Positions 1 through 64,000 of a stretch of 64,000 nt of DNA are shown piece after piece (position 1 is the stretch's first letter; the number at the start of each line of letters is the position of its first letter). The notes beneath the pieces are model-generated. The model saw only the letters and a list, made by a program, of their open reading frames with translations. It was not told the DNA's origin and searched no databases. This DNA comes from Rhodospirillaceae bacterium (lineage in GTDB: Bacteria; Pseudomonadota; Alphaproteobacteria; Rhodospirillales; Rhodospirillaceae): positions 124,001 through 188,000 of the forward strand of contig JAQWQC010000034.1 in the NCBI GenBank assembly GCA_029245025.1, read 5' to 3'. The position numbers were made by a program, and so were the translations under genes.

Positions 1-768
1 TGTAAGAATGGAGGCCGCCGCCGGGCCAAGATAGCTAATCACGGGAAGGGACGCTGACTTTAGTGCATGCGTCCAGACGACGTTGCGTTGTCCGAGACCT
101 TTCGCGCGTGCCGTGCGGATATAGTTCTGTCGAAGAGTTTCAATCATGGCGCCACGGGTGAGTCGGGCGAGGATCGCAATCTGAGGCAAAGCCAGCGCAA
201 CCACCGGTAAGATATAGGGTGTGATTGGTGCCAGCATCGGCAACGCTTCTGCCAGTCCACCGCGCGGTTCAAGGGAGGCGACGGGGAGTATTTTCAGAAC
301 CACACCGAAAAGTAGGCTCATCAAAGGCGCCATCACAAAGCTCGGTACCGCGATACCGGTCATGGCAACGCCCATGACCGCATAGTCCGTTAAAGAATTG
401 CGACGGAGGGCGGCGATTACGCCAAGGCTACCACCAACTGCAAGAGCTAAAATCATTGCGGAAAGCCCAAGTTTTATGCTGACTGGCAGACCAATAACGA
501 GGAGTTCCGTGACGGTACGATCGATATAAATGATGGAAGGTCCAAAGTCACCGCGGGCTACTTTGCCCAAATAGAATCCGTATTGAACGATGATGGGCTT
601 GTCCAAGTCATACGCAGCTTCGAGGTTTGCGATTACCTCAGGTTCAAGTGACGCTTCCGCATCAAATGGACCACCCGGCGCCAGATGCATCATAAAAAAT
701 GATAATGTGACGATCATGAACAGGGTCGGAGCTGCGATAATCAAGCGGCGCAGGGCATAAGACGTCAT
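1..768 (-). CDS. Dipeptide/oligopeptide ABC transporter permease, OppB/DppB type (3' end outside window)
   Basis: Inner-membrane permease of a peptide-type ABC importer. The gene is absent from the ORF track because it leaves the window, but a continuous frame of 256 codons can be read on the minus strand from ATG at 768. The protein opens MTSYALRRL and then has a hydrophobic first helix, the usual OppB N-terminus. It carries the family segment APGGPFD after helix 1, several further hydrophobic helices, and the inner-membrane-component loop RTARAKGLG near the visible end, which contacts the ATPase. The start lies 34 nt downstream of the Rieske oxygenase stop, so it belongs to the operon 3546 to 1. 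DppC- and ATPase-type genes would be expected beyond the left edge. The substrate cannot be told from sequence. Confidence 0.9.
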   Translation of the reverse strand, partial: MTSYALRRLIIAAPTLFMIVTLSFFMMHLAPGGPFDAEASLEPEVIANLEAAYDLDKPIIVQYGFYLGKVARGDFGPSIIYIDRTVTELLVIGLPVSIKLGLSAMILALAVGGSLGVIAALRRNSLTDYAVMGVAMTGIAVPSFVMAPLMSLLFGVVLKILPVASLEPRGGLAEALPMLAPITPYILPVVALALPQIAILARLTRGAMIETLRQNYIRTARAKGLGQRNVVWTHALKSASLPVISYLGPAAASILT

Positions 769-802
769 GAGATCAACACCACCAACGGCTTGGGATTTCT
801 CT

Positions 803-1945
803 CTATTGGGCTACTTCTTGTTTTAGTCGCGGCTGCTTCAACGGCACGGCATCAAGCACCCAGTTTTTCGGGTCCGCTCGTCGCGCTGGCGACGGTATCA
901 CTTTGACCATCTCATCGTTGCCATGCTGTGCCTTCAGATCCAGAGCTCGTCCTGCCAGCTCTTGGTCCTTAACCCATTTACGGAACTCAATACCGTGTTT
1001 GTCATTCTCGAGAGCGAGTTCGTCAGACAAGGTAGGTGGCACCATAGCGGGGCGAATAAAGTCGATCACTTTGGCGTCTTCTTGGAACACCAAAAGAACC
1101 CGCTTATGGGAGTCAGCGTCGTATTTATCGTCGGTAAAGAAATTGCGGCCGTGGCACCACCATACTTTGGTGCGGTTTTCGTCTATGGGTGTGTAGCCCG
1201 AAACAATCATTTGCCACATCGGTGGCTTGAGATGCATCTCGATGCGGATTGAAGGTGCTGGTTTGTAGATGCGCACCATGGTTTTAACGTCGGGGCGATC
1301 CTCATCAATTTTCTCAGCCCATACGCCACGCTTGCTAACAGGCTTCGCATAGGTGATTGATTCGATTTTCGAGTCATCGATATCAAGGTCGTAATCATTA
1401 ATCGTGGGCTTGCCCGGATTGCCAAAATCGGTGTGGACGTAAAATGCGTGCGTGTGGTCAACACCATTCTCAATGGCGCGTACCCAGTTTGCTTCGAAGA
1501 TGAAGGTGCCGCGGACAAATTTCCACTCGTCTGATGCGCCTTGTTCCATCGCTTCGTATTCTGGGAAATAGTCTGGCAGGGGTGGGCGTTCGGACTCTGT
1601 TGCGTCTCCGAGGAATACCCAGAGCCAGCCATATTTTTCTACCGTTGGATAAGAATCCACCCGTGCTCGCTTCGGAATCGTGGCATCCTCACCCATGGAC
1701 GGAATAGCTACGCAATTGCCGTCGCCGTCAAAGCGCCAACCATGATAGGGGCATTCGACGGCGTTATCGACGACCTTGCCGCGGCAAAGCGATCCACCAC
1801 GATGGACGCACACATCGCTCAGGCAATGCGCCTCTCTTGCGGAGTCACGAAATAGAACAAAGTCCTGTCCTAACATGTGGACGCTTTTCGGTTCGTTTGT
1901 GACATCCGCAGCTTCTGCGGCGACATACCAGCAGTTCAAAAGCAT
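803..1945 (-). CDS. Rieske [2Fe-2S] ring-hydroxylating/O-demethylase-type oxygenase
   Basis: Terminal oxygenase subunit of a Rieske non-heme iron oxygenase, about 380 aa. The Rieske cluster ligands are visible as CVH (C46, H48) and CPYHGW (C65, H68). The mononuclear iron site shows the NxxDxxHxxxxH pattern in NGVDHTHAFYVH. This architecture is typical of single-component-type oxygenases (vanillate demethylase and phthalate 4,5-dioxygenase-like) that need a separate reductase. The track start at 2035 would overlap the upstream gene. ATG 1945 is preceded by GGAGA at good spacing and gives the family N-terminus MLLNCWYVAA, so it is preferred. The gene begins 26 nt after the oppA-like stop and is followed 34 nt later by the permease gene. 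Its placement inside a transporter operon suggests it acts on the imported compound. No reductase gene is adjacent; the ferredoxin at 6250 is a possible but unproven partner. Confidence 0.9.
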   Translation of the reverse strand: MLLNCWYVAAEAADVTNEPKSVHMLGQDFVLFRDSAREAHCLSDVCVHRGGSLCRGKVVDNAVECPYHGWRFDGDGNCVAIPSMGEDATIPKRARVDSYPTVEKYGWLWVFLGDATESERPPLPDYFPEYEAMEQGASDEWKFVRGTFIFEANWVRAIENGVDHTHAFYVHTDFGNPGKPTINDYDLDIDDSKIESITYAKPVSKRGVWAEKIDEDRPDVKTMVRIYKPAPSIRIEMHLKPPMWQMIVSGYTPIDENRTKVWWCHGRNFFTDDKYDADSHKRVLLVFQEDAKVIDFIRPAMVPPTLSDELALENDKHGIEFRKWVKDQELAGRALDLKAQHGNDEMVKVIPSPARRADPKNWVLDAVPLKQPRLKQEVAQ

Positions 1946-1971
1946 AGCTGTATCTCCATTTGGCGCCCGCG

Positions 1972-3546
1972 TTAGTCTGGGCGATTTACCGTCATGTACC
2001 GTGCAAGATAATTGTTGCGGGCGTTTTCGTTCCACCCATCGATATACGTCTTTACCAGCCGTCGGCTGACATAATGAAAGACCGGGATGATAACATAATC
2101 TTCCATCAGAATCTGTTCAGCTTGTCGCATAAGCGTATTGCGTTGCTCTTGGTCAGAAATGGAGTTTGCCTGATTCATAAGAGCATTGAATTCAGGATTC
2201 GCATAATCCACGTAGTTACTCGGATCTCCGGTGCGCAATAGGTTTAAATAGCCAGAAGCATCATTAAACGGAGAGAACCAGGCCCAACGCATAATGTCGT
2301 AATCACGGGTACGGGCTTTGCGGTTGAGATTGCGAAATTCCGTATCCATTAATTCTGCGTTGAAGCCCAAGGCCGCCCACATGGATTTCATCGCAACAGC
2401 AATTTTCCGGTTTTCTTCCTGGGTGTCGTAGGCAAGTTCAAATGTAACGGGATTGTTGCCCCCATACCCAGCTTCGCTCATTAAACGATGGGCATCAGCG
2501 ATGCGGTCAGCCATAGGCATGTCGGCGATTGACGCACGGGCAACGTCATAACCCTCAACCACCGGCGAAACAAAGCTGTAGGCAGGAATGACACCTGTAT
2601 TGAGTAGTCTGTCTATGAGGGCTTCACGATCAAAGGCAAGTGCCAGCGCCTTGCGTACACGGATATCATCAAAGGGTGGTTTCTTTGCATTGATCAAAAA
2701 GTAGTAAATGCCGAGAGTCGGCGAAATACGAAGTTCGTCGGGGATATTCTCTTTAATCCAAGATATTTGCTCTGGAGGGAAATTGAGAATGGCATCCAAC
2801 TCGCCAGCTCTAAAACGATTGAACACTGTGTTTAGATTTTGTGTCGGATAAAAATTGACCGTATCGATCTCCACGTTTTGTGCGTCGTAGAAATTCGGGT
2901 TCTTCTTAAGCGTCAGGCGTGTACCTGGAAGCCATTCGTCCAACACGTAGGCACCGTTAGATACAAACTGGCCCGGTTTGGTCCAGTCGTCGCCAAGTTC
3001 TTCCACTTTGTGGCGTGGAGACGGCATGGCTGAGAAGCTGCTAAGCGCTTGAGGGAGAAGTGGATTGGGTGCGCTTAGTTCAATTCTCACAGTCTTGTCG
3101 TCTGGTGATGTAATGCCTAGGCTTTCAGGTGGGGCCTGACCAGCGTTGACCGGGCGCCCGTTCTTCACCGAGTAAAAGAATTGGGCATAGCGGGCAGCCG
3201 TTTTGGGCAGCATAAGGCGTTGCAGTGACCACGCGACGTCCTTTGCTGTGAGTGCAGTGCCATCAGACCACTTCAGTCCGTCCCGCAGTTTGTATTCCCA
3301 AACAAGTCCGTGGTCAGACATCGTGTGACTCTCTGCAAGCCCATAGGTCATGCGTCCGTTTTCGTCTGTTGTGAGCAACCCAACGAATAGCTCGTTCAAA
3401 ATCGGAGCAGCGGTGTTCCCCGTTGCTTTTTGGGGGTCCAAGGAGGAGGGGTCGCTTCCGCCGGAGCGATTTAGCACCGTCTCCGCGGAAGCTGGCAGGG
3501 CAAGAATACAAAATAAAGTAACAGTCAGCTGCGTGAGTAAACGCAT
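1972..3546 (-). CDS. ABC transporter substrate-binding protein, OppA/DppA family (SBP_bac_5)
   Basis: Periplasmic solute-binding protein of 524 aa. It has a Sec signal peptide (MRLLTQ, a hydrophobic core, then cleavage after ALPASA). The mature start VLNRSGGSDPSSLDPQ is typical of cluster C peptide-binding proteins. Further family signs are the SLQRLM region, the YxFVSP segment, and the C-terminal run ending with RRLVKTYIDGW. Length is normal for the family. It is first in an operon with a Rieske oxygenase and an OppB-type permease. It resembles the orphan protein at 39864-41426 in the opening motif and overall layout, so the two are probably distant paralogues. The ligand could be a peptide, an opine or another amphipathic compound and cannot be assigned from sequence. 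Confidence 0.92.
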   Translation of the reverse strand: MRLLTQLTVTLFCILALPASAETVLNRSGGSDPSSLDPQKATGNTAAPILNELFVGLLTTDENGRMTYGLAESHTMSDHGLVWEYKLRDGLKWSDGTALTAKDVAWSLQRLMLPKTAARYAQFFYSVKNGRPVNAGQAPPESLGITSPDDKTVRIELSAPNPLLPQALSSFSAMPSPRHKVEELGDDWTKPGQFVSNGAYVLDEWLPGTRLTLKKNPNFYDAQNVEIDTVNFYPTQNLNTVFNRFRAGELDAILNFPPEQISWIKENIPDELRISPTLGIYYFLINAKKPPFDDIRVRKALALAFDREALIDRLLNTGVIPAYSFVSPVVEGYDVARASIADMPMADRIADAHRLMSEAGYGGNNPVTFELAYDTQEENRKIAVAMKSMWAALGFNAELMDTEFRNLNRKARTRDYDIMRWAWFSPFNDASGYLNLLRTGDPSNYVDYANPEFNALMNQANSISDQEQRNTLMRQAEQILMEDYVIIPVFHYVSRRLVKTYIDGWNENARNNYLARYMTVNRPD

Positions 3547-3677
3547 GGGATGTCCCTATAAGTCAAAGAGCACGGCCATTATTGCCTTCACAGTTATGTA
3601 TGATGTTTGAAAATGACCTTGGTTCGCAAGGAGTGATCGATCATGCTGCCATACAAAATGATCTTCAGGAGAGAAAA

Positions 3678-4466
3678 ATGACCAGACGCGAGCTTGTCCT
3701 CAGTACCGCCGTAATAGCGTTTGCTGCTAACGCGGGTGGTGGTGCCGTTAAAGCAGAAAATAAAAAGACCTACGTTCTCGTGCATGGCGCATGGCACGGT
3801 GGTTGGTGTTGGCGATATGTCAAAGATGGGCTGGAAGCTGCGGGTCATCGAGTGTTGTCGCCATCTCTAACCGGCCTTGGCGATCGGGTTCATTTGCGCA
3901 ACCCAGATGTTAACTTGACTACCCATGTGAACGACATCGTGAATCTATTCGAATTTGAAGACCTAAGCGATGTGGTTTTGGTCGGCCATTCCTATGCAGG
4001 TCACGTGGTCAGCTGGGTTACGGACAGAGTCAAAGACAGAATTAAACAGGTTGTTTATCTGGACGCGGTATTACCAACTGATGGCAAAGCATTCTTGCCC
4101 CCTGGTGTCGGTGAGGCGCGAATTCCCGAAGCCAAAGACGGATATCTGATGGCTAAACCGGGCATGGATTTTCTCGGAATACCCGCGGGTCATCTGCTCT
4201 ACGATTGGGTGGGCAGCCGTTTGGTTGAGCATCCACTTCCGACACTAATGGAAGCGGTTGTTTATGACTACGGTGGTCCGGCAGGTGTACCTAAGACGTT
4301 CGTTCGCTGTACTAAAAACCCGCGCATGGCCAGCGGCGAGGCTGACCCAGTTGCAGAGATGGTCAACGCTGACTCAGAGTGGGATTACATTACGTTGGAT
4401 GCAGGCCACGATTTAATGGTCACCGCGCCGAAAGAAACTACTGAAATTCTATTAGGGATCGGTTAA
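3678..4466 (+). CDS. Exported alpha/beta hydrolase, esterase/hydroxynitrile-lyase-like
   Basis: Alpha/beta hydrolase of 262 aa. The start was moved from 3582 to ATG 3678, which has AGGAGAG upstream and opens a signal peptide (MTRRELVLS then a hydrophobic stretch, cleavage near AVKA). The two arginines and following leucine resemble a Tat signal, so folding before export is possible. Visible catalytic elements are the oxyanion strand VLVHGAWHGGW, the nucleophile elbow GHSYAG (Ser about 105), the YLDA segment and a late histidine in DAGHDLM. This pattern matches the salicylate-esterase / pyrethroid-hydrolase / hydroxynitrile-lyase branch. The last 4 nt overlap the convergent gene at 4463. The gene is divergent from the oppA-like operon, with 131 nt between start codons, so a shared regulatory region is plausible. 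Confidence 0.85.
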   Translation: MTRRELVLSTAVIAFAANAGGGAVKAENKKTYVLVHGAWHGGWCWRYVKDGLEAAGHRVLSPSLTGLGDRVHLRNPDVNLTTHVNDIVNLFEFEDLSDVVLVGHSYAGHVVSWVTDRVKDRIKQVVYLDAVLPTDGKAFLPPGVGEARIPEAKDGYLMAKPGMDFLGIPAGHLLYDWVGSRLVEHPLPTLMEAVVYDYGGPAGVPKTFVRCTKNPRMASGEADPVAEMVNADSEWDYITLDAGHDLMVTAPKETTEILLGIG

Positions 4467-4825
4467 GTCGCAGCGAAGTCGTCGGCTAGTTTCTCGGGGT
4501 CTGCGTTTAGGGCTTCGTTTTCAACCGCCTCAAGTTCTTGGTGTACGATACGAAGAATGCGGGCGATGTAATCGGCGTGCCATTGTTGGCGTTCTTTAGA
4601 GGCATCATCGTCAGGGCGGTAAGCATCAATATTGGCTTTTGTAACACTCTTGCCTGCTTCGAGGAGGCGTTCAACAGTGTCTAGTCGCTCACGTGTCACC
4701 GCCAATTCCGTTGCGACAGCCATGGTGATGGAGAGGACCCGTTCAACAGCGGGGTCATCGAAAAAGTAGGGACGTTTGCCTTTGGATTTGGCGTTGGCGA
4801 GTTTGTTGACGTCAATGTCTGTCAT
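4463..4825 (-). CDS. Conserved hypothetical protein, 120 aa
   Basis: Small soluble protein with no signal peptide or membrane segment. It begins MTDIDVNKLANAKSKGKRPYF, then has a mainly helical, charged body with the segment VERVLSITMAVATELAVTRER and an acidic C-terminus. I do not recognise a named domain. It follows the methyltransferase gene by 24 nt on the same strand, so the two probably form a unit. Its 3' end overlaps the convergent hydrolase gene by 4 nt. A role linked to the methyltransferase is inference from position only. Confidence 0.7.
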   Translation of the reverse strand: MTDIDVNKLANAKSKGKRPYFFDDPAVERVLSITMAVATELAVTRERLDTVERLLEAGKSVTKANIDAYRPDDDASKERQQWHADYIARILRIVHQELEAVENEALNADPEKLADDFAAT

Positions 4826-4849
4826 GGTGTTCCCCAGAGTTCCCTATTT

Positions 4850-6028
4850 TTATTTCCAGCCGCCGAACAGATACCACCGTTCGCCCTTATAAGAATTGTC
4901 TTTCGCGTCGCCGCTGTCTTTCGCTTCTGCTTTGTGTCGAGATACCGTGCTCGACCAAGATTGGAATTGACCTCGCTCAATATCGGCTTCCGTACCTCCA
5001 TCAAACATTTTGTCTGACTGAAAACCGGCCGCCTTCATAACTTCGAAGACATCCATAACATGCAGCTTGGACCAAAATGGCTCGTTATTGTACCAGGCGT
5101 CCCAATCCCGCGTGAACTGATCAAACAACGATGTCTCTGGTTTAAAATTTGGTTGTTCAACGTTTAAGAACAAGCCGCCTGGTGTTATCAGGTCATAGGC
5201 CTTCTTCATCATGCTTTGGATCGCTGACGTTGACGTTTCATGCCAAAACATTGTCGTTTGCACCCAGTCAAAGCTGTTGGGTTCAAAATCTACAGTATCG
5301 CCGTCTGAGTGAATGAAACGGACATTGTCATGGCCAAGGACTTGCGCACGCGCATGGCCCCACCGAAGCATAGGCGCGCCTACATCAACAGCCACCACCT
5401 CTGCATCTGGAAAGGCTGATGCTAAAGGCAAAGTATTGGCACCAATTCCCGCACCAAGATCCAGAATGCGTTTCGGCGAGAAGTCAGGAAAACGATCTCG
5501 CACAAAGTTCACGATAGACCGCCCACCACCATCTCCCTTTGACGACATTGAACCTGCGGTGGTGACAAACAGCCCGGTTTCGTAGTTGGCACCGGCCAAA
5601 ACATCGTCTGGCACGATCTCTGTGTAGTAGCTGCCCGGCATGCAGTGGTTGTCTACTGCCGCTAGGTAACGGGGAGCTTCGGCGCTGGGGTCAATTTTTA
5701 AAGTCTCTTTGCCGTCGTTGTGCTCTTTCGCGCGCTCTATCAAATCGTCTAGTTGGCGCAAGACCACATGCCGACCGGCTTGTTGACGTTGCTCCATGGT
5801 GTTACGACGTAGTGCCGCCCAACACTGATAGAAGGGGTCCTTCTTCATCGCGTCCCGGACCTGTTGGCGGGTTTCCAGCGGGCGCCCTGTTTCTTGCTTA
5901 AACTTAGGGCTCACGCGGTTATCAAAGGCAGTTCGATTCCCTGGTGACACGCGTTGCCCAATGTGGACATTGAGATTCGTTAGAAAATTGAACCGGGCGA
6001 TTTCATCGTGGTCGACCTTTGGAGACAA
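4850..6028 (-). CDS. SAM-dependent methyltransferase, class I, with extended N-terminal domain
   Basis: A roughly 392-aa protein with a class I methyltransferase fold in its C-terminal half. The SAM-binding motif I is seen as ILDLGAGIGANT, followed by the acidic strand end EVVAVDVG, motif II-like FDWVQTTMFWHE, and the LITPGGLFLN motif. The N-terminal part (FNFLTNLNVHIGQRVSPGN and onward) is helical and is not the methyltransferase core. The start is uncertain. The track uses TTG 6148, but the first 40 residues look non-coding. TTG 6028 gives an N-terminus running directly into SPKVDHDEIARFNF and is preferred; no ATG is available upstream of the conserved part. It is divergent from the ferredoxin gene and 24 nt upstream of the small gene at 4463-4825. 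The methyl acceptor is unknown. Confidence 0.8.
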   Translation of the reverse strand: MSPKVDHDEIARFNFLTNLNVHIGQRVSPGNRTAFDNRVSPKFKQETGRPLETRQQVRDAMKKDPFYQCWAALRRNTMEQRQQAGRHVVLRQLDDLIERAKEHNDGKETLKIDPSAEAPRYLAAVDNHCMPGSYYTEIVPDDVLAGANYETGLFVTTAGSMSSKGDGGGRSIVNFVRDRFPDFSPKRILDLGAGIGANTLPLASAFPDAEVVAVDVGAPMLRWGHARAQVLGHDNVRFIHSDGDTVDFEPNSFDWVQTTMFWHETSTSAIQSMMKKAYDLITPGGLFLNVEQPNFKPETSLFDQFTRDWDAWYNNEPFWSKLHVMDVFEVMKAAGFQSDKMFDGGTEADIERGQFQSWSSTVSRHKAEAKDSGDAKDNSYKGERWYLFGGWK

Positions 6029-6249
6029 TGGGTGACGCCCATTGCGGTCGTATGTTGGAGGGAGAGTATTGGCCAAGGCGTGGGTACTCCGAGAACAAAT
6101 AAATTGTTTGGTTCGCCGATTATCTCGCCCTCTGCCGCGCTGATGCAAGAGGTTCGGTGCTTAAAGAAGGCACGTAGGGGGTTGCCCGGAGCCCCGCCTA
6201 TGGGGTACGAGCCCCACAACGTATTTAATTCGGTTCGGAGATTATCCCA

Positions 6250-6567
6250 ATGTCGACCCTTTATGTAACCAATCGCGCTGGCGATCAGCATCAAATCGAG
6301 GCTAAAGCAGGCACTACTTTGATGGAAATCCTGCGCGACAACGATATGGATGTAGAGGCCATCTGTGGCGGCTGTTGTTCCTGCGCGACCTGCCACATTT
6401 TTATCGATGATTCTTGGGCGGATAAAATTCCAGCGCGGTCAGATGACGAACAAGAGCTGGTTGAGGAAACGGAAACATACAAGCCCAACAATTCGCGTTT
6501 GAGCTGTCAGGTGACGATGACCGATGAGCTAGACGGCCTCAGCCTGACTGTTGCTCCTGAAGAATAA
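6250..6567 (+). CDS. [2Fe-2S] ferredoxin, adrenodoxin/putidaredoxin type
   Basis: Plant/vertebrate-type [2Fe-2S] ferredoxin of 105 aa. The cluster ligands are in CGGCCSCATC (spacing Cx5Cx2C) with a distal cysteine in RLSCQ, as in adrenodoxin, putidaredoxin and caulobacter ferredoxin. An acidic stretch DDEQELVEETE lies between the third and fourth ligands, where this family docks its reductase and P450 or oxygenase partners. It stands alone on the plus strand, divergent from the methyltransferase. A role as electron donor to the Rieske oxygenase at 803-1945 is possible but only inferred; no ferredoxin reductase or P450 gene is present nearby. A hairpin at 6579-6600 lies just after the stop. 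Confidence 0.92.
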   Translation: MSTLYVTNRAGDQHQIEAKAGTTLMEILRDNDMDVEAICGGCCSCATCHIFIDDSWADKIPARSDDEQELVEETETYKPNNSRLSCQVTMTDELDGLSLTVAPEE

Positions 6568-6578
6568 ATTGAGGCGCG

Positions 6579-6600
6579 CGGCGACTGGATCTAGTCGCCG
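6579..6600 (+). terminator. Perfect 8-bp inverted repeat after the ferredoxin gene
   Basis: CGGCGACT and AGTCGCCG flank a 6-nt loop, 11 nt after the ferredoxin stop codon. The stem is strong, but there is no following T tract, so it could be a Rho-assisted or weak terminator or an mRNA 3' stabiliser. In the remaining intergenic stretch up to 6862 I see only a GTATAC-CAA-GTATAC double palindrome near 6666. The short ORFs listed there have no recognisable features. Confidence 0.45.
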
Positions 6601-6862
6601 TGAGGCCATTTGGAACCAACAACATCACCGGGTTCACGCACCAGGTGGCTGCGGTGGCGGTAGGAGTATACCAAGTATACAGCGTCGTGGCGTTCGACCG
6701 GCTGGTAGCTGGAGTCAAATACGATCAGCTGAATTCGCACCAATGGATGCTGTCTTCATTGCAGGGCGGCGCGATAGAATGCCGTGAATCCCAAAGTTAC
6801 ATGGTCGATAAGGCGCAATTAGCCTAAGGCGATGCGACTTGAAGGGGCGAGGTGCCAATTGC

Positions 6863-7855
6863 TCACGATTGGCTTGATGGCGCCACGTCGACATACATCT
6901 GATCAAGAATAGCTTTTGGATTGCGAGAGGCTGTGAACTTGCGCAATGCCAGGTATTCCCGGAGCGGCCTGGTCATGTTCGCCCACAACCGCGTGTAAGG
7001 CCGGGTCGTAAAGAAATCGCGCGTGGGTGTGTCGGTTCTTAAATGTTGTTCAATACGAGCCGCGACCGAAGAATCGATGTTCACGTCTTGGTTTGAAGCT
7101 TTGGAGAGCACCACGTTGATATGCCTGGTTTGCGGTTGAAGGCTTAGGTCGTGAACAGAAAGACCGGCTCGTCTCGCCGCATATGATAAACCTTCGCTCG
7201 AGAACGTATGCAAGTGTGCGAAATGAAAGCGCTGGCGAGGTCCGTGATAACGCGCCTCAACATTGGGCACTTCAATAACGAGCACGCCCTCATCTGAAAG
7301 ACTACTCGACAGGCGCCGAAGGGAAGAGACGGGATCGGCCAGGTGCTCCAGAACGTGGTGTAGGGTTATGACATCCCACTTGTCGTCCTCGTCCAAATTG
7401 TCCAGCACGGACCCGACCTGTATGTCGATTGCGTATTCAGATTTGGCGAACTCCGCGTACCCGCGGTTAGGTTCTAGCCCGCGCGCAGTGTATCCGACTT
7501 TGGTCATTAGGTAGGTAAACTCACCGCCCCCGGATCCGACATCCAATATACGCGCGTGAGGCTTAAGGAAGGGGTGCGTGCGTCTGTACCGCTCCAAGGC
7601 CCGCAAGCCCGCGCGATAAATATGCTTCGGTTTTGGGGTCAGCACACCCTTGTAAGACGCCCGGTAGTCATTTGCATAAAATCGACCGAGTTCATCTTCG
7701 GTGGGTTGCGGATTTATGAAGACGTGCCCGCAGGTTCGGCATAGGTCTGTTACCAATGGTTCTCCATGCCGATCTTTGTCGCCGACACGAACCGAGTCCG
7801 AACCGGCACAGAGCGGGCAATCGATATGGAGGCCGAAGAACTTTGTTGCAGTCAC
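6863..7855 (-). CDS. Class I SAM methyltransferase with N-terminal zinc-ribbon-like motif
   Basis: A protein of about 330 aa. The N-terminus carries two paired cysteine knuckles, CPLC and CRTCG, about 24 residues apart. This is the layout of methyltransferases with a zinc-finger N-terminus found in surface-polysaccharide and natural-product loci. The catalytic domain follows with motif I ILDVGSGGGEFT, the acidic ARGLEPN, motif II WDVITLHHVLEHL, and EGVLVIEVPN. The start is ambiguous. ATG 7879 has no ribosome binding site and overlaps the upstream gene by 28 nt. GTG 7855 gives a GTGA stop-start overlap with the upstream acyltransferase and is preferred. Such coupling with an LpxL-type gene suggests modification of lipopolysaccharide or another surface glycan. 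The substrate is unknown. Confidence 0.85.
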   Translation of the reverse strand: MTATKFFGLHIDCPLCAGSDSVRVGDKDRHGEPLVTDLCRTCGHVFINPQPTEDELGRFYANDYRASYKGVLTPKPKHIYRAGLRALERYRRTHPFLKPHARILDVGSGGGEFTYLMTKVGYTARGLEPNRGYAEFAKSEYAIDIQVGSVLDNLDEDDKWDVITLHHVLEHLADPVSSLRRLSSSLSDEGVLVIEVPNVEARYHGPRQRFHFAHLHTFSSEGLSYAARRAGLSVHDLSLQPQTRHINVVLSKASNQDVNIDSSVAARIEQHLRTDTPTRDFFTTRPYTRLWANMTRPLREYLALRKFTASRNPKAILDQMYVDVAPSSQS

Positions 7856-8757
7856 GCCAAATTCTCGTCTTTGGGCCATCGGTTATGCAACCATAGCCAT
7901 TGCCCTGGGTTTTTCTTTATCCATTCCCCCATGCTTTGATTGACCCGCTCTAGTGCGGTGTGAATGTCAGCCTGCTGATCTCCCGTATCCTCAGGCATCC
8001 AAGGAGGCTCAATGGTGACACGAAAACGACATCTCTCGAGCCGTTTTGAATGCACCGGAAGAAGGGCGCAGCCATGGCGAAGGGCGAGCCGCGCGATCGC
8101 ATCCCCGGTCATGGCGGGACGACCCATAAAAGGAATCGACAGTCCGGTGTTCATTTTTTGGTCGACGGCCATTTGGACGAATCCACCGTTTTTAAGGGTG
8201 CGAGTGATTGTTCGCGCGCCACCAGCGCCCTTCGGAATTAACGTGGCCTGTGTTTCTCCGCGTATGCGATGAAGCAAACTTTCGATTAATGGGTTGTTCG
8301 GTGCGCGATATACAAGTGCCGAGGCCTCGACATGGGTGCTAACTGCGAGCGCTGTTATCTCCCAGCTGCCCAGATGCGCGGAGTACATAATCGTCGGTCG
8401 GCCACCCTGTGTGGCCGCTTCTAAGTGCTCAAGCCCGATAACCTCGATGCGATCGCAGGCGCTGGCGCGCGCTAGCCTCGATAGGGTCGCGTATTCGGTC
8501 ATAACTCGACCAAAATTGTTCCACACTTGAGCGAGTATTATCCGTCGGGCTTTGTCTGAAAGATCCGGTAACGTCCTGGCTAGATTCTGTTGAGCTGTGC
8601 GGTGAGCGCGGCTCAACGGCCCAAACCATCCGGCGAGCGCTCCCCCGATGGCGGACACCACATCAACTGGCAATAGGCGAAAAAGCCCAAACAGGCTATA
8701 TGCTAAAATCGCTTCGACGCGATAACGAATCGGTTTAGCGAGGTCTCGGCAGGCCAT
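7852..8757 (-). CDS. Lipid A biosynthesis lauroyl acyltransferase-like protein (LpxL/HtrB family)
   Basis: Inner-membrane acyltransferase of about 302 aa that would add a secondary acyl chain to the Kdo-lipid A precursor. The catalytic HX4E motif is seen as HLGSWE. An N-terminal membrane anchor follows the start (YSLFGLFRLLPVDVVSAIGG), and the family segments VWNNFGRVMTEY, VDQKMNTGLSIPFMGRPA and NPGQWLWLHNRWP are present. The track start is a TTG at 8820. ATG 8757 is preferred because it gives the usual short cytoplasmic tail before the anchor. Its stop overlaps the likely GTG start of the downstream methyltransferase. It is divergent from the glycosyltransferase at 8877, so these three genes form a small envelope-glycolipid locus. 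Confidence 0.9.
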   Translation of the reverse strand: MACRDLAKPIRYRVEAILAYSLFGLFRLLPVDVVSAIGGALAGWFGPLSRAHRTAQQNLARTLPDLSDKARRIILAQVWNNFGRVMTEYATLSRLARASACDRIEVIGLEHLEAATQGGRPTIMYSAHLGSWEITALAVSTHVEASALVYRAPNNPLIESLLHRIRGETQATLIPKGAGGARTITRTLKNGGFVQMAVDQKMNTGLSIPFMGRPAMTGDAIARLALRHGCALLPVHSKRLERCRFRVTIEPPWMPEDTGDQQADIHTALERVNQSMGEWIKKNPGQWLWLHNRWPKDENLA

Positions 8758-8876
8758 GGGTGAAGAAATTCCTATCTTCGCTATCGTATCAGTGAGAGGC
8801 AGTCTATTACGGCAAGGCAACGATGGGGTACAGTCTGTATACGTCTATTGAGGCGTAGATCTGAGCGACGGGGATT

Positions 8877-9902
8877 ATGCGCCTACTTCACAGCATTGCC
8901 GGCGGCCGCCACGGTGGTGCCGAACGATTTTTTATCGATCTGGTTAGGGCCTTGTCGCGGCGTGGCGTCGACCAGCATGCCGTCTCTCGGCCTTTTAAAC
9001 AGCGGTTGAAGCAGCTGACGTCTTTAAATTGCGAGGTAACTCAGGCGCAAATGGGAGGTCTGTTTGATTGGAGTTCGCAGGGCAAGGCAAACGGGGCAGC
9101 CGCAGCCTTTGCGCCGAACATAAATCTCGCCTGGATGAGCCGCGGTGCTCGATATAGCCCGAAAGGTCCCTGGGTGACCGTTGGCCGCTTAGGGGGGTAC
9201 TACAAACTGAAATATTACCGCCACTGTGATCATCTCATCTGCAACACACCTAATCTGGTTCGCTATTGCGTCGATAATGGCTGGCCAGAGGACCGGGTCG
9301 ATTACATCCCGAATTTTTCACCCAAGGTCGACGTTGAGCCTGTGGACCGGCAAAGTCTCTCAACACCAATTGGGGCGACGGTGCTGTTGGTTCTAGCGCG
9401 GCTTGAAAAAACCAAATCCGTAAACGTGGCGATTAAAGCGCTTACTAATTTGCCTGAGCTTCACTTATGGATCGCTGGGGAGGGCTCGTGTGAACGCGAC
9501 CTTCGCGCCCTTGCCGCTTCTCTTGGTGTTGCAGAACGAGTGAATTTTTTGGGGTGGCGCGAAGACCGTGAGGCATTACTTAGATCAGCTGATATTTGTC
9601 TTGTCCCGTCTAGCCATGAACCTTTTGGCAATGTTGTTGTTAATGCCTGGGTCAACCGCACACCGGTTATCGCTACTGTCAGCGAAGGTCCGAGTTTTCT
9701 GATTAAGGACGAGGCAAATGGCTTGTTGGTTCCGGTCGGCGATTCGTCGGCGTTGGCTGATGCCGTGTCACGCGTCATGTCCCAGCAGGAGCTAGCCTAC
9801 AGCCTTGTCGTGGGCGGTGAGGCGGCTATGTCGGAGTCTTTCTCGGAAGAGGCTGTCGCGTCAGCCTATATCGGCTTGTTTAAACGGCTGATCCAGGCAT
9901 AG
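8877..9902 (+). CDS. Glycosyltransferase, GT-B fold, family 4-like
   Basis: Cytoplasmic glycosyltransferase of 341 aa, probably acting on lipopolysaccharide or another surface glycan. The N-terminal domain opens with the glycine-rich acceptor loop GGRHGGAERF. The C-terminal domain starts at LLVLARLEKTKSV and carries the nucleotide-sugar region LHLWIAGEGSCE, VNFLGWREDREALL and the donor loop PSSHEPFGNVVVNAW. In most GT4 enzymes that loop ends with a second glutamate (EX7E); here that position is asparagine. A GGGG element precedes ATG 8877. It is divergent from the lpxL-like gene. Confidence 0.88.
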   Translation: MRLLHSIAGGRHGGAERFFIDLVRALSRRGVDQHAVSRPFKQRLKQLTSLNCEVTQAQMGGLFDWSSQGKANGAAAAFAPNINLAWMSRGARYSPKGPWVTVGRLGGYYKLKYYRHCDHLICNTPNLVRYCVDNGWPEDRVDYIPNFSPKVDVEPVDRQSLSTPIGATVLLVLARLEKTKSVNVAIKALTNLPELHLWIAGEGSCERDLRALAASLGVAERVNFLGWREDREALLRSADICLVPSSHEPFGNVVVNAWVNRTPVIATVSEGPSFLIKDEANGLLVPVGDSSALADAVSRVMSQQELAYSLVVGGEAAMSESFSEEAVASAYIGLFKRLIQA

Positions 9903-9909
9903 TTCGGCT

Positions 9910-10092
9910 ATGTCAGAATCTGTTGATGAGTTGATCTGCACCTTGCGCCGATTGGAGCATGTAGTTGGCAGTGGCTCTGGCAAGGCCGTAGTGGAATTTG
10001 ACATGGGGCTAAGCCTGGTCAGGGGCAATGGCTCCCTGTTGCTCAAAACGTATCGGATAGAGCGGCTAGCCGGGGTGTGTCCGGCGCTGTGA
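9910..10092 (+). CDS. Possible small protein, 60 aa, unrecognised
   Basis: A short frame starting ATG 8 nt after the glycosyltransferase stop, encoding MSESVDELICTLRRLEHVVG and so on, with no recognised domain. It ends in a GTGA overlap with a second tiny frame (10089-10163, 24 codons, opening MSDMRTKLDSLL). Close spacing to the glycosyltransferase and the stop-start coupling argue for translation, but both frames are short and could be chance or the remains of a decayed gene. The pair is followed by a good terminator at 10187. Confidence 0.3.
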   Translation: MSESVDELICTLRRLEHVVGSGSGKAVVEFDMGLSLVRGNGSLLLKTYRIERLAGVCPAL

Positions 10093-10186
10093 GTGACATG
10101 CGTACCAAGTTGGATTCGCTGCTTTCTGGAATGTTTATGGATATTTCCGCTGCGGGCGGATAACCCTGGCAAATTCCTCCCTTTCA

Positions 10187-10208
10187 GACCTGTATGACAG
10201 GTCCTTTT
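10187..10208 (+). terminator. Rho-independent terminator
   Basis: GACCTGT and ACAGGTC pair around a 3-nt loop and are followed by CTTTT. It closes the glycosyltransferase transcription unit and lies about 70 nt before the GTG start of thrC, so thrC must have its own promoter or receive read-through. Confidence 0.7.
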
Positions 10209-10279
10209 GGTTGTTCACTCGGGCACTCCCCGCTAGTATCCGCGCCTTTCCGGCATCCCGCGCCGCTGAGGAGTAATCC

Positions 10280-11674
10280 GTGCGTTTCCAATCGACCCGT
10301 GGCCAAGCCACAGAGCTTGGGTTCGACGATGTTCTGCTGACTGGCCTAGCCAGGGATGGCGGTTTGTACCTGCCGAAATCATGGCCCAAGCGGTCTATCG
10401 ATGAGTGGCGGAAGATGCGCTGTCTTTCTTATGCGCAACTGGCAGCGGCAGTAACCCAACCCTTCTTTGCGGGATCAACAGTTGAATCTGATGTGTCCGG
10501 AGTTATGGACGCGGCCTATAAACCGTTCGATCACCCTGCCGTCGCACCGATGATCCAGCTGGATTCCAATACTTGGTTGCTGGAACTTTTCCACGGTCCA
10601 ACCCTCGCGTTCAAAGATTACGCGCTGCAAGTAGTCGGTCATCTTTTTGATCGCGTGCTATCGGCAAAGAACGAACGCATAACTATTGTCGGCGCAACCT
10701 CTGGCGATACGGGTTCAGCTGCTATTGCAGCGTGTGCTGGGCGTGATGCAGTGGACATTATTATTCTGCATCCGAAAGGTCGGGTGTCAGAAGTTCAGCG
10801 GCGACAGATGACAACTGTTGATGAAGCGAACGTGCACAATGTTGCTATCGACGGCACCTTTGATGATTGCCAGGCTCTGGTTAAAGCTATGTTTAATGAT
10901 CAAGCTTTTCGCGATGACATTCATTTATCCGCCGTCAATTCCATCAATTGGGCACGGATCATGGCGCAAACGGTGTACTATGCATCTGCGGCGCTGTCCC
11001 TCGGCGGCCCAGACCGACCAGTGGCGTTTGCCGTTCCCACGGGGAATTTTGGCAATGTGTTTGCGGGGTACTGTGCCGCACGTATGGGTCTGCCCGTAGC
11101 ATCATTCCAAGTTGGATCAAACCGCAACGATATCCTTACCCGGTATTTCGAAACCGGGGCCATGACCATCGAGGGGGTGGAGCCCTCATTGAGCCCGGCG
11201 ATGGATATACAAGTCTCTTCAAATTTTGAGCGTTTGCTTTTTGAAGCTTACGGGCGAGATGGTGCTGCCGTTAAGCGATTAATGGACGGGTTGTGGCAAA
11301 GCGGGTCTTACACTGTTGAGGATTCGGCACGGGACACAATTGCAAGTCAGTTCAGGGGCAGTCGTCTTGATGATGAGGGGACAAAAGCCGTGATCCGCTC
11401 GACCTATAAAGATGTCGGGCAATTGATTGACCCTCACACCGCTGTCGGTGTTCATGCGGCCCAGAGTGCGGACTTAGATCCGTCAGTTCCGAAGGTTGTG
11501 ATGGCGACCGCGCATCCCGCTAAGTTCCCCGACGCCGTTGAAGCGGCGACTGGGGTTCGGCCAGATCTCCCGCCAGCTTTGGCAAATTTGTACGATCTTG
11601 AGGAGCGGTGCGACGAACTTCCCAATGATTTAGCCAAAGTGCAGGCGTATGTTCGCGCGCATAGCCGGGTCTGA
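10280..11674 (+). CDS. thrC: Threonine synthase
   Basis: PLP enzyme of 464 aa converting O-phosphohomoserine to threonine in the cytoplasm. The length and the N-terminal layout FQSTRGQ...LLTGLARDGGLYLP match the long bacterial/fungal-type enzyme. The PLP lysine is in HGPTLAFKDYALQ (K112), and the phosphate-binding loop is VGATSGDTGSAA. The NWARI and PTGNFGNVFAGY segments are also present. The start is GTG 10280 with GAGGAGT ahead of it. The M16 peptidase gene follows after 12 nt, so the two are probably co-transcribed; thrC next to an M16 processing peptidase is a common alphaproteobacterial pairing. Confidence 0.97.
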   Translation: MRFQSTRGQATELGFDDVLLTGLARDGGLYLPKSWPKRSIDEWRKMRCLSYAQLAAAVTQPFFAGSTVESDVSGVMDAAYKPFDHPAVAPMIQLDSNTWLLELFHGPTLAFKDYALQVVGHLFDRVLSAKNERITIVGATSGDTGSAAIAACAGRDAVDIIILHPKGRVSEVQRRQMTTVDEANVHNVAIDGTFDDCQALVKAMFNDQAFRDDIHLSAVNSINWARIMAQTVYYASAALSLGGPDRPVAFAVPTGNFGNVFAGYCAARMGLPVASFQVGSNRNDILTRYFETGAMTIEGVEPSLSPAMDIQVSSNFERLLFEAYGRDGAAVKRLMDGLWQSGSYTVEDSARDTIASQFRGSRLDDEGTKAVIRSTYKDVGQLIDPHTAVGVHAAQSADLDPSVPKVVMATAHPAKFPDAVEAATGVRPDLPPALANLYDLEERCDELPNDLAKVQAYVRAHSRV

Positions 11675-11686
11675 GAAAATAGCAAT

Positions 11687-12955
11687 ATGAACCAGCGGTC
11701 GGAAATGCAAACAACCACGTTAGAGTCAGGTTTACGTATCGTCACCGATCCGGTGCCCTCGGTCGAGACCACTGCGGTTGGAGTCTGGGTTGCGGCTGGG
11801 ACGCGACATGAAACCATCGAGGTGAATGGCATCTCGCATTTGCTTGAGCATATGGCGTTCAAAGGCACCAAAACACGCACGGCCTATCAAATTGCTGAAC
11901 AAATGGACAACGTTGGTGGCCAGTTGAATGCCTATACCAGTCGTGATCACACTGCCTATTACGCCAAAGTTCTAAAAGAGGATTTGCCACTCGCCGTTGA
12001 TATTCTCTCGGACATCTTGCTCAACGCCACCATGGACGAGGAGGAGTTTGCCCGTGAGCAGCAAGTGGTGGTGCAGGAGATTTATCAGTCAGAAGACACG
12101 CCTGACGACGTTGTCTTTGACCGGCTGCAGGCGACTGCATACCCCGACCAAGCGTTGGGCTGGCCGGTGCTCGGCACGGTGGACTCCGTCAACCGAATGA
12201 CGGCTGACAATCTTCATGAATACATGGGCCGCAATTATACCAGTGGTGACATCGTTGTTTCGGCGTCCGGTCGGGTGGATCATGACGCTTTTGTTGGCCA
12301 GGTCGCCCGTGCATTTTCAGGGCTGACCAAAGGTGATGGTCCACAATCTAACCAAGCCAAGTACGTTGGGGGCGATGTGCGGGAAGCGCGCCCGGTCGAG
12401 CAACTTCATGTGGTGCTCGGGTTTGACGGCGTCGGTTATCATGATCCTGACTACTATCCACTCTCAGCGCTCTCAGTTCTCTTTGGCGAGGGGTTGTCCT
12501 CCCGCCTGTTTCAGGAAGTGCGTGAAAAGCGCGGTCTGGCCTATTCGGTGTTCTCGTCAACCAACGCCTGCGAAGACTCAGGTATATTCACAGTTTATGC
12601 GGGCACAGGTCCGGATCAGACAGACGAATTGATCGCTGTGCTTACTGACGAGATCAAGAAAATGGCCGAAGGCGCAACCGAAGAAGAAGTGGTTCGTGCC
12701 AAAGCGCAACTCAAAGCGGGCTTGCTGATGGGGCTAGAAAGTCCCGGCAGCCGGTGTGTTCAACGGGCTCGTCAAATTCTGGTCTACGGGCGTACGTTGG
12801 AGGCCAGAGAGATTATCGAGAAGGTTGAGCAAATTGATGCGTCCGCAATTGCGACAGCAGCACAGCGCCTATTTGCGACCACCCCGACGGTTTCTGCGGT
12901 TGGCCAAATTGACCAATTGGAATCCTATGATGCGGTCAGAGCCCGCTTGCTCTGA
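11687..12955 (+). CDS. M16 family zinc metallopeptidase, mitochondrial-processing-peptidase-beta-like
   Basis: Peptidase of 422 aa with the inverted zinc motif HLLEH (H51, E54, H55) and the downstream metal ligand region around QEIYQSED. Both M16 halves are present: the active N-terminal domain, and an inactive C-terminal domain with the substrate-loop region SSRLFQEVREKRGLAYSV. No signal peptide is seen, so it should be cytoplasmic, as is usual for this alphaproteobacterial clade related to the mitochondrial processing peptidase beta subunit. It starts 12 nt after thrC. The physiological substrate is not known; oligopeptide turnover is the general role of the family. Confidence 0.94.
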   Translation: MNQRSEMQTTTLESGLRIVTDPVPSVETTAVGVWVAAGTRHETIEVNGISHLLEHMAFKGTKTRTAYQIAEQMDNVGGQLNAYTSRDHTAYYAKVLKEDLPLAVDILSDILLNATMDEEEFAREQQVVVQEIYQSEDTPDDVVFDRLQATAYPDQALGWPVLGTVDSVNRMTADNLHEYMGRNYTSGDIVVSASGRVDHDAFVGQVARAFSGLTKGDGPQSNQAKYVGGDVREARPVEQLHVVLGFDGVGYHDPDYYPLSALSVLFGEGLSSRLFQEVREKRGLAYSVFSSTNACEDSGIFTVYAGTGPDQTDELIAVLTDEIKKMAEGATEEEVVRAKAQLKAGLLMGLESPGSRCVQRARQILVYGRTLEAREIIEKVEQIDASAIATAAQRLFATTPTVSAVGQIDQLESYDAVRARLL

Positions 12956-13009
12956 GCCGCTGTGGCGCACTGCCGCCATGACCTATGCACTATAGTTTTT
13001 GGAGATCAT

Positions 13010-14287
13010 ATGGCTACTCACCTCAAGCGCGGCGCGACGGCGGAAGAAAATGAAGCCGCTGCGAATAAGGTACGCGATATCGTCACCGACATTTTGAGTC
13101 GGATTGGCAAAGAAGGCGACGCTGCGGTACGGCATTACTCGGAGACATTTGACAAATACTCTCCCGAGAGCTTTCGTCTGTCAGACGCCGAAATACGGGC
13201 ATGCGTCGACTCCTTAGACGAACAGACCATTACAGATATCAAGTTCGCCCAAGCTCAAATCCGTAAGTTTGCTGAAGCCCAAAAGGCGTCCATGCAGGAT
13301 ATTGAGATTGAAACCATTCCCGGTGTCCGCCTTGGTCACAAAAACACGGCGATAGAAAATGTTGGGTGTTATGTGCCGGGTGGGCGCTATCCGATGGTTG
13401 CCTCGGCTCATATGAGTGTGCTGACCGCGCGGGTTGCTGGGTGCAAGCGGGTGATCTCCTGTACGCCGCCGACCAATGGGGAGGCTCACCCCGCAACGAT
13501 TGCAGCGATGCATTTCGCCGGTGCAGATGAAATTTACATTCTGGGTGGGGTTCAGGCCGTCGCAGCCATGGCGCTCGGCACTGAAACCATCGCCCCTGTC
13601 GACATGCTGGTCGGTCCGGGCAACGCTTATGTCGCCGAGGCCAAGCGTCAACTTTACGGCCGCGTTGGGATCGATCTATTTGCTGGCCCCACTGAGACCC
13701 TGGTCATTGCGGATGATACGGCTGACGGCGAGATGGTGGCGACTGACCTTCTTGGCCAAGCAGAGCATGGCCCGACGTCCCCTTCCGTACTGTTAACCAC
13801 ATCGCGCAGGGTGGCAGACGAAACAGCTGCCGAAGTTGAGCGTCAATTGGGCATTTTATCGACCGCTGATATCGCCAGCGTCGCGTGGCGGGATCACGGT
13901 GAAATTATCCTTTGTGAAGACGATGCGGAAATGCTGCGGGAAGCGGATGCATTGGCGTTCGAACATGTTGAAGTGATGACCGAAAACCCAAAGTGGTGGC
14001 TCGAGAACTTGAATAACTATGGTGCATTGTTTCTGGGTAAGGAAACCAATGTGGCCTATGGCGACAAGGTGATTGGCACGAACCATACCCTGCCGACCAG
14101 CAAGGCCGCTCGCTATACCGGTGGTCTTTGGGTCGGAAAGTTCATCAAGACGTGTACCTATCAAACCTGTACGGAAGAAGCCTCTCGCATCATTGGTGAA
14201 TACGGATCCCGTCTCTGTGCCATTGAGAATTTCGCGGGGCATCAAGAGCAATGTGATCTGCGTGTCCGTCGCTATGGCAATGCATAG
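13010..14287 (+). CDS. Histidinol-dehydrogenase-family NAD-dependent alcohol dehydrogenase (HpsN-like), probably catabolic
   Basis: A 425-aa member of the HisD family. ATG 13010 is chosen over 12962 because GGAGATC precedes it. The zinc ligands of the family are kept: Gln and His in GQAEHG, Asp in [10 protein letters not shown], and His in FAGHQEQ. The catalytic Glu-His pair lies in AFEHVEV. The substrate-side segment, [19 protein letters not shown], differs from biosynthetic HisD and resembles the sulfopropanediol dehydrogenase (HpsN) branch. The gene is not near any his genes. It sits directly before a 3-hydroxyacyl-CoA-dehydrogenase-like gene and an SDR gene with gaps of 9 and 1 nt. I infer oxidation of a small diol or polyol to the acid rather than histidine synthesis. 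True HisD cannot be excluded without checking for another copy. Confidence 0.85.
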
Positions 14288-14296
14288 AGATCTCTC

Positions 14297-15241
14297 ATGA
14301 CCCAAACTGTCGCTGTTGTTGGCGCGGGGCTGGTTGGGGCAGGTTGGGCCATTGTCTTTGCTCGAGCTGGATATCCCGTACGCATATATGATGGAGATGC
14401 GGATATTCGGGCCAGCGTCTTGGCTGGCATACGCACCAACCTCAAAGATCTACAGTCTTTTGAGCTGATTGAATCGGCGGAGGCGGCGCTGGAGCACATA
14501 ACGGTGTGTGACATATTAGAAGAAGCTGTCGACGGTGTGTCCTACGTTCAAGAGTCAGTCTTTGAAACAATTCCGGTTAAGTCAGAGATCACGGCGGCGC
14601 TTGATGCTGTTTGTGCGCCCGACGTTGTGATTGGCAGTTCATCTTCGGGTATTCCGGCATCGGCGTTTACTGAAAAACTGGAGGGCCGTGATCGGTGTCT
14701 TATCGCTCATCCCGTAAACCCACCCTACCTTGTGCCACTGGTGGAGCTGGTTCCCGCGCCATGGACCAGGCCGACGGCTGTCCAATTTGCCCACGATTTA
14801 ATGACGGCTGTGGGTCAGTCACCGATCCATATTACGCGTGAAGTCGACGGTTTTGTTCTGAACCGCCTTCAGGGTGCTTTGTTGAATGAAGCGTGGGCGT
14901 TGTTCGACGAAGGGTATGCCTCGGCTGAAGACATCGACAAAACGGTCTCGGAAGGTTTGGGGCTTCGATGGTCATTTATGGGGCCATTCGAAACGATAGA
15001 TCTCAATGCGCCCGGTGGTGTTGCAGACTATGCGGCGCGGCTTGCCCCGCTATATCACACGGTTGCCCAGTCACGGACGAAACCCAAACCATGGAGCGGC
15101 AACTTAATCGGTGATGTAGAGAAAGAAAGACGCATACATTTGCCAGAACAAGAGCTTGCGTCGAGGCGCGAATGGCGCGACCGTCGCCTCATGGCTCTTG
15201 CGGCCCATAAAAACAAAGCCAGCAAAGCGATCGGCGACTGA
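14297..15241 (+). CDS. 3-hydroxyacyl-CoA dehydrogenase family protein, L-gulonate 3-dehydrogenase/lambda-crystallin-like
   Basis: NAD-dependent dehydrogenase of 314 aa. The Rossmann motif is VVGAGLVGAGWA at the N-terminus. The family segments SSSSGIPASAF, the catalytic-histidine region AHPVNPPYLVPLVELVP and the C-terminal domain opening VDGFVLNRLQGALLNEAW are visible. The short length and missing enoyl-CoA hydratase half fit the single-domain group that includes L-gulonate 3-dehydrogenase and carnitine 3-dehydrogenase. It lies 9 nt after the HisD-like gene and 1 nt before the SDR, so it acts in the same pathway, presumably on a non-CoA hydroxy acid. The exact substrate is unknown. Confidence 0.88.
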   Translation: MTQTVAVVGAGLVGAGWAIVFARAGYPVRIYDGDADIRASVLAGIRTNLKDLQSFELIESAEAALEHITVCDILEEAVDGVSYVQESVFETIPVKSEITAALDAVCAPDVVIGSSSSGIPASAFTEKLEGRDRCLIAHPVNPPYLVPLVELVPAPWTRPTAVQFAHDLMTAVGQSPIHITREVDGFVLNRLQGALLNEAWALFDEGYASAEDIDKTVSEGLGLRWSFMGPFETIDLNAPGGVADYAARLAPLYHTVAQSRTKPKPWSGNLIGDVEKERRIHLPEQELASRREWRDRRLMALAAHKNKASKAIGD

Positions 15242-15242
15242 C

Positions 15243-16004
15243 ATGACGGCAAAGACATCACCTTTCGATCTCGCAGGGCAGACCGCTCTGATTACGGGCG
15301 CTTCAAAAGGACTTGGGGCGGGATGTGCGTTGGCTTTAGCACAAGCGGGCGCCGACGTTGTGCTTGTGGCGCGGAACGCTGAACCGCTTGAAACGGTCGC
15401 AGCGGATATTCGGGCGCTGGGCCGAGAGGCGCACAGCATGGTTTGTGATGTCACGGACCGTGAAGCGTTTCGTGCCGCTTTTGATGGTGCGCCATCGGTG
15501 GATATCCTGGTCAACAACGCGGGAATAAGCATCCCCGAGCCGTTTTCCGATGTCACCGAAGAGCATTTTGATACCATCATGAACATCAATGTGCGGGCGG
15601 CGTTCTTCGTGGCGCAAACAGTTGCGGCGCGCATGGTCAGCCAGAGGTTGCCCGGATCTATAATCCACATGTCTTCACAAATGGGTCATGTTGGTGCGGT
15701 GAACCGCACGGTTTACTGTGCCAGCAAGCATGCGATCGAAGGGCTAACCAAGGCTATGGCGATTGAGTTCGCTCCCCACACCATTCGGGTGAATACCGTG
15801 GCCCCGACGTTTATCGAAACGCCGATGACAAAGCCATTTCTCGATGATCCGGCATTTATGGAATCCGTCTTAAAACAAATTCCGATGGGGCACGTGGGTC
15901 AAATTGAAGACGTGGCGAGCGCTATTGTGTATCTGGCGTCATCCGCATCTCGAATGGTGACGGGATCTTGCTTGAAAGTAGATGGAGGTTGGACCGCGCA
16001 CTAG
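15243..16004 (+). CDS. Short-chain dehydrogenase/reductase (classical SDR)
   Basis: Classical SDR of 253 aa. ATG 15243 follows the previous stop by one base and is chosen over the longer track start. The cofactor motif TGASKGLGAG, the NNAG motif, the catalytic serine in HMSSQ and the YCASK active site are all present. The C-terminus VTGSCLKVDGGWTAH is the usual SDR ending. It closes the three-gene unit with the HisD-like and 3-hydroxyacyl-CoA-dehydrogenase-like genes. It converges on yqgE with 4 nt between stops. Cofactor preference (NAD or NADP) and substrate are unclear. Confidence 0.92.
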   Translation: MTAKTSPFDLAGQTALITGASKGLGAGCALALAQAGADVVLVARNAEPLETVAADIRALGREAHSMVCDVTDREAFRAAFDGAPSVDILVNNAGISIPEPFSDVTEEHFDTIMNINVRAAFFVAQTVAARMVSQRLPGSIIHMSSQMGHVGAVNRTVYCASKHAIEGLTKAMAIEFAPHTIRVNTVAPTFIETPMTKPFLDDPAFMESVLKQIPMGHVGQIEDVASAIVYLASSASRMVTGSCLKVDGGWTAH

Positions 16005-16008
16005 TGCG

Positions 16009-16584
16009 TTACGCGTGTCCCGCATCCGCGACCAGCATTGCCGGGCTGATGCCAAGCGTGCCAAGCGCTTGATCCCATTTCATGTCGTCTTCCGTGGACC
16101 ACAGAAGCGTGCCGTCACACGGAACATGGAGCCAAGCATTATTCATGATCTCACCGTCTAGTTGTCCGGCTCCCCAGCCGGCGTAACCGAGGGCCATCAA
16201 GCTCTTTTTGGGGCCTGTGCCATACGCAATGGCTTTGAGAACTTCTGTCGTGGCACTCAGGGCAACGGACTCGTCTACAACAAGAGTGCCGTCCATCTGA
16301 TAGTCTGACGAATGCAATACAAAACCTCGTGCTGATTCCACCGGTCCTCCGCAGTGGACGGTGATCTGATCGCACGCCGGCGTAGGCTCAATGCCCATTT
16401 GATCAAGAATATCGGGAAACCTTAATTCTTCGAGAGGTTGATTGATGATCAATCCCACCGCTCCGTCTTCAGAGTGTGCACATATATAGATTACGGATTT
16501 TTCAAATCGGGGGTCACCCATAGCTGGCATGGCGGCAAGAAACTGGCCAGACAAATATCCCGGTTCCGAGGAGTTACGGATCAT
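16009..16584 (-). CDS. yqgE: YqgE/AlgH family protein (UPF0301)
   Basis: A 191-aa member of the YqgE/AlgH family. Family marks are the opening YLSGQFLAAMPAMGDPRF, the segment GAVGLIINQPL, the VHCGGPV motif and the C-terminal GYAGWGAGQLDGEI. It is a soluble protein of unclear biochemical role; AlgH has been linked to alginate regulation in Pseudomonas, but that function does not carry over by sequence alone. It is divergent from the peroxiredoxin gene. Confidence 0.93.
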   Translation of the reverse strand: MIRNSSEPGYLSGQFLAAMPAMGDPRFEKSVIYICAHSEDGAVGLIINQPLEELRFPDILDQMGIEPTPACDQITVHCGGPVESARGFVLHSSDYQMDGTLVVDESVALSATTEVLKAIAYGTGPKKSLMALGYAGWGAGQLDGEIMNNAWLHVPCDGTLLWSTEDDMKWDQALGTLGISPAMLVADAGHA

Positions 16585-16716
16585 TTAGAAATGATGCGCT
16601 GTTCAGGATTCTAAAACAAGGGTCACTAGTTGAATACTTTTCCTAATTTTTAGGTGACACACTGCGGCTCAGAGCTTACCAAGCGTTATGCACACCGCAC
16701 AAAAAAGTTCGTTTCT

Positions 16717-17199
16717 ATGTCTATAGCCGTCGGTGACTCGCTTCCCGATGCGCCAGTGTTCTTGGCCAAGACGGATGGCCCTGTGGCAACGACAACTGGA
16801 CAGGTGTTTGCCGATAAACGCGCTGTACTTTTTGCAGTCCCTGGAGCGTTCACACCGACCTGTTCGGCTCGCCATCTCCCAGGCTTTATAGAAAAAGCGG
16901 ATGCGTTCTTAGATGCAGGTGTTGATCTTATTGCCTGTGTGTCTGTGAACGACGCGTTTGTTATGGCCGCATGGGCGGCGCGCCAAAAGGCAGGGGAGTC
17001 TATCTCGATGATAGCTGATGGCAATGGGGCTTTTGCTCAGGCACTTGGGTTGGATCAGGATATGTCTGCGCGTGGCATGGGGTGTCGGTCACGCCGCTTT
17101 GCGTTGGTGGTTAACAATGGCACCGTCGAGCACTTATTTGTGGAATCACCGGGCGGCTACGGTGTTTCAAGTGCGGAAAACGTTCTCGGTCACCTCTAA
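16717..17199 (+). CDS. Peroxiredoxin, Prx5 / hybrid-type thiol peroxidase
   Basis: Peroxide-reducing enzyme of about 160 aa. ATG 16717 gives the family start MSIAVGDSLPDAPVF. The peroxidatic cysteine lies in PGAFTPTCSARHLPG, and the downstream arginine region is GMGCRSRRFALVV. The C-terminal VESPGGYGVSSAENVL is typical of the Prx5 class. An additional cysteine in GMGC could act as resolving or glutathione-linked residue. No strong ribosome binding site is seen; the track start at 16654 adds 21 unlike-family residues. It converges on rnhA with a 9-nt gap. Confidence 0.92.
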   Translation: MSIAVGDSLPDAPVFLAKTDGPVATTTGQVFADKRAVLFAVPGAFTPTCSARHLPGFIEKADAFLDAGVDLIACVSVNDAFVMAAWAARQKAGESISMIADGNGAFAQALGLDQDMSARGMGCRSRRFALVVNNGTVEHLFVESPGGYGVSSAENVLGHL

Positions 17200-17208
17200 C
17201 GCTCGGGC

Positions 17209-17667
17209 TTAGTCCCCGCGTTGAATTCTCTCCGCTTCCCATCGCGCAAGGTCATCGACCCGTTCATTTTCCGGATGCCCAGCATGGCCTTTCACCCACT
17301 GCCAGGTGATGTTGTGTTGGGCTTGTGCCTCGTCTAGCGCCAGCCAGAGATCAACATTCTTCACAGGTTTCTTGGAGGCCGTTTTCCATCCGCGCGCTTT
17401 CCAGCCTTTTATCCATTCGGTGATGCCCTTTTGGACATATTGGCTGTCCGTATAAACGGTGATCACACAGGGGCGTGTCAGAGCCTTAAGGCCTTCGATG
17501 ACCGCCATCATTTCCATGCGGTTGTTGGTTGTTTCCTCTTCGCCGCCGACGAGTTCTTTTTCAGTGCCGTTAAATCGAAGGAGGGCGCCCCACCCCCCGG
17601 GGCCTGGGTTGCTGAGGCAGGCGCCGTCGGTAAATAACTCAACTGTCAGCGGGCTTTCGTCGTTCAT
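17209..17667 (-). CDS. rnhA: Ribonuclease HI
   Basis: Endonuclease of 152 aa that cleaves RNA in RNA-DNA hybrids. The catalytic acidic residues are visible in [26 protein letters not shown] and the last in ENERVDDLA. The [10 protein letters not shown] handle region is also present, as in E. coli RNase HI. It lies 8 nt downstream of ispH on the same strand, a common alphaproteobacterial arrangement. Confidence 0.97.
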
Positions 17668-17675
17668 TCTCGTCC

Positions 17676-18620
17676 TTACGCGCTGAGGGCGCGAGGCAGG
17701 TTGAAGGTCACATTTTCTTCAGCAATCTTTACTTCTTCAACGGTGACCTCGAAATGCTGCTTAGCTTCCGCAATGGCTTCTTCAACCAGCACTTCTGGCG
17801 CTGACGCCCCCGCAGTGAGTCCCAGAGTGCTGTCCGCAGCCAAGCCATCCCAAGAAATTTCTGTCGCGCGTTGCACCAGAGTTGCTTTGGTGCAACCGGC
17901 TTTATGCGCAACTTCGACCAGTCGTTTTGAATTCGATGAATTGGGCGCGCCGATCACCAACACCATGTCGCACCGTTCGGCAATCGCCTTAACAGCCGCT
18001 TGGCGGTTGGTAGTCGCATAGCAAATGTCTTCTTTCCGCGGTGACGCAATGCTTGGGAATCGCCGCTTAAGGACGTCAATAATGTCTGCTGTGTCATCCA
18101 CAGACAATGTTGTCTGAGTCACATAGGCGAGGGTATCTGGATTGTCTGGTGCAAAAGTTTCTGCATCCTCGACAGTCTCGACCAAAATTATAGACCCTTC
18201 TGGGACTTGTCCCATCGTGCCAATAACCTCCGGGTGATTGGCATGTCCAATGAGAATGGTTTGCAGTCCGTGACCATGATGTAGTTCGGCCTCGCTATGC
18301 ACTTTTGATACAAGTGGACATGTTGCGTCGATGTAATCCAGCTCACGGGCGTTGGCAGCATTAAGAACCGATTTCGGTACACCATGGGCGGAAAAGACCA
18401 CGGGGACACCGTTTGGCACTTCGTCGAGTTCCTCTACGAAAACCGCGCCCTTGGCTTCCAAGGATTTAACCACAAATCGATTGTGCACAATTTCATGTCG
18501 CACATATACCGGCGCCCCATGGGCTTCTATAGCTTTTTCGACAATCAGTATCGCCCGGTCAACTCCTGCGCAGAAGCCGCGTGGACCGGCAAGGAGAATT
18601 TTCAGGGTGGGCTTGGGCAT
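17676..18620 (-). CDS. ispH: 4-hydroxy-3-methylbut-2-enyl diphosphate reductase
   Basis: Last enzyme of the MEP isoprenoid pathway, 314 aa, making IPP and DMAPP. The three cysteines of the [4Fe-4S] site are in [20 protein letters not shown] and [10 protein letters not shown]. The diphosphate-binding NSSNSKRL segment and the YVRHEIVHN histidine region are present. The start [16 protein letters not shown] is standard. It is followed after 8 nt by rnhA. Confidence 0.97.
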
Positions 18621-18777
18621 CGCGTGTAGTTTCCAACGGTGGCGTGTGGTCTAGTTTCTCAGAGGTATGCCCGTTATTGTGGCCCTCAACACTCTGGTAG
18701 GTGCATCCGCAGCTTTAGAACGGCCAAGAACGCTATTTCCCTTACCAGATATAGGTATCCCGCAAAAGGTTGATCGC

Positions 18778-19047
18778 ATGTCTGATAAATCTGAACCAAA
18801 AACCACAAGCGCTGGCGCCGTTGTTGCCCAGAAGACGCCCTATGCGGTCGAGGTTGAGTCCGGCAAGAAATACTGGTGGTTCTACTGTGGTCAGAGCTCG
18901 AAGCAGCCATTTTGCGATGGGTCCCACAAAGGCACTAACTTCGCCCCAATAGGGCATGCGAACGATAAAGATGGTACTATGTATATCTGTGGCTGCAAGG
19001 CGACGGAACGTGTGCCATTGTGCGACGGCAGTCACGGTAAACTTTAA
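18778..19047 (+). CDS. Tandem CDGSH iron-sulfur domain protein
   Basis: Small protein of 89 aa from ATG 18778; the longer track start adds a non-family segment. Two CDGSH-type motifs are present. The second, CGCKATERVPLCDGSH, has all three cysteines and the histidine. The first reads FYCGQSSKQPFCDGSH, with phenylalanine where the first of three cysteines is normally found, so site 1 has only two cysteines and one histidine. Such proteins bind redox-active [2Fe-2S] clusters and are cytoplasmic in bacteria. It stands between ispH (divergent) and a lipoprotein gene on the same strand 15 nt later. Confidence 0.88.
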   Translation: MSDKSEPKTTSAGAVVAQKTPYAVEVESGKKYWWFYCGQSSKQPFCDGSHKGTNFAPIGHANDKDGTMYICGCKATERVPLCDGSHGKL

Positions 19048-19062
19048 TTAGGTTATTACTTC

Positions 19063-19605
19063 TTGCGATCTTATCCGGTGTTTTCAAAACATTCATTTTC
19101 TCTTTTCGCTGCTGTGGTGGCGGTGCTCGCGGTATCGGGTTGTGCCCTCGAGCCAGTCCCGCCCTGCCCACAAATCCGCATCGATTCCAATACGGCCAGC
19201 CTGACCAAATTTGAGCCGGGTGAGGGTCGCGATATTTCTGATGTCGAATATCAAGCCGAGATCGTGTCCTTTAAGGGGGCGTGTAAATTTGACGAAGATG
19301 GCGTCGAAGCGGTGATGGATGTGGACATGATAATTAGTGGAGGACCCGCTGTTCAGCCTGGCGATATCGAATTCTACTATTTCGTTGCGATTCCCCGATT
19401 CTTCCCTGATCCGGCTGGCAAATCTATCTTTACCCGGCAGCATAAGCTCCGGTCTGGTGGCGCCCGCCAGGAGCGCATTACCGAGTCGAATGTTCGTATT
19501 TTTATCCCCCTTGACGACCGTCTAACGGCGGCCGGATACGACATTTATCTGGGGTTTCAGCTCACAGATGAGCAATTACGTTACAATCGAAGCCGTTCCC
19601 GCTAA
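19063..19605 (+). CDS. Putative lipoprotein of unknown function, 180 aa
   Basis: The N-terminus has a signal sequence ending in the lipobox-like VSGCAL, so the mature protein would be lipid-anchored through that cysteine. The body is mainly beta in appearance, with ISDVEYQAEIVSFKGACKF, VDMIISGGP and DIEFYYFVAIPRFFP. A second pair of cysteines might form a disulfide. The start is TTG at 19063; no ATG is available before the signal sequence. I do not recognise a named family. It lies 15 nt after the CDGSH gene and upstream of the glycine riboswitch. Confidence 0.75.
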   Translation: MRSYPVFSKHSFSLFAAVVAVLAVSGCALEPVPPCPQIRIDSNTASLTKFEPGEGRDISDVEYQAEIVSFKGACKFDEDGVEAVMDVDMIISGGPAVQPGDIEFYYFVAIPRFFPDPAGKSIFTRQHKLRSGGARQERITESNVRIFIPLDDRLTAAGYDIYLGFQLTDEQLRYNRSRSR

Positions 19606-19654
19606 CCGTCGTTGACCTCTACTGCTGAGTCAGTCTAAGCAAGAGGTCCTGCTA

Positions 19655-19862
19655 TACCCTGGTGGAAGAGTTCGGACTTTGTCCCAGTGGCAAATGTTCG
19701 GCGCCGAAGGAGCAACCGCCCTCGGAATCTCTCAGGCAACCGGACCGTTAGGGTAGGGGACTCTGGAAAGTAGACAATCAGCCCCGGCTGGTGGTCTCAC
19801 CGACGGGGAAAGCTGGCACCTCAAAAGCTGGCCAAACTCTCAGGTTTATCGACAGAGGAGGG
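19655..19862 (+). promoter_or_regulatory. Tandem glycine riboswitch controlling the gcv operon
   Basis: Two glycine-aptamer cores can be read in order. The first contains GCGCCGAAGGAGCAA and, after a stem, ATCTCTCAGGCAACCGGACCG. The second contains CACCGACGGGGAAAGC and AACTCTCAGG followed by GACAGAGGAGGG. These are the conserved glycine-riboswitch segments. It ends about 70 nt before the gcvT start and in the same direction, so glycine should switch on expression of the cleavage system. Boundaries are approximate by some 10 nt. Confidence 0.92.
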
Positions 19863-19930
19863 CATCGACCACGGTGAAAGCCGTAGCCGGTGACGACTCC
19901 GTCTGTGTGTTTGAACCTAGAGAGGTATGC

Positions 19931-21064
19931 GTGCCCGATACGGCAGCTCTTGATGACTTGCTAACGACACCACTCGATGCATTGCATCGTGAATTGGGCG
20001 CGAAGATGGTGCCCTTCGCAGGCTATAGCATGCCGGTTCAGTATCCTCTCGGTGTTCTTAAGGAGCATCTCCACACCCGTTCTGCGGCAGGTCTGTTCGA
20101 CGTGTCTCATATGGGGCAAGCGGACCTTGTCGGCGAGAATATAGCAGCTGCCCTAGAGGGGTTGGTACCCGGTGAGCTCCAGGCTCTGAAGCCGGGGCGC
20201 ATTCGATACACCCAATTGCTGAATGATGATGGTGGCATCATTGATGATCTGATGGTCGCCAGGCCTATTGATGGTGATCCCAACCGCGTTCACTTGGTCG
20301 TCAACGCGGCCTGCAAAGATAAAGATTACGCTGTTCTTAAAGCAGGGCTGCCTGACGCCGCTCTCCAGCGCAAAGATGACCATGCGTTGTTGGCACTGCA
20401 AGGACCGCAGGCGTCGGAGGTGCTTGCGCTGTTCGATGCAGGTTGCACCACCATGCCCTTCATGTCGCTGCGACCGGCGACGATCAATGGCGTAGAGGTC
20501 GTCGTATCTCGCTGTGGATACACCGGCGAGGATGGGTTTGAGATTTCAGTGTCTGCCGCTGACGCAGATGGTGTGGCGCGCACACTCATAGATCAGCCGA
20601 ACGTTGAGCCCATTGGTCTGGGTGCGCGTGACTCCCTTCGCCTCGAATCTGGGCTCTGTCTGTATGGCCACGATATGGATGATGAGACATCACCGATTGA
20701 GGCCGATCTTACTTGGTCCATTGGAAAGCGCCGCCGTGCTGAAGGTGGTTTTCCTGGTGAAGCCCGGATTCTCAAGGAACTCCATGAGGGTCCGTCACGA
20801 CTAAGGGTCGGCTTGAAGCCCGTGGGTCGCGCACCAGCACGCGAGGGCGCCGTAATCGAGGTGCCCGATGGTGCCGCGGTTGGTGTCGTCACGTCTGGCG
20901 GGTTTGGACCGACGGCCGAAAGGCCGATTGCGATGGGATACGTCGCCACCGAACACGCCAAGCCAGGCACCCGTCTTCATCTCATCGTCCGCGGTAAGGC
21001 TCTCGAAGCCGATGTCGTGGACATGCCGTTTGTACCCCAGCGTTACTACAGAGGATCAAAATGA
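19931..21064 (+). CDS. gcvT: Glycine cleavage system T protein (aminomethyltransferase)
   Basis: Tetrahydrofolate-dependent aminomethyltransferase of the glycine cleavage complex, 377 aa. GTG 19931 is chosen because AGAGAGG precedes it and the family start ([21 protein letters not shown]) follows shortly; the track start at 19874 runs into the leader. Landmarks are [10 protein letters not shown], the folate-site acidic segment [23 protein letters not shown] and the C-terminal domain with [14 protein letters not shown]. Its TGA overlaps the gcvH ATG by 4 nt. Glycine-riboswitch control is evident upstream. Confidence 0.96.
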
Positions 21065-21441
21065 CCGATACACGTTACACCAAAGAACACGAGTGGATTC
21101 GCGTCGACGGAGAGTCCGCGACTGTGGGTATTACTGATTATGCCCAAAGCCAATTGGGCGACATTGTGTTTGTCGAGGTGCCGGACGCCGGCAAGGCAAT
21201 TAGCAAGGGTGGTGAGGCAGCGGTTGTTGAATCGGTCAAGGCGGCGAGTGAGGTGTATGCCCCGGTGTCTGGAACCGTTACCGAAGGCAATGCCGGGCTT
21301 GGCGACGCACCGGACACCGTTAACTCAGACCCAACTGGCGATGGCTGGTTTTTCAAGATGACGTTGTCCGATGCGGCCGAACTTGAAGGTCTTATGGACC
21401 AGGCGGCTTACGACGCGTACCTCAAAGAAATTGACGCATAG
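21061..21441 (+). CDS. gcvH: Glycine cleavage system H protein
   Basis: Lipoyl carrier of 126 aa that shuttles the aminomethyl group between P, T and L proteins. The lipoylated lysine is in [17 protein letters not shown]. The typical opening [14 protein letters not shown] and [20 protein letters not shown] are present. Length is normal. ATGA overlap with gcvT and a 6-nt gap to gcvPA show tight coupling. Confidence 0.97.
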
Positions 21442-21447
21442 GAGGCG

Positions 21448-22791
21448 ATGAACATGCGTTATCTTCCCCTTACAGACTCAGACCGCGGTGCCATGCTCTC
21501 GACCATCGGTGTCGACTCTGTCGACGCGTTATTTGCTGAATTGCCAGACGGTGAACCAACGTTCGAATTGCCGAACACACAAAGCGAGATCAACGTCGAA
21601 CGAGCAATGAATGCTTTCGCACGGGAAAACCTGTCCTGTTCGGACGTGCCTTCGTTTCTTGGGGCAGGAAATTATCGTCATCATACACCAGCGTCATTAG
21701 ATCACCTGATTCAGCGTGGAGAGTTCTTAACGGCCTACACACCTTATCAACCTGAGATCAGCCAAGGCACGCTGCAAACCATTTACGAGTTTCAGTCCCA
21801 AGTCGCACTGATGATGGATATGGAAGTCGCGAACGCGTCTATGTACGACGGCGCAACCGCATGCGCAGAAGCCGCCGCCATGGCATGCCGCGTCACTAAG
21901 CGGAGCCATGTGCTGATGTCTGGTGCGGTACATCCCCATTATCGCGATGTCACGCAAACCCAATTGAAGCACCTCGGTCTCGAGATCGAATGTCTTGCGC
22001 CAGATCCCATTGGTGTTGAGGACTTGATCGGTCGGGTTAGTAGCGACCTTGCCTGTGTTGTTGTTCAGAACCCTGGGTTCTTTGGTCATCTGGCCGATCT
22101 CACAGCCTTGGCCGAGGCGTGCCATGCTGAAGGTGTGCTGCTGGTGGCCTGTGTGGCAGAGCCCGTGTCGTTGGGTTTGGTGACGCCGCCTGGCGCCATG
22201 GGCGCAGATATCGTCGTGGGTGAAGGGCAATCCCTTGCCGGACCCGCCTCCTTTGGCGGACCGGGCGTTGGATTATTCGCCACCCAGGAAAAATTCCTCC
22301 GTCAAATGCCTGGCCGCCTGTGTGGTGAAACCGTTGATGCTGATGGCCGCCGTGGCTTTGTACTGACCCTCTCAACGCGCGAGCAACACATTCGGCGTGA
22401 GAAGGCCACTTCAAATATCTGTACCAACTCAGGGCTCATTGCTCTGGCTTTCACCATTCATATGACCTTGCTGGGAGAGGCGGGTTTCGCCCAATTGGCA
22501 GAGGTAAACCACGCCAATGCGGTCACGTTGGCGACCAGACTTAACAACATTGGCGGCGTAACGGTTGTTCCGCAGACCTTCTTCAATGAGTTTGCCGTGA
22601 CTCTTCCGCGCCCAGCCGCAGAGGTTGTTGAAGACTTAGCCGCCAAGGGCATTCTTGGTGGCGTTCCGGTATCTCGGTTCTATCCCCAGTATGAAGAACT
22701 CGCCAACGTGATGCTGGTAACCGCGACAGAGATGACAAATGAAAGTGACATGGAGGCGCTTGTCGCAGGTCTTGGGGAGGCGCTGTCATGA
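21448..22791 (+). CDS. gcvPA: Glycine dehydrogenase (decarboxylating) subunit 1
   Basis: N-terminal half of the split P protein, 447 aa. It forms an alpha2beta2 glycine decarboxylase with GcvPB. Typical segments are [41 protein letters not shown] and the C-terminal [18 protein letters not shown] precedes the ATG. It ends in a 4-nt overlap with gcvPB. Confidence 0.97.
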
Positions 22792-24317
22792 CCGACTATT
22801 CCAACATCGAAACCACATCAGGTAATCGCGGTCTGTCTTTCGAGGAGCCGCTCATTTTTGAATTAGACTCCCAAGACTCAACGGCGGTGGACCTTGATCC
22901 ACCGTCTCACGATATGGATCGTCTAGGCGGGTTGCGTCGCCGGTCGCCTGTTGGGTTGCCCGGACTATCTGAACCGGAAGTGGTGCGTCATTACACGCGC
23001 CTGTCGCAGAAGAACTACTCTATCGATTCCGGGTTCTATCCCCTCGGGTCTTGCACCATGAAACATAACCCGCGTCTCAACGAGAAGATGGCGCGGTTGC
23101 CGGCTCTCGGCGATATCCATCCGTTCCAGCCCGAATCCACAGTGCAGGGCGCCTACAAGCTGATGGATGCGCTGGCTACATGGCTAAAGGAACTCACAGG
23201 TCTTCCTGCCGTCGCCTTATCGCCAGCAGCCGGCGCTCACGGTGAACTGTGTGGCATCATGGCCATCAGAGCGGCGCATCAAGCCGCCGGGAATGACGAC
23301 CGCAAAGTCGTGCTGGTGCCTGAGTCCGCCCACGGTACCAACCCGGCAACAGCGGCGATCTGCGGCTATTCGGTCGAATCCATTCCTGGAAACGGCAACG
23401 GCCGGGTCGATGTAAACGCGCTCACGGCCCGTCTCGGACCAGATGTTGCGGCTGTGATGATCACCAATCCGAATACCTGTGGCTTGTTCGAAAACGAAGC
23501 CAAAGCCATCGCCGATGCCGTTCATGCCGCCGGTGCCTATTTTTATATGGATGGGGCCAACTTCAACGCCATCGTTGGCCGGGTGACGCTCTCTGAGCTT
23601 GGCGTCGATGCCATGCATATCAATCTCCATAAGACTTTCTCTACACCTCATGGCGGTGGCGGACCCGGCGCTGGTCCAACAGTTTTATCTGAGGCTCTGG
23701 CGCCCTTCGCGCCGGTCCCGTTTCTGGTGCACGATGCTACCGGCCTACGCATGGTCGAACACGCGGGAGACAAAGATGCTCCGCAAAGCTTTGGCCGCAT
23801 GAAGGGCTACCATGGGCAATTCGGTGTGTTTGTTCGCGCGCTTGCGTACATGATGAGCTTGGGTATTGATGGGTTGCGTCAAGCCTCTGGTGATGCGGTG
23901 CTCAATGCAAACTATCTGCGCGTCCGGTTATCAGAAGAGCTAACTCCATCCTACGATGGGATCTGCATGCATGAAGCGTTGTTTGATGACCGCTTTCTCA
24001 AAGATACCGGCGTCTCAACGCTCGACTTTGCCAAATCCATGATCGACGAAGGATTCCATCCGCCCACCATGTACTTCCCGCTTGTGGTGCACGGGGCCTT
24101 ACTGATGGAGCCGACGGAGACCGAAAGCAAGGCGACGTTGGATCAATACTGTGAGACGGTTCTGGCCCTGGCCCGCAAAGCTAAAAGCGGAGGCATGGCA
24201 GAGGAGTTCGCCTCATCGCCTCAACTCACGCCGCGGCGTCGGTTGGATGAAACCCAGGCTGCCCGCAAGCCAGTCCTGCGGTGGAAACCTGAGCCGCTCA
24301 AACACGCGGCGGAGTAA
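22788..24317 (+). CDS. gcvPB: Glycine dehydrogenase (decarboxylating) subunit 2
   Basis: PLP-bearing C-terminal half of the split P protein, 509 aa. The PLP lysine is in [19 protein letters not shown]. Other landmarks are [28 protein letters not shown] and [10 protein letters not shown]. It is the last gene of the gcv operon and converges on the outer-membrane protein gene at 24334, with a 16-nt gap. The L protein (lpd) is not in this window. Confidence 0.97.
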
Positions 24318-24333
24318 CGAGGATTAGTCGTTC

Positions 24334-25443
24334 TTAGAGCGAAAACGCGTAGGCCATAAGGAAGCCGACGACATGATCGTTTGTGCCGTCTTCCTTGCTG
24401 CAGCGGTAGCCCAAGTCGAGGGTTAGGCCCGACTCCCATTCGTAACCCGTCGTAGCTTGAAAGTGGTGGTCGTTGACATTGGCGCCGTCGTCAACATGCG
24501 TGGTACGGAAGGTGACGCTCAGTGCTGCATTCCATGACCCCGCAAAGTAGGCCGTGCCGCCGACGGTGAGGTAAGACACATCATCCGGTCCACCTTCTGC
24601 ATTGCTGATATAGGTGCCTTCCGTCATGGCTTCGATTTCGATGTCTCCCACAGGAATGGTCCCAAACAGGGCAGCGGAAAAGCCGTGTTCCCGCACAGCG
24701 GTGAGATCCGCATCGCCATGTGCATGAGACCGATAGGCTAGGTGGTAGCCGAACCCATCGCGGCCCATCAGTCCGTCGCCCGTCAGCGACACCGTATAAG
24801 AATCGAAATCCTTGGTATTTGTTGTGCCGCCGTCGGCCAACCGAACACGCCCTCGATCTTCAATCAATGACCCGCTTAAAAATGAACGGTCTGCACGATA
24901 GAGACTGCCATAGAGGGTATGTTGTCCATTGGTCTCCGAGCCAAAAGTTCTGGAGGCAGACAAACCAAGTTTCTCTGTGACTTCGTAGTCCTCCGGAAAA
25001 TCAACACCCCAGATGCCGGCGCCCAAATCCCAGCCGGTGCCGAACGCGGCATTAAACTTCCCGGCAAGAACTGACCAATTTTCACCGTGGTAAGCTAGTA
25101 GGAGTTCTTCGGCGAAAAGCCCTTGGTTTTCAAAAGTGAGATTCTCTCCTGGGGGCGGATCCTCGACCGGCTCAACAAGCACAAGACTTTCGATTCTGAA
25201 GTTCTCACTCAACCCTGCGGAAAGTCCGATCTCAATTGTGGTGAACAAAAAATCGGATTGAGGGGCTGCGCTGTCCGGGCCAATGCCGTTCTCGTATTGA
25301 AGTTCCGCTGTAATATCAGCTGAGAGGGACGGAAAAGTGTCCGCGTGGGCTGGCGGCGAAGACAAGCCAATAGCTAAAAGCCCAGCAACTAGGGCCGGCG
25401 TAAAATCCAGCACCCTTCGATGAATCACCAGTGCACCGCTCAT
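24334..25443 (-). CDS. Outer-membrane beta-barrel protein, porin-like, unknown substrate
   Basis: A 369-aa exported protein. ATG 25443 is preceded by GGGGGAG and opens a signal peptide ending near PAHA; the track start 25548 adds non-signal sequence. The mature part is a series of amphipathic beta strands with alternating aromatic residues (for example YHLAYRSHA, GYEWESGLTLDLGY), and it ends in the aromatic-rich AYAFSL, as expected for barrel insertion. I cannot name the family. It might be a porin-like or carbohydrate-selective channel. It stands alone, convergent to gcvPB. Confidence 0.8.
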   Translation of the reverse strand: MSGALVIHRRVLDFTPALVAGLLAIGLSSPPAHADTFPSLSADITAELQYENGIGPDSAAPQSDFLFTTIEIGLSAGLSENFRIESLVLVEPVEDPPPGENLTFENQGLFAEELLLAYHGENWSVLAGKFNAAFGTGWDLGAGIWGVDFPEDYEVTEKLGLSASRTFGSETNGQHTLYGSLYRADRSFLSGSLIEDRGRVRLADGGTTNTKDFDSYTVSLTGDGLMGRDGFGYHLAYRSHAHGDADLTAVREHGFSAALFGTIPVGDIEIEAMTEGTYISNAEGGPDDVSYLTVGGTAYFAGSWNAALSVTFRTTHVDDGANVNDHHFQATTGYEWESGLTLDLGYRCSKEDGTNDHVVGFLMAYAFSL

Positions 25444-25624
25444 AACGCAACTCCCCCCTTCTGATGGTATAAACAGAACAGATATTTCCCCACAAATACC
25501 AGATTCGTCCGCGGCTATAGCGCGGATACGGGCCCGATTTATAGCCAATTCGGGTAGCCCTCGCTTTACAGACCCACCTAAACTTCAGCCCTTCGTTTAA
25601 TCACTAAAATTCAGTACGCTCGCT

Positions 25625-26413
25625 ATGATTAAATATGTCGCTACCCTCGCGGTGAGTATGTTGTTTTGGGGCCAGATGGCGCTGGCCGCTGGTAGCGGCA
25701 TTTTGGTGCTCGGCGGAACTGGCCAACTCGGGTCTGAAATCGTCAAAGACCTGGTCGACGCTGGCAAAGCTGTGACTGTTCTCGCTCGCCCGACATCTAA
25801 TCGCGCCCGTCTAGAAGGCCTCGCAGTGGATTACGTGATCGGTGACATGCTTGTGGACGCGGATATGGAGCGTGTCTTTACCTCATCGTCCTACGACGCC
25901 GTGGTCGATGCCTCCAGTCAAGCATTTGGCGGTGACCAAAAATTTTATGAACAAAGCCAGGTACTCATTTCCAAATGGGCAGCGGCAAGTGGTGTGGATC
26001 ACATTATTCTCCATGGCGCCATTGGGGCGGCGGATAGTGGAAAGTTGATTTACATCGAGAAGACCCACCCTGTTCAGGAAACTGCTATCGCTTCAAAAAC
26101 AATCGCGGAAGGGACGCTCATCAACAGCGGAGTGCCCTATACCATCATCCGACATTTAACGTTGCTGCCCATGGAGACGCAGGAGTCTGGCAATGCAACA
26201 CTGACCACAGACCTGACCGCTGTTGGTGCGATGACCCGTGATGGATTGGCTCGTTTGACGTTGGAATGCTTGGGCAAAGATGAGTGTCTGAATGTTATTT
26301 TTCACGCCGTCGATGATGAAGTGGAGTTGACCCAGCGCACGGTCGCGAATTGGGAATCCGTCATTAAGCCTGAGTATATGGTTGATCGAGCATCTCTCAA
26401 CATTGTCGACTAG
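25625..26413 (+). CDS. Exported NAD(P)-binding protein, NmrA/SDR-atypical family
   Basis: A 262-aa protein with a Sec-type signal peptide (MIKYVATLAV, then cleavage after MALA). A Rossmann nucleotide-binding loop, GGTGQLGSEIV, follows directly. The rest matches the NmrA-like/atypical SDR fold: TVLARPTSNR (cofactor-specificity loop), DYVIGDM, and the late PYTIIRHL segment. Having an NAD(P)-binding fold behind a signal peptide is unusual because dinucleotides are scarce in the periplasm. The second such protein in this window is at 57374. A bidirectional terminator follows at 26419. Its role is unknown. Confidence 0.82.
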   Translation: MIKYVATLAVSMLFWGQMALAAGSGILVLGGTGQLGSEIVKDLVDAGKAVTVLARPTSNRARLEGLAVDYVIGDMLVDADMERVFTSSSYDAVVDASSQAFGGDQKFYEQSQVLISKWAAASGVDHIILHGAIGAADSGKLIYIEKTHPVQETAIASKTIAEGTLINSGVPYTIIRHLTLLPMETQESGNATLTTDLTAVGAMTRDGLARLTLECLGKDECLNVIFHAVDDEVELTQRTVANWESVIKPEYMVDRASLNIVD

Positions 26414-26418
26414 GAAAT

Positions 26419-26452
26419 AAAAAAGCCCCAGCTAAGAGGCTAGGGCTTTTTT
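26419..26452. terminator. Bidirectional Rho-independent terminator
   Basis: A-tract, AGCCC and AGC paired with GCT and GGGCT (one mismatch) around a short loop, then six T. A and T runs on both sides make it work in both directions. It separates the exported NmrA-like gene from the convergent ATP synthase operon. Confidence 0.85.
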
Positions 26453-26473
26453 GGAAACTGGTTGGAGATCAGA

Positions 26474-26956
26474 CTAATTCAGTCGGTCAGCAAGATCCTT
26501 GATTGATTGGTCAACGAGCGCAGCTTGGCGATCACCCGTCATTTGATCAGTGATCAATTTCTCGGCTGCCGCGACGGCCACATCAACCGCCGTGTTGCGA
26601 ACACTGGCAATGGCCTGTGCTTCTGACTGAGCGATACGATCCAGGGCTTGGGCTTTACGCCGCTCAATGGACTGCTCCAAATCCGTCTCCGCCTGGGCGC
26701 GCATGCGACTGGCTTCTTCTTTGGCCTGGGCGACAATGCTTTCTGCTTCTGATAATGCATCGCGCTGCTTGCGCTGGTGTTCAGCCAAAAGAGCTTGCGC
26801 TTCTTCGCGAAGCTTGCGGGCTTCGTCAATCTGCGAGCGTATCTTGTCGGCCCTAGCGTCGAGGGAGCTCGAGACGGTGCGCATAATCGGCTTGGCAAGG
26901 AAACCGACGACGAGGACAAAGGCGAGGCCAACCCAAAATGAAGGATCTGTAAACAT
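26474..26956 (-). CDS. atpF: ATP synthase F0 subunit b
   Basis: Peripheral-stalk subunit of 160 aa. One N-terminal membrane helix (FWVGLAFVLVVGFLA) is followed by a long charged coiled coil with heptad-like A/E/R/Q composition. It is the last gene of the operon and overlaps the b' gene by one base (TAATG). Alphaproteobacteria form the stalk from one b and one b' chain. Confidence 0.94.
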   Translation of the reverse strand: MFTDPSFWVGLAFVLVVGFLAKPIMRTVSSSLDARADKIRSQIDEARKLREEAQALLAEHQRKQRDALSEAESIVAQAKEEASRMRAQAETDLEQSIERRKAQALDRIAQSEAQAIASVRNTAVDVAVAAAEKLITDQMTGDRQAALVDQSIKDLADRLN

Positions 26957-27447
26957 TAACGCGTTCCCTCCATGGCTGCGATGACAGCAGATTCGGCATC
27001 ATCACTATTAACCTCAAGGCCAGCCAGGCGACTGGCTGCATCTTTAGCCGCGTCTGCGGCAATCGACGTGAGGCTGTCCATGGCTTCATCACGGGCCGTG
27101 GCAATCCGTTGTTCCGCATCTGCGATTTGGGCAGTCAGTTCTTCGCCGATTTCCCTGTTATGGGTCTCAGCCGTCGCCTTGGTGTCGCTGGTCACCTTAA
27201 ACATCAGCATGCGGGCTTGCTCGCGCGCACCCGCCATTGCTGCTTCGTAATCGGCCAGGGCTTGTTTAGCCTCGCCTTTTAAGCTTTCAGCACGGTCTAG
27301 GTCGTCCTGCACCACGCGCTCGCGCTGCGCTAGAATATCGCCAATACGGGGAATGGCGAACTTGGAGACCACCCAATAGAGCACGACAAAGCAAATCAGC
27401 AGCCAAAACAGCTGAGAGGAAAAAGTCGAAGGGTCGAACTGTGGCAT
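26956..27447 (-). CDS. atpG: ATP synthase F0 subunit b'
   Basis: Second, divergent b-type stalk subunit, 163 aa. It has an N-terminal membrane helix (LFWLLICFVVLYWVV), then PRIGDILAQRERVVQDDLDRA and a long coiled coil. A separate b' gene between c and b is characteristic of alphaproteobacterial and photosynthetic F0 operons. The symbol atpG is used here in the b' sense; some databases use atpF2 or atpX. Confidence 0.93.
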   Translation of the reverse strand: MPQFDPSTFSSQLFWLLICFVVLYWVVSKFAIPRIGDILAQRERVVQDDLDRAESLKGEAKQALADYEAAMAGAREQARMLMFKVTSDTKATAETHNREIGEELTAQIADAEQRIATARDEAMDSLTSIAADAAKDAASRLAGLEVNSDDAESAVIAAMEGTR

Positions 27448-27515
27448 GACGCCTCGCAGTCATAAGAAGTCTTAGATCCCGCCACCCCTTAAAAGTACCG
27501 GGAAACGACTTCTGC

Positions 27516-27740
27516 TCAGGTAAACAGAACGATCAGCGCAATAACCAGCGCGAATAGCGCGGTCGCTTCTGAAAGGGCGAAGCCGAGGAATGCATAAGTT
27601 CGCAATTCGTCTTTCAGTGATGGGTTGCGCGATGCGGCGGTCATGTAATTACCGAACACGATGCCCACACCGACACCGCCACCGATGACGCCGATGGCGG
27701 CAAGGCCAGCACCGATCATTTTTGCAGCTTCTAATTCCAT
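27516..27740 (-). CDS. atpE: ATP synthase F0 subunit c
   Basis: Ring-forming proteolipid of 74 aa with two membrane helices joined by the polar loop around SRNPSLKDELRTY. The proton-binding glutamate is in helix 2 (ALSEATALFALV). The first helix has the glycine-rich pattern GVIGGGVGVGIVFG. No sodium-binding signature is evident, so proton coupling is expected. It lies between subunit a and b' genes. Confidence 0.97.
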   Translation of the reverse strand: MELEAAKMIGAGLAAIGVIGGGVGVGIVFGNYMTAASRNPSLKDELRTYAFLGFALSEATALFALVIALIVLFT

Positions 27741-27803
27741 GGTCTTAGTCCTTCCTTAGGATGATATCTTGAGTAATTCGTAGTAAGGGTCCGCTGGCTG
27801 TTC

Positions 27804-28538
27804 CTAGTGAAGATGAACAGCGTCGTTGAGATAAATGGTCGAAAGCAGGGCAAACACGTAGGCTTGGATTAGCGCAACCATGATTTCCAACATGGTCACA
27901 GCGCCAACTGCCAAAAACGGAACAACCCCGAAAATTCCGAGTGAGATCACGAAGCCGGCCAATACTTTCAGCAATACGTGGCCCGCCAGCATATTGGCGA
28001 ACAAACGCAGGCTGAGGGATACCGGCCGAATGAAGTAAGACATAATTTCAATGGGCACCAAAACGATGGCCACAGGCAACGGTGTTCCGGCTGGGCAGAA
28101 CAGGCGCAGGTAATGCAAGCCATGGGTCGCGAAGCCAATGATCGTCACGGCGACAAAGATAAATACGGCCAAAGCTGCGTTTACGATGATGTGAGATGTA
28201 AAGGTAAAGCTGTAGGGCAGTAGGCCCAGGACATTGCCGAATAGAATAAAAACGAACAGGGTAAAGATGAACGGGAAGTACCTCATGCCCTCCTTGCCGA
28301 CATTCTCTTTGACCATGCCAGCGACGAATTCGAACATTAGTTCGCCGATGGATTGAATGCGGCTGGGCACCATAGTCCTCTTATGGGTTGCTGCCCAAAA
28401 CAGGCTAAACGTGCAGATGACGGCAAGCGTCATAAACAAAGCGGAGTTGGTGTATGAGATGTCGTAGCCGCCAACGTTGAGATCAATCAATGATTTAATC
28501 TCGAACTGTGCCATTGGGCCGTGGTCTTCGGTCGCCAT
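27804..28538 (-). CDS. atpB: ATP synthase F0 subunit a
   Basis: Proton-channel subunit of 244 aa with five to six membrane helices. The essential arginine region is visible as VSLSLRLFANMLAGH, and the final helix has ALIQAYVFALLSTIYL. The N-terminus MATEDHGPMAQFEIKSLIDL is typical of alphaproteobacteria. It starts 2 nt after the atpI stop. Confidence 0.97.
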   Translation of the reverse strand: MATEDHGPMAQFEIKSLIDLNVGGYDISYTNSALFMTLAVICTFSLFWAATHKRTMVPSRIQSIGELMFEFVAGMVKENVGKEGMRYFPFIFTLFVFILFGNVLGLLPYSFTFTSHIIVNAALAVFIFVAVTIIGFATHGLHYLRLFCPAGTPLPVAIVLVPIEIMSYFIRPVSLSLRLFANMLAGHVLLKVLAGFVISLGIFGVVPFLAVGAVTMLEIMVALIQAYVFALLSTIYLNDAVHLH

Positions 28539-28540
28539 GT

Positions 28541-28945
28541 TTAGTTGTTCGCTCCGCTCTCATCTGTCCGCGCCGGGTTGGCGCCCACTGCTTCGTCTCG
28601 CGCCAGTTTATCTCTGGCTTCTTTTTCTCTCATCGCCCGACCAAAGCCGACCGCTTCATCTAAGCCCCGGGCGATGCGAAGCACATTCATAATGCCTGCG
28701 GCAAAACCCAGAAACAAAAACACAATCATAAAAAGCGGCGTGGTTTCGGCCCAGTTATCGATGAAGTAGCCTAATCCTGCGCCGACAGCGACGGAAACGA
28801 CCATTTCAACACCGATGCGGAGACCTTGGCCCAGCCCGCTTTGTGTTCCGCGCCCACGCGGGGATGATTCCGTATCCAATTGACCGCGAGCGGCTTTGAG
28901 GCGGGCATCCAAGTTATTCAGCGGTTCATCTGGTTCGGTGGCCAT
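28541..28945 (-). CDS. atpI: ATP synthase protein I (AtpI)
   Basis: Assembly factor for the c-ring, 134 aa from ATG 28945, which has AGGAC ahead; the longer track start is outside the family. It has two membrane helices (VEMVVSVAVGAGLGYFID and MIVFLFLGFAAGIMNVLR) between charged tails. It is the first gene of the F0 operon, and the promoter should lie in 28946-29110. The F1 genes are not in the window, as is usual for alphaproteobacteria with split F0 and F1 operons. Confidence 0.92.
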   Translation of the reverse strand: MATEPDEPLNNLDARLKAARGQLDTESSPRGRGTQSGLGQGLRIGVEMVVSVAVGAGLGYFIDNWAETTPLFMIVFLFLGFAAGIMNVLRIARGLDEAVGFGRAMREKEARDKLARDEAVGANPARTDESGANN

Positions 28946-29110
28946 ACGGTCCTCAAAGACCAATCGGCGTGTTCCGGAGTCACCGTTTGACTGAACAATT
29001 AGGGTAAAAATTCCCACCCCTTGAGACGATCGAAGCTTGGGCCGGAACCGGCCTGTTGCAGCGCGAAATCGGGCGCACAATAGGAACCGTCTGTACCTCT
29101 GTCAAGGACG

Positions 29111-29137
29111 AAAGCCCGCTGAATTCCGGGCTTTTTT
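29111..29137. terminator. Terminator hairpin between smc and atpI
   Basis: AAAGCCCG pairs with CGGGCTTT around an 8-nt loop, with six T on the plus side and a shorter U tract on the minus side. By position it ends the smc transcript (minus) ahead of the atpI promoter. The stronger T run faces the plus strand, where no gene is present. Confidence 0.7.
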
Positions 29138-29195
29138 GGTAGTTATGAGCGCTGCTGGCTTTAGTCTGGGGGCGATCCCCAAAGCGTGTGTAGAA

Positions 29196-32100
29196 TCAGG
29201 CCGTTTCGCGGAACGCTTCAGCTTCATTCAGATTGACCGAGACCAGCTTGGAGACTCCGCGTTCGGCCATTGTCACGCCGAACAAGCGGTCGACGCGGGC
29301 CATGCTCATCCGATGGTGGGTCACGACGATGACCCGGGTGCCTGTAGCTTTGGTGATCTCAGTAATCAGATTGCAGAATCGGTCGACGTTGGCGTCATCC
29401 AAAGGGGCGTCCACCTCGTCGAGGACGCAGATTGGGGCTGGATTGACCATAAATACTGCAAATAGAAGAGCTATGGCGGTTAGGGCTTGTTCTCCGCCGG
29501 ACAGCAACCCGAGATTCTGCAACCGTTTGCCGGGTGGGCTGGCCATAATTTCTAGACCCGCTTCCAGAGGGTCGTCGGCGTCGGTCAAAGACAAATGGGC
29601 TCTACCGCCACCAAAGAGGCTGGTGAATAAATTGCGGAAATGCCCATCAACTTCCTTGAAGGATTGCAGCAGGCGCTGGCGTCCTTCGCGATTGAGGCTG
29701 GAGATGCCGTCACGCAGGCGGGCAATTGCATTAATCAGGTCTTCCCGCTCGGTATTAAGGGTGTCGATCTGCTCGTTGAGTTCGGCGCTTTCCTGCTCGG
29801 CGCGGAGATTGATGGCCCCCATATTGTCGCGCTCACTGATAAGGCGCTGCAGGCTCTTCTCTGCTTTCTCGATCGATGGCGGCTCTTCACCGTCTTTGAG
29901 GCGGGTCTGGGCCCGCACGTCCGCGGGTGCACAACCAACTTTTTCTTCGATAGCTGCCGCAAGTGTTTCAATCGCTTGCTTTGCTTGGCTCACCGATGCC
30001 TCACGACGAACACGTTCTTCACGAGCGGTTGACGCACTTTGTTCTGCGTCTCTTAGGGCTTTGCTTGTTTCATGGAGCACTGCTTCGGCTCGGGTCAGCG
30101 CATCAGCGGCCGTGCGGCGGCCACCTTCCGCGTCCTCCAGTTGAAACATTAAAGCTTGGCGCTGTTCGGCGAGCGCTTCGGGTTTGCCCGCCAGTTCTTC
30201 GACCTCTCCAACCGAAGCGCCTTCCCGTTCTATCAAGGCCCCGAGTTGCTGCTCAGCTTCACTGCGACGGTTTGACCAGGATTGCGTGTCTTCCGCCAAA
30301 GCCGCTAGACGGCGCTGGCGTTCTTCAGAGGCACGGGTGAGAGCGTCATACGCTGCGCGTGCTTCCATGAGGTCATTGCGGCGGCCACCGAGTTGCCGTT
30401 GCAATTCAGACTGGCGATTCCGTTCAGTTGTTCCGTCACCCAGTTCGGCCAGCGTGTTATCTGCTTCACGTTCTTGTTGCCCTGCTTCGTCGCGCTCTCT
30501 GACCAGCGTTTTGTGGGTTTCTTCCAGGCTAGCAATCCGGCTTTCCAGGGCTGCGACCGTACGTTGCCGTTCAGCGAGAGCAGCGCGGGTTTTTTCCAGA
30601 GCTTGTTCTGCATCGCGGACTGTCGCGCGGCGTTCTTTCTCAGTTTCAGCTGCGGACGTGACACGATTGCGAGCAGCGACAGCTTTCTCTTCTGCAGTCT
30701 GGGAAGCGGCGCGACGAGTCCCGATTTCGTTGCGAAGCTCTTTGAGCCGGTTCTTGTGCTTCAGTCGCTGTGCGGCAGAGCTTGGCGCGCTTGACGCGCT
30801 CACAAAGCCATCCCAGCGCCACAAATCACCATCTTTAGTCACCAGTCTCTGGCCTGGCTTCAAAGAACTCAGAAGCGCTGCGCCCGCCTCTCGGTTCTCG
30901 ACAATGCCAACTTGTGACAAGCGGCGACTGAGTTTTTCAGGCGCTTGGACAACGGAGCCGAGCGGGCGTACCCCGCCGGGCAGCATAGGGGGTGGCGCAA
31001 ATGGCGGTAGGCTCGACCAATGTACCGGGGCGGTATCGTCGGCAGCTCCGCTGAGGTCATCACCTACTGCGGCGCCTAATGCTGGCTCGAAGCCTGGCTC
31101 CACGGTGACTGATTCGAGAATAGGACTCCAGGTTGCATCTGTTTCACGCTCTGCGAGCAGGCCTTCTAGTGCGACGATCTCAGCCTGCACTTTGGCTTCT
31201 TCGCCGCGGATTTCCTGTAGTTGATCGCGGGAGGTTTGATCTTCCTCCTGAGCAGATGCCCGGTTTGTTTCCGCATCTTCCCATTGGCTGCGCGCCAAGG
31301 CTAAGGCGTCTTCACATTGTTTCGCAGTTGTTTCTTCTGCTTGGAGGTCGAGTGCCGGTTGCGCCTGAATGCGGGTTTGATCTAATTGCTCTTCAACCTC
31401 TTCCAAGCGGCGCAAGGCGCGTCCACCGCGCAGCTTCGCTTCTGATTCTTTTTGGCGAGCGGTCGCGCGTGAGGATTCCGACTCTGCCAATGTTGCAGCT
31501 AGGCGCGAAATTTCTCCTTCGAGCCCTTCGACAGATTGTGCTGCGGCCTTGAGATTCGCTCGCGCTTGCTCAAGCGAATCTGCTTGGCTGGCCTGGGCTT
31601 CTTCAAGATTAGATCTCTCACCGTCGAGGCGATCGAGCGCCCCTTTGGCATCTGAGATGCGCTCCTTCTCGCGGAACATGTCATCCCGAAGTTGGGCAAG
31701 CCGTGTTTCCGCAGCTTCTTGCGCCGCTGCAAGGCGTTTCTCTTCTTCGTCTAGCTGTTCGCGGGCGAGGCTCAGGCGTTGGACTTTGGCTGCTTCTGCA
31801 GCTTCTGCCTGCCGGAGCGGCGGAACAGCTTCGGCTGCTGCTGTCTGGGCTATTGTCGCCTCAGCGACGATACCTGCTTTAGTCGCGACCTCTTGTTCCG
31901 CCAAAGTAAGTATTCCAACCGCACGACTGAGTTCGGCTTCTGCTGCTGTTTGGCGAATGGATAATACCAGGGCATCAGCGGCGCGAATAGAGTCGGAAAT
32001 GGTGCGGTATCGTGCAGCCTGCCGGGCCTGCTTTTTTAAATTTTGCAACTGAACGTCAAGCGCTTGGATGACGTCATCAAGCCGTTCGAGATTGGTCTCA

Positions 32101-32663
32101 GCCGCTTTGAGTCTTAGCTCTGCTTCGTGTCGCCGACTGTGGAGCCCCGTAATATTCGCGGCCTCTTCCAACAGGTGGCGGCGTTGGCCTGGCTTGGCGT
32201 TGATGATTGCACCGATGCGACCTTGGCTGACTAGCGCGGTCGATCGTGCGCCCGAAGCAAGATCTGCGAACAGCAACTGAACATCTTTAGCTCGGACATC
32301 ACGACCATTGACCCGGTACACCGATCCTTTGCCGCGTTCAATGCGTCGCGAAACTTCGAGTTCGTCTGTGTCGTTGAATTGTGACGTCGCGTCACGAGCC
32401 CGATTATCCATAATCAAGCTGACTTCGGCGATGTTCCGAGCTGGACGGTCTCGTGTCCCCCCAAAAATGATCTGGTCCATCTCTCCGCCGCGCATTTGCT
32501 TAGCAGAGGTTTCGCCCATCACCCAGCGCAGGGCTTCAACGAGGTTCGACTTACCGCAGCCGTTCGGGCCCACAACGCCTGTCATTCCCTTTTCGATAAC
32601 GAGGTCCGTGGGGTCGACAAAAGATTTAAAGCCGGTCAGGCGTAGCCGGGTAAATTCAACCAA
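29196..32663 (-). CDS. smc: Chromosome segregation protein SMC
   Basis: Structural maintenance of chromosomes ATPase, 1155 aa. The Walker A motif is GPNGCGKSN near the N-terminus. Long coiled-coil arms surround a hinge region near the middle. The C-terminal head carries the ABC signature LLSGGEQALTAIAL and Walker B CVLDEVDAPLDDAN. The start is TTG 32663 with GGAGAA upstream. Several long plus-strand ORFs inside this gene are shadows of its coiled-coil codons. It follows the dsbA-like gene by about 60 nt, as in many alphaproteobacteria. ScpA and ScpB partners are not in the window. Confidence 0.97.
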   Translation of the reverse strand: MVEFTRLRLTGFKSFVDPTDLVIEKGMTGVVGPNGCGKSNLVEALRWVMGETSAKQMRGGEMDQIIFGGTRDRPARNIAEVSLIMDNRARDATSQFNDTDELEVSRRIERGKGSVYRVNGRDVRAKDVQLLFADLASGARSTALVSQGRIGAIINAKPGQRRHLLEEAANITGLHSRRHEAELRLKAAETNLERLDDVIQALDVQLQNLKKQARQAARYRTISDSIRAADALVLSIRQTAAEAELSRAVGILTLAEQEVATKAGIVAEATIAQTAAAEAVPPLRQAEAAEAAKVQRLSLAREQLDEEEKRLAAAQEAAETRLAQLRDDMFREKERISDAKGALDRLDGERSNLEEAQASQADSLEQARANLKAAAQSVEGLEGEISRLAATLAESESSRATARQKESEAKLRGGRALRRLEEVEEQLDQTRIQAQPALDLQAEETTAKQCEDALALARSQWEDAETNRASAQEEDQTSRDQLQEIRGEEAKVQAEIVALEGLLAERETDATWSPILESVTVEPGFEPALGAAVGDDLSGAADDTAPVHWSSLPPFAPPPMLPGGVRPLGSVVQAPEKLSRRLSQVGIVENREAGAALLSSLKPGQRLVTKDGDLWRWDGFVSASSAPSSAAQRLKHKNRLKELRNEIGTRRAASQTAEEKAVAARNRVTSAAETEKERRATVRDAEQALEKTRAALAERQRTVAALESRIASLEETHKTLVRERDEAGQQEREADNTLAELGDGTTERNRQSELQRQLGGRRNDLMEARAAYDALTRASEERQRRLAALAEDTQSWSNRRSEAEQQLGALIEREGASVGEVEELAGKPEALAEQRQALMFQLEDAEGGRRTAADALTRAEAVLHETSKALRDAEQSASTAREERVRREASVSQAKQAIETLAAAIEEKVGCAPADVRAQTRLKDGEEPPSIEKAEKSLQRLISERDNMGAINLRAEQESAELNEQIDTLNTEREDLINAIARLRDGISSLNREGRQRLLQSFKEVDGHFRNLFTSLFGGGRAHLSLTDADDPLEAGLEIMASPPGKRLQNLGLLSGGEQALTAIALLFAVFMVNPAPICVLDEVDAPLDDANVDRFCNLITEITKATGTRVIVVTHHRMSMARVDRLFGVTMAERGVSKLVSVNLNEAEAFRETA

Positions 32664-32723
32664 GGATCGGTTCTCCGCAGAAACGTGGTGTTACGGGTGG
32701 GTGATACAAGAAGGAAGGTGCGC

Positions 32724-33473
32724 TTATGAGTCTTTTTCCGCGAGTTTTTCATCTATGATTTTAGCCATGTAATCGTAGCCGCGATTGCCTTCGACTTTTA
32801 CGTCCTCGATAAAGAACGTTGGCGTTGACGCAATTTTATACCGATTGGTGCCAGTTTCTTGGCCCTCACGAATTGCGACCATGATGTTTTCATTCTCAAG
32901 GCAGGCGTTAACACCGTCTTCGTCGAGTCCTGCCAGTTTTGCATACGATGTAAGCGGTTCAATAGGGCGTTCCGACATGACCCAGGTGCCTTGTTGGCGG
33001 AACATTACGCTGATGAGTGCCTTACCGCGGTCACCATCAGCACAGCGCGCAAGCATGGCGCCAGCCATGGCCAAACCATCTAAGGGGAAGTCGCGAAAGA
33101 CCAATCGCACTTTGCCAGTGTCGATATAATTCTTCTTAATTTCTGGCAGCACGGCGTTGTGAAAGGACGCGCAGTGGCTACAGGTCAATGACGCGTATTC
33201 AACTATTGTTACAGGCGCCGCAGGGTCGCCATAAATCATTTCGCGATAAACCGGACCAGAAGTCTCAGTCGCTGCACCGTCGGCAGCTTGAGAGACCTGC
33301 TGGGTATTCGTCGACTTAATAGAGTCGGCAGTAGTGTTTTCGCTGGTTCCCATCTCGCTTTGGGCGGACGGGATATTTGGGTCTTGCGAATCTTCTTCTG
33401 AACAAGATGCGGTGCCGACCAGCGCAAGCATTACAGCGGCGCAGCCAAAAGCGGCGGAAGCAAACGGTTTCAC
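32724..33473 (-). CDS. DsbA-family thiol:disulfide oxidoreductase, exported
   Basis: A 249-aa thioredoxin-fold protein with an N-terminal export signal and a cysteine at position 24 that may serve as a lipobox (TASC), so it could be lipid-anchored. A low-complexity Ser/Thr linker follows. The redox motif is CSHC (C98, C101) in ASLTCSHCASFH. The DsbA-like insertion and the cis-proline segment STPTFFIEDVKVEG are visible. This corresponds to the DSBA thioredoxin located between dciA and smc in alphaproteobacteria. Here the dciA neighbour is displaced by about 2.3 kb of accessory DNA. Confidence 0.92.
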   Translation of the reverse strand: MKPFASAAFGCAAVMLALVGTASCSEEDSQDPNIPSAQSEMGTSENTTADSIKSTNTQQVSQAADGAATETSGPVYREMIYGDPAAPVTIVEYASLTCSHCASFHNAVLPEIKKNYIDTGKVRLVFRDFPLDGLAMAGAMLARCADGDRGKALISVMFRQQGTWVMSERPIEPLTSYAKLAGLDEDGVNACLENENIMVAIREGQETGTNRYKIASTPTFFIEDVKVEGNRGYDYMAKIIDEKLAEKDS

Positions 33474-33649
33474 GGGTAATTCCTCACAATATGCAGTGGG
33501 TATAAAGCATCTTACGCACTAGGTGTTGAGTATTTTAGGCGGGCACTCCACTGGCGTGCAAGACCGCGACTGGTCAGGAGTACAGCGGAAACATTGTCAA
33601 ATGGAGGTCTTATCAGTCCCTAAAGAGTGCCGTTCATGCAAGGGAAATT

Positions 33650-33770
33650 CGCATAACAGATCAAATATTTGTAAAATAGATAATTAGTAGGAATAGAAGT
33701 ATAATATAAATATATATTAAGAATAAAATCCTCAATATATATTTATAAATAGAAAAAATACCCTATTCGA
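33650..33770. repeat. AT-rich tract with a 13-bp inverted repeat
   Basis: About 120 nt of almost pure A+T, far from the base composition of the surrounding genes. It contains a perfect 13-bp inverted repeat, ATAAATATATATT at 33706-33718 and AATATATATTTAT at 33734-33746, separated by 15 nt. At its right edge there is a short direct repeat CTATTCGA (two copies, 2 nt apart). I see no coding frame between 33474 and 33877. It could be a junction of inserted DNA, a promoter-rich silencer target or a site of local DNA opening. Confidence 0.75.
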
Positions 33771-33882
33771 TTCTATTCGAGATTCTGTGACCGTGATCGC
33801 GGACAATATCTGAAGAGATCGTTTAGAGTTGGCTCTTAGGCGAATCCAATCATAAGAAACCAAGAAAGGGAGAACCTATGAG

Positions 33883-34559
33883 ATGTTCAACCTTACCTCG
33901 GGCGTGGCGCTGGTCACGGCGGCTGTTACAGCTGCAGGCCTGACGATGGTAGCCACTGACACCAAGGCTCGTGCTTTGGATTTATCGAATCCGAACGACG
34001 TTTTTTTGTTGAGCAGAAACTCAATTGCTCGCTGACTGGGGGCGAAACGATCGTCTACTGGTGGCAAGGTTCGGAGTATAGTCGCGTTCCATGATAAAGA
34101 GACCACCATCTCTTCAATGTCGCAGCCACGAACATGCGTGCTTGCAAAAACTTTGAAGATGAAAAGCGGGATCGTGGGTACCGTTCAGTTTCACGAGAAG
34201 TACTTTTTTATAAGGATCCAGGAACCAATAAGATTCTATGCATGTGGGTGAATCCCTGGACTGGCGAAGAACTCGAAGTGATGCAAGTGGCTAACGATCC
34301 TGTATACATGCGCTGGCCTTCGTACGCCTACTCTAAAGATGGTGAGGGCGGCACCTTCAATGCCACCATTGTTGGCAACCGTGGTTTCACAACCGGTGAG
34401 GCGCCGCTAGGCAACCATGAATGCTTTATTTCTTCACATACCCAGGGTTTAACAAAAAACGGCCCGCTGCGGGGGGGAAGCGGCAGGCCGTTCCACTTGG
34501 ATGCCCAACCATCCCGCCGCCTAAACGGGGAGGAGATCACGCCAGAATCATTAGATTAA
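33883..34559 (+). pseudogene. DUF1838 family protein, disrupted
   Basis: The frame opens with a signal-like MFNLTSGVALVTAAVTAAG and reaches LDLSNPNDV. It loses frame at a run of seven T (34001-34007); restoring one T recovers FFVEQKLNCSL and VYWWQGSEYSRVP. The same restored frame then meets TGA and TAA side by side at 34092-34097, and continues RDHHLFNVAATNMRACKNF, YRSVSREVLFY, VNPWTGEELEV and ANDPVYMRWP, which are recognisable DUF1838 segments. The conserved C-terminal part is missing; after GEAPL the frame runs into a terminator sequence. The track shows only the part from 34134. GGGAG lies upstream of the start. DUF1838 proteins are exported proteins of unknown function. The assignment rests on remembered family segments. 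Confidence 0.75.
34453..34492 (-). terminator. Rho-independent terminator for the DUF6491-like gene
   Basis: Read on the minus strand, AACGGCC-TGCCGC pairs with GCAGCGG-GCCGTT around a C-rich loop and is followed by a T run. It lies about 105 nt after the stop of the gene at 34597-35127 and overlaps the tail of the DUF1838 remnant. Confidence 0.75.
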
Positions 34560-34596
34560 TATTTGGTCTTTTTGCCGATTATCCAGGGGGGCTGAA

Positions 34597-35127
34597 CTAG
34601 GGATTTTCTTTGGCCGCTGCAGCAGCTTCGGATTCACGCTTTTCCCTTAGGGTTCTGCCCTGTCCCTGGGCGAGGAGCCGCTCCAGGCCGTCTTCGTCTA
34701 ATTTCGTGATTGAGCCGATTGGGCAGCGATCAGGCAGTCCGCCACCATGACCGATCAAGATGGAATCGCCACCAAACCCGCACAAGCGTCCATTGTTTGA
34801 CGAAAAGCCAATGGTGTGTGCAAATCTTAAATTTTGGCACGGGCGGTCAAGTTGCAAATGATAGGGATGTTTGCGGCTCGGCGCCCAAACGATCAGATTG
34901 TGACGGTTCAAAGGTTTCCAATCGTACAGAGTGCGAAAGAAGATGCACTGGTTGGTTGTTTGCGGCAGGCTATCTGGGAACCGCTCCAGTATGTAACCTT
35001 CATCGTTCGCTGTTTTTGGCACACCCTCAGTCGCCGAGGTCTGGGCCAAAGTCGGAGCTGTTAGCCCAAACATAATCAAGGCCATGCAAGCGGCGATAAA
35101 TTGAGATCGGATTAGTGCGTCAATCAT
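34597..35127 (-). CDS. Exported small protein, DUF6491-like
   Basis: A 176-aa protein with a clear signal peptide (MIDALIRSQF, a hydrophobic core, cleavage after TLAQ). The mature part has the pattern of the DUF6491 family: a cysteine in QTTNQCIFFRTLYDW, the LIVWAPSRKHPYHLQL strand, a cysteine in RPCQNLRF, then RLCGFGGDSILI and RCPIGSITKLDEDGL. A strong AGGAGG lies 7 nt before the ATG, and a terminator follows, so it looks intact and expressed. It is the only intact gene in the 2.3-kb segment between dsbA and dciA. Function unknown. Confidence 0.78.
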   Translation of the reverse strand: MIDALIRSQFIAACMALIMFGLTAPTLAQTSATEGVPKTANDEGYILERFPDSLPQTTNQCIFFRTLYDWKPLNRHNLIVWAPSRKHPYHLQLDRPCQNLRFAHTIGFSSNNGRLCGFGGDSILIGHGGGLPDRCPIGSITKLDEDGLERLLAQGQGRTLREKRESEAAAAAKENP

Positions 35128-35378
35128 ATCCTAAACCTCCTGCAAAGCTCGCTAACGACGTTATTTAGTTCTCGAGCGTGGCATTCGCTACGGTTTGAAC
35201 TCTTATCTTCTCTTGTACCAACATTATTGTAATTAAGAATATGGAAATTATAGGGCAGCCTTGGGCGCCATCTGTTCGGCGTTAGCGTGGCCTATAGGGG
35301 GTAATCGGGAGGTAATATTCACCAGGCCTGCGACTAGAGGCTGCAAACCGCAACAAGGACGCCAACGAAATCACTGTA

Positions 35379-35786
35379 TTATCCCTGAACAGATAAGATG
35401 GGACTATCCTTTGCATCACTGAGCAGTTTTGAATACCCCGCGTTCGCTGCCAGCGCCCATTCGTCCGTTACCTGATAGTTGGTTCCGAAAGCCAAGCTGA
35501 TGTTTTTTTAACCTGAAGTTGCGGTGAACGCGGTCAGTCCTCAGGCCAAAGTCTGAGCGGCTGTGACCCCAAAGAAGGCACTCATGTAACTGATATCCGT
35601 CCAAGTGGTGCTCAGGTTGCCGGTGGCGGATATTTTTGCTGGCCGATAAATAACGAAACCTAAGTCACCCCCAACGTGCATACCCGAGTGGTCGCTGATC
35701 ACGTCGCTAATTGTCTCTATGATGTTACTCAATAGTCCGTCGATGGTCTGGGCGTGGGCTTGAGGCAGAGCCAGGCACAATAGCAC
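35379..35786 (-). pseudogene. MipA/OmpV family outer-membrane protein, disrupted
   Basis: One frame of 136 codons starts with a signal-like LLCLALPQAHAQ, passes SDVISDHSGMHVGG and TWTDISYMSAFFGVTAAQ, then reads TLA-TGA-GLTAFTATSG-TAA-KNISLAFGTNYQ, and ends WALAANAGYSKLLSDAKDSPI. The last segments are the characteristic C-terminal half of MipA/OmpV barrels. Two in-frame stops interrupt it, and about 100 residues expected between the signal and SDVISDHSG are missing. The track shows only the first 81 residues. The 250 nt between it and the DUF6491-like gene hold only that gene's leader; I see nothing else. Confidence 0.8.
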
Positions 35787-35830
35787 GCCTAAAGAACCAA
35801 ATTTGTTCAGTTCTCGACCTGGGGTGTATC

Positions 35831-36352
35831 TTATCCGCGTTCCCTCAGTCGAGCGCCGAGGCGAGCCAAGGAGTTGCGTAATGCATCAGAGCCCAGGGCG
35901 CCGACCTCGGTCTCCGCATCGGCCAGGGCTTCGGACGAAATTGCCCGCGTTCGAGGGACAGGTGTCTTAGTATAGCGATGGGGTAGAGGGCCTTGGGTCA
36001 CTTTTATATCGCTTATTGCATTAGGGCCTAGGAAACCATTGAGCCGCTCTATAATTAATGGGACCTGAGGCTGGACCAGCGCAGCGGCAGCGCCACTGGC
36101 CACCCTAAGATATAATGTTCCATTGACGCGAGCGCCGCGATGAAACTGAACGCGCTCCGGTGACGTCGACGCCGCAAGTTCTGCGCCAACAAGTTCCGTC
36201 CAGCGTCCGATGACCTGTCCCGCGGAAAATCCTCGTTTCCCAAGCACAGGTCGAGCAACCCGTTCGGTCAGTGCTGCGATGCCAAGCAGGCCACGCGAGG
36301 TTCGGTCCGGGGTGCCGTTTTCATATGCTTTTCTTTTGGTTCTGGGGCTCAT
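35831..36352 (-). CDS. dciA: DciA-like DUF721 protein
   Basis: A 173-aa protein of the DUF721/DciA family, linked to replicative helicase (DnaB) loading in bacteria lacking DnaC. ATG 36352 is chosen over 36400 because it removes an unrelated extension and leaves room for the divergent mutY promoter. The family core is ARPVLGKRGFSAGQVIGRWTELVGAELA, the TLYLRVASGAAAALVQ strand pair and IERLNGFLG. Divergent arrangement with mutY is typical of alphaproteobacteria. Confidence 0.9.
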   Translation of the reverse strand: MSPRTKRKAYENGTPDRTSRGLLGIAALTERVARPVLGKRGFSAGQVIGRWTELVGAELAASTSPERVQFHRGARVNGTLYLRVASGAAAALVQPQVPLIIERLNGFLGPNAISDIKVTQGPLPHRYTKTPVPRTRAISSEALADAETEVGALGSDALRNSLARLGARLRERG

Positions 36353-36421
36353 AGGCTCCAGTGTACCGCAGGACGACAGCTTTGCACGCGTCTCTATCAA
36401 GAAAATGGATGTTCACCAGGC

Positions 36422-37513
36422 ATGCCCGCCGCCAAATCCTCTAAGCCTCAGCCGACAGATCTTCTGGCCTGGTATGACCGTAATCGTCGCCGTTTGCCCT
36501 GGCGCACCTTGCCTGGGCAAAGGGCAGACCCCTACGCGGTTTGGCTAAGTGAAATCATGCTTCAGCAAACAACTGTAGCTGCGGTCAAGCCATATTTCGA
36601 GCGCTTCCTCTTACGCTGGCCGACACTAATCGCCCTTGCGTCCGCCGATCTTGATGATGTGCTGACCGAGTGGGCGGGGCTTGGCTATTACGCGCGCGCG
36701 CGAAACTTGCATGCTTGCGCGAAAGTGGTCACAGAAGAATACGGTGGAGTTTTTCCAAATACGGAAGCCGCTCTATTGGCTCTCCCTGGGATTGGCCCCT
36801 ACACGGCTGCGGCCGTCACCGCCATTGCATTCGGTCAAAAAGCTGTTGTAGTTGATGGCAATGTCGAGCGGGTGATGGCTCGTCTTTATGCTGTTGAAGC
36901 ACCATTGCCAGAGGTCAAATGTCAACTGAAAGAATTGGCGGCTGATCTAACGACGGACGAACGACCTGGCGATTACGCCCAAGCAGTTATGGATTTGGGG
37001 GCCACTGTATGTACGCCCAAGTCGCCGTCCTGTGTTCTTTGCCCGTGGCAAGAGCCGTGTCGCGCCCGCCACTTGGGAATTGCATCAGACCTGCCGCGCA
37101 AATCGCTCAAGAAAGAGAAGCGAACACGCCGGGGCGTATGTTTTTGGTTGACTCGGTCTGACGGCGCGATCTTGTTACATCGCCGCCCTACCAGAGGATT
37201 GCTGGGCGGTATGATGGAGATTCCATCGACGCCTTGGCGGAACAGCAGCTGGGTAAAGGAAGAGGCGAAAACTCACACCCCTGTCAATATCACGCAGTCG
37301 AAATGGCGTTCTTTAGAGGGTGTGGTCAGTCATACCTTCACCCACTTTCATCTCGAGCTCCAGGTCGATGCTGCCCCGGTTGCAAACTGGCGAGCCAAGG
37401 ACATTGGCCAGGATAAGGATTTCGTCTGGGCGCATCTGGATGCCCTGGGAGACTTTGCTTTGCCTTCTGTCATGCGCAAGGTGGTCAAACATGCCCTTAA
37501 CGTGGGATATTGA
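36422..37513 (+). CDS. mutY: Adenine DNA glycosylase
   Basis: Removes adenine mispaired with 8-oxoguanine; 363 aa. The helix-hairpin-helix is in LPGIGPYTAAAV, the catalytic aspartate in GDYAQAVMDLG, and the [4Fe-4S] cysteines in CTPKSPSCVLCPWQEPC. The early WLSEIMLQQT glutamate loop is present. The C-terminal NUDIX-like domain recognising oxoG is visible from RRGVCFWLT to the end. It is divergent from dciA and 36 nt before maeB. Confidence 0.96.
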   Translation: MPAAKSSKPQPTDLLAWYDRNRRRLPWRTLPGQRADPYAVWLSEIMLQQTTVAAVKPYFERFLLRWPTLIALASADLDDVLTEWAGLGYYARARNLHACAKVVTEEYGGVFPNTEAALLALPGIGPYTAAAVTAIAFGQKAVVVDGNVERVMARLYAVEAPLPEVKCQLKELAADLTTDERPGDYAQAVMDLGATVCTPKSPSCVLCPWQEPCRARHLGIASDLPRKSLKKEKRTRRGVCFWLTRSDGAILLHRRPTRGLLGGMMEIPSTPWRNSSWVKEEAKTHTPVNITQSKWRSLEGVVSHTFTHFHLELQVDAAPVANWRAKDIGQDKDFVWAHLDALGDFALPSVMRKVVKHALNVGY

Positions 37514-37549
37514 GATTAGAACTAGTTTTGCGGGAAGGGGCCCTAGACG

Positions 37550-39859
37550 ATGTCGACTGATCAAGCCACTGATGCCAAAGACAAGTTGCGAGACGATGCG
37601 CTCCACTATCACCGGTACCCGAAGCCCGGCAAATTAGAAGTCACAGCCACCAAACCGCTGGCTAATCAGCGCGACCTTGCTCTGGCGTATTCTCCGGGAG
37701 TGGCAGCAGCCTGTGACGCGATAGTTGCAGACCCTGCCGAAGCAGCCACCATGACCAGCCGCGGCAATCTTGTTGCCGTGGTTTCGAATGGAACGGCTGT
37801 TCTTGGCCTTGGTGCAATCGGCGCGCTGGCGTCAAAGCCGGTGATGGAAGGTAAGGCAGTTCTCTTTAAAAAATTTGCCGGTATCGATGTCTTTGATATC
37901 GAAGTCGACGAAAACGATCCACACAAGTTGGTAGATGTGGTCACTGCGATTTCTCCGACTTTCGGGGCGATTAACCTGGAGGACATCAAAGCTCCGGATT
38001 GTTTCATCGTCGAGAAAGAGTTGCGGGAAAGATTGGACATTCCAGTGTTCCACGACGACCAACACGGCACGGCAATTGTTGTTGCGGCTGCGGTTATAAA
38101 TGGACTGAGTCTCGTCAATAAAAAAATCGACCAGATTAAACTGGTGTTATCGGGTGGCGGCGCCGCTGGCATTGCATGCCTTAATCAACTGCTGGCGCTG
38201 GGCCTTAATCGCGAAAACGTCATTCTTTGTGATCGCAAGGGTGTGGTTTATCGGGGCCGCGCTGAGGGCATGACAGAGCAGAAAGCGGCGCTCGCATCTG
38301 ATACCAAGGCCCGGACGTTGCAAGAGGCGTTTGAGGGTGCTGATGTATTTCTTGGAGTGTCAGCCCCCGGCGTAGTGTCTGGCGAAATGGTCAAGACCAT
38401 GGCCAAGAAGCCGATCATTATGGCTTTGGCGAATCCCGAGCCAGAAATCCGACCAGAAGTTGCGAAAGGGGCTGTGGCGGATGCTATTATTGCTACCGGT
38501 CGGTCTGATTATCCCAATCAGGTCAACAATGTCCTATGTTTCCCTTTTATTTTCCGAGCGGCGCTCGATGTTGGCGCAACCGAGATCAACGAAGAGATGA
38601 AGATTGCTTGCGTCTACGCGATCGCTGATCTCGCCAAAAGGGCCAGTTCTGAAGTTGTCGCGGCTGCTTATGGCGGGCAGACATTGCGATTTGGCGCTGA
38701 TTACATCATCCCTAAGCCTTTCGATCCCCGTCTTATCTCTCAAATCTGTCCGGCCATTGCCAAAGCAGCTATGGATTCTGGTGTGGCGACGCGTCCGATT
38801 GATGATCTCGTGGCCTATGGCAATGAGCTTGATCAGTTTGTGTTCCGCACCGGCCTTGTAATGAAGCCGATTTTTGACAAAGCCTGTGAAGAACCTAAAC
38901 GGGTAGTATTTGCAGAGGGTGAAGATGATCGCGTTTTATTTGCCGCCAAAGTTCTGTTGGACGATGGTATCGCTACTCCGATCCTAATCGGACGACCTTT
39001 AGTTATTTCGCAACGTGCTCAAAAGTTGGGGCTAGAGTTTGTTCCTGGAAAAGACTTTGAGATAGTTAACCCAGAAAACGACGATCGTTATCGCGACTAT
39101 TGGGAATCCTACCACGGTGTCATGGCCCGCAAGGGAGTGTCGCCAGATTCTGCTATGACGATCGTTCGCACTAACTCAACGGTTATTGCGAGCCTGATGG
39201 TTGAAAAAGGTGATGCCGATGCGATGATCTGTGGAACCTATGGCGAGTACAAATGGCACCTGAAGTACGTCGAAGAAGTGCTTGGCTTGTGCAGCGGTGT
39301 TCGCGAAACATCGGCGTTGTCTTTGTTAGTGTTGGACCGTGGTCCCATATTCATGTGTGACACTTATGTTTCTGAAGACCCAACGGCAGATGAAATCGTC
39401 GACCTCACAGTGCGCGCGGCTAACAAAGTGTCAGACTTCGGGCTTACACCGCGCGTAGCGTTGATCGCGACCTCGACGTTTGGATCGTCTCAGAACACAA
39501 ATGCGGTCAAAATGCGCGCTGCCATGGAACGATTGCACAACGAATACCCAGACCTACAGGTCGAGGGTGAGATGCAGCCTGACGTGGCCTTGAACGAAGA
39601 TCTGCGCCGCCGTGTGTTTCCCGAATCTAAGTTGGATGGCTCGGCAAATCTGTTGGTTATGCCTTGCCTGGATGCTGCAAACACAGCATTTCATTTGGCG
39701 CGTAGCCTATCGGGAGGGCTTCATGTTGGCCCAATTCTGCTAGGTGTCGACAAACCAGGTCACATAACGACGCCTTCTGTAACCTCCCGTGGCCTGGTCA
39801 ATCTTGCTGCCGTCGCGGTCATTGATGCTCAAGTGCGGGCTCGTAAAACGAGCGGCTGA
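37550..39859 (+). CDS. maeB: NADP-dependent malic enzyme with phosphotransacetylase-like domain
   Basis: Oxidative decarboxylation of malate to pyruvate; 769 aa, the usual length of the MaeB/Tme hybrid. The malic-enzyme part (about residues 15-430) has LAYSPGVAAAC, FHDDQHGTAIV and the nucleotide loop SGGGAAGIACL. The C-terminal part (about 440-765) resembles phosphate acetyltransferase (VFAEGEDDRVLFAA, DVALNEDLRRRVFP); in this family it regulates rather than catalyses. A GGGAAGGGG stretch lies upstream of the ATG. The orphan oppA-like gene starts 4 nt after its stop, suggesting read-through transcription. Confidence 0.96.
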   Translation: MSTDQATDAKDKLRDDALHYHRYPKPGKLEVTATKPLANQRDLALAYSPGVAAACDAIVADPAEAATMTSRGNLVAVVSNGTAVLGLGAIGALASKPVMEGKAVLFKKFAGIDVFDIEVDENDPHKLVDVVTAISPTFGAINLEDIKAPDCFIVEKELRERLDIPVFHDDQHGTAIVVAAAVINGLSLVNKKIDQIKLVLSGGGAAGIACLNQLLALGLNRENVILCDRKGVVYRGRAEGMTEQKAALASDTKARTLQEAFEGADVFLGVSAPGVVSGEMVKTMAKKPIIMALANPEPEIRPEVAKGAVADAIIATGRSDYPNQVNNVLCFPFIFRAALDVGATEINEEMKIACVYAIADLAKRASSEVVAAAYGGQTLRFGADYIIPKPFDPRLISQICPAIAKAAMDSGVATRPIDDLVAYGNELDQFVFRTGLVMKPIFDKACEEPKRVVFAEGEDDRVLFAAKVLLDDGIATPILIGRPLVISQRAQKLGLEFVPGKDFEIVNPENDDRYRDYWESYHGVMARKGVSPDSAMTIVRTNSTVIASLMVEKGDADAMICGTYGEYKWHLKYVEEVLGLCSGVRETSALSLLVLDRGPIFMCDTYVSEDPTADEIVDLTVRAANKVSDFGLTPRVALIATSTFGSSQNTNAVKMRAAMERLHNEYPDLQVEGEMQPDVALNEDLRRRVFPESKLDGSANLLVMPCLDAANTAFHLARSLSGGLHVGPILLGVDKPGHITTPSVTSRGLVNLAAVAVIDAQVRARKTSG

Positions 39860-39863
39860 CCGC

Positions 39864-41426
39864 ATGCATTTTGTCATTGTTTGCGTCGCAGTTTTGGCTG
39901 TGGCGTTTGCTGCGCACGCGCAAACTGTCCTCACACGAGGTAATCACCAAGACCCATCAAGCTTGGATCCGCACCGCATCATCACGGTGTATGAGAACAA
40001 CATTATTCTGGATTTGTTTGAAGGTCTTACCGTTCCCAATGCGGCAGGTGCGCCGGTCTCTGGTGTTGCAAGAAGCTGGGCGGTCTCTGAGGATGGTTTG
40101 ATCTGGACGTTTACTCTTCGGAAGGACCTTCAATGGTCTGACGGAGAGCCTTTGACGGCTCGAGATGTCGTGTACTCGTTCCGGCGACTGATGAATCCAG
40201 AAACTGCATCACAATATCCAGGATTGTTTTACGCCATTAAGAACGGCGCGGCGATCAATAGGGGGGATGCTGCGGTTAATTCGCTTGGAGTCGAAGCGAC
40301 GAATGAGACCACAGTTATAATGACCCTTGAATCACCGGTGCCATACCTACCAGAGCTTCTGTCGAACGGGTTCGCAGCTATTGTGCCTGCCCATGCGATC
40401 GAGCGTCACGGTGACAGTTGGGCCGCGCCAGACAATATGGCGTCCAACGGGGCTTTTGTTTTAGAAGATTTCTGGCCCCAGGACCGGGTAGTTCTAAGCA
40501 CCAATCATTTATTTCATTCTGCTAACAGTGTTTCATTGGAAAGAGTGGTTTACTTGCCGACCGAAGACCAGTCGGCCGCGCTGGCACTATTTCGCGCGGG
40601 AGGTTTGGATACCAATCTGGAATTTCCTACCGCGCGCACCCCATGGCTGCGAGAAAACTTAGCGGATGAAACTCGTATCGCCGAGTACCTGATTACGTTC
40701 TATTTGTCTTTTAATACAACTCATCCTGCGTTGTCCGATGTGCGCGTTCGTCGAGCGTTGAATATGGCGATTGACCGCGAAACAATTGCAGCGCGTGTCT
40801 TACGTTCAGGTGAGCAGCCAGCATACGGACTTGTGCCTCCTGCCGTCGCCGGGTACACGCCGCCTGTGTATGGCGACAAAAACGTGTCTCACACAGAGCG
40901 CGTAGCCCGCGCAAAGGCATGGCTCAATGAAGCCGGGTACGGACTGAGCAATCCACTCGAGTTGACGCTGAGTTTATCCTCTGCTGAAGACCGGCGACGC
41001 GTGGCGGCGGCTATAGGGGCGATGTGGCAGCCATTGGGCGTCAATGTCACGATTAACAACACGGAGGGCAAAGTATTATTCTCTCGGCTAAGGACCGGAG
41101 ATTTTGAGATTGGCTATTCGGCCTGGGCTGCAGACGTAAATGATGCTGGTAATTTTCTAGCCGTGCTCGATAGCCGGTCATCAAATTCCAACTACGCCCG
41201 TTATAAAAACGCGACATATGATCAATTGCTGGATAGTGCGGCCTCAACATCAGATGCAACAGGCCGTGCAACCATTTTGTCGGCGGCAGAGTCTTTAATG
41301 CTGAAAGATGCGCCGATTGCGCCCCTTGTGCATGGTGTAAGCAAGAATCTGGTCGGCACTCATGTTTCTGGTTGGGTTGATAACCCAAGGGATATCCATC
41401 TCAGTCGATACTTAAAAGTTGACTAG
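39864..41426 (+). CDS. ABC transporter substrate-binding protein, OppA/DppA family, orphan
   Basis: Periplasmic solute-binding protein of 520 aa. ATG 39864 opens a short signal peptide (MHFVIVCVAVLAVAF, cleavage after AHA) and follows the maeB stop by 4 nt; the track start 39789 lies inside maeB. The mature start VLTRGNHQDPSSLDPHR is typical of peptide-binding proteins. Further signs are VYSFRRLMNPETASQYP, NMAIDRETIAARVL and the closing SKNLVGTHVSGWVDNPRDIH. No permease or ATPase genes are adjacent. It probably serves a transporter encoded elsewhere, perhaps the one at the left end of this window, or several. Confidence 0.92.
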   Translation: MHFVIVCVAVLAVAFAAHAQTVLTRGNHQDPSSLDPHRIITVYENNIILDLFEGLTVPNAAGAPVSGVARSWAVSEDGLIWTFTLRKDLQWSDGEPLTARDVVYSFRRLMNPETASQYPGLFYAIKNGAAINRGDAAVNSLGVEATNETTVIMTLESPVPYLPELLSNGFAAIVPAHAIERHGDSWAAPDNMASNGAFVLEDFWPQDRVVLSTNHLFHSANSVSLERVVYLPTEDQSAALALFRAGGLDTNLEFPTARTPWLRENLADETRIAEYLITFYLSFNTTHPALSDVRVRRALNMAIDRETIAARVLRSGEQPAYGLVPPAVAGYTPPVYGDKNVSHTERVARAKAWLNEAGYGLSNPLELTLSLSSAEDRRRVAAAIGAMWQPLGVNVTINNTEGKVLFSRLRTGDFEIGYSAWAADVNDAGNFLAVLDSRSSNSNYARYKNATYDQLLDSAASTSDATGRATILSAAESLMLKDAPIAPLVHGVSKNLVGTHVSGWVDNPRDIHLSRYLKVD

Positions 41427-41786
41427 CCATAAACCATATTTAATTGACCTGGTCTGACTGGGACAGAATCGCGGGTACACCATGCGCTTAGTTCAAAATG
41501 ATAGCTGACGACGCTTCCAGTAAAATAACGTTTCAAGCGGGGTAGCTATCTTCTTGGCAGGCGAGAGGGGCTTGTTAACCAGACCCACTTCGGACAGCAA
41601 TAGTGAACGTGTCGCAAGATGGGAAATGGGTCGAAATCTCTTAAGGTGATTTTGAGGCATAATATGGCCGACTTAAACCCCTTAGACAGCGTCTGAATCG
41701 GTTGAATGTTCAGTGTCTTCGGGATAACACCATTTCCACAAGCGGCTAAACACCGCCAAGCAATTTTCTGTTCGAAAGGATACGGC
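41427..41786. other. Intergenic region upstream of acuI, no gene recognised
   Basis: About 360 nt with no convincing frame. A promoter-like TTGAGG...CATAAT is seen near 41650-41665, which could serve acuI, but spacing and matches are weak. AAAGGA lies just before the acuI start. No terminator hairpin after the oppA-like gene was recognised. Confidence 0.5.
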
Positions 41787-42779
41787 ATGACAGAGACCTT
41801 CAAGGCTCTGGTAATTGAGAACACTGATGGTAATTACAAATCTGCAATCCAGGACTTAACGATTTCGGACTTGCCGGATGAGCCTGTTCTGGTCGATGTA
41901 GCCTATTCTACTGTCAACTATAAGGACGGGCTCGCCATTACCGGAAAAGGCAAGATCGTTCGAGATTTCCCAATGGTTGGTGGTATTGATTTGGCTGGGA
42001 CCGTCGTCAATTCCTTAGACGCAAACTACAAGCCAGGCGATAAGGTGTTAGTTAACGGCTGGGGTTTATCTGAGACCCTTTGGGGTGGCTATAGTCAAAA
42101 GCAGCGCGTGAAGAGTGAGTTCCTAACGCGCGTGCCAGACGGATTCTCTTTGAAGGATACGATGGCTATCGGCACGGCCGGGTATACGTCCATGTTGTGT
42201 GTCTTGGCTCTGGAAGACGCTGGAGTCACGCCTGATCAAGGCGACATCGTTGTCACCGGCGCGGCTGGAGGTGTTGGTTCAGTGGCCATCGCCATCTTGG
42301 CCAAATTGGGTTATCGCGTGGTTGCCTCGTCGGGGCGGACATCTGAAGTCGATTACTTACAGTCGCTGGGCGCGGCAGAAGTCATTGGCCGTGATGTGCT
42401 CGACCGTGACGCCCGCCCCCTTGAAAAAGGCCGGTGGGCCGGCGGTATAGATTCTGTAGGGTCAAAAACGCTAGCCACATTGTTGGCTGAAACAAAAGAT
42501 GAGGGCGCCGTGGCCGCTTGCGGTTTGGCCGGCGGTACGGACCTTCCGATGACTGTGATGCCATTCATTCTACGTGGTGTGCGTCTCTTAGGTGTAAACT
42601 CTGTCACCTGTCCCAATCAAAGACGAGATCAAGCTTGGGCGCGGCTATCGCAAGATTTAGACGTCGTCAAACTTAATGAAATGACGACGTTAGAGCCACT
42701 TAGTCGGTTGCCCGAGTTGGGTGAAGAGATTCTCAATGGTAAAATCCGTGGCCGCGTGATTGTCGACGTGAACGCGTAA
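41787..42779 (+). CDS. acuI: Acrylyl-CoA reductase (NADPH)-type MDR oxidoreductase, AcuI/YhdH family
   Basis: A 330-aa medium-chain dehydrogenase without zinc. ATG 41787 has AAAGGA ahead and gives the family start TETFKALVIE; the track start adds a leader. The YhdH/AcuI marks are STVNYKDGLAITGKGKIVR, GIDLAGTVV, LVNGWGLSETLWGGYSQ and the cofactor loop VTGAAGGVGSVAIAILAKLGY. AcuI detoxifies acryloyl-CoA to propionyl-CoA in DMSP and acrylate catabolism in marine bacteria; YhdH of E. coli is the same family. No dmd, ddd or prp genes are adjacent, so the DMSP link is inference. Confidence 0.9.
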   Translation: MTETFKALVIENTDGNYKSAIQDLTISDLPDEPVLVDVAYSTVNYKDGLAITGKGKIVRDFPMVGGIDLAGTVVNSLDANYKPGDKVLVNGWGLSETLWGGYSQKQRVKSEFLTRVPDGFSLKDTMAIGTAGYTSMLCVLALEDAGVTPDQGDIVVTGAAGGVGSVAIAILAKLGYRVVASSGRTSEVDYLQSLGAAEVIGRDVLDRDARPLEKGRWAGGIDSVGSKTLATLLAETKDEGAVAACGLAGGTDLPMTVMPFILRGVRLLGVNSVTCPNQRRDQAWARLSQDLDVVKLNEMTTLEPLSRLPELGEEILNGKIRGRVIVDVNA

Positions 42780-42803
42780 AGCAAGTGTGGGTGAAGTCGA
42801 ATA

Positions 42804-44465
42804 CTATACCCAGGCGAACTCATCGGATGTGGCGATAACGGCAGCGAAGCCGCGCGTTGCTATCTGGCCGTTCTGCAGGTGCTGCTCTTGTTCTTCTTGG
42901 TCCTGTGACTCAAGAGCCCAGGTCCAATGGGTGAAAGGTCCACCCCAGGTAAACTGGTAATCAATCAAGGCTTCGTAACTTTCTGATGATCTCAGTTGGT
43001 GCCCCAGCATACGTCCGATCCAGAAGTCGGTCATTAACATCGCGGAGTCTTTGGCCTTTATAGGTAGCTCATCCATAAGATTGTCGTTGATTACACCCCA
43101 CCATGTTGAGGTCAAAATCATCGAGTTCCAGGCTTCCATAACCTGAGTACCGGCCAGCCAATAATTGTTCTCAGTCGGCCGTCCGTCAGGTCCTGGCCAA
43201 GTAAAAGAAGTATCTTTGGTTTCTGTCGCAATCGAGGACCAAGCCCAACTAGCGCCGACAGTTGCGCCCATGGCCCGCCATGCGGCGACCATTTTCTCAA
43301 AGGGTCGACGTATCCTATCGGGTGCCTCGTCGCCAATCTCCGTGCCATCCAACAAAATGGATGCGACAACTCGGAGGATCTGATCATCAGCGTCCAGATT
43401 GTTCATCCAGGTTTCTACAGCACGATCGATAACATCTTGCGGCGGTTTATCCCCAAAAAACCGCCGAACCATTTTGGTCACGACGAAATTGGCTGTCGCA
43501 GGATGGTTCGCGAGAATATCGAGCACCCGCTCCCCTTGTTCCATTTCACCCTCAAGGCTGGACAGGTCTTTGCCCATAAAATACTTAGCGTTTGTGTTGT
43601 GCTGAAACGGATTGTAGGTAAATAGCCATGTATTTGGCAGTTGGCCGACCGAATCACCACCCCACTGAGATCTCTCAACTGTCCAGCCTGACAAAGCGCG
43701 AGAAACTTGGATGACATCCTCATCGGTGAATCCAATGGCAACGCCATTTCTATCTTTTATAACGTTGATGGGGTCTGTGTTACCCAAATAGGCATCCCCA
43801 CCAAGGGTGTGGAGCTCCATGAGTTCGCGAGCGTAATTTTCGTTGGGCAGCGAAGCTGGGCTGGCAGCGTTATCTAGGTAGCACATCATGGCGGTCGACG
43901 TTGCTGTCGCACCCAGTATGTTACGGAAATTACCAAACACTCTTGGACGAATTACGTCACGATCATAAATTAAAGCCGACACCCTCATGATGTCGTCGCT
44001 GTCGCACCAAACAGAAAAATGATTAAGCCAAAAGTCGGTCATCACTTCGCGAAGTTGATATTTTGAATGTGTCGCCCGAATAAACACGGAATTCATAGTT
44101 TCATTGCGGACGCGCCAAACTTCATGAAAAGGGTGCGTATTTCCCGCGTTGATCAAGACTTCGTACAATTTCTGCTCAGGCATTCTGAGATAGTTCAGAG
44201 GCCTCCACTCATCTACCGCTTCCCAGCCTTCTATGTCCTGATTCGTTTCTTCCTCTTCCGATGAATCGTATTCGATATGAAGAACTTGCTGTTCTAAGAA
44301 CGCGGCTAATTCTGGGTCATCTCCCTCAGGCGGAGTCAGTTGATCCTCAACCCAGGTGCTCCAGCCAACCTGCTGAACGTATTGCTCATCGACCTCACGA
44401 CACCCAAAGGTGGTGCGGTTAAGTGCTTTGCGTTCCCATGACGGTTCTAGAGGGAGGGGGGTCAT
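42804..44465 (-). CDS. DUF1800 family protein
   Basis: A 553-aa protein of the DUF1800 family. It opens MTPLPLEPSWERKALNRTTFG, a typical start, and carries LREVMTDFWLNHFSV, NENYARELMELHTLGGDA, IQVSRALSGWTVER and the histidine/aromatic-rich FQHNTNAKYFMGKD. No signal peptide is seen. An acidic segment SSEEEETNQDIEGWE is inserted near residue 68-82. The family is widespread but without a proven activity, and is usually encoded next to a DUF1501 protein; no DUF1501 gene is present here. It is convergent with acuI and divergent from the flavoprotein gene. Confidence 0.9.
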   Translation of the reverse strand: MTPLPLEPSWERKALNRTTFGCREVDEQYVQQVGWSTWVEDQLTPPEGDDPELAAFLEQQVLHIEYDSSEEEETNQDIEGWEAVDEWRPLNYLRMPEQKLYEVLINAGNTHPFHEVWRVRNETMNSVFIRATHSKYQLREVMTDFWLNHFSVWCDSDDIMRVSALIYDRDVIRPRVFGNFRNILGATATSTAMMCYLDNAASPASLPNENYARELMELHTLGGDAYLGNTDPINVIKDRNGVAIGFTDEDVIQVSRALSGWTVERSQWGGDSVGQLPNTWLFTYNPFQHNTNAKYFMGKDLSSLEGEMEQGERVLDILANHPATANFVVTKMVRRFFGDKPPQDVIDRAVETWMNNLDADDQILRVVASILLDGTEIGDEAPDRIRRPFEKMVAAWRAMGATVGASWAWSSIATETKDTSFTWPGPDGRPTENNYWLAGTQVMEAWNSMILTSTWWGVINDNLMDELPIKAKDSAMLMTDFWIGRMLGHQLRSSESYEALIDYQFTWGGPFTHWTWALESQDQEEQEQHLQNGQIATRGFAAVIATSDEFAWV

Positions 44466-44673
44466 AGCGCCTGTCCTTTTTGCGTCTCGTACCGGGGCAA
44501 ACTTTTAATACTAGTGGGCGCCGATTCGTTGCGATCCTATGAGTAGATGCTTAATAGAACAGTACTGGATTTATATGTGCTGCATAAAGTAGCAAATAAC
44601 CTGCTATTGCTCACCACTTTGAGCCGGGCAACAATAAAACGGTTCAAAAAATAATAGAAAAACGGGGATTCCT

Positions 44674-46356
44674 ATGTCTGAAGACGCCCAAAGCCCAAAT
44701 TCCGAGCCATCTGCTCCGCCCGCCGTGGGTAACCCCGTGCCCGGCTATGCCGTCGAATCGGTGCCCCCAGGGGAAACCAAGCCCGGCGTCGATCTCGCCG
44801 GTCATAAGGGATTACTCGACCAGCTGACCCAGATTTTGGGTGCAGAGAATGTCAAATCCGACGATGAGTCCCGTGCTTTTTTTGCCGAGGACACGTTCCG
44901 CAGTTTTGAGACTCCTCTCGCTGCAATATCACCAACCTCAACAGAAGACCTTTCTCTCGCGGCTGCTGCCTGTCACGACGCTCGAATTGCGCTAGTCCCC
45001 CGCGGCGGCGGCATGTCCTATACTGATGGGTACCTTCATACCAAGCCTGACTCGATCACTGTCGACACCCAGAAAATCAATCGAATCCTTGAAATCAACG
45101 AGGATGATATGTACGTCACCGTCGAATGTGGATGCACATGGACGGACTTAAACGACGCCCTGAAAGAGAAAGGTTTGCGCACCCCCTATTGGGGACCACT
45201 TTCCGGATTTCAAAGCCGTGTAGGTGGCGCGTTGTCACAAAACTCAGTGTTTTTTGGTTCAGGCTTTTACGGTTCTGCCGTAGAGCAGGTTCTCGGGTTG
45301 GATGTCATTTTGGCAGATGGCACAGTGCTTCCCGTCGGGTCTCATGCAGTCGCAGGCGGTCTTCCGTTCATGAAACACTACGGCCCAGATCTTATGGGAC
45401 CGTTCCTTGCTGATGCCGGTGCGCTGGGTGTAAAAGCGACCGCGACCTTGCGCCTAATCCGTCGGCCGGAACACCGGCGCCATTTGGCTTACGCGTTCGA
45501 TACCTATGCGGATATGGCTAACGCCCTATCCAGCCTCAGCCGTGAAGGCTTAGCCACTGAGGCCATGGGCTTTGATAAAAACCAGCAATCGGCAAGGGTT
45601 ACTGAAGGAGAGAGCAATTTTCTGAAAGACGTTCGCACCTTGTTCAAGGTCATTAAAGAATCTGGCATTTTAGATGGATTACAGATTGCTTTCGCTGGTC
45701 GCCGCTATTTGAAAGACGTGTTCTACGGTTTGCACCTTTCGGTCGAAGATCACACCAAGGGCGGTGTCGAGGAGAAGGTCAAGCAAGCGAAACGTCTTGC
45801 AAGGGCGCTTGGCGGTCGACCGCTACCAGCTTCCGTAACAAAAATTTGCCACGCTGAACCATTCCTGCCACCGGACTCCATTGTCGGCCCAAGTGGCGAG
45901 CGATGGGTACCGCTGCATTGTATTGTGCCGCACTCCAAAGCGGTCGAAGCATTGGATGCTGTGACCGCTGTTTATAAAAAGTATGCAGCCGTAGCAGAGA
46001 AGCACGGCATTCGTAACGGCTTCTTGCTGGTCACTGTCGGCAACTACGGGTTCCTTATTGAACCGGTTTGGTTTTGGCCTGACGCGCAACTCAAAATGTA
46101 TGAGACGGCAATCCGGCCTGAGCACCTCGAGAAATTACAAACCTATGATGCCGACGAAGAAGGCCGCACAATCGTCAAAAATATGCGAGATGAGTTGGCG
46201 GCAATGTTCGCGGATATGGGTGCCGTGTCCATGCAGTTGGGCAAAATGTATCGCTACGACAAGAGCCGCAAGCCCGAGGCGTGGGAAATGCTGAAAAAGA
46301 TCAAAGGTGTTGTTGATCCGAACGGTCTGATGAACCCGGGTGCGCTGAAGCTTTAG
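44674..46356 (+). CDS. FAD-binding oxidase, VAO/PCMH (GlcD-like) family
   Basis: A 560-aa flavoprotein. The FAD-binding PCMH domain is seen in LVPRGGGMSYTDGY, VDTQKINRILEIN, the TVECGCTWTDLNDAL strand, GPLSGFQSRVGGALSQN and GVKATATLRLI. The C-terminal FAD-linked oxidase domain ends GVVDPNGLMNPGALKL, the usual VAO-family ending. There is no signal peptide; a proline-rich N-terminal tail of about 45 residues precedes the domain. Relatives include vanillyl-alcohol oxidase, 4-cresol dehydrogenase, alkyl-DHAP synthase and glycolate/D-lactate dehydrogenases. The substrate cannot be assigned. It is first in a run of plus-strand genes reaching to 48613. Confidence 0.87.
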   Translation: MSEDAQSPNSEPSAPPAVGNPVPGYAVESVPPGETKPGVDLAGHKGLLDQLTQILGAENVKSDDESRAFFAEDTFRSFETPLAAISPTSTEDLSLAAAACHDARIALVPRGGGMSYTDGYLHTKPDSITVDTQKINRILEINEDDMYVTVECGCTWTDLNDALKEKGLRTPYWGPLSGFQSRVGGALSQNSVFFGSGFYGSAVEQVLGLDVILADGTVLPVGSHAVAGGLPFMKHYGPDLMGPFLADAGALGVKATATLRLIRRPEHRRHLAYAFDTYADMANALSSLSREGLATEAMGFDKNQQSARVTEGESNFLKDVRTLFKVIKESGILDGLQIAFAGRRYLKDVFYGLHLSVEDHTKGGVEEKVKQAKRLARALGGRPLPASVTKICHAEPFLPPDSIVGPSGERWVPLHCIVPHSKAVEALDAVTAVYKKYAAVAEKHGIRNGFLLVTVGNYGFLIEPVWFWPDAQLKMYETAIRPEHLEKLQTYDADEEGRTIVKNMRDELAAMFADMGAVSMQLGKMYRYDKSRKPEAWEMLKKIKGVVDPNGLMNPGALKL

Positions 46357-46483
46357 GCACGGGCGCCACCTTCATTGCTGTAAGCCATAAAATGCGAGTG
46401 CTTCAACCAGGGAGGATTTCGATCCTTCACACTGGGCTGTAGTATTGCAACTAATCTACTTTTGGTTGAGGGGAAACGCCTTA

Positions 46484-47041
46484 ATGAGTAAGTCTGCGGC
46501 TTTATTATTCAGCGTATGCGTCGCGACGGTTCAGTTGTCAGAAAGTCTGCACGCTCAATCGCTAACCGGTATCTCCGCAACTGCCTTTGCTGACATGCCA
46601 TGGTCCGCCACTTTAGAAATTCGTGCCGGGCGGGACTTACCCTTGGAGCGCGACCTTGTCTCTGAAGTCAGCCGTCTTTTGGCGGCGCAGGGATATACGG
46701 TTGCGCCGCGAGGCGATGTCATCGTCACTGTCGATGGCGGCACACCTTTGCCCGGCGTTGAGTCCCGGTCGCCTGTTACCTTTGATCAACGGCTGCGGTC
46801 TATGGGCACGGTACACAATGACAAAGGGGTCACGATTCCGTTCAACAGAAAGGATGCTGCCCCTGGAGCGGCTGTGTTTACGCTCCGCATGTCGGCTTAT
46901 CGCCCAGGCCAATCGAACCTATGGGTTGGTCAGGTATCTGGACCCAACAATGGCGGTGGGCGAAGGGCCACAACCTTCGCGTTGGCAGAATCACTGATTT
47001 CTAAATTTGGCCAATCTGCGACAGAATCTGCCGCCGAATAG
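46484..47041 (+). CDS. Exported protein of unknown function, 185 aa
   Basis: ATG 46484 opens a signal peptide (MSKSAALLFSVCVATVQL, cleavage after LHA); the track start adds 13 residues without family sense. The mature part has SATLEIRAGRDLPLERDL, VSRLLAAQGY, VIVTVDG and a C-terminal WVGQVSGPNN strand, suggesting a small alpha/beta lipoprotein-like fold, but I do not recognise a family. It lies about 130 nt after the flavoprotein gene and 148 nt before the next gene. Confidence 0.7.
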   Translation: MSKSAALLFSVCVATVQLSESLHAQSLTGISATAFADMPWSATLEIRAGRDLPLERDLVSEVSRLLAAQGYTVAPRGDVIVTVDGGTPLPGVESRSPVTFDQRLRSMGTVHNDKGVTIPFNRKDAAPGAAVFTLRMSAYRPGQSNLWVGQVSGPNNGGGRRATTFALAESLISKFGQSATESAAE

Positions 47042-47189
47042 CGAGCACCACTGTCCTCGGTTCGGACAATCCAGCCCGCTCAATAGCCTGTTCACGGGAT
47101 TGTGCCTGACTCTCAATAGGACGTCGCAGTACACTCTACCTTATGCCGTACCCCACTACGTGCCAGCAACTCGATCTGGGAGAGATGCC

Positions 47190-47822
47190 ATGACCAAGCA
47201 ACCGCGCAATCTTTATGAAGCCCCCGATTCAGCTAAAGGTGGCCCGCCACCCGCTGTCAAAGCTGAGTCTGGCTCAGGTCGTCCCAACCCAACTCTCGCG
47301 ATGATATCTCCCATTCAGGGGCGCGAGGAAGAGTTCGGTCAAGCCGTCAATGTCGCGCTGAAGACAATGACCGACACGATGCCCTATCAACACTATTTCA
47401 ACGATGCGTTGGTCAAGTCGCACCTGTCTCATATTCAGTTCGCTAAGAATCATGGCTTGCTAGATGAAATGATCTCCGAAGATCAGAAATCGATGTCGCC
47501 GATGCTCGGCCGTATTCGCGGCAAGGTCGAGGAGACTGGAAACACCGAACTCGGCATGATCGCGATGTTCGATCGTACTTCTTGTTTTTATCAAATGCTG
47601 TCGGAGTGGGACTCAGAGCCTGGTATGCGAAGGTATAAAGAACCGTTTGGTTATGTCTTGGAGATGGGCAAGCGGATCGGCCAGTTTGATCTAACAGTTG
47701 AAGAAATTCACCAGATTTATACCAAGCCCCGCTATTACGGGTATGCGGGACAACTTGGCCTTAAACTCGACGTAACCGACATCGACACCGACGGCTATAT
47801 CACCGTCACTCTGGTCGAATAA
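47190..47822 (+). CDS. Unknown protein, paralogue A of a tandem pair (no signal peptide)
   Basis: A 210-aa protein from ATG 47190, preceded by GGGAGAG; the track start overlaps the previous gene. A low-complexity N-terminal tail (residues 1-40) leads into a largely helical domain. That domain shares with the next gene the segments NDALVK, HIQFAK, LL-EM, SPM, a cysteine followed by aromatic residues (SCFYQ), MRRYKEPFGYVLE, RIGQFDLT and PRYYGY. I cannot assign a family. With no signal peptide it should be cytoplasmic, while its neighbour is exported. Confidence 0.75.
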   Translation: MTKQPRNLYEAPDSAKGGPPPAVKAESGSGRPNPTLAMISPIQGREEEFGQAVNVALKTMTDTMPYQHYFNDALVKSHLSHIQFAKNHGLLDEMISEDQKSMSPMLGRIRGKVEETGNTELGMIAMFDRTSCFYQMLSEWDSEPGMRRYKEPFGYVLEMGKRIGQFDLTVEEIHQIYTKPRYYGYAGQLGLKLDVTDIDTDGYITVTLVE

Positions 47823-47974
47823 GAAAAACATAGAGATTACATGAGATTTGAGACCTGTTCTCTAGTTGGACAATCGCCCGAGGGCAGTTAAACCGGCCTA
47901 TGTGGTCAAGCCGGGTTCAGGTATGCTGCCTTCAATCTTTTGCAGTCGGATTAATCCAAACCGGGAGCTCGTCC

Positions 47975-48613
47975 ATGACCATACGTTTGCTTGAAGTCGC
48001 TACGGCTGGCGTGATTGCCGTCGCGATTTCCACTTCCGCCTTTGCCGCAGGACGTCAAGTCGGCCAGTACTCACCTTTCCCTGAAAAAACAGATGAGTTG
48101 GGTCAGGCGATGCAGATGGTCATCAAGACCTTGAATCATTCCAGCCGTGCCTATGAACACCAAGTAAATGACGCGCTAGTAAAAATGACTCTCGGTCATA
48201 TCCAGTTCGCTAAAGACAATGACCTTTTGGAAGAAATGGTTGATGACGAAATCAGAGTACAAAGCCCGATGCTGATACGCGTTGCTAAGATGATTGAAGA
48301 GTCTGGTGACAAAGAGCTCGCCCTTAAGGCTGTCTTCGAGCAAACAACCTGTCACTTCCAATTGGTTATGCAAACTGAAATGCAACCTGGTGTGCGCCGG
48401 TACCTGTTTCCCTATAGCCATGTTCTGGAGGAAACCCGTCGTATGGGTCAACACGACCTTACTAACGAAGAAATCTATAACGTTTGGCTGAAGCCACGTT
48501 ATGAGCGCTATGGTGAAGTGCTCGGCGTTCCTCTAAAAGTTGATCCTTGGGATCCCGAAACCCAAATCATCACAGTGCGTATTAAGGGTTTCGATCAAGT
48601 CTCAATGCGCTAA
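47975..48613 (+). CDS. Unknown exported protein, paralogue B of the tandem pair
   Basis: A 212-aa protein from ATG 47975 (GGGAGC ahead) with a signal peptide, MTIRLLEVATAG, cleaved after AFA. The mature part aligns with paralogue A across nearly its full length: YSPFPEKTDELGQAMQMVIKT, NDALVKMTLGHIQFAKDN, SPMLIRVAKMIEESGD, TTCHFQL, VRRYLFPYSHVLEE and RRMGQHDLTNEEI. It is followed by a strong terminator at 48635. The pair probably arose by duplication, then one copy gained or lost export. Function unknown. Confidence 0.75.
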   Translation: MTIRLLEVATAGVIAVAISTSAFAAGRQVGQYSPFPEKTDELGQAMQMVIKTLNHSSRAYEHQVNDALVKMTLGHIQFAKDNDLLEEMVDDEIRVQSPMLIRVAKMIEESGDKELALKAVFEQTTCHFQLVMQTEMQPGVRRYLFPYSHVLEETRRMGQHDLTNEEIYNVWLKPRYERYGEVLGVPLKVDPWDPETQIITVRIKGFDQVSMR

Positions 48614-48634
48614 CCAAAAATCATATAATTATTG

Positions 48635-48672
48635 AAAGGCTCCCTTATAAATTAAGGGAGCCTTTCTTATTT
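48635..48672 (+). terminator. Rho-independent terminator
   Basis: A 13-bp perfect stem, AAAGGCTCCCTTA with TAAGGGAGCCTTT, around a 5-nt loop, followed by CTTATTT. It ends the transcript of the tandem paralogues. The A-rich 5' side may let it also stop the convergent siderophore-receptor transcript. Confidence 0.9.
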
Positions 48673-48754
48673 CAGATGAGCAATCTATCTGAAGCCTGAA
48701 AGGCAGAGATAGCGCTTACTTTGAATTAAATGCTCGCCAAAGAGCTATGCTCTT

Positions 48755-50875
48755 CTAGAATCTCCCACTGATTGTTAGACGAGCGTTAACGGGCGCACCG
48801 ACAGTGACTTGATGTGTGCTATGCGAGTTTGGGAAGTACAGCGTGTCAGTCAGGTTTTCTATATTAAGTTGCAGGCGGAGCTGATCAGATAGGTCTAAGT
48901 ATGCTGCAGCATCAATACGCGTATAGCTCGGCAGGACAGCAGTGTTACCGTTGTTAACGAAGCTCTCGTCTTGATAAGTCATTCCCAGGCCGATGCCGAG
49001 CTTATCTGTGACCTGAAAGTTATTCCAGAGCGATGCCATGTTTTTAGGTAATTCACGTGGTCGCAGCCCTGCAGGGCCAGATCGCTTGACTTGCTCGCCG
49101 TCAAGATAGCTGTAACCAGCTGAAACAAACCATCTGTCTGTCACTTGACCCTGAAGCTGCGCCTCGAATCCCTCTATCTTTGACTCGATGATATCCAAGG
49201 TTGAGGGGTCATTATCAGCCACCTGAGGTGAACTCTGCTGTACTTCAAAAATGGCCGCTGTAAGGCTTAGGCCTTGATTAAAGTCCCATTTCACACCTGC
49301 TTCTAGGTTGGAGAATGTGTTCGGGTCTAGTTGATCATTGTTGCCATTGATATTTGCGAACTGTTCTCCGCTGCGAGGCAAAAAAGACTCGCTATAACTT
49401 CCGTATAAAGAAATATTTTCCTGAGGTTTGATTACTAGGCCGATGCGCGGCGATATTTCTTCATCCTTTCGCGTCCTTGTTTCGTTTGCGAGAACATTAA
49501 AAACTTCAATATCAAAGCTATCGAACCGAGCTCCAACAATAACGTCCAGTTTCTCAGAAATTTCGATCTCGTCTTGTATGTAAGCAGAAAACACATCAAT
49601 GCCCACGCGTGTATCGTCATTAAGGTCTGTAGAGAAGCTGTTTGTTGCTGTTAGGCCGGACGAGTTCACGCCGATGCCACGCCTTAAATTGAGCGGCCGA
49701 GCAATTGGAAACACCTCTTTGTCATCTGCTGTAGTATCCCAGAACGAGTTAAAGCGGTCTTGATTTGAGGACGTGTCTATATATTCGAAGCCAGCAACAA
49801 CCGTGTGAAGGAGGCCGCTAGTTCCAAATTCTCCAATTAAATTTCCGGATAAGATCAGGTTTTTACGATCGGTTGTGTCAACATAACCATCAAGCGTCAC
49901 GATGTTTGGTGTGGTCGCCTGACTGTAACCTGACGCATAAAAGTTCTGATATAGCTTTGCATAGTCGCCATAAGACGCGACGAAATTACCTTTCAGATTT
50001 TCGGAAAAGGTGTGCTGCAACGTCGCGCGCAGTAAATGGGCTTTGAGCTGTGTGGTATTGAGTTCGGGGTCAGCGAAAACAATATCTTTGAGTGCTTCAA
50101 CAGGACGACCATCTGATCCTGTTGGTATTCCGCGATCAATGAAGCGCTCATGATCGTTGTATTCATAAGACACATGTAGCGCCGTATTTTGTGCCAGTTC
50201 GAATTTGACTGTCGGATTTACGCCAAATCTATCACCGCTATAAAAATCACGATGATTATTTAAGCGCTCGTAAAACGCGTTGACTCGGAACGCGGATTCC
50301 TCACCTGTAGTAAAATTGCTGTCAATCTGAACGTCAAAAGCACCAAATGCGTCAACACTGGCCGCGTAACCAGAGAAGGTTTCTCCGGTCACAGCTCTCT
50401 TTGTGACGCGGTTTAAGATGCCGCCCGTACCACCACGCCCAAACAATAGCGCATTTGGGCCGCGTAAGATCTCGATCTGCTCTAAATTATAAACAGGGCG
50501 ATAATACTGAACGTCATCACGGACACCATCGATGAAGAAGTCGGCCGTTGAACGCACGCCACGAAATACAACAGAGTCGCGGTGCCCTTCACCCTGTGAT
50601 GTGTTCACCCCTGGCGTATAATTTACGATGTCGCCGATACTCTTAAAGCCCCGCTCTGTGATCTGCTCAGCGGTGACGATGGAGAGGCTTTGCGGAACAT
50701 CAATGATCGGAGTCGGTGTTTTGAGAGCGTTAATTTGATCGGTGTAGAGATATTTCCCTGTGACTACAATTTCATCAGGCGAAGTCTCTTCTGGTGACTG
50801 AGCTCCAGCTGAAGTAGCCGAGAATGCAAGGTAAAGGGCTGTTGCGCTAGAAAATTGGACAAAACATGATCTCAC
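48755..50875 (-). CDS. TonB-dependent siderophore receptor
   Basis: Outer-membrane receptor of about 706 aa for a ferric siderophore. GTG 50875 is chosen over the TTG at 50890 because GGAGCG lies about 9 nt ahead. A signal peptide ends near AGAQ. The TonB-box-like DEIVVTG and the plug domain (TPIIDVPQSLSIVTAEQITERG, FRGVRSTADFFIDGVRDD, IEILRGPNALLFGRGGTGGILNRVTKR) are clear. The barrel follows and ends in the terminal phenylalanine (TISGRF) needed for insertion. Fur-like boxes upstream indicate iron repression. No siderophore synthesis or ABC uptake genes are adjacent, so it probably takes up a foreign siderophore. Confidence 0.95.
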   Translation of the reverse strand: MRSCFVQFSSATALYLAFSATSAGAQSPEETSPDEIVVTGKYLYTDQINALKTPTPIIDVPQSLSIVTAEQITERGFKSIGDIVNYTPGVNTSQGEGHRDSVVFRGVRSTADFFIDGVRDDVQYYRPVYNLEQIEILRGPNALLFGRGGTGGILNRVTKRAVTGETFSGYAASVDAFGAFDVQIDSNFTTGEESAFRVNAFYERLNNHRDFYSGDRFGVNPTVKFELAQNTALHVSYEYNDHERFIDRGIPTGSDGRPVEALKDIVFADPELNTTQLKAHLLRATLQHTFSENLKGNFVASYGDYAKLYQNFYASGYSQATTPNIVTLDGYVDTTDRKNLILSGNLIGEFGTSGLLHTVVAGFEYIDTSSNQDRFNSFWDTTADDKEVFPIARPLNLRRGIGVNSSGLTATNSFSTDLNDDTRVGIDVFSAYIQDEIEISEKLDVIVGARFDSFDIEVFNVLANETRTRKDEEISPRIGLVIKPQENISLYGSYSESFLPRSGEQFANINGNNDQLDPNTFSNLEAGVKWDFNQGLSLTAAIFEVQQSSPQVADNDPSTLDIIESKIEGFEAQLQGQVTDRWFVSAGYSYLDGEQVKRSGPAGLRPRELPKNMASLWNNFQVTDKLGIGLGMTYQDESFVNNGNTAVLPSYTRIDAAAYLDLSDQLRLQLNIENLTDTLYFPNSHSTHQVTVGAPVNARLTISGRF

Positions 50876-50928
50876 GGTGGGGCGCTCCAAAGCTTATGAT
50901 AATTTACGTGATGTAAACTATGTTAATG

Positions 50929-50970
50929 TGATAATGATTATTAATAACAATGATAATGATTATTAATAGC
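50929..50970. promoter_or_regulatory. Two Fur-box-like sites upstream of the siderophore receptor
   Basis: The sequence TGATAATGATTATTAATA occurs twice with a 22-bp period (starting 50929 and 50951). Each copy matches the GATAATGAT half of the Fur consensus with a partial inverted half. A third, weaker GATAATCA lies at 50980. They are 50-100 bp from the receptor start, where Fur would block transcription when iron is plentiful. Confidence 0.75.
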
Positions 50971-51338
50971 ACTGCGAATGATAATCAATACAAAATCGAA
51001 TTAACGCTATCTGTGGCACCTCAGTCGGCGAAAACCTCTCCGAAGAAGATGTCTCTACCGTTGCCTCGAGCACTTCGACAGTGGGATCAAGTTCAAGAAT
51101 TAGTTTCGTGAATTTATCAATGAGTAACGGAATTGGTGCTAGATTTGCGACGCTCCCAGACGGTTTGATGCGTATTCGAGTTCCCAATTAAAAAATTAAA
51201 TTTGGCTTCGGAGAAAAAGTGGCTCCACCTTCTCAATTGGGGTCGGAATTCTTCCATTCATCTATGATTTGATTTTAAAACTTGGCGAAATCTTGGTTCT
51301 TTGCCGAAACGGCATAGGCACTTAATGACCGCTTATTA

Positions 51339-51355
51339 ATTAGAATGATTCTAAT
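51339..51355. promoter_or_regulatory. Perfect 17-bp palindrome upstream of katG, Irr/ICE- or PerR-like operator
   Basis: ATTAGAATGATTCTAAT is a perfect inverted repeat around a central G, about 98 bp before the katG start. It fits the alphaproteobacterial Irr box (TTAGAA-N3-TTCTAA) and also the 7-1-7 layout of Fur-family PerR boxes. Both regulators are known to control peroxide defence. The rest of 50891-51452 has no gene I can support. Confidence 0.7.
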
Positions 51356-51389
51356 AAGTTGACAGCTTCAAGCGCCCGAATATATTTGA

Positions 51390-53738
<2,349 letters not shown>

Positions 53739-53789
53739 CAACGTCTACCAAGCGCCACGATTTTTGTTGGTGCTCGTTATATCAAGACT

Positions 53790-53820
53790 AAAGACCCTCG
53801 CTTCGGCGGGGGTCTTTTTT
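53790..53820 (+). terminator. Rho-independent terminator of katG
   Basis: AAGACCCTCGC and GCGGGGGTCTT pair around TTCG, a stable tetraloop, followed by a run of T. It isolates katG from the envelope-protein cluster that starts at 53922. Confidence 0.92.
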
Positions 53821-53921
53821 ATTAGCTGGACCGCCATAACGTGGTCGTGACGCACAAACCTCATTTCGCTGATTGATCAACCCTGCGTAGGGTGTCTCCC
53901 TAATAAATGGGGGTCGCAATC

Positions 53922-54422
53922 ATGAAACCGTCTAAGCAGTTGGCCTCTATAGGATTGGCTTTGGCATGCGGTATGGGAATAGGCGCGCTCAGCGTCGGCA
54001 GTTTTGCGCAAGGCAATGCGCTCCGTTGGGTCAACGGCACCTACCCAGAAGCCTATGAAGCAAGTATGGATGCCTCATCCGCGGCCTTCGAGCGTAAGGA
54101 CATGGAAGCGACCCGGTCTCATATGGCTGAAGACTTCGCCACCTACGAATTACACGGCCCGGAATCACCGAAGCTGTTGGTCAAGGGTCGGGACAAAACC
54201 ATTGAGGTGATGAACAATTTCTTTGCCGGTGATTTTGGCTCAAGCTGGGATGGTGCTGAGGTCGAGAAGCTCGGCTCCATCGGCAACACCATGGTTCAGA
54301 TTGAGTACGATCGCTATAACATGGAGGGTGGTCAGATCACCATCCCGACTTTTGTCATCATCCAATATCAAGACGGCAAGCGCTGGCGCGAGTGGCGGCT
54401 TCGTCCCGATCCCGCCACATAA
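53922..54422 (+). CDS. Exported SnoaL/NTF2-like protein
   Basis: A 166-aa protein from ATG 53922 (GGGGGTCG ahead); an ATG 15 nt upstream is also possible. The signal peptide (MKPSKQLASIGLALACGMGIG) is cleaved near SFAQ. The mature part has the helix EASMDASSAAFERKDMEAT, HMAEDFATYEL and strands ending VIIQYQDGKRWREWRL, consistent with the cone-shaped NTF2/SnoaL-like fold used as an enzyme or ligand-binding pocket. It heads a four-gene run with gaps of 27, 35 and 27 nt in which every product is exported or membrane-anchored. Ligand unknown. Confidence 0.75.
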   Translation: MKPSKQLASIGLALACGMGIGALSVGSFAQGNALRWVNGTYPEAYEASMDASSAAFERKDMEATRSHMAEDFATYELHGPESPKLLVKGRDKTIEVMNNFFAGDFGSSWDGAEVEKLGSIGNTMVQIEYDRYNMEGGQITIPTFVIIQYQDGKRWREWRLRPDPAT

Positions 54423-54449
54423 ACAGTCTGGTATCGAGAGAGAATCGCC

Positions 54450-56312
54450 ATGCGTCTAACACATGTCTTGTCCGGTTTAACGGCCGCGGCATTTTTGCTT
54501 GGGGCGACGGATGCTGTGCTCGCAAAGGGCAACCCAGAGCGTGGCAAAGTGCTCGCACGGGATTGCTTCGCGTGTCACGGCCCCGACGGGAACAGTCCAT
54601 CGCCGGTAAACCCAAAGATTGGCGGTCAGCACGAGCGGTATATTTTTCTGGCGCTGATGCAATATTTGGAGGGGGAGCGGAAACGCTCTTTGATGACGGG
54701 TTCTGTGCTGGGCAAGACAGAGCAAGAACTCGAAGACATCGCTGCCTATTACGCGGCACAGCCGGGATATCTCTCACGCCGGGAAATTCGTCAGCGTAAA
54801 CGGGAGGGCGTTTCCGCAGAACAGCAGGGTAGCCCCCAAGGCGGCGGCCCACCTCAAGGTGGCGGTGCGCAGCAACCCAAGTTTGATCACAGTGATCAGA
54901 TCGCCAAGTACAACAGCATGCTGGCCCAGGCGGTGTACGACGCTAGCCAAGTGACCGAGCAGGTAGACGAAGCGGTTTGTGCGGCCATCACCGGTGATGC
55001 TGGATCCGATTCCGATAACGACGGTCTGGCTGATGCCTACGATGCGGCTCCCAATGATGCGGGCGAATTTGTCACCGATGTTAGTGGTGATGGCTACTTT
55101 GAGATTTGCAATATCCAACAGTTCGAAGCCATTGGCGCGCTGGGATCAGGCGACGGCACAAGCACGACGCTTGATCGCACTGTCCGTATGACCCGCAAGT
55201 ATCAAGTGGTGCGCGATCTTGATGCTTCGGTGATAGAGAACTTTGAGCCGATTGGGGATTGCGGCCCCGAAGGCAACTGTATGATCACGTTTGATCGCTT
55301 TGGCTTTCAAGGAATCGTCGACGGGCAGGGGCATGTAATCCGTGGTCTGCGCATCTCGAAGCCTGGAGGTGGCGGTGTTGGTTTGTTCGGTGTGCTCGGT
55401 CAAGCGGGTACCGTGCGCAACATTGTGCTTGAAGATGCCGCCGTGGTTGGTCGCGGCGGTGTCGGCATGTTGGTCGGCAGTAATTTCGGCATCGTTTATC
55501 AAAATCGCGCGCAAGGCGAGGCGGCCGGTGAGTTGGCCGTCGGTGGATTGGTCGGCGGAAGTGCAGGATTTGTTGCCTACAGTGAATCGACAGGCAAGGT
55601 TTCCGGTAGTCAGGCGGCGGGCGGTCTCGTCGGCGATATGCGCGGTGCGGTCTACTTTAGTCACGCCAATATGGAAGTGGCGGCTATTCGCGGTATGGGC
55701 GGCTTGGTCGGTCTCAACACCTTTGGTTTTATTCTTAGCAGTTATGCAGAAGGCACGATCATCGGAAGCAATGACGTTGGTGGTCTGGTCGGTATGAACA
55801 CGGACGGTAAGGTGCGCAACAGCTATGCAACGAATACCGTTGAAGGCGACGGGAATAATGTTGGCGGTTTGATTGGTTTTCATTCCCTTGGTGATGTGCG
55901 CAACAGCTATGCAACGGGCTCTGTCTCGGGTGCCGATACGGTCGGCGGATTGGTCGGGCGCAATAATGGTATCGTCAAGCGTAGCTTTGCGGCCGGGCAG
56001 GTGACAAGCACTGGCGCTACCGGAGGAATCTCCGGTGCCGTTGTCGAAGGAGAAGTTGTCGCGAGCTATTGGTCTGCTGCTGCGCAGGCTAAAGACGCAG
56101 CTGATCTAGCCCGGTTGTCGGGCAATCAAACGGGTTGGTCTCCGGCACAGCCGCCTGTAGCTGACCTGATCGACTATTTCTGTGATGCAAACACCAATGG
56201 GTTTATCGACCCGCAAGAACGTTCACCGGACAACTATGTGTGGGAATTTGGCTCGTCCTCAGAGCCACCATCCATACGCTGTGCCTTACGCGCTGGGGCG
56301 CAAAACGGATAA
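54450..56312 (+). CDS. Cytochrome c fused to a calcium-loop and GLUG-repeat domain
   Basis: A 620-aa exported fusion. The signal peptide ends near VLAK. Residues about 28-105 are a class I cytochrome c: heme motif CFACH (C39, C42, H43), a candidate axial methionine in SLMTGSVLG, and the closing helix LEDIAAYYAAQ. A Gly/Gln/Pro linker (about 124-142) follows. Then comes a DSDNDGLADAYD calcium-type loop, as in thrombospondin type 3 and dockerin-like loops. From about residue 280 to 540 there are GLUG-like repeats of the form VGGLVG...SYATG, each a turn of a predicted right-handed beta-solenoid. GLUG repeats are mostly known from surface adhesins, so a heme domain in front is unusual. Second gene of the exported cluster. 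Confidence 0.85.
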   Translation: MRLTHVLSGLTAAAFLLGATDAVLAKGNPERGKVLARDCFACHGPDGNSPSPVNPKIGGQHERYIFLALMQYLEGERKRSLMTGSVLGKTEQELEDIAAYYAAQPGYLSRREIRQRKREGVSAEQQGSPQGGGPPQGGGAQQPKFDHSDQIAKYNSMLAQAVYDASQVTEQVDEAVCAAITGDAGSDSDNDGLADAYDAAPNDAGEFVTDVSGDGYFEICNIQQFEAIGALGSGDGTSTTLDRTVRMTRKYQVVRDLDASVIENFEPIGDCGPEGNCMITFDRFGFQGIVDGQGHVIRGLRISKPGGGGVGLFGVLGQAGTVRNIVLEDAAVVGRGGVGMLVGSNFGIVYQNRAQGEAAGELAVGGLVGGSAGFVAYSESTGKVSGSQAAGGLVGDMRGAVYFSHANMEVAAIRGMGGLVGLNTFGFILSSYAEGTIIGSNDVGGLVGMNTDGKVRNSYATNTVEGDGNNVGGLIGFHSLGDVRNSYATGSVSGADTVGGLVGRNNGIVKRSFAAGQVTSTGATGGISGAVVEGEVVASYWSAAAQAKDAADLARLSGNQTGWSPAQPPVADLIDYFCDANTNGFIDPQERSPDNYVWEFGSSSEPPSIRCALRAGAQNG

Positions 56313-56347
56313 AGCGCTTTAGGCGCTCATATAGAAAGAAGACGATC

Positions 56348-57346
56348 ATGATCAATCGCCGCACTCTTTTGGCCGCTGCAGCAGTTATGGCGGTGGCTTC
56401 GCCGGTCACGGCCCAAGAGCGGATATCAAATTTCAAGCCGTTTGCAGATGGGGACATCTTTGTCGCTGCGACGATCATGGATCACCCCACGGATGATCAC
56501 ATGGGGACGGGGCGAATTTTCCAATATGACGAGGATCTCCAACTCAAAGGCACGCTCTACACCAAAGGCACCACACACAAAGTAGGCGGGCTCGCTTTCG
56601 CACCCGATGGAACTCTTTGGGCCTTCGCGCAGGGCACACCTGCTGTTGTCGAGATTGGTGATGATGGTGTTCAAAAGCCGGTGCGTAAGTTTTCGGATCG
56701 CACCCTCAGCAGTGTGACGTTTGGCGATGACGGCAGCTTGTTTTTTGGCGAACATTTGATCGGCAAGAAGCTCAGCGTTCCACCGCTCACAACACGGTTT
56801 AATCTGTTGCCTGGGCGTGACGTGATCGGCGACGGCTACGTCTTCAAGTTTAATTCTGATGCGGAGTTGCTCGAAGAATTCCCGACCGATACCCATGGCG
56901 GTGTTGCCGGCATTCACGGTGCCACGTCGACCGTGCTAGCCGATAACGGCACTCGCATGATTTACATTTCTGAAACTGGCAACCGGGTGATGCAGTACGA
57001 CTTGGCTAACCGTAAGCAATTGCCAGATCTCAAAGTGTTTGACGAGCACGAAGAAATTTTCATGGTGTTGACCATGATGCCGATGGTTGATGGATCTTTA
57101 TTGCTCAGCACGGGTAACGGCATGGTCACGCTGGACCAGCACACCGGTGAAATTATCAAGTACTACGATATGGACAGCAGCGGATGGGCCGCTTGCGCCC
57201 CTACGGCAGACGGCAAAAATATTATTGTCGGTAACTTCTTCAGCGGACAGGTTGTTCTGGTCAGCGTAGAAACCGGCGAGGTTGTCCAAAGCGCTTACAT
57301 TGGCCAGAACAATTCATTATCTGGTGTGGCGCAATACCCCGGATAA
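56348..57346 (+). CDS. Exported beta-propeller protein (SMP-30/NHL-like)
   Basis: A 332-aa protein from ATG 56348; the track start lies in the previous gene. The N-terminus MINRRTLLAAAAVMAVA ending VTAQ looks like a Tat signal. The mature part is a series of repeats typical of six-bladed propellers: VGGLAFAPDGTLWAFAQG, SVTFGDDGSLFFGEH, GIHGATSTVLADNG, MMPMVDGSLLLST and AACAPTADGKNIIVGNFFSGQ. Such folds include lactonases, strictosidine-synthase-like proteins and NHL sensors. The metal-binding residues of SMP-30 lactonases cannot be matched with confidence. Third gene of the exported cluster, 35 nt after the cytochrome-GLUG gene. Confidence 0.75.
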   Translation: MINRRTLLAAAAVMAVASPVTAQERISNFKPFADGDIFVAATIMDHPTDDHMGTGRIFQYDEDLQLKGTLYTKGTTHKVGGLAFAPDGTLWAFAQGTPAVVEIGDDGVQKPVRKFSDRTLSSVTFGDDGSLFFGEHLIGKKLSVPPLTTRFNLLPGRDVIGDGYVFKFNSDAELLEEFPTDTHGGVAGIHGATSTVLADNGTRMIYISETGNRVMQYDLANRKQLPDLKVFDEHEEIFMVLTMMPMVDGSLLLSTGNGMVTLDQHTGEIIKYYDMDSSGWAACAPTADGKNIIVGNFFSGQVVLVSVETGEVVQSAYIGQNNSLSGVAQYPG

Positions 57347-57373
57347 GCCAGTCCTAAGATAAGGAAAATAGAT

Positions 57374-58141
57374 ATGACGAAGAAACGCATCGGACTCGCA
57401 GTGCTTGCGGCGCTCGGCGCTCTTATAATCTGGTCGTTCATTCCTAACCAATTCCCCGTTTATGAAACGCAAGCCAGTGCGGCCCCTGAAGGGGGGCACC
57501 ATGTTCTGATTTTCGGTGCCACGCGGAATTCGGGATTGGAAACCGCCAAGATTCTTATTGGTCGCGGTGACCGGGTGACGGCATTCGTTCGTGAGTCGTC
57601 AAATACGGCCGAGCTTGAGTCGCTGGGAGTTAATCTTGTTGTTGGTGACGCGCTCGATATGCCTTCGGTGGAAGCGGCGTTTGTCGATAAGGATTATACG
57701 TCAGTGGTTACAACCATCGCCTGTTTCAGTTGTGACCCCAAGCCCGATTATCTTGGCAACCGCAACGTTTTCGACGCGGCGGAAGCTGCTGGTGTAAGAC
57801 GTGTGATTCTCATGACGACGGTTGGTGCAGGCGATAGCTACGAAGCGGCACCGTTGCCAGCGCGCAATTTTCTTAAAGATATTATTCCACTCAAGACACA
57901 GGCCGAAGATCATCTGATGGCCAGCAGCCTGGACTACACCATCATCCGTCCAGGTGGACTTAAATCAGGTCCTGCGACCGGGCGCGCCTACTTAAGTGCA
58001 AGCCGCGAAGCGTTTGGCATCATCAATCGAGCTGATCTCGCCGGGCTGGTGGTCAATATAATTGATGACGACAACACCATCGGGGAGGTTTTGGCAGCCA
58101 TGGACGCGGACATGGTTTTCCCCTGGGACATGTTGTTTTAG
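57374..58141 (+). CDS. Membrane-anchored NAD(P)-binding protein, NmrA/SDR-atypical family
   Basis: A 255-aa protein. An N-terminal hydrophobic helix (IGLAVLAALGALIIWSFI) without a clear cleavage site is followed by a short linker and then the Rossmann loop FGATRNSGLETA. The fold continues with TAFVRESSN, VVGDALD, VILMTTVGAGD and DYTIIRPGGL, all typical of NmrA-like atypical SDRs. If the helix is a signal anchor, the NAD(P) domain faces the periplasm; an inward topology is also possible. It is the last gene of the exported cluster and resembles the exported protein at 25625. Confidence 0.8.
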   Translation: MTKKRIGLAVLAALGALIIWSFIPNQFPVYETQASAAPEGGHHVLIFGATRNSGLETAKILIGRGDRVTAFVRESSNTAELESLGVNLVVGDALDMPSVEAAFVDKDYTSVVTTIACFSCDPKPDYLGNRNVFDAAEAAGVRRVILMTTVGAGDSYEAAPLPARNFLKDIIPLKTQAEDHLMASSLDYTIIRPGGLKSGPATGRAYLSASREAFGIINRADLAGLVVNIIDDDNTIGEVLAAMDADMVFPWDMLF

Positions 58142-58182
58142 CAAAAGCCTTAATCACCACTCTGGATTTTGTATCGTTTCAT

Positions 58183-58208
58183 CCCCTAGTATGCGTCTCC
58201 ACTAGGGG
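58183..58208 (+). promoter_or_regulatory. Inverted repeat overlapping the ribosome binding site of the MFS gene
   Basis: CCCCTAGT at 58183-58190 pairs with ACTAGGGG at 58201-58208 around a 10-nt loop. The second arm contains the GGGG of the likely Shine-Dalgarno for ATG 58217. As RNA it would hide the ribosome binding site; as DNA it could be an operator for a dimeric repressor. No T tract follows, so it is not a standard terminator. Confidence 0.5.
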
Positions 58209-58216
58209 GTGATGGT

Positions 58217-59569
58217 ATGAGTGATCAAGTTCAAGGACAGGTGACCGACGACGAGCACCCAGACGAAAAGTACGCGTGGTACGTGATGGTGGTCTTGGTG
58301 ATCGCCTATGCCTTTTCTTATATCGACCGGACTATTCTGACCCTCTTGGTAGAACCCATTCGCGCATCGCTCGACATCTCGGATACCGAGATCAGTCTTT
58401 TGCATGGGATTGCGTTTGCGTTGTTCTACACAATCCTCGGCATGCCTATCGGTTGGTTGGCGGATCGAGGCAACCGCATCAAGATTATTTCTATCGGCGT
58501 TTATTTGTGGAGTTTCGCGACCGCCGCCTGTGGTCTTGCCAACTCTTTCATTCAGATGTTTATCGCTCGTGTTGGTGTTGGGGTTGGTGAAGCTGCACTG
58601 TCACCATCGGTGTACTCGCTGGTGCCTGACTATTTCCGGCCTGAGAAGTTGTCCCGAGCTTTTAGCTTTTACAACGCAGGTCTTTTCATCGGGTCTGGTT
58701 TGGCGCTTGTTATCGGCGGCGCGGTCATTGAAATCACGCCTGCGCTTGACCTTCCTATTGTTGGTCATCTTGAGCCGTGGCAGGTCACCTTCATGTATGT
58801 CGGCTTGCCCGGCATCCTCGTTGGTTTGTGGGTCATGACCCTGCGGGAGCCGAAGCGTCTCGGCAAAACCGCCGACGAAAGCGGTCAGGTGAGTCTCAGG
58901 AGCCATATCAGGAGAGCGTTTAAGTACATAACCACCCGCCCGCGTGTGTATTTTTATCACTTCTTCGGATTTTCATTGTACGCCTTTATCTGGACGGGCA
59001 CCGCCGCGTGGACCCCGACATTCTTTATGCGCGAATTCGGTATGTCACCTGGTGAGGTTGGCGGTGCGTATGGCTTAATTGTCGTCGTCTTTGGGCTCCT
59101 CGGGGTAACGTCTGGCGGCATGCTGGCGGCGTATTGGCGCAAAAACGGCAAAGTTGATGCAGAAATACGGACCGGCATCACCGGTGTACTGTTGACGCTT
59201 CCTTTCGGTATATTGGCACCGCTGTCACCAAACCCAACCATTGCCTTCGTTGGTTTTGCAGGTCTGACGTTCTTTGCCAGTTTCCCCTGGGGTGCGGCAA
59301 CTGCTGCTCTTCAGTTGATCACCCCCAACCGGTTGCGCGCCATGGTCTCTGCCATGTTCCTGTTTCTGGTGAATTTGGCGGGTATCGGCTTGGCACCGAC
59401 GGTCATAGCCCTAATCACAGATGTTGGATTCGGTTATGACGCTGCTGTGAAGTATTCGATTGCGATTGCGGTTGGTGTGGCTGCACCGATTTCTGCGTTT
59501 CTGTTGTACCGTTGTCTGGCTCCTTACCGGGCGGAATACAACGATATGCATCAGGTGTCAGGGTCGTAG
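58217..59569 (+). CDS. MFS transporter, spinster/glycerol-phosphate-like branch
   Basis: A 450-aa major facilitator with twelve hydrophobic segments. The first helix carries YAFSYIDRTILTLLVEPI, motif A between helices 2 and 3 is GWLADRGNR, and GVGVGEAALSPSVYSLVPDYF forms the helix 4-5 region seen in the spinster-like and glucarate/hexuronate-type groups. The substrate is not clear. It starts 75 nt after the exported cluster with its own inverted repeat at the ribosome binding site, so it may be a separate unit. Its stop is 1 nt from the convergent HAD gene. Confidence 0.87.
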   Translation: MSDQVQGQVTDDEHPDEKYAWYVMVVLVIAYAFSYIDRTILTLLVEPIRASLDISDTEISLLHGIAFALFYTILGMPIGWLADRGNRIKIISIGVYLWSFATAACGLANSFIQMFIARVGVGVGEAALSPSVYSLVPDYFRPEKLSRAFSFYNAGLFIGSGLALVIGGAVIEITPALDLPIVGHLEPWQVTFMYVGLPGILVGLWVMTLREPKRLGKTADESGQVSLRSHIRRAFKYITTRPRVYFYHFFGFSLYAFIWTGTAAWTPTFFMREFGMSPGEVGGAYGLIVVVFGLLGVTSGGMLAAYWRKNGKVDAEIRTGITGVLLTLPFGILAPLSPNPTIAFVGFAGLTFFASFPWGAATAALQLITPNRLRAMVSAMFLFLVNLAGIGLAPTVIALITDVGFGYDAAVKYSIAIAVGVAAPISAFLLYRCLAPYRAEYNDMHQVSGS

Positions 59570-59570
59570 C

Positions 59571-60239
59571 TTAAGAAAGAAGGACGAGCGTTTCTTTGAG
59601 GTCGTCCATGTGGCCTATCACCACATCCGCGCCGGCGTCCGAAAGATATTTACCGTGACCAGGGCGGCAATGCCCGCCTCCGGTAAATCCGATGACTGTC
59701 ATGCCAGCTGTTTTGGCTGATTTAACTCCGTGCACACTGTCTTCAATCGCCACGCATGATGTTGTCTTTATATCTAAGCGTTCAGCGGTGTGAAGATAGA
59801 GGTCCGGCGCTGGTTTGCCGTTCTCTACATCCTCTCCCGAATAGATGTGCGTGCCGAAGAACTGCAAGAGTCCAGTTTTCTTGAGCTTGAAGTGCAGGCG
59901 GTCCAGCCCGGATGAAGACGCAACCGCTAATGATTGATCTAAGGACGCGATAGCGGCGTGCGTACCTGCGATTGCCACTAGCTCCGCATCCATTTCTTTT
60001 TTGCTGTCGGTAAGTAACGTATCGGCAAAACCATCAGGCAATGGTTTGCCTACTGCAGAGATGCGGTCTGCTTCAAGCCGATTGAAATAGGCTTCCATCG
60101 TCGTTCCCATAAATCTATGGATGTACTCATCTTCGTCGTAAGACAAACCCAATGCCTTGGCGGCGTGCATGCCAAAGCGCAGCGCAAGGATTTCGCTGTC
60201 GACTAAGACTCCGTCGCAATCGAAGATCACTGCATCCAC
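59571..60239 (-). CDS. HAD-superfamily hydrolase, subfamily IA (phosphatase/phosphoglucomutase-like)
   Basis: A 222-aa HAD phosphatase. Motif I is FDCDGVLVDSE, motif II SSSGLDRL, the lysine region GKPAPDLYLHTAERL, and motif IV VAIEDSVHGVKSA. The helical cap after motif I is of C1 type, as in beta-phosphoglucomutase and 6-phosphogluconate phosphatase. The start is GTG 60239 with AAGGA ahead. The substrate is unknown. It is divergent from the MFS gene at 60335. Confidence 0.9.
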   Translation of the reverse strand: MDAVIFDCDGVLVDSEILALRFGMHAAKALGLSYDEDEYIHRFMGTTMEAYFNRLEADRISAVGKPLPDGFADTLLTDSKKEMDAELVAIAGTHAAIASLDQSLAVASSSGLDRLHFKLKKTGLLQFFGTHIYSGEDVENGKPAPDLYLHTAERLDIKTTSCVAIEDSVHGVKSAKTAGMTVIGFTGGGHCRPGHGKYLSDAGADVVIGHMDDLKETLVLLS

Positions 60240-60334
60240 TGAATAAAATCCTTGTCGGCTATGGTTTCTAGGGGCGACAGCTTGCGATACCTGGGCTAGG
60301 GTTCCTCACCCTTAAATATTGTGTTTCCTGCCCC

Positions 60335-61639
60335 ATGTGGACTCAAATCCGCGGTTACCCGCTGCAAGCCTTTATTGTCTGCCATCTGGCCTACATGTTC
60401 AGCCAGGTGGACCTGGCGTTGTTCTCCTACGCGCTGCCGTCGATCCGAGAAACCTTTAGTGTCAGCTTGCAAGCTATGGGCTGGGTTGTCGCGTTGTCTT
60501 ACTCAGCTGGGGCAATTCTTCAGGTATATATTGGTACGTTGACGGATCGCTTCGGCCGTAAACACATGCTGATGTTGATCACAGTTGTTTCGTCTTTGTT
60601 TATCGCTGCTCATGCCATCGTGCCCGAGGGTGCCGCGCAACTGGTGGTCGGCGGTGTTTCGTTTTCCCTTGGCATCATTGTTATGACGATTCTGCGTGCC
60701 TTTGCCATAGCCTCAGGTGGCGCGCTCTATCCCACGACCGGTGCTATTGTGACGGAAGAGGCGCCAGCTCGGTATCGCGGCATTATGGCCGGACTCTTGC
60801 AAACGGCGTTTCCATTAGGGGCATTCGTTGCGGCCTTGTTTGCGGCCCCGGTATTAGACGCCTTTGGGTGGCGACCTTTGTTTCTTGTTGGCCTTCTGTC
60901 TATTCCTTTTATTTGGGTGATCCACAAATTCTTACGTGAGACATCGCGGTTTGCTGGGCACAAAGTAGAGGTGGAGCGCGATCCTCAAGTCAATCAAACA
61001 AGTTTTGGCAAGGTTGCCGCGTTGTTCGCGCCCGAGATGCGGGTGCGCACGGTCACGCTCTTTATTGCTCAATTCATATTTGTCATTGCATATGGTGCAG
61101 CCTCTCTGTGGCTTCCTACATACCTTCATGAGTCGCGTGGACTAGCGCAAAGTGAAGCGACTTACATCGTGGGTTATGCCAACGCAGTGGCCGTGGTGGG
61201 CTATGTCATTGCCGCCGTCACAGGTGAATTTATTCTCACCCGTCGCACGACCGTTACAATATGGACTCTGCTTGGAGCGTTTTCTTTCCTCAGCATGGTG
61301 TGGTTTACGTCAGGATACTGGGACACACTTATCGTTCTTTGTATCAGTACGACATTTTTCTATGGCACGGCCGCTGTTAAGTTTGCCTATATCGCAGAAG
61401 TTTTCCCAACGCACCTGAGGGCGACGGGGCTTGCTGTTTGCTCTAGCCTTGCCGTCAATCTCGGTATCGCCTTTGGACCATTGGTTGTAACCTATGGTGT
61501 CGCCTTTTTTGATTGGGACATGACCTTGTCTGTAGTGGTAGGTGTGCCTCTAGCAGTAGCGGGTCTGTTGTATCTCAGACTGAAGCCAGTGCCATCGGGA
61601 TTAGAAGTAGAAGAAGTTGATCGGCGGATGCGGACTTAG
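60335..61639 (+). CDS. MFS transporter, sugar/aromatic-acid-type branch
   Basis: A 434-aa major facilitator with twelve predicted helices. Helix 2-3 motif A is LTDRFGRKHML. GGALYPTTGAIVTEEAPARYRGIMAGLL and AEVFPTHLRATGLAV are typical of the metabolite:proton symporter group, which carries sugars, benzoate or dicarboxylates. The start ATG 60335 is close to the helix 1 segment MFSQVDLALFSYALP. It begins a plus-strand run continuing with an MDR oxidoreductase 50 nt later. Confidence 0.87.
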   Translation: MWTQIRGYPLQAFIVCHLAYMFSQVDLALFSYALPSIRETFSVSLQAMGWVVALSYSAGAILQVYIGTLTDRFGRKHMLMLITVVSSLFIAAHAIVPEGAAQLVVGGVSFSLGIIVMTILRAFAIASGGALYPTTGAIVTEEAPARYRGIMAGLLQTAFPLGAFVAALFAAPVLDAFGWRPLFLVGLLSIPFIWVIHKFLRETSRFAGHKVEVERDPQVNQTSFGKVAALFAPEMRVRTVTLFIAQFIFVIAYGAASLWLPTYLHESRGLAQSEATYIVGYANAVAVVGYVIAAVTGEFILTRRTTVTIWTLLGAFSFLSMVWFTSGYWDTLIVLCISTTFFYGTAAVKFAYIAEVFPTHLRATGLAVCSSLAVNLGIAFGPLVVTYGVAFFDWDMTLSVVVGVPLAVAGLLYLRLKPVPSGLEVEEVDRRMRT

Positions 61640-61689
61640 TCCTAACCGCCCCAATTATATTAACTAGAAAAGCAAGACGGAGCGACGCA

Positions 61690-62661
61690 ATGAAGGGATG
61701 GTTGGTTGAGGAATTTGGTGGCCCCGAGGTCATGCAGTGGGCTGATATGCCTGACCCAGAGCCGGGTCCCGATGAGGTGGTTGTCGATATTCATGCGTCT
61801 GGGGTCAACTTTGCTGAAACACGTATGCGGGCGGGGACGTATACGGGTCTGAAGAGACCATTCGTGCTCGGTCTTGAAGGCGCGGGCGTTGTCTCCGCCA
61901 TTGGAACCGATGTCGACAACTGTGCCATCGGCGATAAGATTTTCTTCCGCGGCCGTGGAGCTCATGCGACCAAAATTGCTATCAAAGCCTATCACGCCTT
62001 TCCGTTGCCAGAAGGTTGGTCCTATGAACAGGGTGCTGCCGCTGGCGTTGGCTGGCTGACGGCGTGGCATGCACTGCACATCGTTGCTCCTGCGCAATCG
62101 GGGCAAAAAGTGCTGATCGAGGCGGTTGCGAGCTCGGTTGGATCGGCTGCGCTTCAGATCGCAAAAGCTAAGGGGTGCTGGGTGGTTGGGACGGCCAGTC
62201 AAGATGCCAAGTTGGAGATCGCGAAAGAATGGGGCGCTGACGCTGTTATCAATTACAAAAAAGAAAACGTGCGTGAGCGCGTCATGGAGCTAACCGACGG
62301 CAAAGGGCTGGACGTTGGGTGCATGACCATTGGCGAAGAAACCGCGGCTGATTTGATTGAGTCCATGGCTTATGAAGGTCGCATCGCCATGTATGGTTCA
62401 ACCGGCGGCCGTAACGTGACATTCAGCCTTAATATCGGAGAGCGGAATATCCAATTGCTATCGATGAGTATCGATTCCTCCGCGCGTTATGTGCCCGAAA
62501 CAATTCCGAGTTTTTGCAGTGAAGCGATCCCGTTGTTTAGCAATGGGACGTTAAAACCCATCATTGATACCGTGTTGCCGGTGTCAAAGGTGGCTAGGGC
62601 TCATGAGATGATTCACGAGCGCAATCACTTTGGTAAAATCATACTCGTCCCTGACGAATAG
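61690..62661 (+). CDS. Zinc-independent MDR oxidoreductase, quinone-oxidoreductase-like
   Basis: A 323-aa medium-chain dehydrogenase/reductase. GGAGCG precedes the ATG. Family marks are VVDIHASGVNFAETRMRAG, FVLGLEGAGVV, the AAAGVGWLTAWHAL hinge and the C-terminal NHFGKIILVPDE. There are no zinc-binding cysteines, as in quinone oxidoreductases. The usual glycine pair of the nucleotide loop (A-GGVG) is replaced by serines, VASSVGSAALQIAKAKG, which may change cofactor binding. Substrate unknown. It lies between an MFS gene and an exported hydrolase. Confidence 0.88.
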   Translation: MKGWLVEEFGGPEVMQWADMPDPEPGPDEVVVDIHASGVNFAETRMRAGTYTGLKRPFVLGLEGAGVVSAIGTDVDNCAIGDKIFFRGRGAHATKIAIKAYHAFPLPEGWSYEQGAAAGVGWLTAWHALHIVAPAQSGQKVLIEAVASSVGSAALQIAKAKGCWVVGTASQDAKLEIAKEWGADAVINYKKENVRERVMELTDGKGLDVGCMTIGEETAADLIESMAYEGRIAMYGSTGGRNVTFSLNIGERNIQLLSMSIDSSARYVPETIPSFCSEAIPLFSNGTLKPIIDTVLPVSKVARAHEMIHERNHFGKIILVPDE

Positions 62662-62687
62662 AATCTGCGCGCGCGTAAGGAAAATCA

Positions 62688-63650
62688 ATGTTCCAATACA
62701 TACTTGCTGCTGTAGTGGTGGCGTCCCCCGCTCTTGCGGGTGTCACAGATATCTACAAGTCATTGCGCGGTGACCGCGATGTCAATGTCACCTATCCAGT
62801 CAACTTGGATCGACCTGACCGTCTCGTTCCGCTATCCGTGCGCGTGACTTGGCCGGCCGGTGAGGGACCATTCCCGCTGGTTGTCTTTTCCCAGGGTGCA
62901 CTCTGCCCAAAGAATATGTACGCGGCCGTAACTGATCATTGGACATCCCATGGCTACGTAACAATCGCGCCGTTGCATATTGATTCTGAATCCAACGGCT
63001 TTGGTTTTCGTGACCTTGCGGGTAAGGATCTGGTCGGCGAACGCATTGCGGATATGACCTATATTCTTGATTCGCTCGACAGTATCGAGAATGTAGCGCC
63101 GGGATTAGCGGGCAAGATTGATCGGGAGCGGATTGCCGCAGCCGGGCATTCTTTCGGCGGGCAAATTGCCCTGGCCATGACCGGTCTGGAAATTACCGAT
63201 GCGACAACCAAAGCGCCGGTTGACGTTGGCGATGACCGTTATGATGTGGCGGTGGTGCTGAGTGGCGTGGGCCCACTTCCCAACATTGTTGACGGTGCAT
63301 TCACGCGGTACGACGGTCCGGTCTATTCCTCGGGTGGCACAAAGGACTTAGGCGCAACCGGGCAGGGCCCGGTGCATCCTTGGCCGTGGCGGATGGCCGC
63401 CTATTTTGATACCCCACCCGGCGACAAATACGGCGTCGTTCTCGATGAGGGCGATCACTATTACGGCGGGCTGATTTGCCGTGAGACAGCGGGCGGTGCT
63501 CCCGATTATGAAGGCCTTTCAATTATTCGTGGCACGTCAACGGCCTTTTTGGATGCCTATCTAAAGGATGATTCGGACGCTAAAGAGTTTCTGACTAAAA
63601 CAGACGTCAAAGCGTTAACTAACAATCGTGCGACGTTAGAACACAAGTAA
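62688..63650 (+). CDS. Exported alpha/beta hydrolase, PAF-acetylhydrolase/chlorophyllase-like
   Basis: A 320-aa hydrolase with a short signal peptide (MFQYILAAVVVASPALA). AGGAAAA lies before the ATG. The nucleophile elbow is GHSFGG, preceded by a strand and oxyanion region PFPLVVFSQGALCPKNMY, and the late histidine is in DEGDHYYGG. The family of dienelactone/PAF-acetylhydrolase-like and chlorophyllase-like enzymes fits best, suggesting cleavage of an ester outside the cytoplasm. It lies 26 nt after the MDR gene and 19 nt before a sulfhydrylase gene. Confidence 0.82.
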   Translation: MFQYILAAVVVASPALAGVTDIYKSLRGDRDVNVTYPVNLDRPDRLVPLSVRVTWPAGEGPFPLVVFSQGALCPKNMYAAVTDHWTSHGYVTIAPLHIDSESNGFGFRDLAGKDLVGERIADMTYILDSLDSIENVAPGLAGKIDRERIAAAGHSFGGQIALAMTGLEITDATTKAPVDVGDDRYDVAVVLSGVGPLPNIVDGAFTRYDGPVYSSGGTKDLGATGQGPVHPWPWRMAAYFDTPPGDKYGVVLDEGDHYYGGLICRETAGGAPDYEGLSIIRGTSTAFLDAYLKDDSDAKEFLTKTDVKALTNNRATLEHK

Positions 63651-63660
63651 AGCAATCTAG

Positions 63661-64000
<340 letters not shown>

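Follow-up and report, generated by a model that had tools for sequence, protein, structure and literature searches.

An accessory module of exported cytochrome c-GLUG, beta-propeller and NAD(P)-fold proteins in Alpha- and Gammaproteobacteria, and its possible role in extracytoplasmic redox chemistry

Do four adjacent genes whose products all appear to be exported or membrane-anchored form a single functional unit, and what could such a unit do outside the cytoplasm? The question is raised by a locus in the 64,000-nt stretch of Rhodospirillaceae DNA analysed here (the window), where positions 53922-58141 hold four co-directional genes on the plus strand: a SnoaL-like exported protein (53922..54422, 166 aa), a cytochrome c-GLUG protein (Cyt-GLUG; 54450..56312, 620 aa), an exported beta-propeller (56348..57346, 332 aa), and a membrane-anchored NmrA-like protein (57374..58141, 255 aa). 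Inspection of the open reading frames gives gaps of 27, 35, and 27 nt, and an intrinsic terminator on the same strand (53790..53817), graded strong and consisting of a 12-bp stem with a T-run, marks the upstream boundary. Both features had been described in the first-pass annotation, and its proposal of one operon is supported, at the level of sequence, by the spacing, the terminator, and a joint loss of the genes in a relative.

Relatives have equivalent terminators 5′ of the SnoaL gene, even though a different gene comes before them (p212, as against KatG in the window). Genes for a TonB receptor and KatG, the latter with a twin-arginine-like N-terminus, occupy 48755-53738 between p212 and the SnoaL gene; they were rejected as members of the unit because their presence there is confined to the window species and a 99% twin of it (L009). 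Further upstream (47193-48613), p209 without signal and the exported p212 adjoin the unit conservedly in genera g1/g4; their mutual identity, measured in a relative, is about 42%, and neither matches a family above cut-off. No match to the sigma-70 consensus was found upstream of the SnoaL gene, and the leader between terminator and gene (53822-53921) contains a block, ACCCTGCGTAG, that is kept in L010 and L046 and may serve the unit as promoter or operator. At the other end, the regulatory hairpin announced after the last gene does exist (58180-58211; also in L010 and L011, partly in L046), but it is not a terminator, since it is without a T-run and its 3′ arm carries the Shine-Dalgarno sequence (GGGGGTGATGG) of the MFS transporter whose start codon follows directly; it possibly acts as a translational switch or an operator. 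The MFS gene (58217..59569, plus strand) is next in 7/7 g1/g4 loci with the unit and does not adjoin it in g6 or the gammas, and is possibly accessory to it. Rfam gave no RNA family at the four-gene locus.

That each product has its own export signal, two Sec-like, one Tat-like, and one anchor, is borne out by the N-termini, whose types were read from the letters without a predictor: Sec-type in the SnoaL-like protein, a Sec signal in Cyt-GLUG, a Tat-like and apparently cleavable 'MINRRTLLAAAA' in the propeller, and one transmembrane anchor in the NmrA-like protein. The charge is +4 before this anchor and −2 after it, with the same sense in 15/15 homologues checked, so that an N-in/C-out topology and a periplasmic domain are predicted. 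An extracytoplasmic location of the whole set, as was first suggested, is further supported in that every part bears a putative export signal, as do the NAD(P)-fold partners of all three families.

Cyt-GLUG consists of a class I cytochrome c domain (Cytochrom_C PF00034, 27.1 bits against a Pfam cut-off of 21.3), a Q/P linker, a TSP3-like calcium motif, and a GLUG beta-solenoid (Glug PF07581, 42.1 bits against 20.5), and it thus belongs to both the class I cytochromes c and the GLUG repeat proteins. Its heme site, C39-F-A-C42-H43 (CFACH) with axial M82, is conserved in all aligned members having the cytochrome domain, and six extra cysteines are conserved as well. In the AlphaFold model the predicted solenoid matches the helix of IgA1 protease (3n6z/7jgj); the cytochrome part is of low confidence, and its sequence match to c4/c552 is clear (1.4e-25). 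Identity with cytochrome c4 was rejected, because one CXXCH occurs in 620 aa where two heme sites are required. The protein is alike to monoheme class I c552/c553 and to half of a diheme c4 in its CXXCH and axial Met, with 36–45% domain identity to the best structural matches, but its single heme is fused to a calcium-binding stretch and a solenoid; with the M26 IgA1 proteases it has GLUG repeats and solenoid fold in common, but it carries a cytochrome in place of the protease domain.

The propeller, with its P-x-D-D-H-x-G-x-G-R signature, is modelled confidently by AlphaFold (pLDDT 91.8, 23 strands), and fold search returned only generic, non-diagnostic propeller matches. It scores 20.6 bits for PQQ_2, below the curated Pfam cut-off of 27.6, and SGL is matched by only 6/31 members of its family (best E 2.4e-5), so neither SMP-30/gluconolactonase nor PQQ propeller membership could be assigned. 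A PQQ-dependent alcohol or PVA dehydrogenase was likewise rejected, these having an eight-bladed PQQ propeller at least some 500 aa long, against 332 aa and 23 strands. In size, export, and fold it is similar to SMP-30/gluconolactonase, Vgb-like propellers, and periplasmic PpgL, yet it falls below the curated cut-offs and has another conserved signature (D-D-H-x-G-x-G-R); by its sequence it is a new subfamily with paralogues elsewhere. D49, D50, H51, and H77 are invariant and E135 nearly so, and these residues possibly form a metal site. Paralogues carrying the DDHxGxGR motif (L020:7853-9799; L021:7426-8442; L074:6015-7127) occur in tandem, or adjoin genes for a Rieske-type ferredoxin and an acyl-CoA synthetase-like protein, and belong to a wider unnamed propeller family; a plasmid search with the propeller found none. 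The SnoaL-like protein of the window reaches 24.5 bits for SnoaL_2 against a curated cut-off of 27, and its homologue in L101 exceeds it with 35.7 bits (PF12680 and its relatives representing the SnoaL-like fold).

Membership of the NmrA-like protein in its Rossmann family is clear (NAD_binding_10 126.2 against 27.2 bits, NmrA 38.9 against 27), and its coenzyme site, with the motif GxTRNxG, has invariant G48, G54, R73, and S76. The nearest solved relatives of this type, NmrA-A, are ChuY/ShuY (ChuY E 8.6e-33, a full-length domain match), with which it has in common the coenzyme motif region and the 'GDS..KT.AE..LDYTIIRPG' signature, as also with biliverdin IXb/flavin reductase. It differs from ChuY in a 5-residue insertion bearing a CxxC (the CFSCDP stretch, with CFSC at residues 117-120), and in location: ChuY is soluble, cytoplasmic, and encoded in a heme-utilisation operon, whereas the window protein has an N-terminal anchor and is predicted to be exported. 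The CxxC is present in 14/14 high-scoring clade members and in 0/16 weaker paralogues tested. The NAD(P)-fold slot of the module is filled by three alternative families: NmrA-A, with anchor and CxxC; NmrA-B, with a signal peptide or lipobox and without CxxC, whose closest solved relative is biliverdin IXb/flavin reductase (6.2e-16); and Tat-type SDRs. L047 has both NmrA-A and NmrA-B. One 3.1 Mb genome (G000; L002-L008, L022, L023) contains 24 NmrA-type matches, several with signal peptides, and exported NAD(P)-fold proteins seem to have multiplied there; the same genome encodes a membrane-anchored protein in which a CpeT/CpcT bilin-lyase-like domain is fused to an NmrA/NAD_binding_10 domain (L023:4876-6267).

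The four genes are found together well outside the window. When one genome per species was scanned, seven related loci turned up, three in Alpha- and four in Gammaproteobacteria, with the order Cyt-GLUG, propeller, NmrA in 7/7; the gamma loci (L012-L015) hold these three genes only, between flanks unrelated to those of the window. Anatomy was then counted over 32 Cyt-GLUG genomes (12 Alpha- and 20 Gammaproteobacteria, 40–99% identity, two G849 contigs being taken as one genome). Cyt-GLUG is followed directly by the propeller on the same strand in 30, often between unrelated flanks, an association far beyond chance; the exceptions are G038, with NmrA and a GLUG protein but neither cytochrome domain nor propeller, and G911, without propeller or NmrA nearby. 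An export-type NAD(P)-fold protein stands at 26/32 loci. SnoaL-like proteins, of two families, are at the locus in 18/32 and absent near the core in 14/32, and their position varies: before the cytochrome gene in g1/g4, at the end after NmrA in genus g6 (Cyt-propeller-NmrA-SnoaL) and in G393, divergent or convergent in some gammas. The four-gene unit of the first-pass annotation therefore stands as a constant core of Cyt-GLUG and propeller, with SnoaL and NmrA as frequent partners and not fixed members; that the four might never occur together elsewhere is answered by an order and orientation recurring in two classes with unrelated flanks, and by joint loss. Among the relatives searched, a single genome of the window's genus lacks Cyt-GLUG; the protein also occurs in three further genera of the family (among them that of G038), in a distant alphaproteobacterial family (G393, GLUG-propeller-NmrA type B-SnoaL, the GLUG gene truncated by the contig end), in 8/9 genomes of the gamma family of G100, and in 20/147 sampled genomes of that gamma order. 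Elsewhere the module is rare (1/384 other sampled alphaproteobacteria), and the phylum sample held no true relative, its sole extra match (G556) being rejected as a 1,400-aa GLUG protein of another kind. The hosts are scattered, mostly uncultured proteobacteria, and the open-access literature, without subscription journals or preprints, yielded nothing relevant on the gene combination or on cytochrome-GLUG proteins.

The exceptional genome of the window's genus (G005) retains a flavin oxidase gene (FADox), p209, p212, and MFS, while SnoaL, Cyt-GLUG, and propeller are gone, and between p212 and MFS lies a frameshifted NmrA relic (residues about 180-235); the four genes were therefore lost as one block, a natural deletion that makes the module an accessory trait. 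In the propeller and Cyt-GLUG trees the gamma family groups with g1/g4 with strong support and g6, of the same family as the window, branches outside; since the flanks in the gammas are unrelated too, the pattern is best read as movement of the block between the two classes, in either direction. FADox itself (44674..46356, plus strand, FAD_binding_4) has no export signal. In two streamlined genomes (G041, G028) that lack Cyt-GLUG, propeller, and SnoaL, the stop codon of its orthologue overlaps the CxxC-type NmrA gene by 4 nt, which suggests that flavin oxidase and anchored Rossmann protein are translationally coupled and makes them possible functional partners; because the overlapping pair is present without the rest, it may be an older pair. 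The same 4-nt overlap is seen at L153:6524-8955 of a streamlined genome. As a partner in the gammas FADox is a weak candidate, the family having many paralogues (11 in the window's genome).

Taking together the co-inheritance of Cyt-GLUG and propeller, the apparent export signals, the conserved heme and coenzyme sites, and the block loss, we favour, with moderate confidence, the view that the cluster forms an accessory module, open to horizontal transfer, whose products make up a redox unit outside the cytoplasm with a small molecule as its substrate. The solenoid would serve as a scaffold on which the single-heme cytochrome is held, either periplasmically or at the cell surface. The compound handled by the ChuY/BVR-B-like Rossmann protein (equipped with CxxC in the clade of the window) and by the SnoaL-like pocket protein would be small and either hydrophobic or cyclic; the propeller might bind or hydrolyse an intermediate, or dock partners; and the cytochrome would pass electrons to or from the respiratory chain. 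The most likely use is catabolism or detoxification of an environmental compound, because the module is patchy and dispensable. An exported oxidoreductase adjoining a c-type cytochrome recalls the flavocytochrome and PQQ-dehydrogenase systems, in which a flavin or PQQ enzyme is paired with such a cytochrome, but here there is no flavoprotein or PQQ dehydrogenase and the oxidoreductase has a Rossmann NAD(P)-fold. The redox pathway originally envisaged is hence plausible in view of the conserved CXXCH, axial Met, and CxxC, and loses some ground where the cytochrome domain is missing (G038) and in that SnoaL is not universal. Also counting against it are G911 and the two streamlined genomes that have the CxxC NmrA with FADox but not the core; moreover, a Sec-type or anchored Rossmann protein would be without NADP unless the cofactor binds outside. 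Zymomonas GFOR, as cited in PMC7317946, offers a precedent for a periplasmic NADP-containing enzyme, but it is of an unrelated family and is Tat-exported with its cofactor bound. That the exported Rossmann proteins work with NADP(H) or through a CxxC relay beyond the cytoplasm and trade electrons with the solenoid-mounted cytochrome, in a new pathway that recruited three NAD(P)-fold families to one and the same locus, is a bolder version which we regard as possible, though on balance unlikely.

Other readings fit parts of the same evidence. The module could have as its extracytoplasmic substrate a tetrapyrrole- or flavin-like pigment (a bilin, a product of heme breakdown, or a flavin or quinone cofactor), the Rossmann protein being the reductase and the propeller and cytochrome a carrier or sink. 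Both NmrA types are nearest to linear-tetrapyrrole or flavin reductases among solved structures, ChuY reduces anaerobilin with NADPH (PMC10404700), and a paralogue in the same genome is the CpeT-like fusion above; yet the ChuY match is a family feature, because a non-cassette paralogue has it too, the nearest solved structure mirrors what happens to be solved, and neither heme-uptake nor bilin genes are conserved at the module neighbourhoods examined, so that we consider this improbable. Hardly more persuasive is a surface or periplasmic scaffold for sensing or adhesion, in which solenoid and propeller bind a ligand, the heme senses redox state or gas, and the Rossmann protein is a non-catalytic sensor of the NmrA type. 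The founder protein of the NmrA family is a sensor, the solenoid resembles the IgA-protease beta-helix, the propeller matches are generic, and the cytochrome domain is sometimes missing; set against these are the invariant coenzyme-site residues and loci in which signalling genes are not conserved. We equally doubt that Cyt-GLUG and propeller are one functional pair for which NmrA and SnoaL are only neighbours from a common catabolic locus, FADox-NmrA being a separate pathway. The core does stand alone in G917 and G861, and the overlapping FADox/NmrA pair exists without it; but NmrA-A has accompanied the core into the gammas, where the flanks are new, SnoaL shifts position yet stays linked, and all four genes were deleted jointly.

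With the redox unit as the favoured reading, the parts of the module are known folds, and what appears to be new is their combination, which is conserved and mobile. A Cyt-GLUG gene adjoining a DDHxGxGR propeller and a CxxC-bearing ChuY-like protein provides a module signature common to two proteobacterial classes, and it raises the question of whether NAD(P)-fold proteins can act outside the cytoplasm, where their cofactor is not supplied.

Follow-up and report, generated by a model that had tools for sequence, protein, structure and literature searches.

The cytochrome c/GLUG fusion gene

Within the window (the whole 64,000-nucleotide stretch analysed here), a single uninterrupted frame of 620 codons with no internal stops runs from 54450 to 56312 on the forward strand and encodes a 620-aa cytochrome c/GLUG fusion protein. 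Its N-terminus reads as a Sec-type signal peptide (residues 1–25, ending ...DAVLA/KG; window 54450–54524), and the aligned homologues have similar hydrophobic N-termini. A cytochrome c4-like monoheme domain (residues 27–106; 54528–54767) is followed by a variable Gly/Gln/Pro-rich linker (residues 107–174; 54768–54971), set off by its low identity among homologues. The GLUG module then consists of an acidic leader (residues 175–285; 54972–55304), a repeat region located by Pfam and periodicity (residues 286–545; 55305–56084), and a C-terminal cap with the pattern W-x-F-G...P..IRC (residues 546–620; 56085–56309), leader and cap being delimited by alignment and part-by-part identity; all of these features lie on the forward strand. 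A Pfam scan placed both Cytochrom_C and Glug above their curated cut-offs. The signal peptide, heme motif, linker and calcium-type loop listed in a preliminary description of this DNA are thus all located on the one 620-codon frame. A structure model of the full chain was too poor for use (pLDDT 38.8).

The Cytochrom_C match covers residues 30–100 (27.1 bits against a cut-off of 21.3). The only CxxCH in the whole chain is the heme-attachment motif at residues 39–43 (C39-F-A-C42-H43), and Met82 aligns with the conserved methionine of the cytochrome c4 N-half. C39, C42, H43 and Met82 are invariant in nine aligned sequences, which bears out the axial methionine that had been called plausible; from its aligned position Met82 is the expected axial heme ligand. 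The best match among solved structures is likewise the N-half of cytochrome c4 (6q2u; E = 3.1e-19 with the single sequence, 8.7e-28 with the family profile), and the nearest solved relatives are the electron-transfer cytochromes c4 and c552. With the class I c-type cytochromes c4, c552 and c553 the domain shares the CxxCH, a PKIGGQ-type segment, the axial methionine and Sec export; cytochrome c4, however, consists of two heme halves in tandem, whereas the fusion has one heme and a GLUG module.

The leader of the GLUG module contains two conserved loops, DSDNDG (residues 187–192) and DVSGDG (210–215), and is joined to the repeats by an entry segment. Pfam scores the Glug family at 42.1 bits (cut-off 20.5) in two stretches. 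By motif and periodicity the repeats previously described as several VGGLVG/SYATG units number nine, of 26–29 residues each, starting at residues 310, 339, 365, 391, 417, 444, 472, 499 and 525, just two of which pass the Pfam cut-off individually. Self-identity at a lag of 26–27 residues is 0.192–0.197; in 2000 shuffles, from each of which the best lag within 15–39 was taken, the best lag averaged 0.142 with a maximum of ≤0.194, and the signal at lag 27 exceeded the best lag of every shuffle. AlphaFold renders residues 285–559 as nearly all beta in a low-confidence model (pLDDT 59.2, pTM 0.64), and a fold search with this model gave no match at E ≤ 0.001; a sequence search for solved structures of the GLUG part likewise gave none. 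Besides the two heme cysteines, six cysteines are invariant among the aligned homologues, four in the leader (Cys177, Cys220, Cys271 and Cys277) and two in the cap (Cys578 and Cys611), a pattern that fits disulfides in an exported protein.

A stand-alone GLUG protein (PF07581) from another alphaproteobacterium, a 630-aa ORF at locus L107, shares the acidic leader, the entry segment (..PIG..F.G..DG.GH.I..), the VGGLVG repeats and the W-x-F-G...P cap (its counterpart reads WDFGGSDRLPALK), but has no heme motif. Stand-alone GLUG proteins are, moreover, usually much larger than the fusion. Because the heme-less protein shares leader, entry, repeats and cap, the fusion protein is best described, as far as these sequences go, as a GLUG module of the ordinary kind preceded by a cytochrome domain.

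A conserved module of exported proteins

The fusion gene is flanked closely by partners on its own strand. Upstream is an exported SnoaL-like protein (53907–54422; Pfam SnoaL_2, below cut-off); downstream are an exported beta-propeller-like protein with a Tat-like RR signal (56348–57346), recognised from its sequence and from orthologue searches, and an NAD(P)H-binding (NmrA-like) Rossmann protein with an N-terminal membrane anchor (57374–58141), assigned by Pfam and neighbourhood. Beyond these are two MFS genes, one HAD-like gene and one alpha/beta hydrolase-like gene. The gaps from SnoaL through fusion and propeller to NmrA are 27, 35 and 27 bp, and an intrinsic-terminator-like hairpin of 12 pairs with a T run lies between katG and the module (53790–53817, forward strand); the short gaps together with this hairpin suggest that the genes from SnoaL onward form one transcript.

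Judged by their N-termini, each of the four proteins appears to start with an export signal or a membrane segment. The RR motif is present in most of the module's propellers, and the NmrA-like protein has a hydrophobic segment after Lys/Arg; in the second family discussed below its counterpart (L069 1915–2748) has an N-terminus that reads as a cleavable signal. The NmrA-like protein is accordingly a predicted periplasmic Rossmann protein. The propeller assignment comes from weak PQQ_2 or SGL matches and points to no recognised catalytic family; a function was sought for it among families and solved structures, which returned weak generic propeller matches only. The genome from which the window comes encodes three further propeller paralogues (L073 8853–10799; L074 9426–10442), two of them in tandem and adjoining an aldo/keto reductase-like gene.

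The propeller and NmrA genes stand beside the fusion in all ten genomes that carry it. In two of the three genera (g1 and g4) the genes run SnoaL-like, fusion, propeller, NmrA-like, MFS; in the third (g6) and in G353, a genome of a second family, they run fusion, propeller, NmrA-like, SnoaL-like, and the flanks differ from those of g1 and g4. Among the exceptions, no SnoaL gene was found next to the fusion in G001, and at L026 it is placed about 2.7 kb upstream of the fusion. G353 has the same gene set, with a GLUG protein and a propeller 48–52% identical to those of the window; its SnoaL label derives from similarity to the window protein only. Conservation of the neighbours had been proposed as a check, and the set is indeed kept although flanks and gene order vary, also in the second family.

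The surroundings are more variable. A TonB receptor (48755–50890) and a catalase-peroxidase, KatG, with a Tat-like N-terminus (51453–53738) lie between a conserved 237-aa gene and SnoaL only in the window and in its closest relative (L023), and this segment is probably a recent insertion. Two related genes in tandem (47007–48613), whose products are about 44% identical, are conserved next to the module in g1 and g4; a Pfam scan of one product gave no match. The g6 flank (L030 13450–18485; L105 1004–4104) has an FAD/cNMP-binding/4Fe-4S protein and a membrane protein, with an FHA and multiheme cytochrome protein in addition at L030.

Distribution and conservation

Full-length fusions were found in ten genomes of one family, the present one included, belonging to three genera (six in g1, one in g4 and three in g6), among them metagenome-assembled genomes recorded as 'Alphaproteobacteria' and 'Rhodospirillaceae'. 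The other nine proteins are 48–99% identical to that of the window. Related genomes therefore do carry the same fusion, and since it is full length and intact in ten separate assemblies of three genera, a frameshift or assembly chimera joining two genes, which the preliminary description had named as a danger, is ruled out. In G353 the GLUG part is 48% identical and the gene is cut in the linker by the contig end, beyond which a heme domain is probably present.

Between the most distant homologues, conservation is highest in the heme domain (64–66% identity), followed by the solenoid (54–56%, or 50–62% for solenoid and leader together) and the cap (40–44%); the linker, at 19–24%, is free to vary. 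Where dS could be computed, dN was below dS in all parts except the signal peptide, many dS values being saturated or undefined.

Profile searches were run on three overlapping genome sets, drawn from the class (385 genomes), the phylum (399) and the order (317). GLUG proteins and c4-type cytochromes are numerous in these genomes, and the two occur in one protein solely in this module; among GLUG frames outside the module no CxxCH was found in the fetched loci, where many frames are cut by locus ends. In the literature searched, no paper mentions the GLUG motif in combination with cytochrome c. The range is narrow and takes in only a few genera, all of them uncultured marine Alphaproteobacteria. 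Other origins were also considered: phage records and PHROGs gave no match and a viral-contig scan found nothing, no plasmid record covered 80% of the query (the best places cover GLUG parts), and PADLOC returned no defence system.

Co-occurrence with the propeller and a heme-less variant

Of the 73 family genomes, exactly those ten that have a full fusion also have a propeller orthologue (492–539 bits); the remaining propellers form a clearly lower-scoring group of paralogues (≤444 bits). G005, a genome of the same genus that is 98% complete, has neither fusion nor propeller orthologue, and its NmrA matches do not rise above paralogue level. In two small genomes of g23 an NmrA-like gene sits between the same outer neighbours and the other three module genes are absent.

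One genome, G628, encodes a natural variant (L100 8808–10364) in which the signal peptide directly precedes the GLUG part and the cytochrome domain is absent. An NmrA-like gene adjoins this heme-less gene, and a propeller was found neither between the two nor elsewhere in the assembly, which is 66% complete. A tree built from the GLUG part places G628 with g6, on a long branch whose place is unsure; because the members of g6 carry the heme, loss of the heme domain in G628 is the simpler reading of this tree.

Possible function

Given a c4-like heme, exported partners and a propeller that occurs in parallel, the fusion most likely transfers electrons in the periplasm and uses its solenoid to dock partners, rather than acting as a surface adhesin. 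The best explanation, held tentatively and at somewhat less than even confidence, is a soluble periplasmic monoheme electron-transfer protein in which the GLUG solenoid serves as a docking scaffold for exported partners. The c4-like domain, on its flexible linker, would exchange electrons in either direction with an exported partner, most likely the adjacently encoded Tat-type beta-propeller protein, while the solenoid would keep the heme close to both the propeller and the membrane-anchored NAD(P)-binding protein. From there, electrons may exit via the respiratory c-type pool to a heme-copper oxidase. The genome itself encodes the cytochrome c maturation gene ccmE (CcmE) and a heme-copper oxidase gene (COX1), and therefore the means of attaching heme and a sink for electrons are both present. 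That the solenoid docks partners, which way the electrons run and that the propeller is an enzyme are points we infer. In favour of this explanation, no part of the protein is better conserved than the heme domain, with an invariant CxxCH and axial methionine, its nearest solved relatives transfer electrons, the module genes are closely spaced and recur as a set in a second family, propeller orthologues keep to the fusion genomes, and G628 lacks heme domain and propeller alike; counting against it, propeller paralogues occur without an adjacent cytochrome partner, the joint absence of cytochrome and propeller is a single case in an incomplete assembly (G628), the structure models of the chain and the solenoid are of low confidence, and the propeller, with its weak PQQ_2/SGL matches, belongs to no recognised catalytic family, so that a redox reaction there is conjectural. 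Periplasmic electron exchange, one of the roles first suggested for this protein, thus fits, and the cell surface and the binding of an oxidised polymer, suggested with it, are without positive support.

It is also possible, if doubtful, that the genes form a new periplasmic oxidoreduction module, in which the Rossmann, propeller and SnoaL-like proteins would act on a small molecule and pass electrons to the solenoid-held heme.

The protein could instead serve the periplasm generally, as an electron carrier or a store of heme, with no transfer to its neighbours and a cluster that is merely co-regulated. Cytochromes c4 and c552, its relatives, act as general carriers, and the missing SnoaL neighbour in G001 shows that the set is not rigid; however, the propeller and NmrA neighbours persist despite changed flanks and propeller orthologues are confined to fusion-bearing genomes, so that this explanation appears unlikely.

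Repeat solenoids often bind glycans, and the solenoid might bind a glycan or other polymer, whether of the cell wall, an exopolysaccharide or an imported polysaccharide, while the heme feeds an oxidative enzyme that attacks it, a mechanism proposed for Cbp2D of Cellvibrio. A precedent for a c-type heme with a polymer-binding domain is Cbp2D of Cellvibrio japonicus (PMC8981238), an exported multi-domain protein that joins c-type cytochrome domains to a CBM2 and a YceI-like (X158) domain (PMC8981238, PMC12542752), and the MFS, HAD-like and hydrolase-like genes downstream of the module would suit such a role. Cbp2D is set apart by its domain description, its heme and binding domains being of other kinds, and Pfam, which gave Cytochrom_C and Glug only, found no CBM2, YceI or FN3 in the fusion; Cbp2D may serve as a loose analogue for a possible polymer-binding role. 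Scans of the fusion and the module proteins found no carbohydrate-binding module, YceI domain or polysaccharide-active enzyme, and the folds of the module members are of small-molecule type, which makes a polymer-binding function rather improbable.

Finally, a surface adhesin with an acquired heme domain that senses or tunes attachment, in line with the cell-surface placement of the preliminary description and with the large repeat proteins (e.g. annotated MBG- or PKD-domain proteins) that make up most GLUG proteins in the searches, is very improbable, since nothing was found to anchor the protein outside: Pfam and NCBIfam detect no outer-membrane anchor or surface secretion domain, the chain of 620 aa is small for a GLUG adhesin, the homologues align to a C-terminus at about the same place, and the tightly linked, conserved partners are exported proteins that look periplasmic.

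Electron transfer in the periplasm with a docking solenoid stays the favoured account of an architecture that is new relative to the genomes and literature searched. The domain combination is real, conserved and apparently undescribed, its component domains being of kinds already known; outside the module, those searches nowhere showed the two domain families in combination. The narrow range, a few uncultured genera, limits its general weight. The gene module and its one natural heme-less variant nevertheless make a simple, testable case, which addresses how a repeat solenoid may scaffold electron transfer inside the periplasm.
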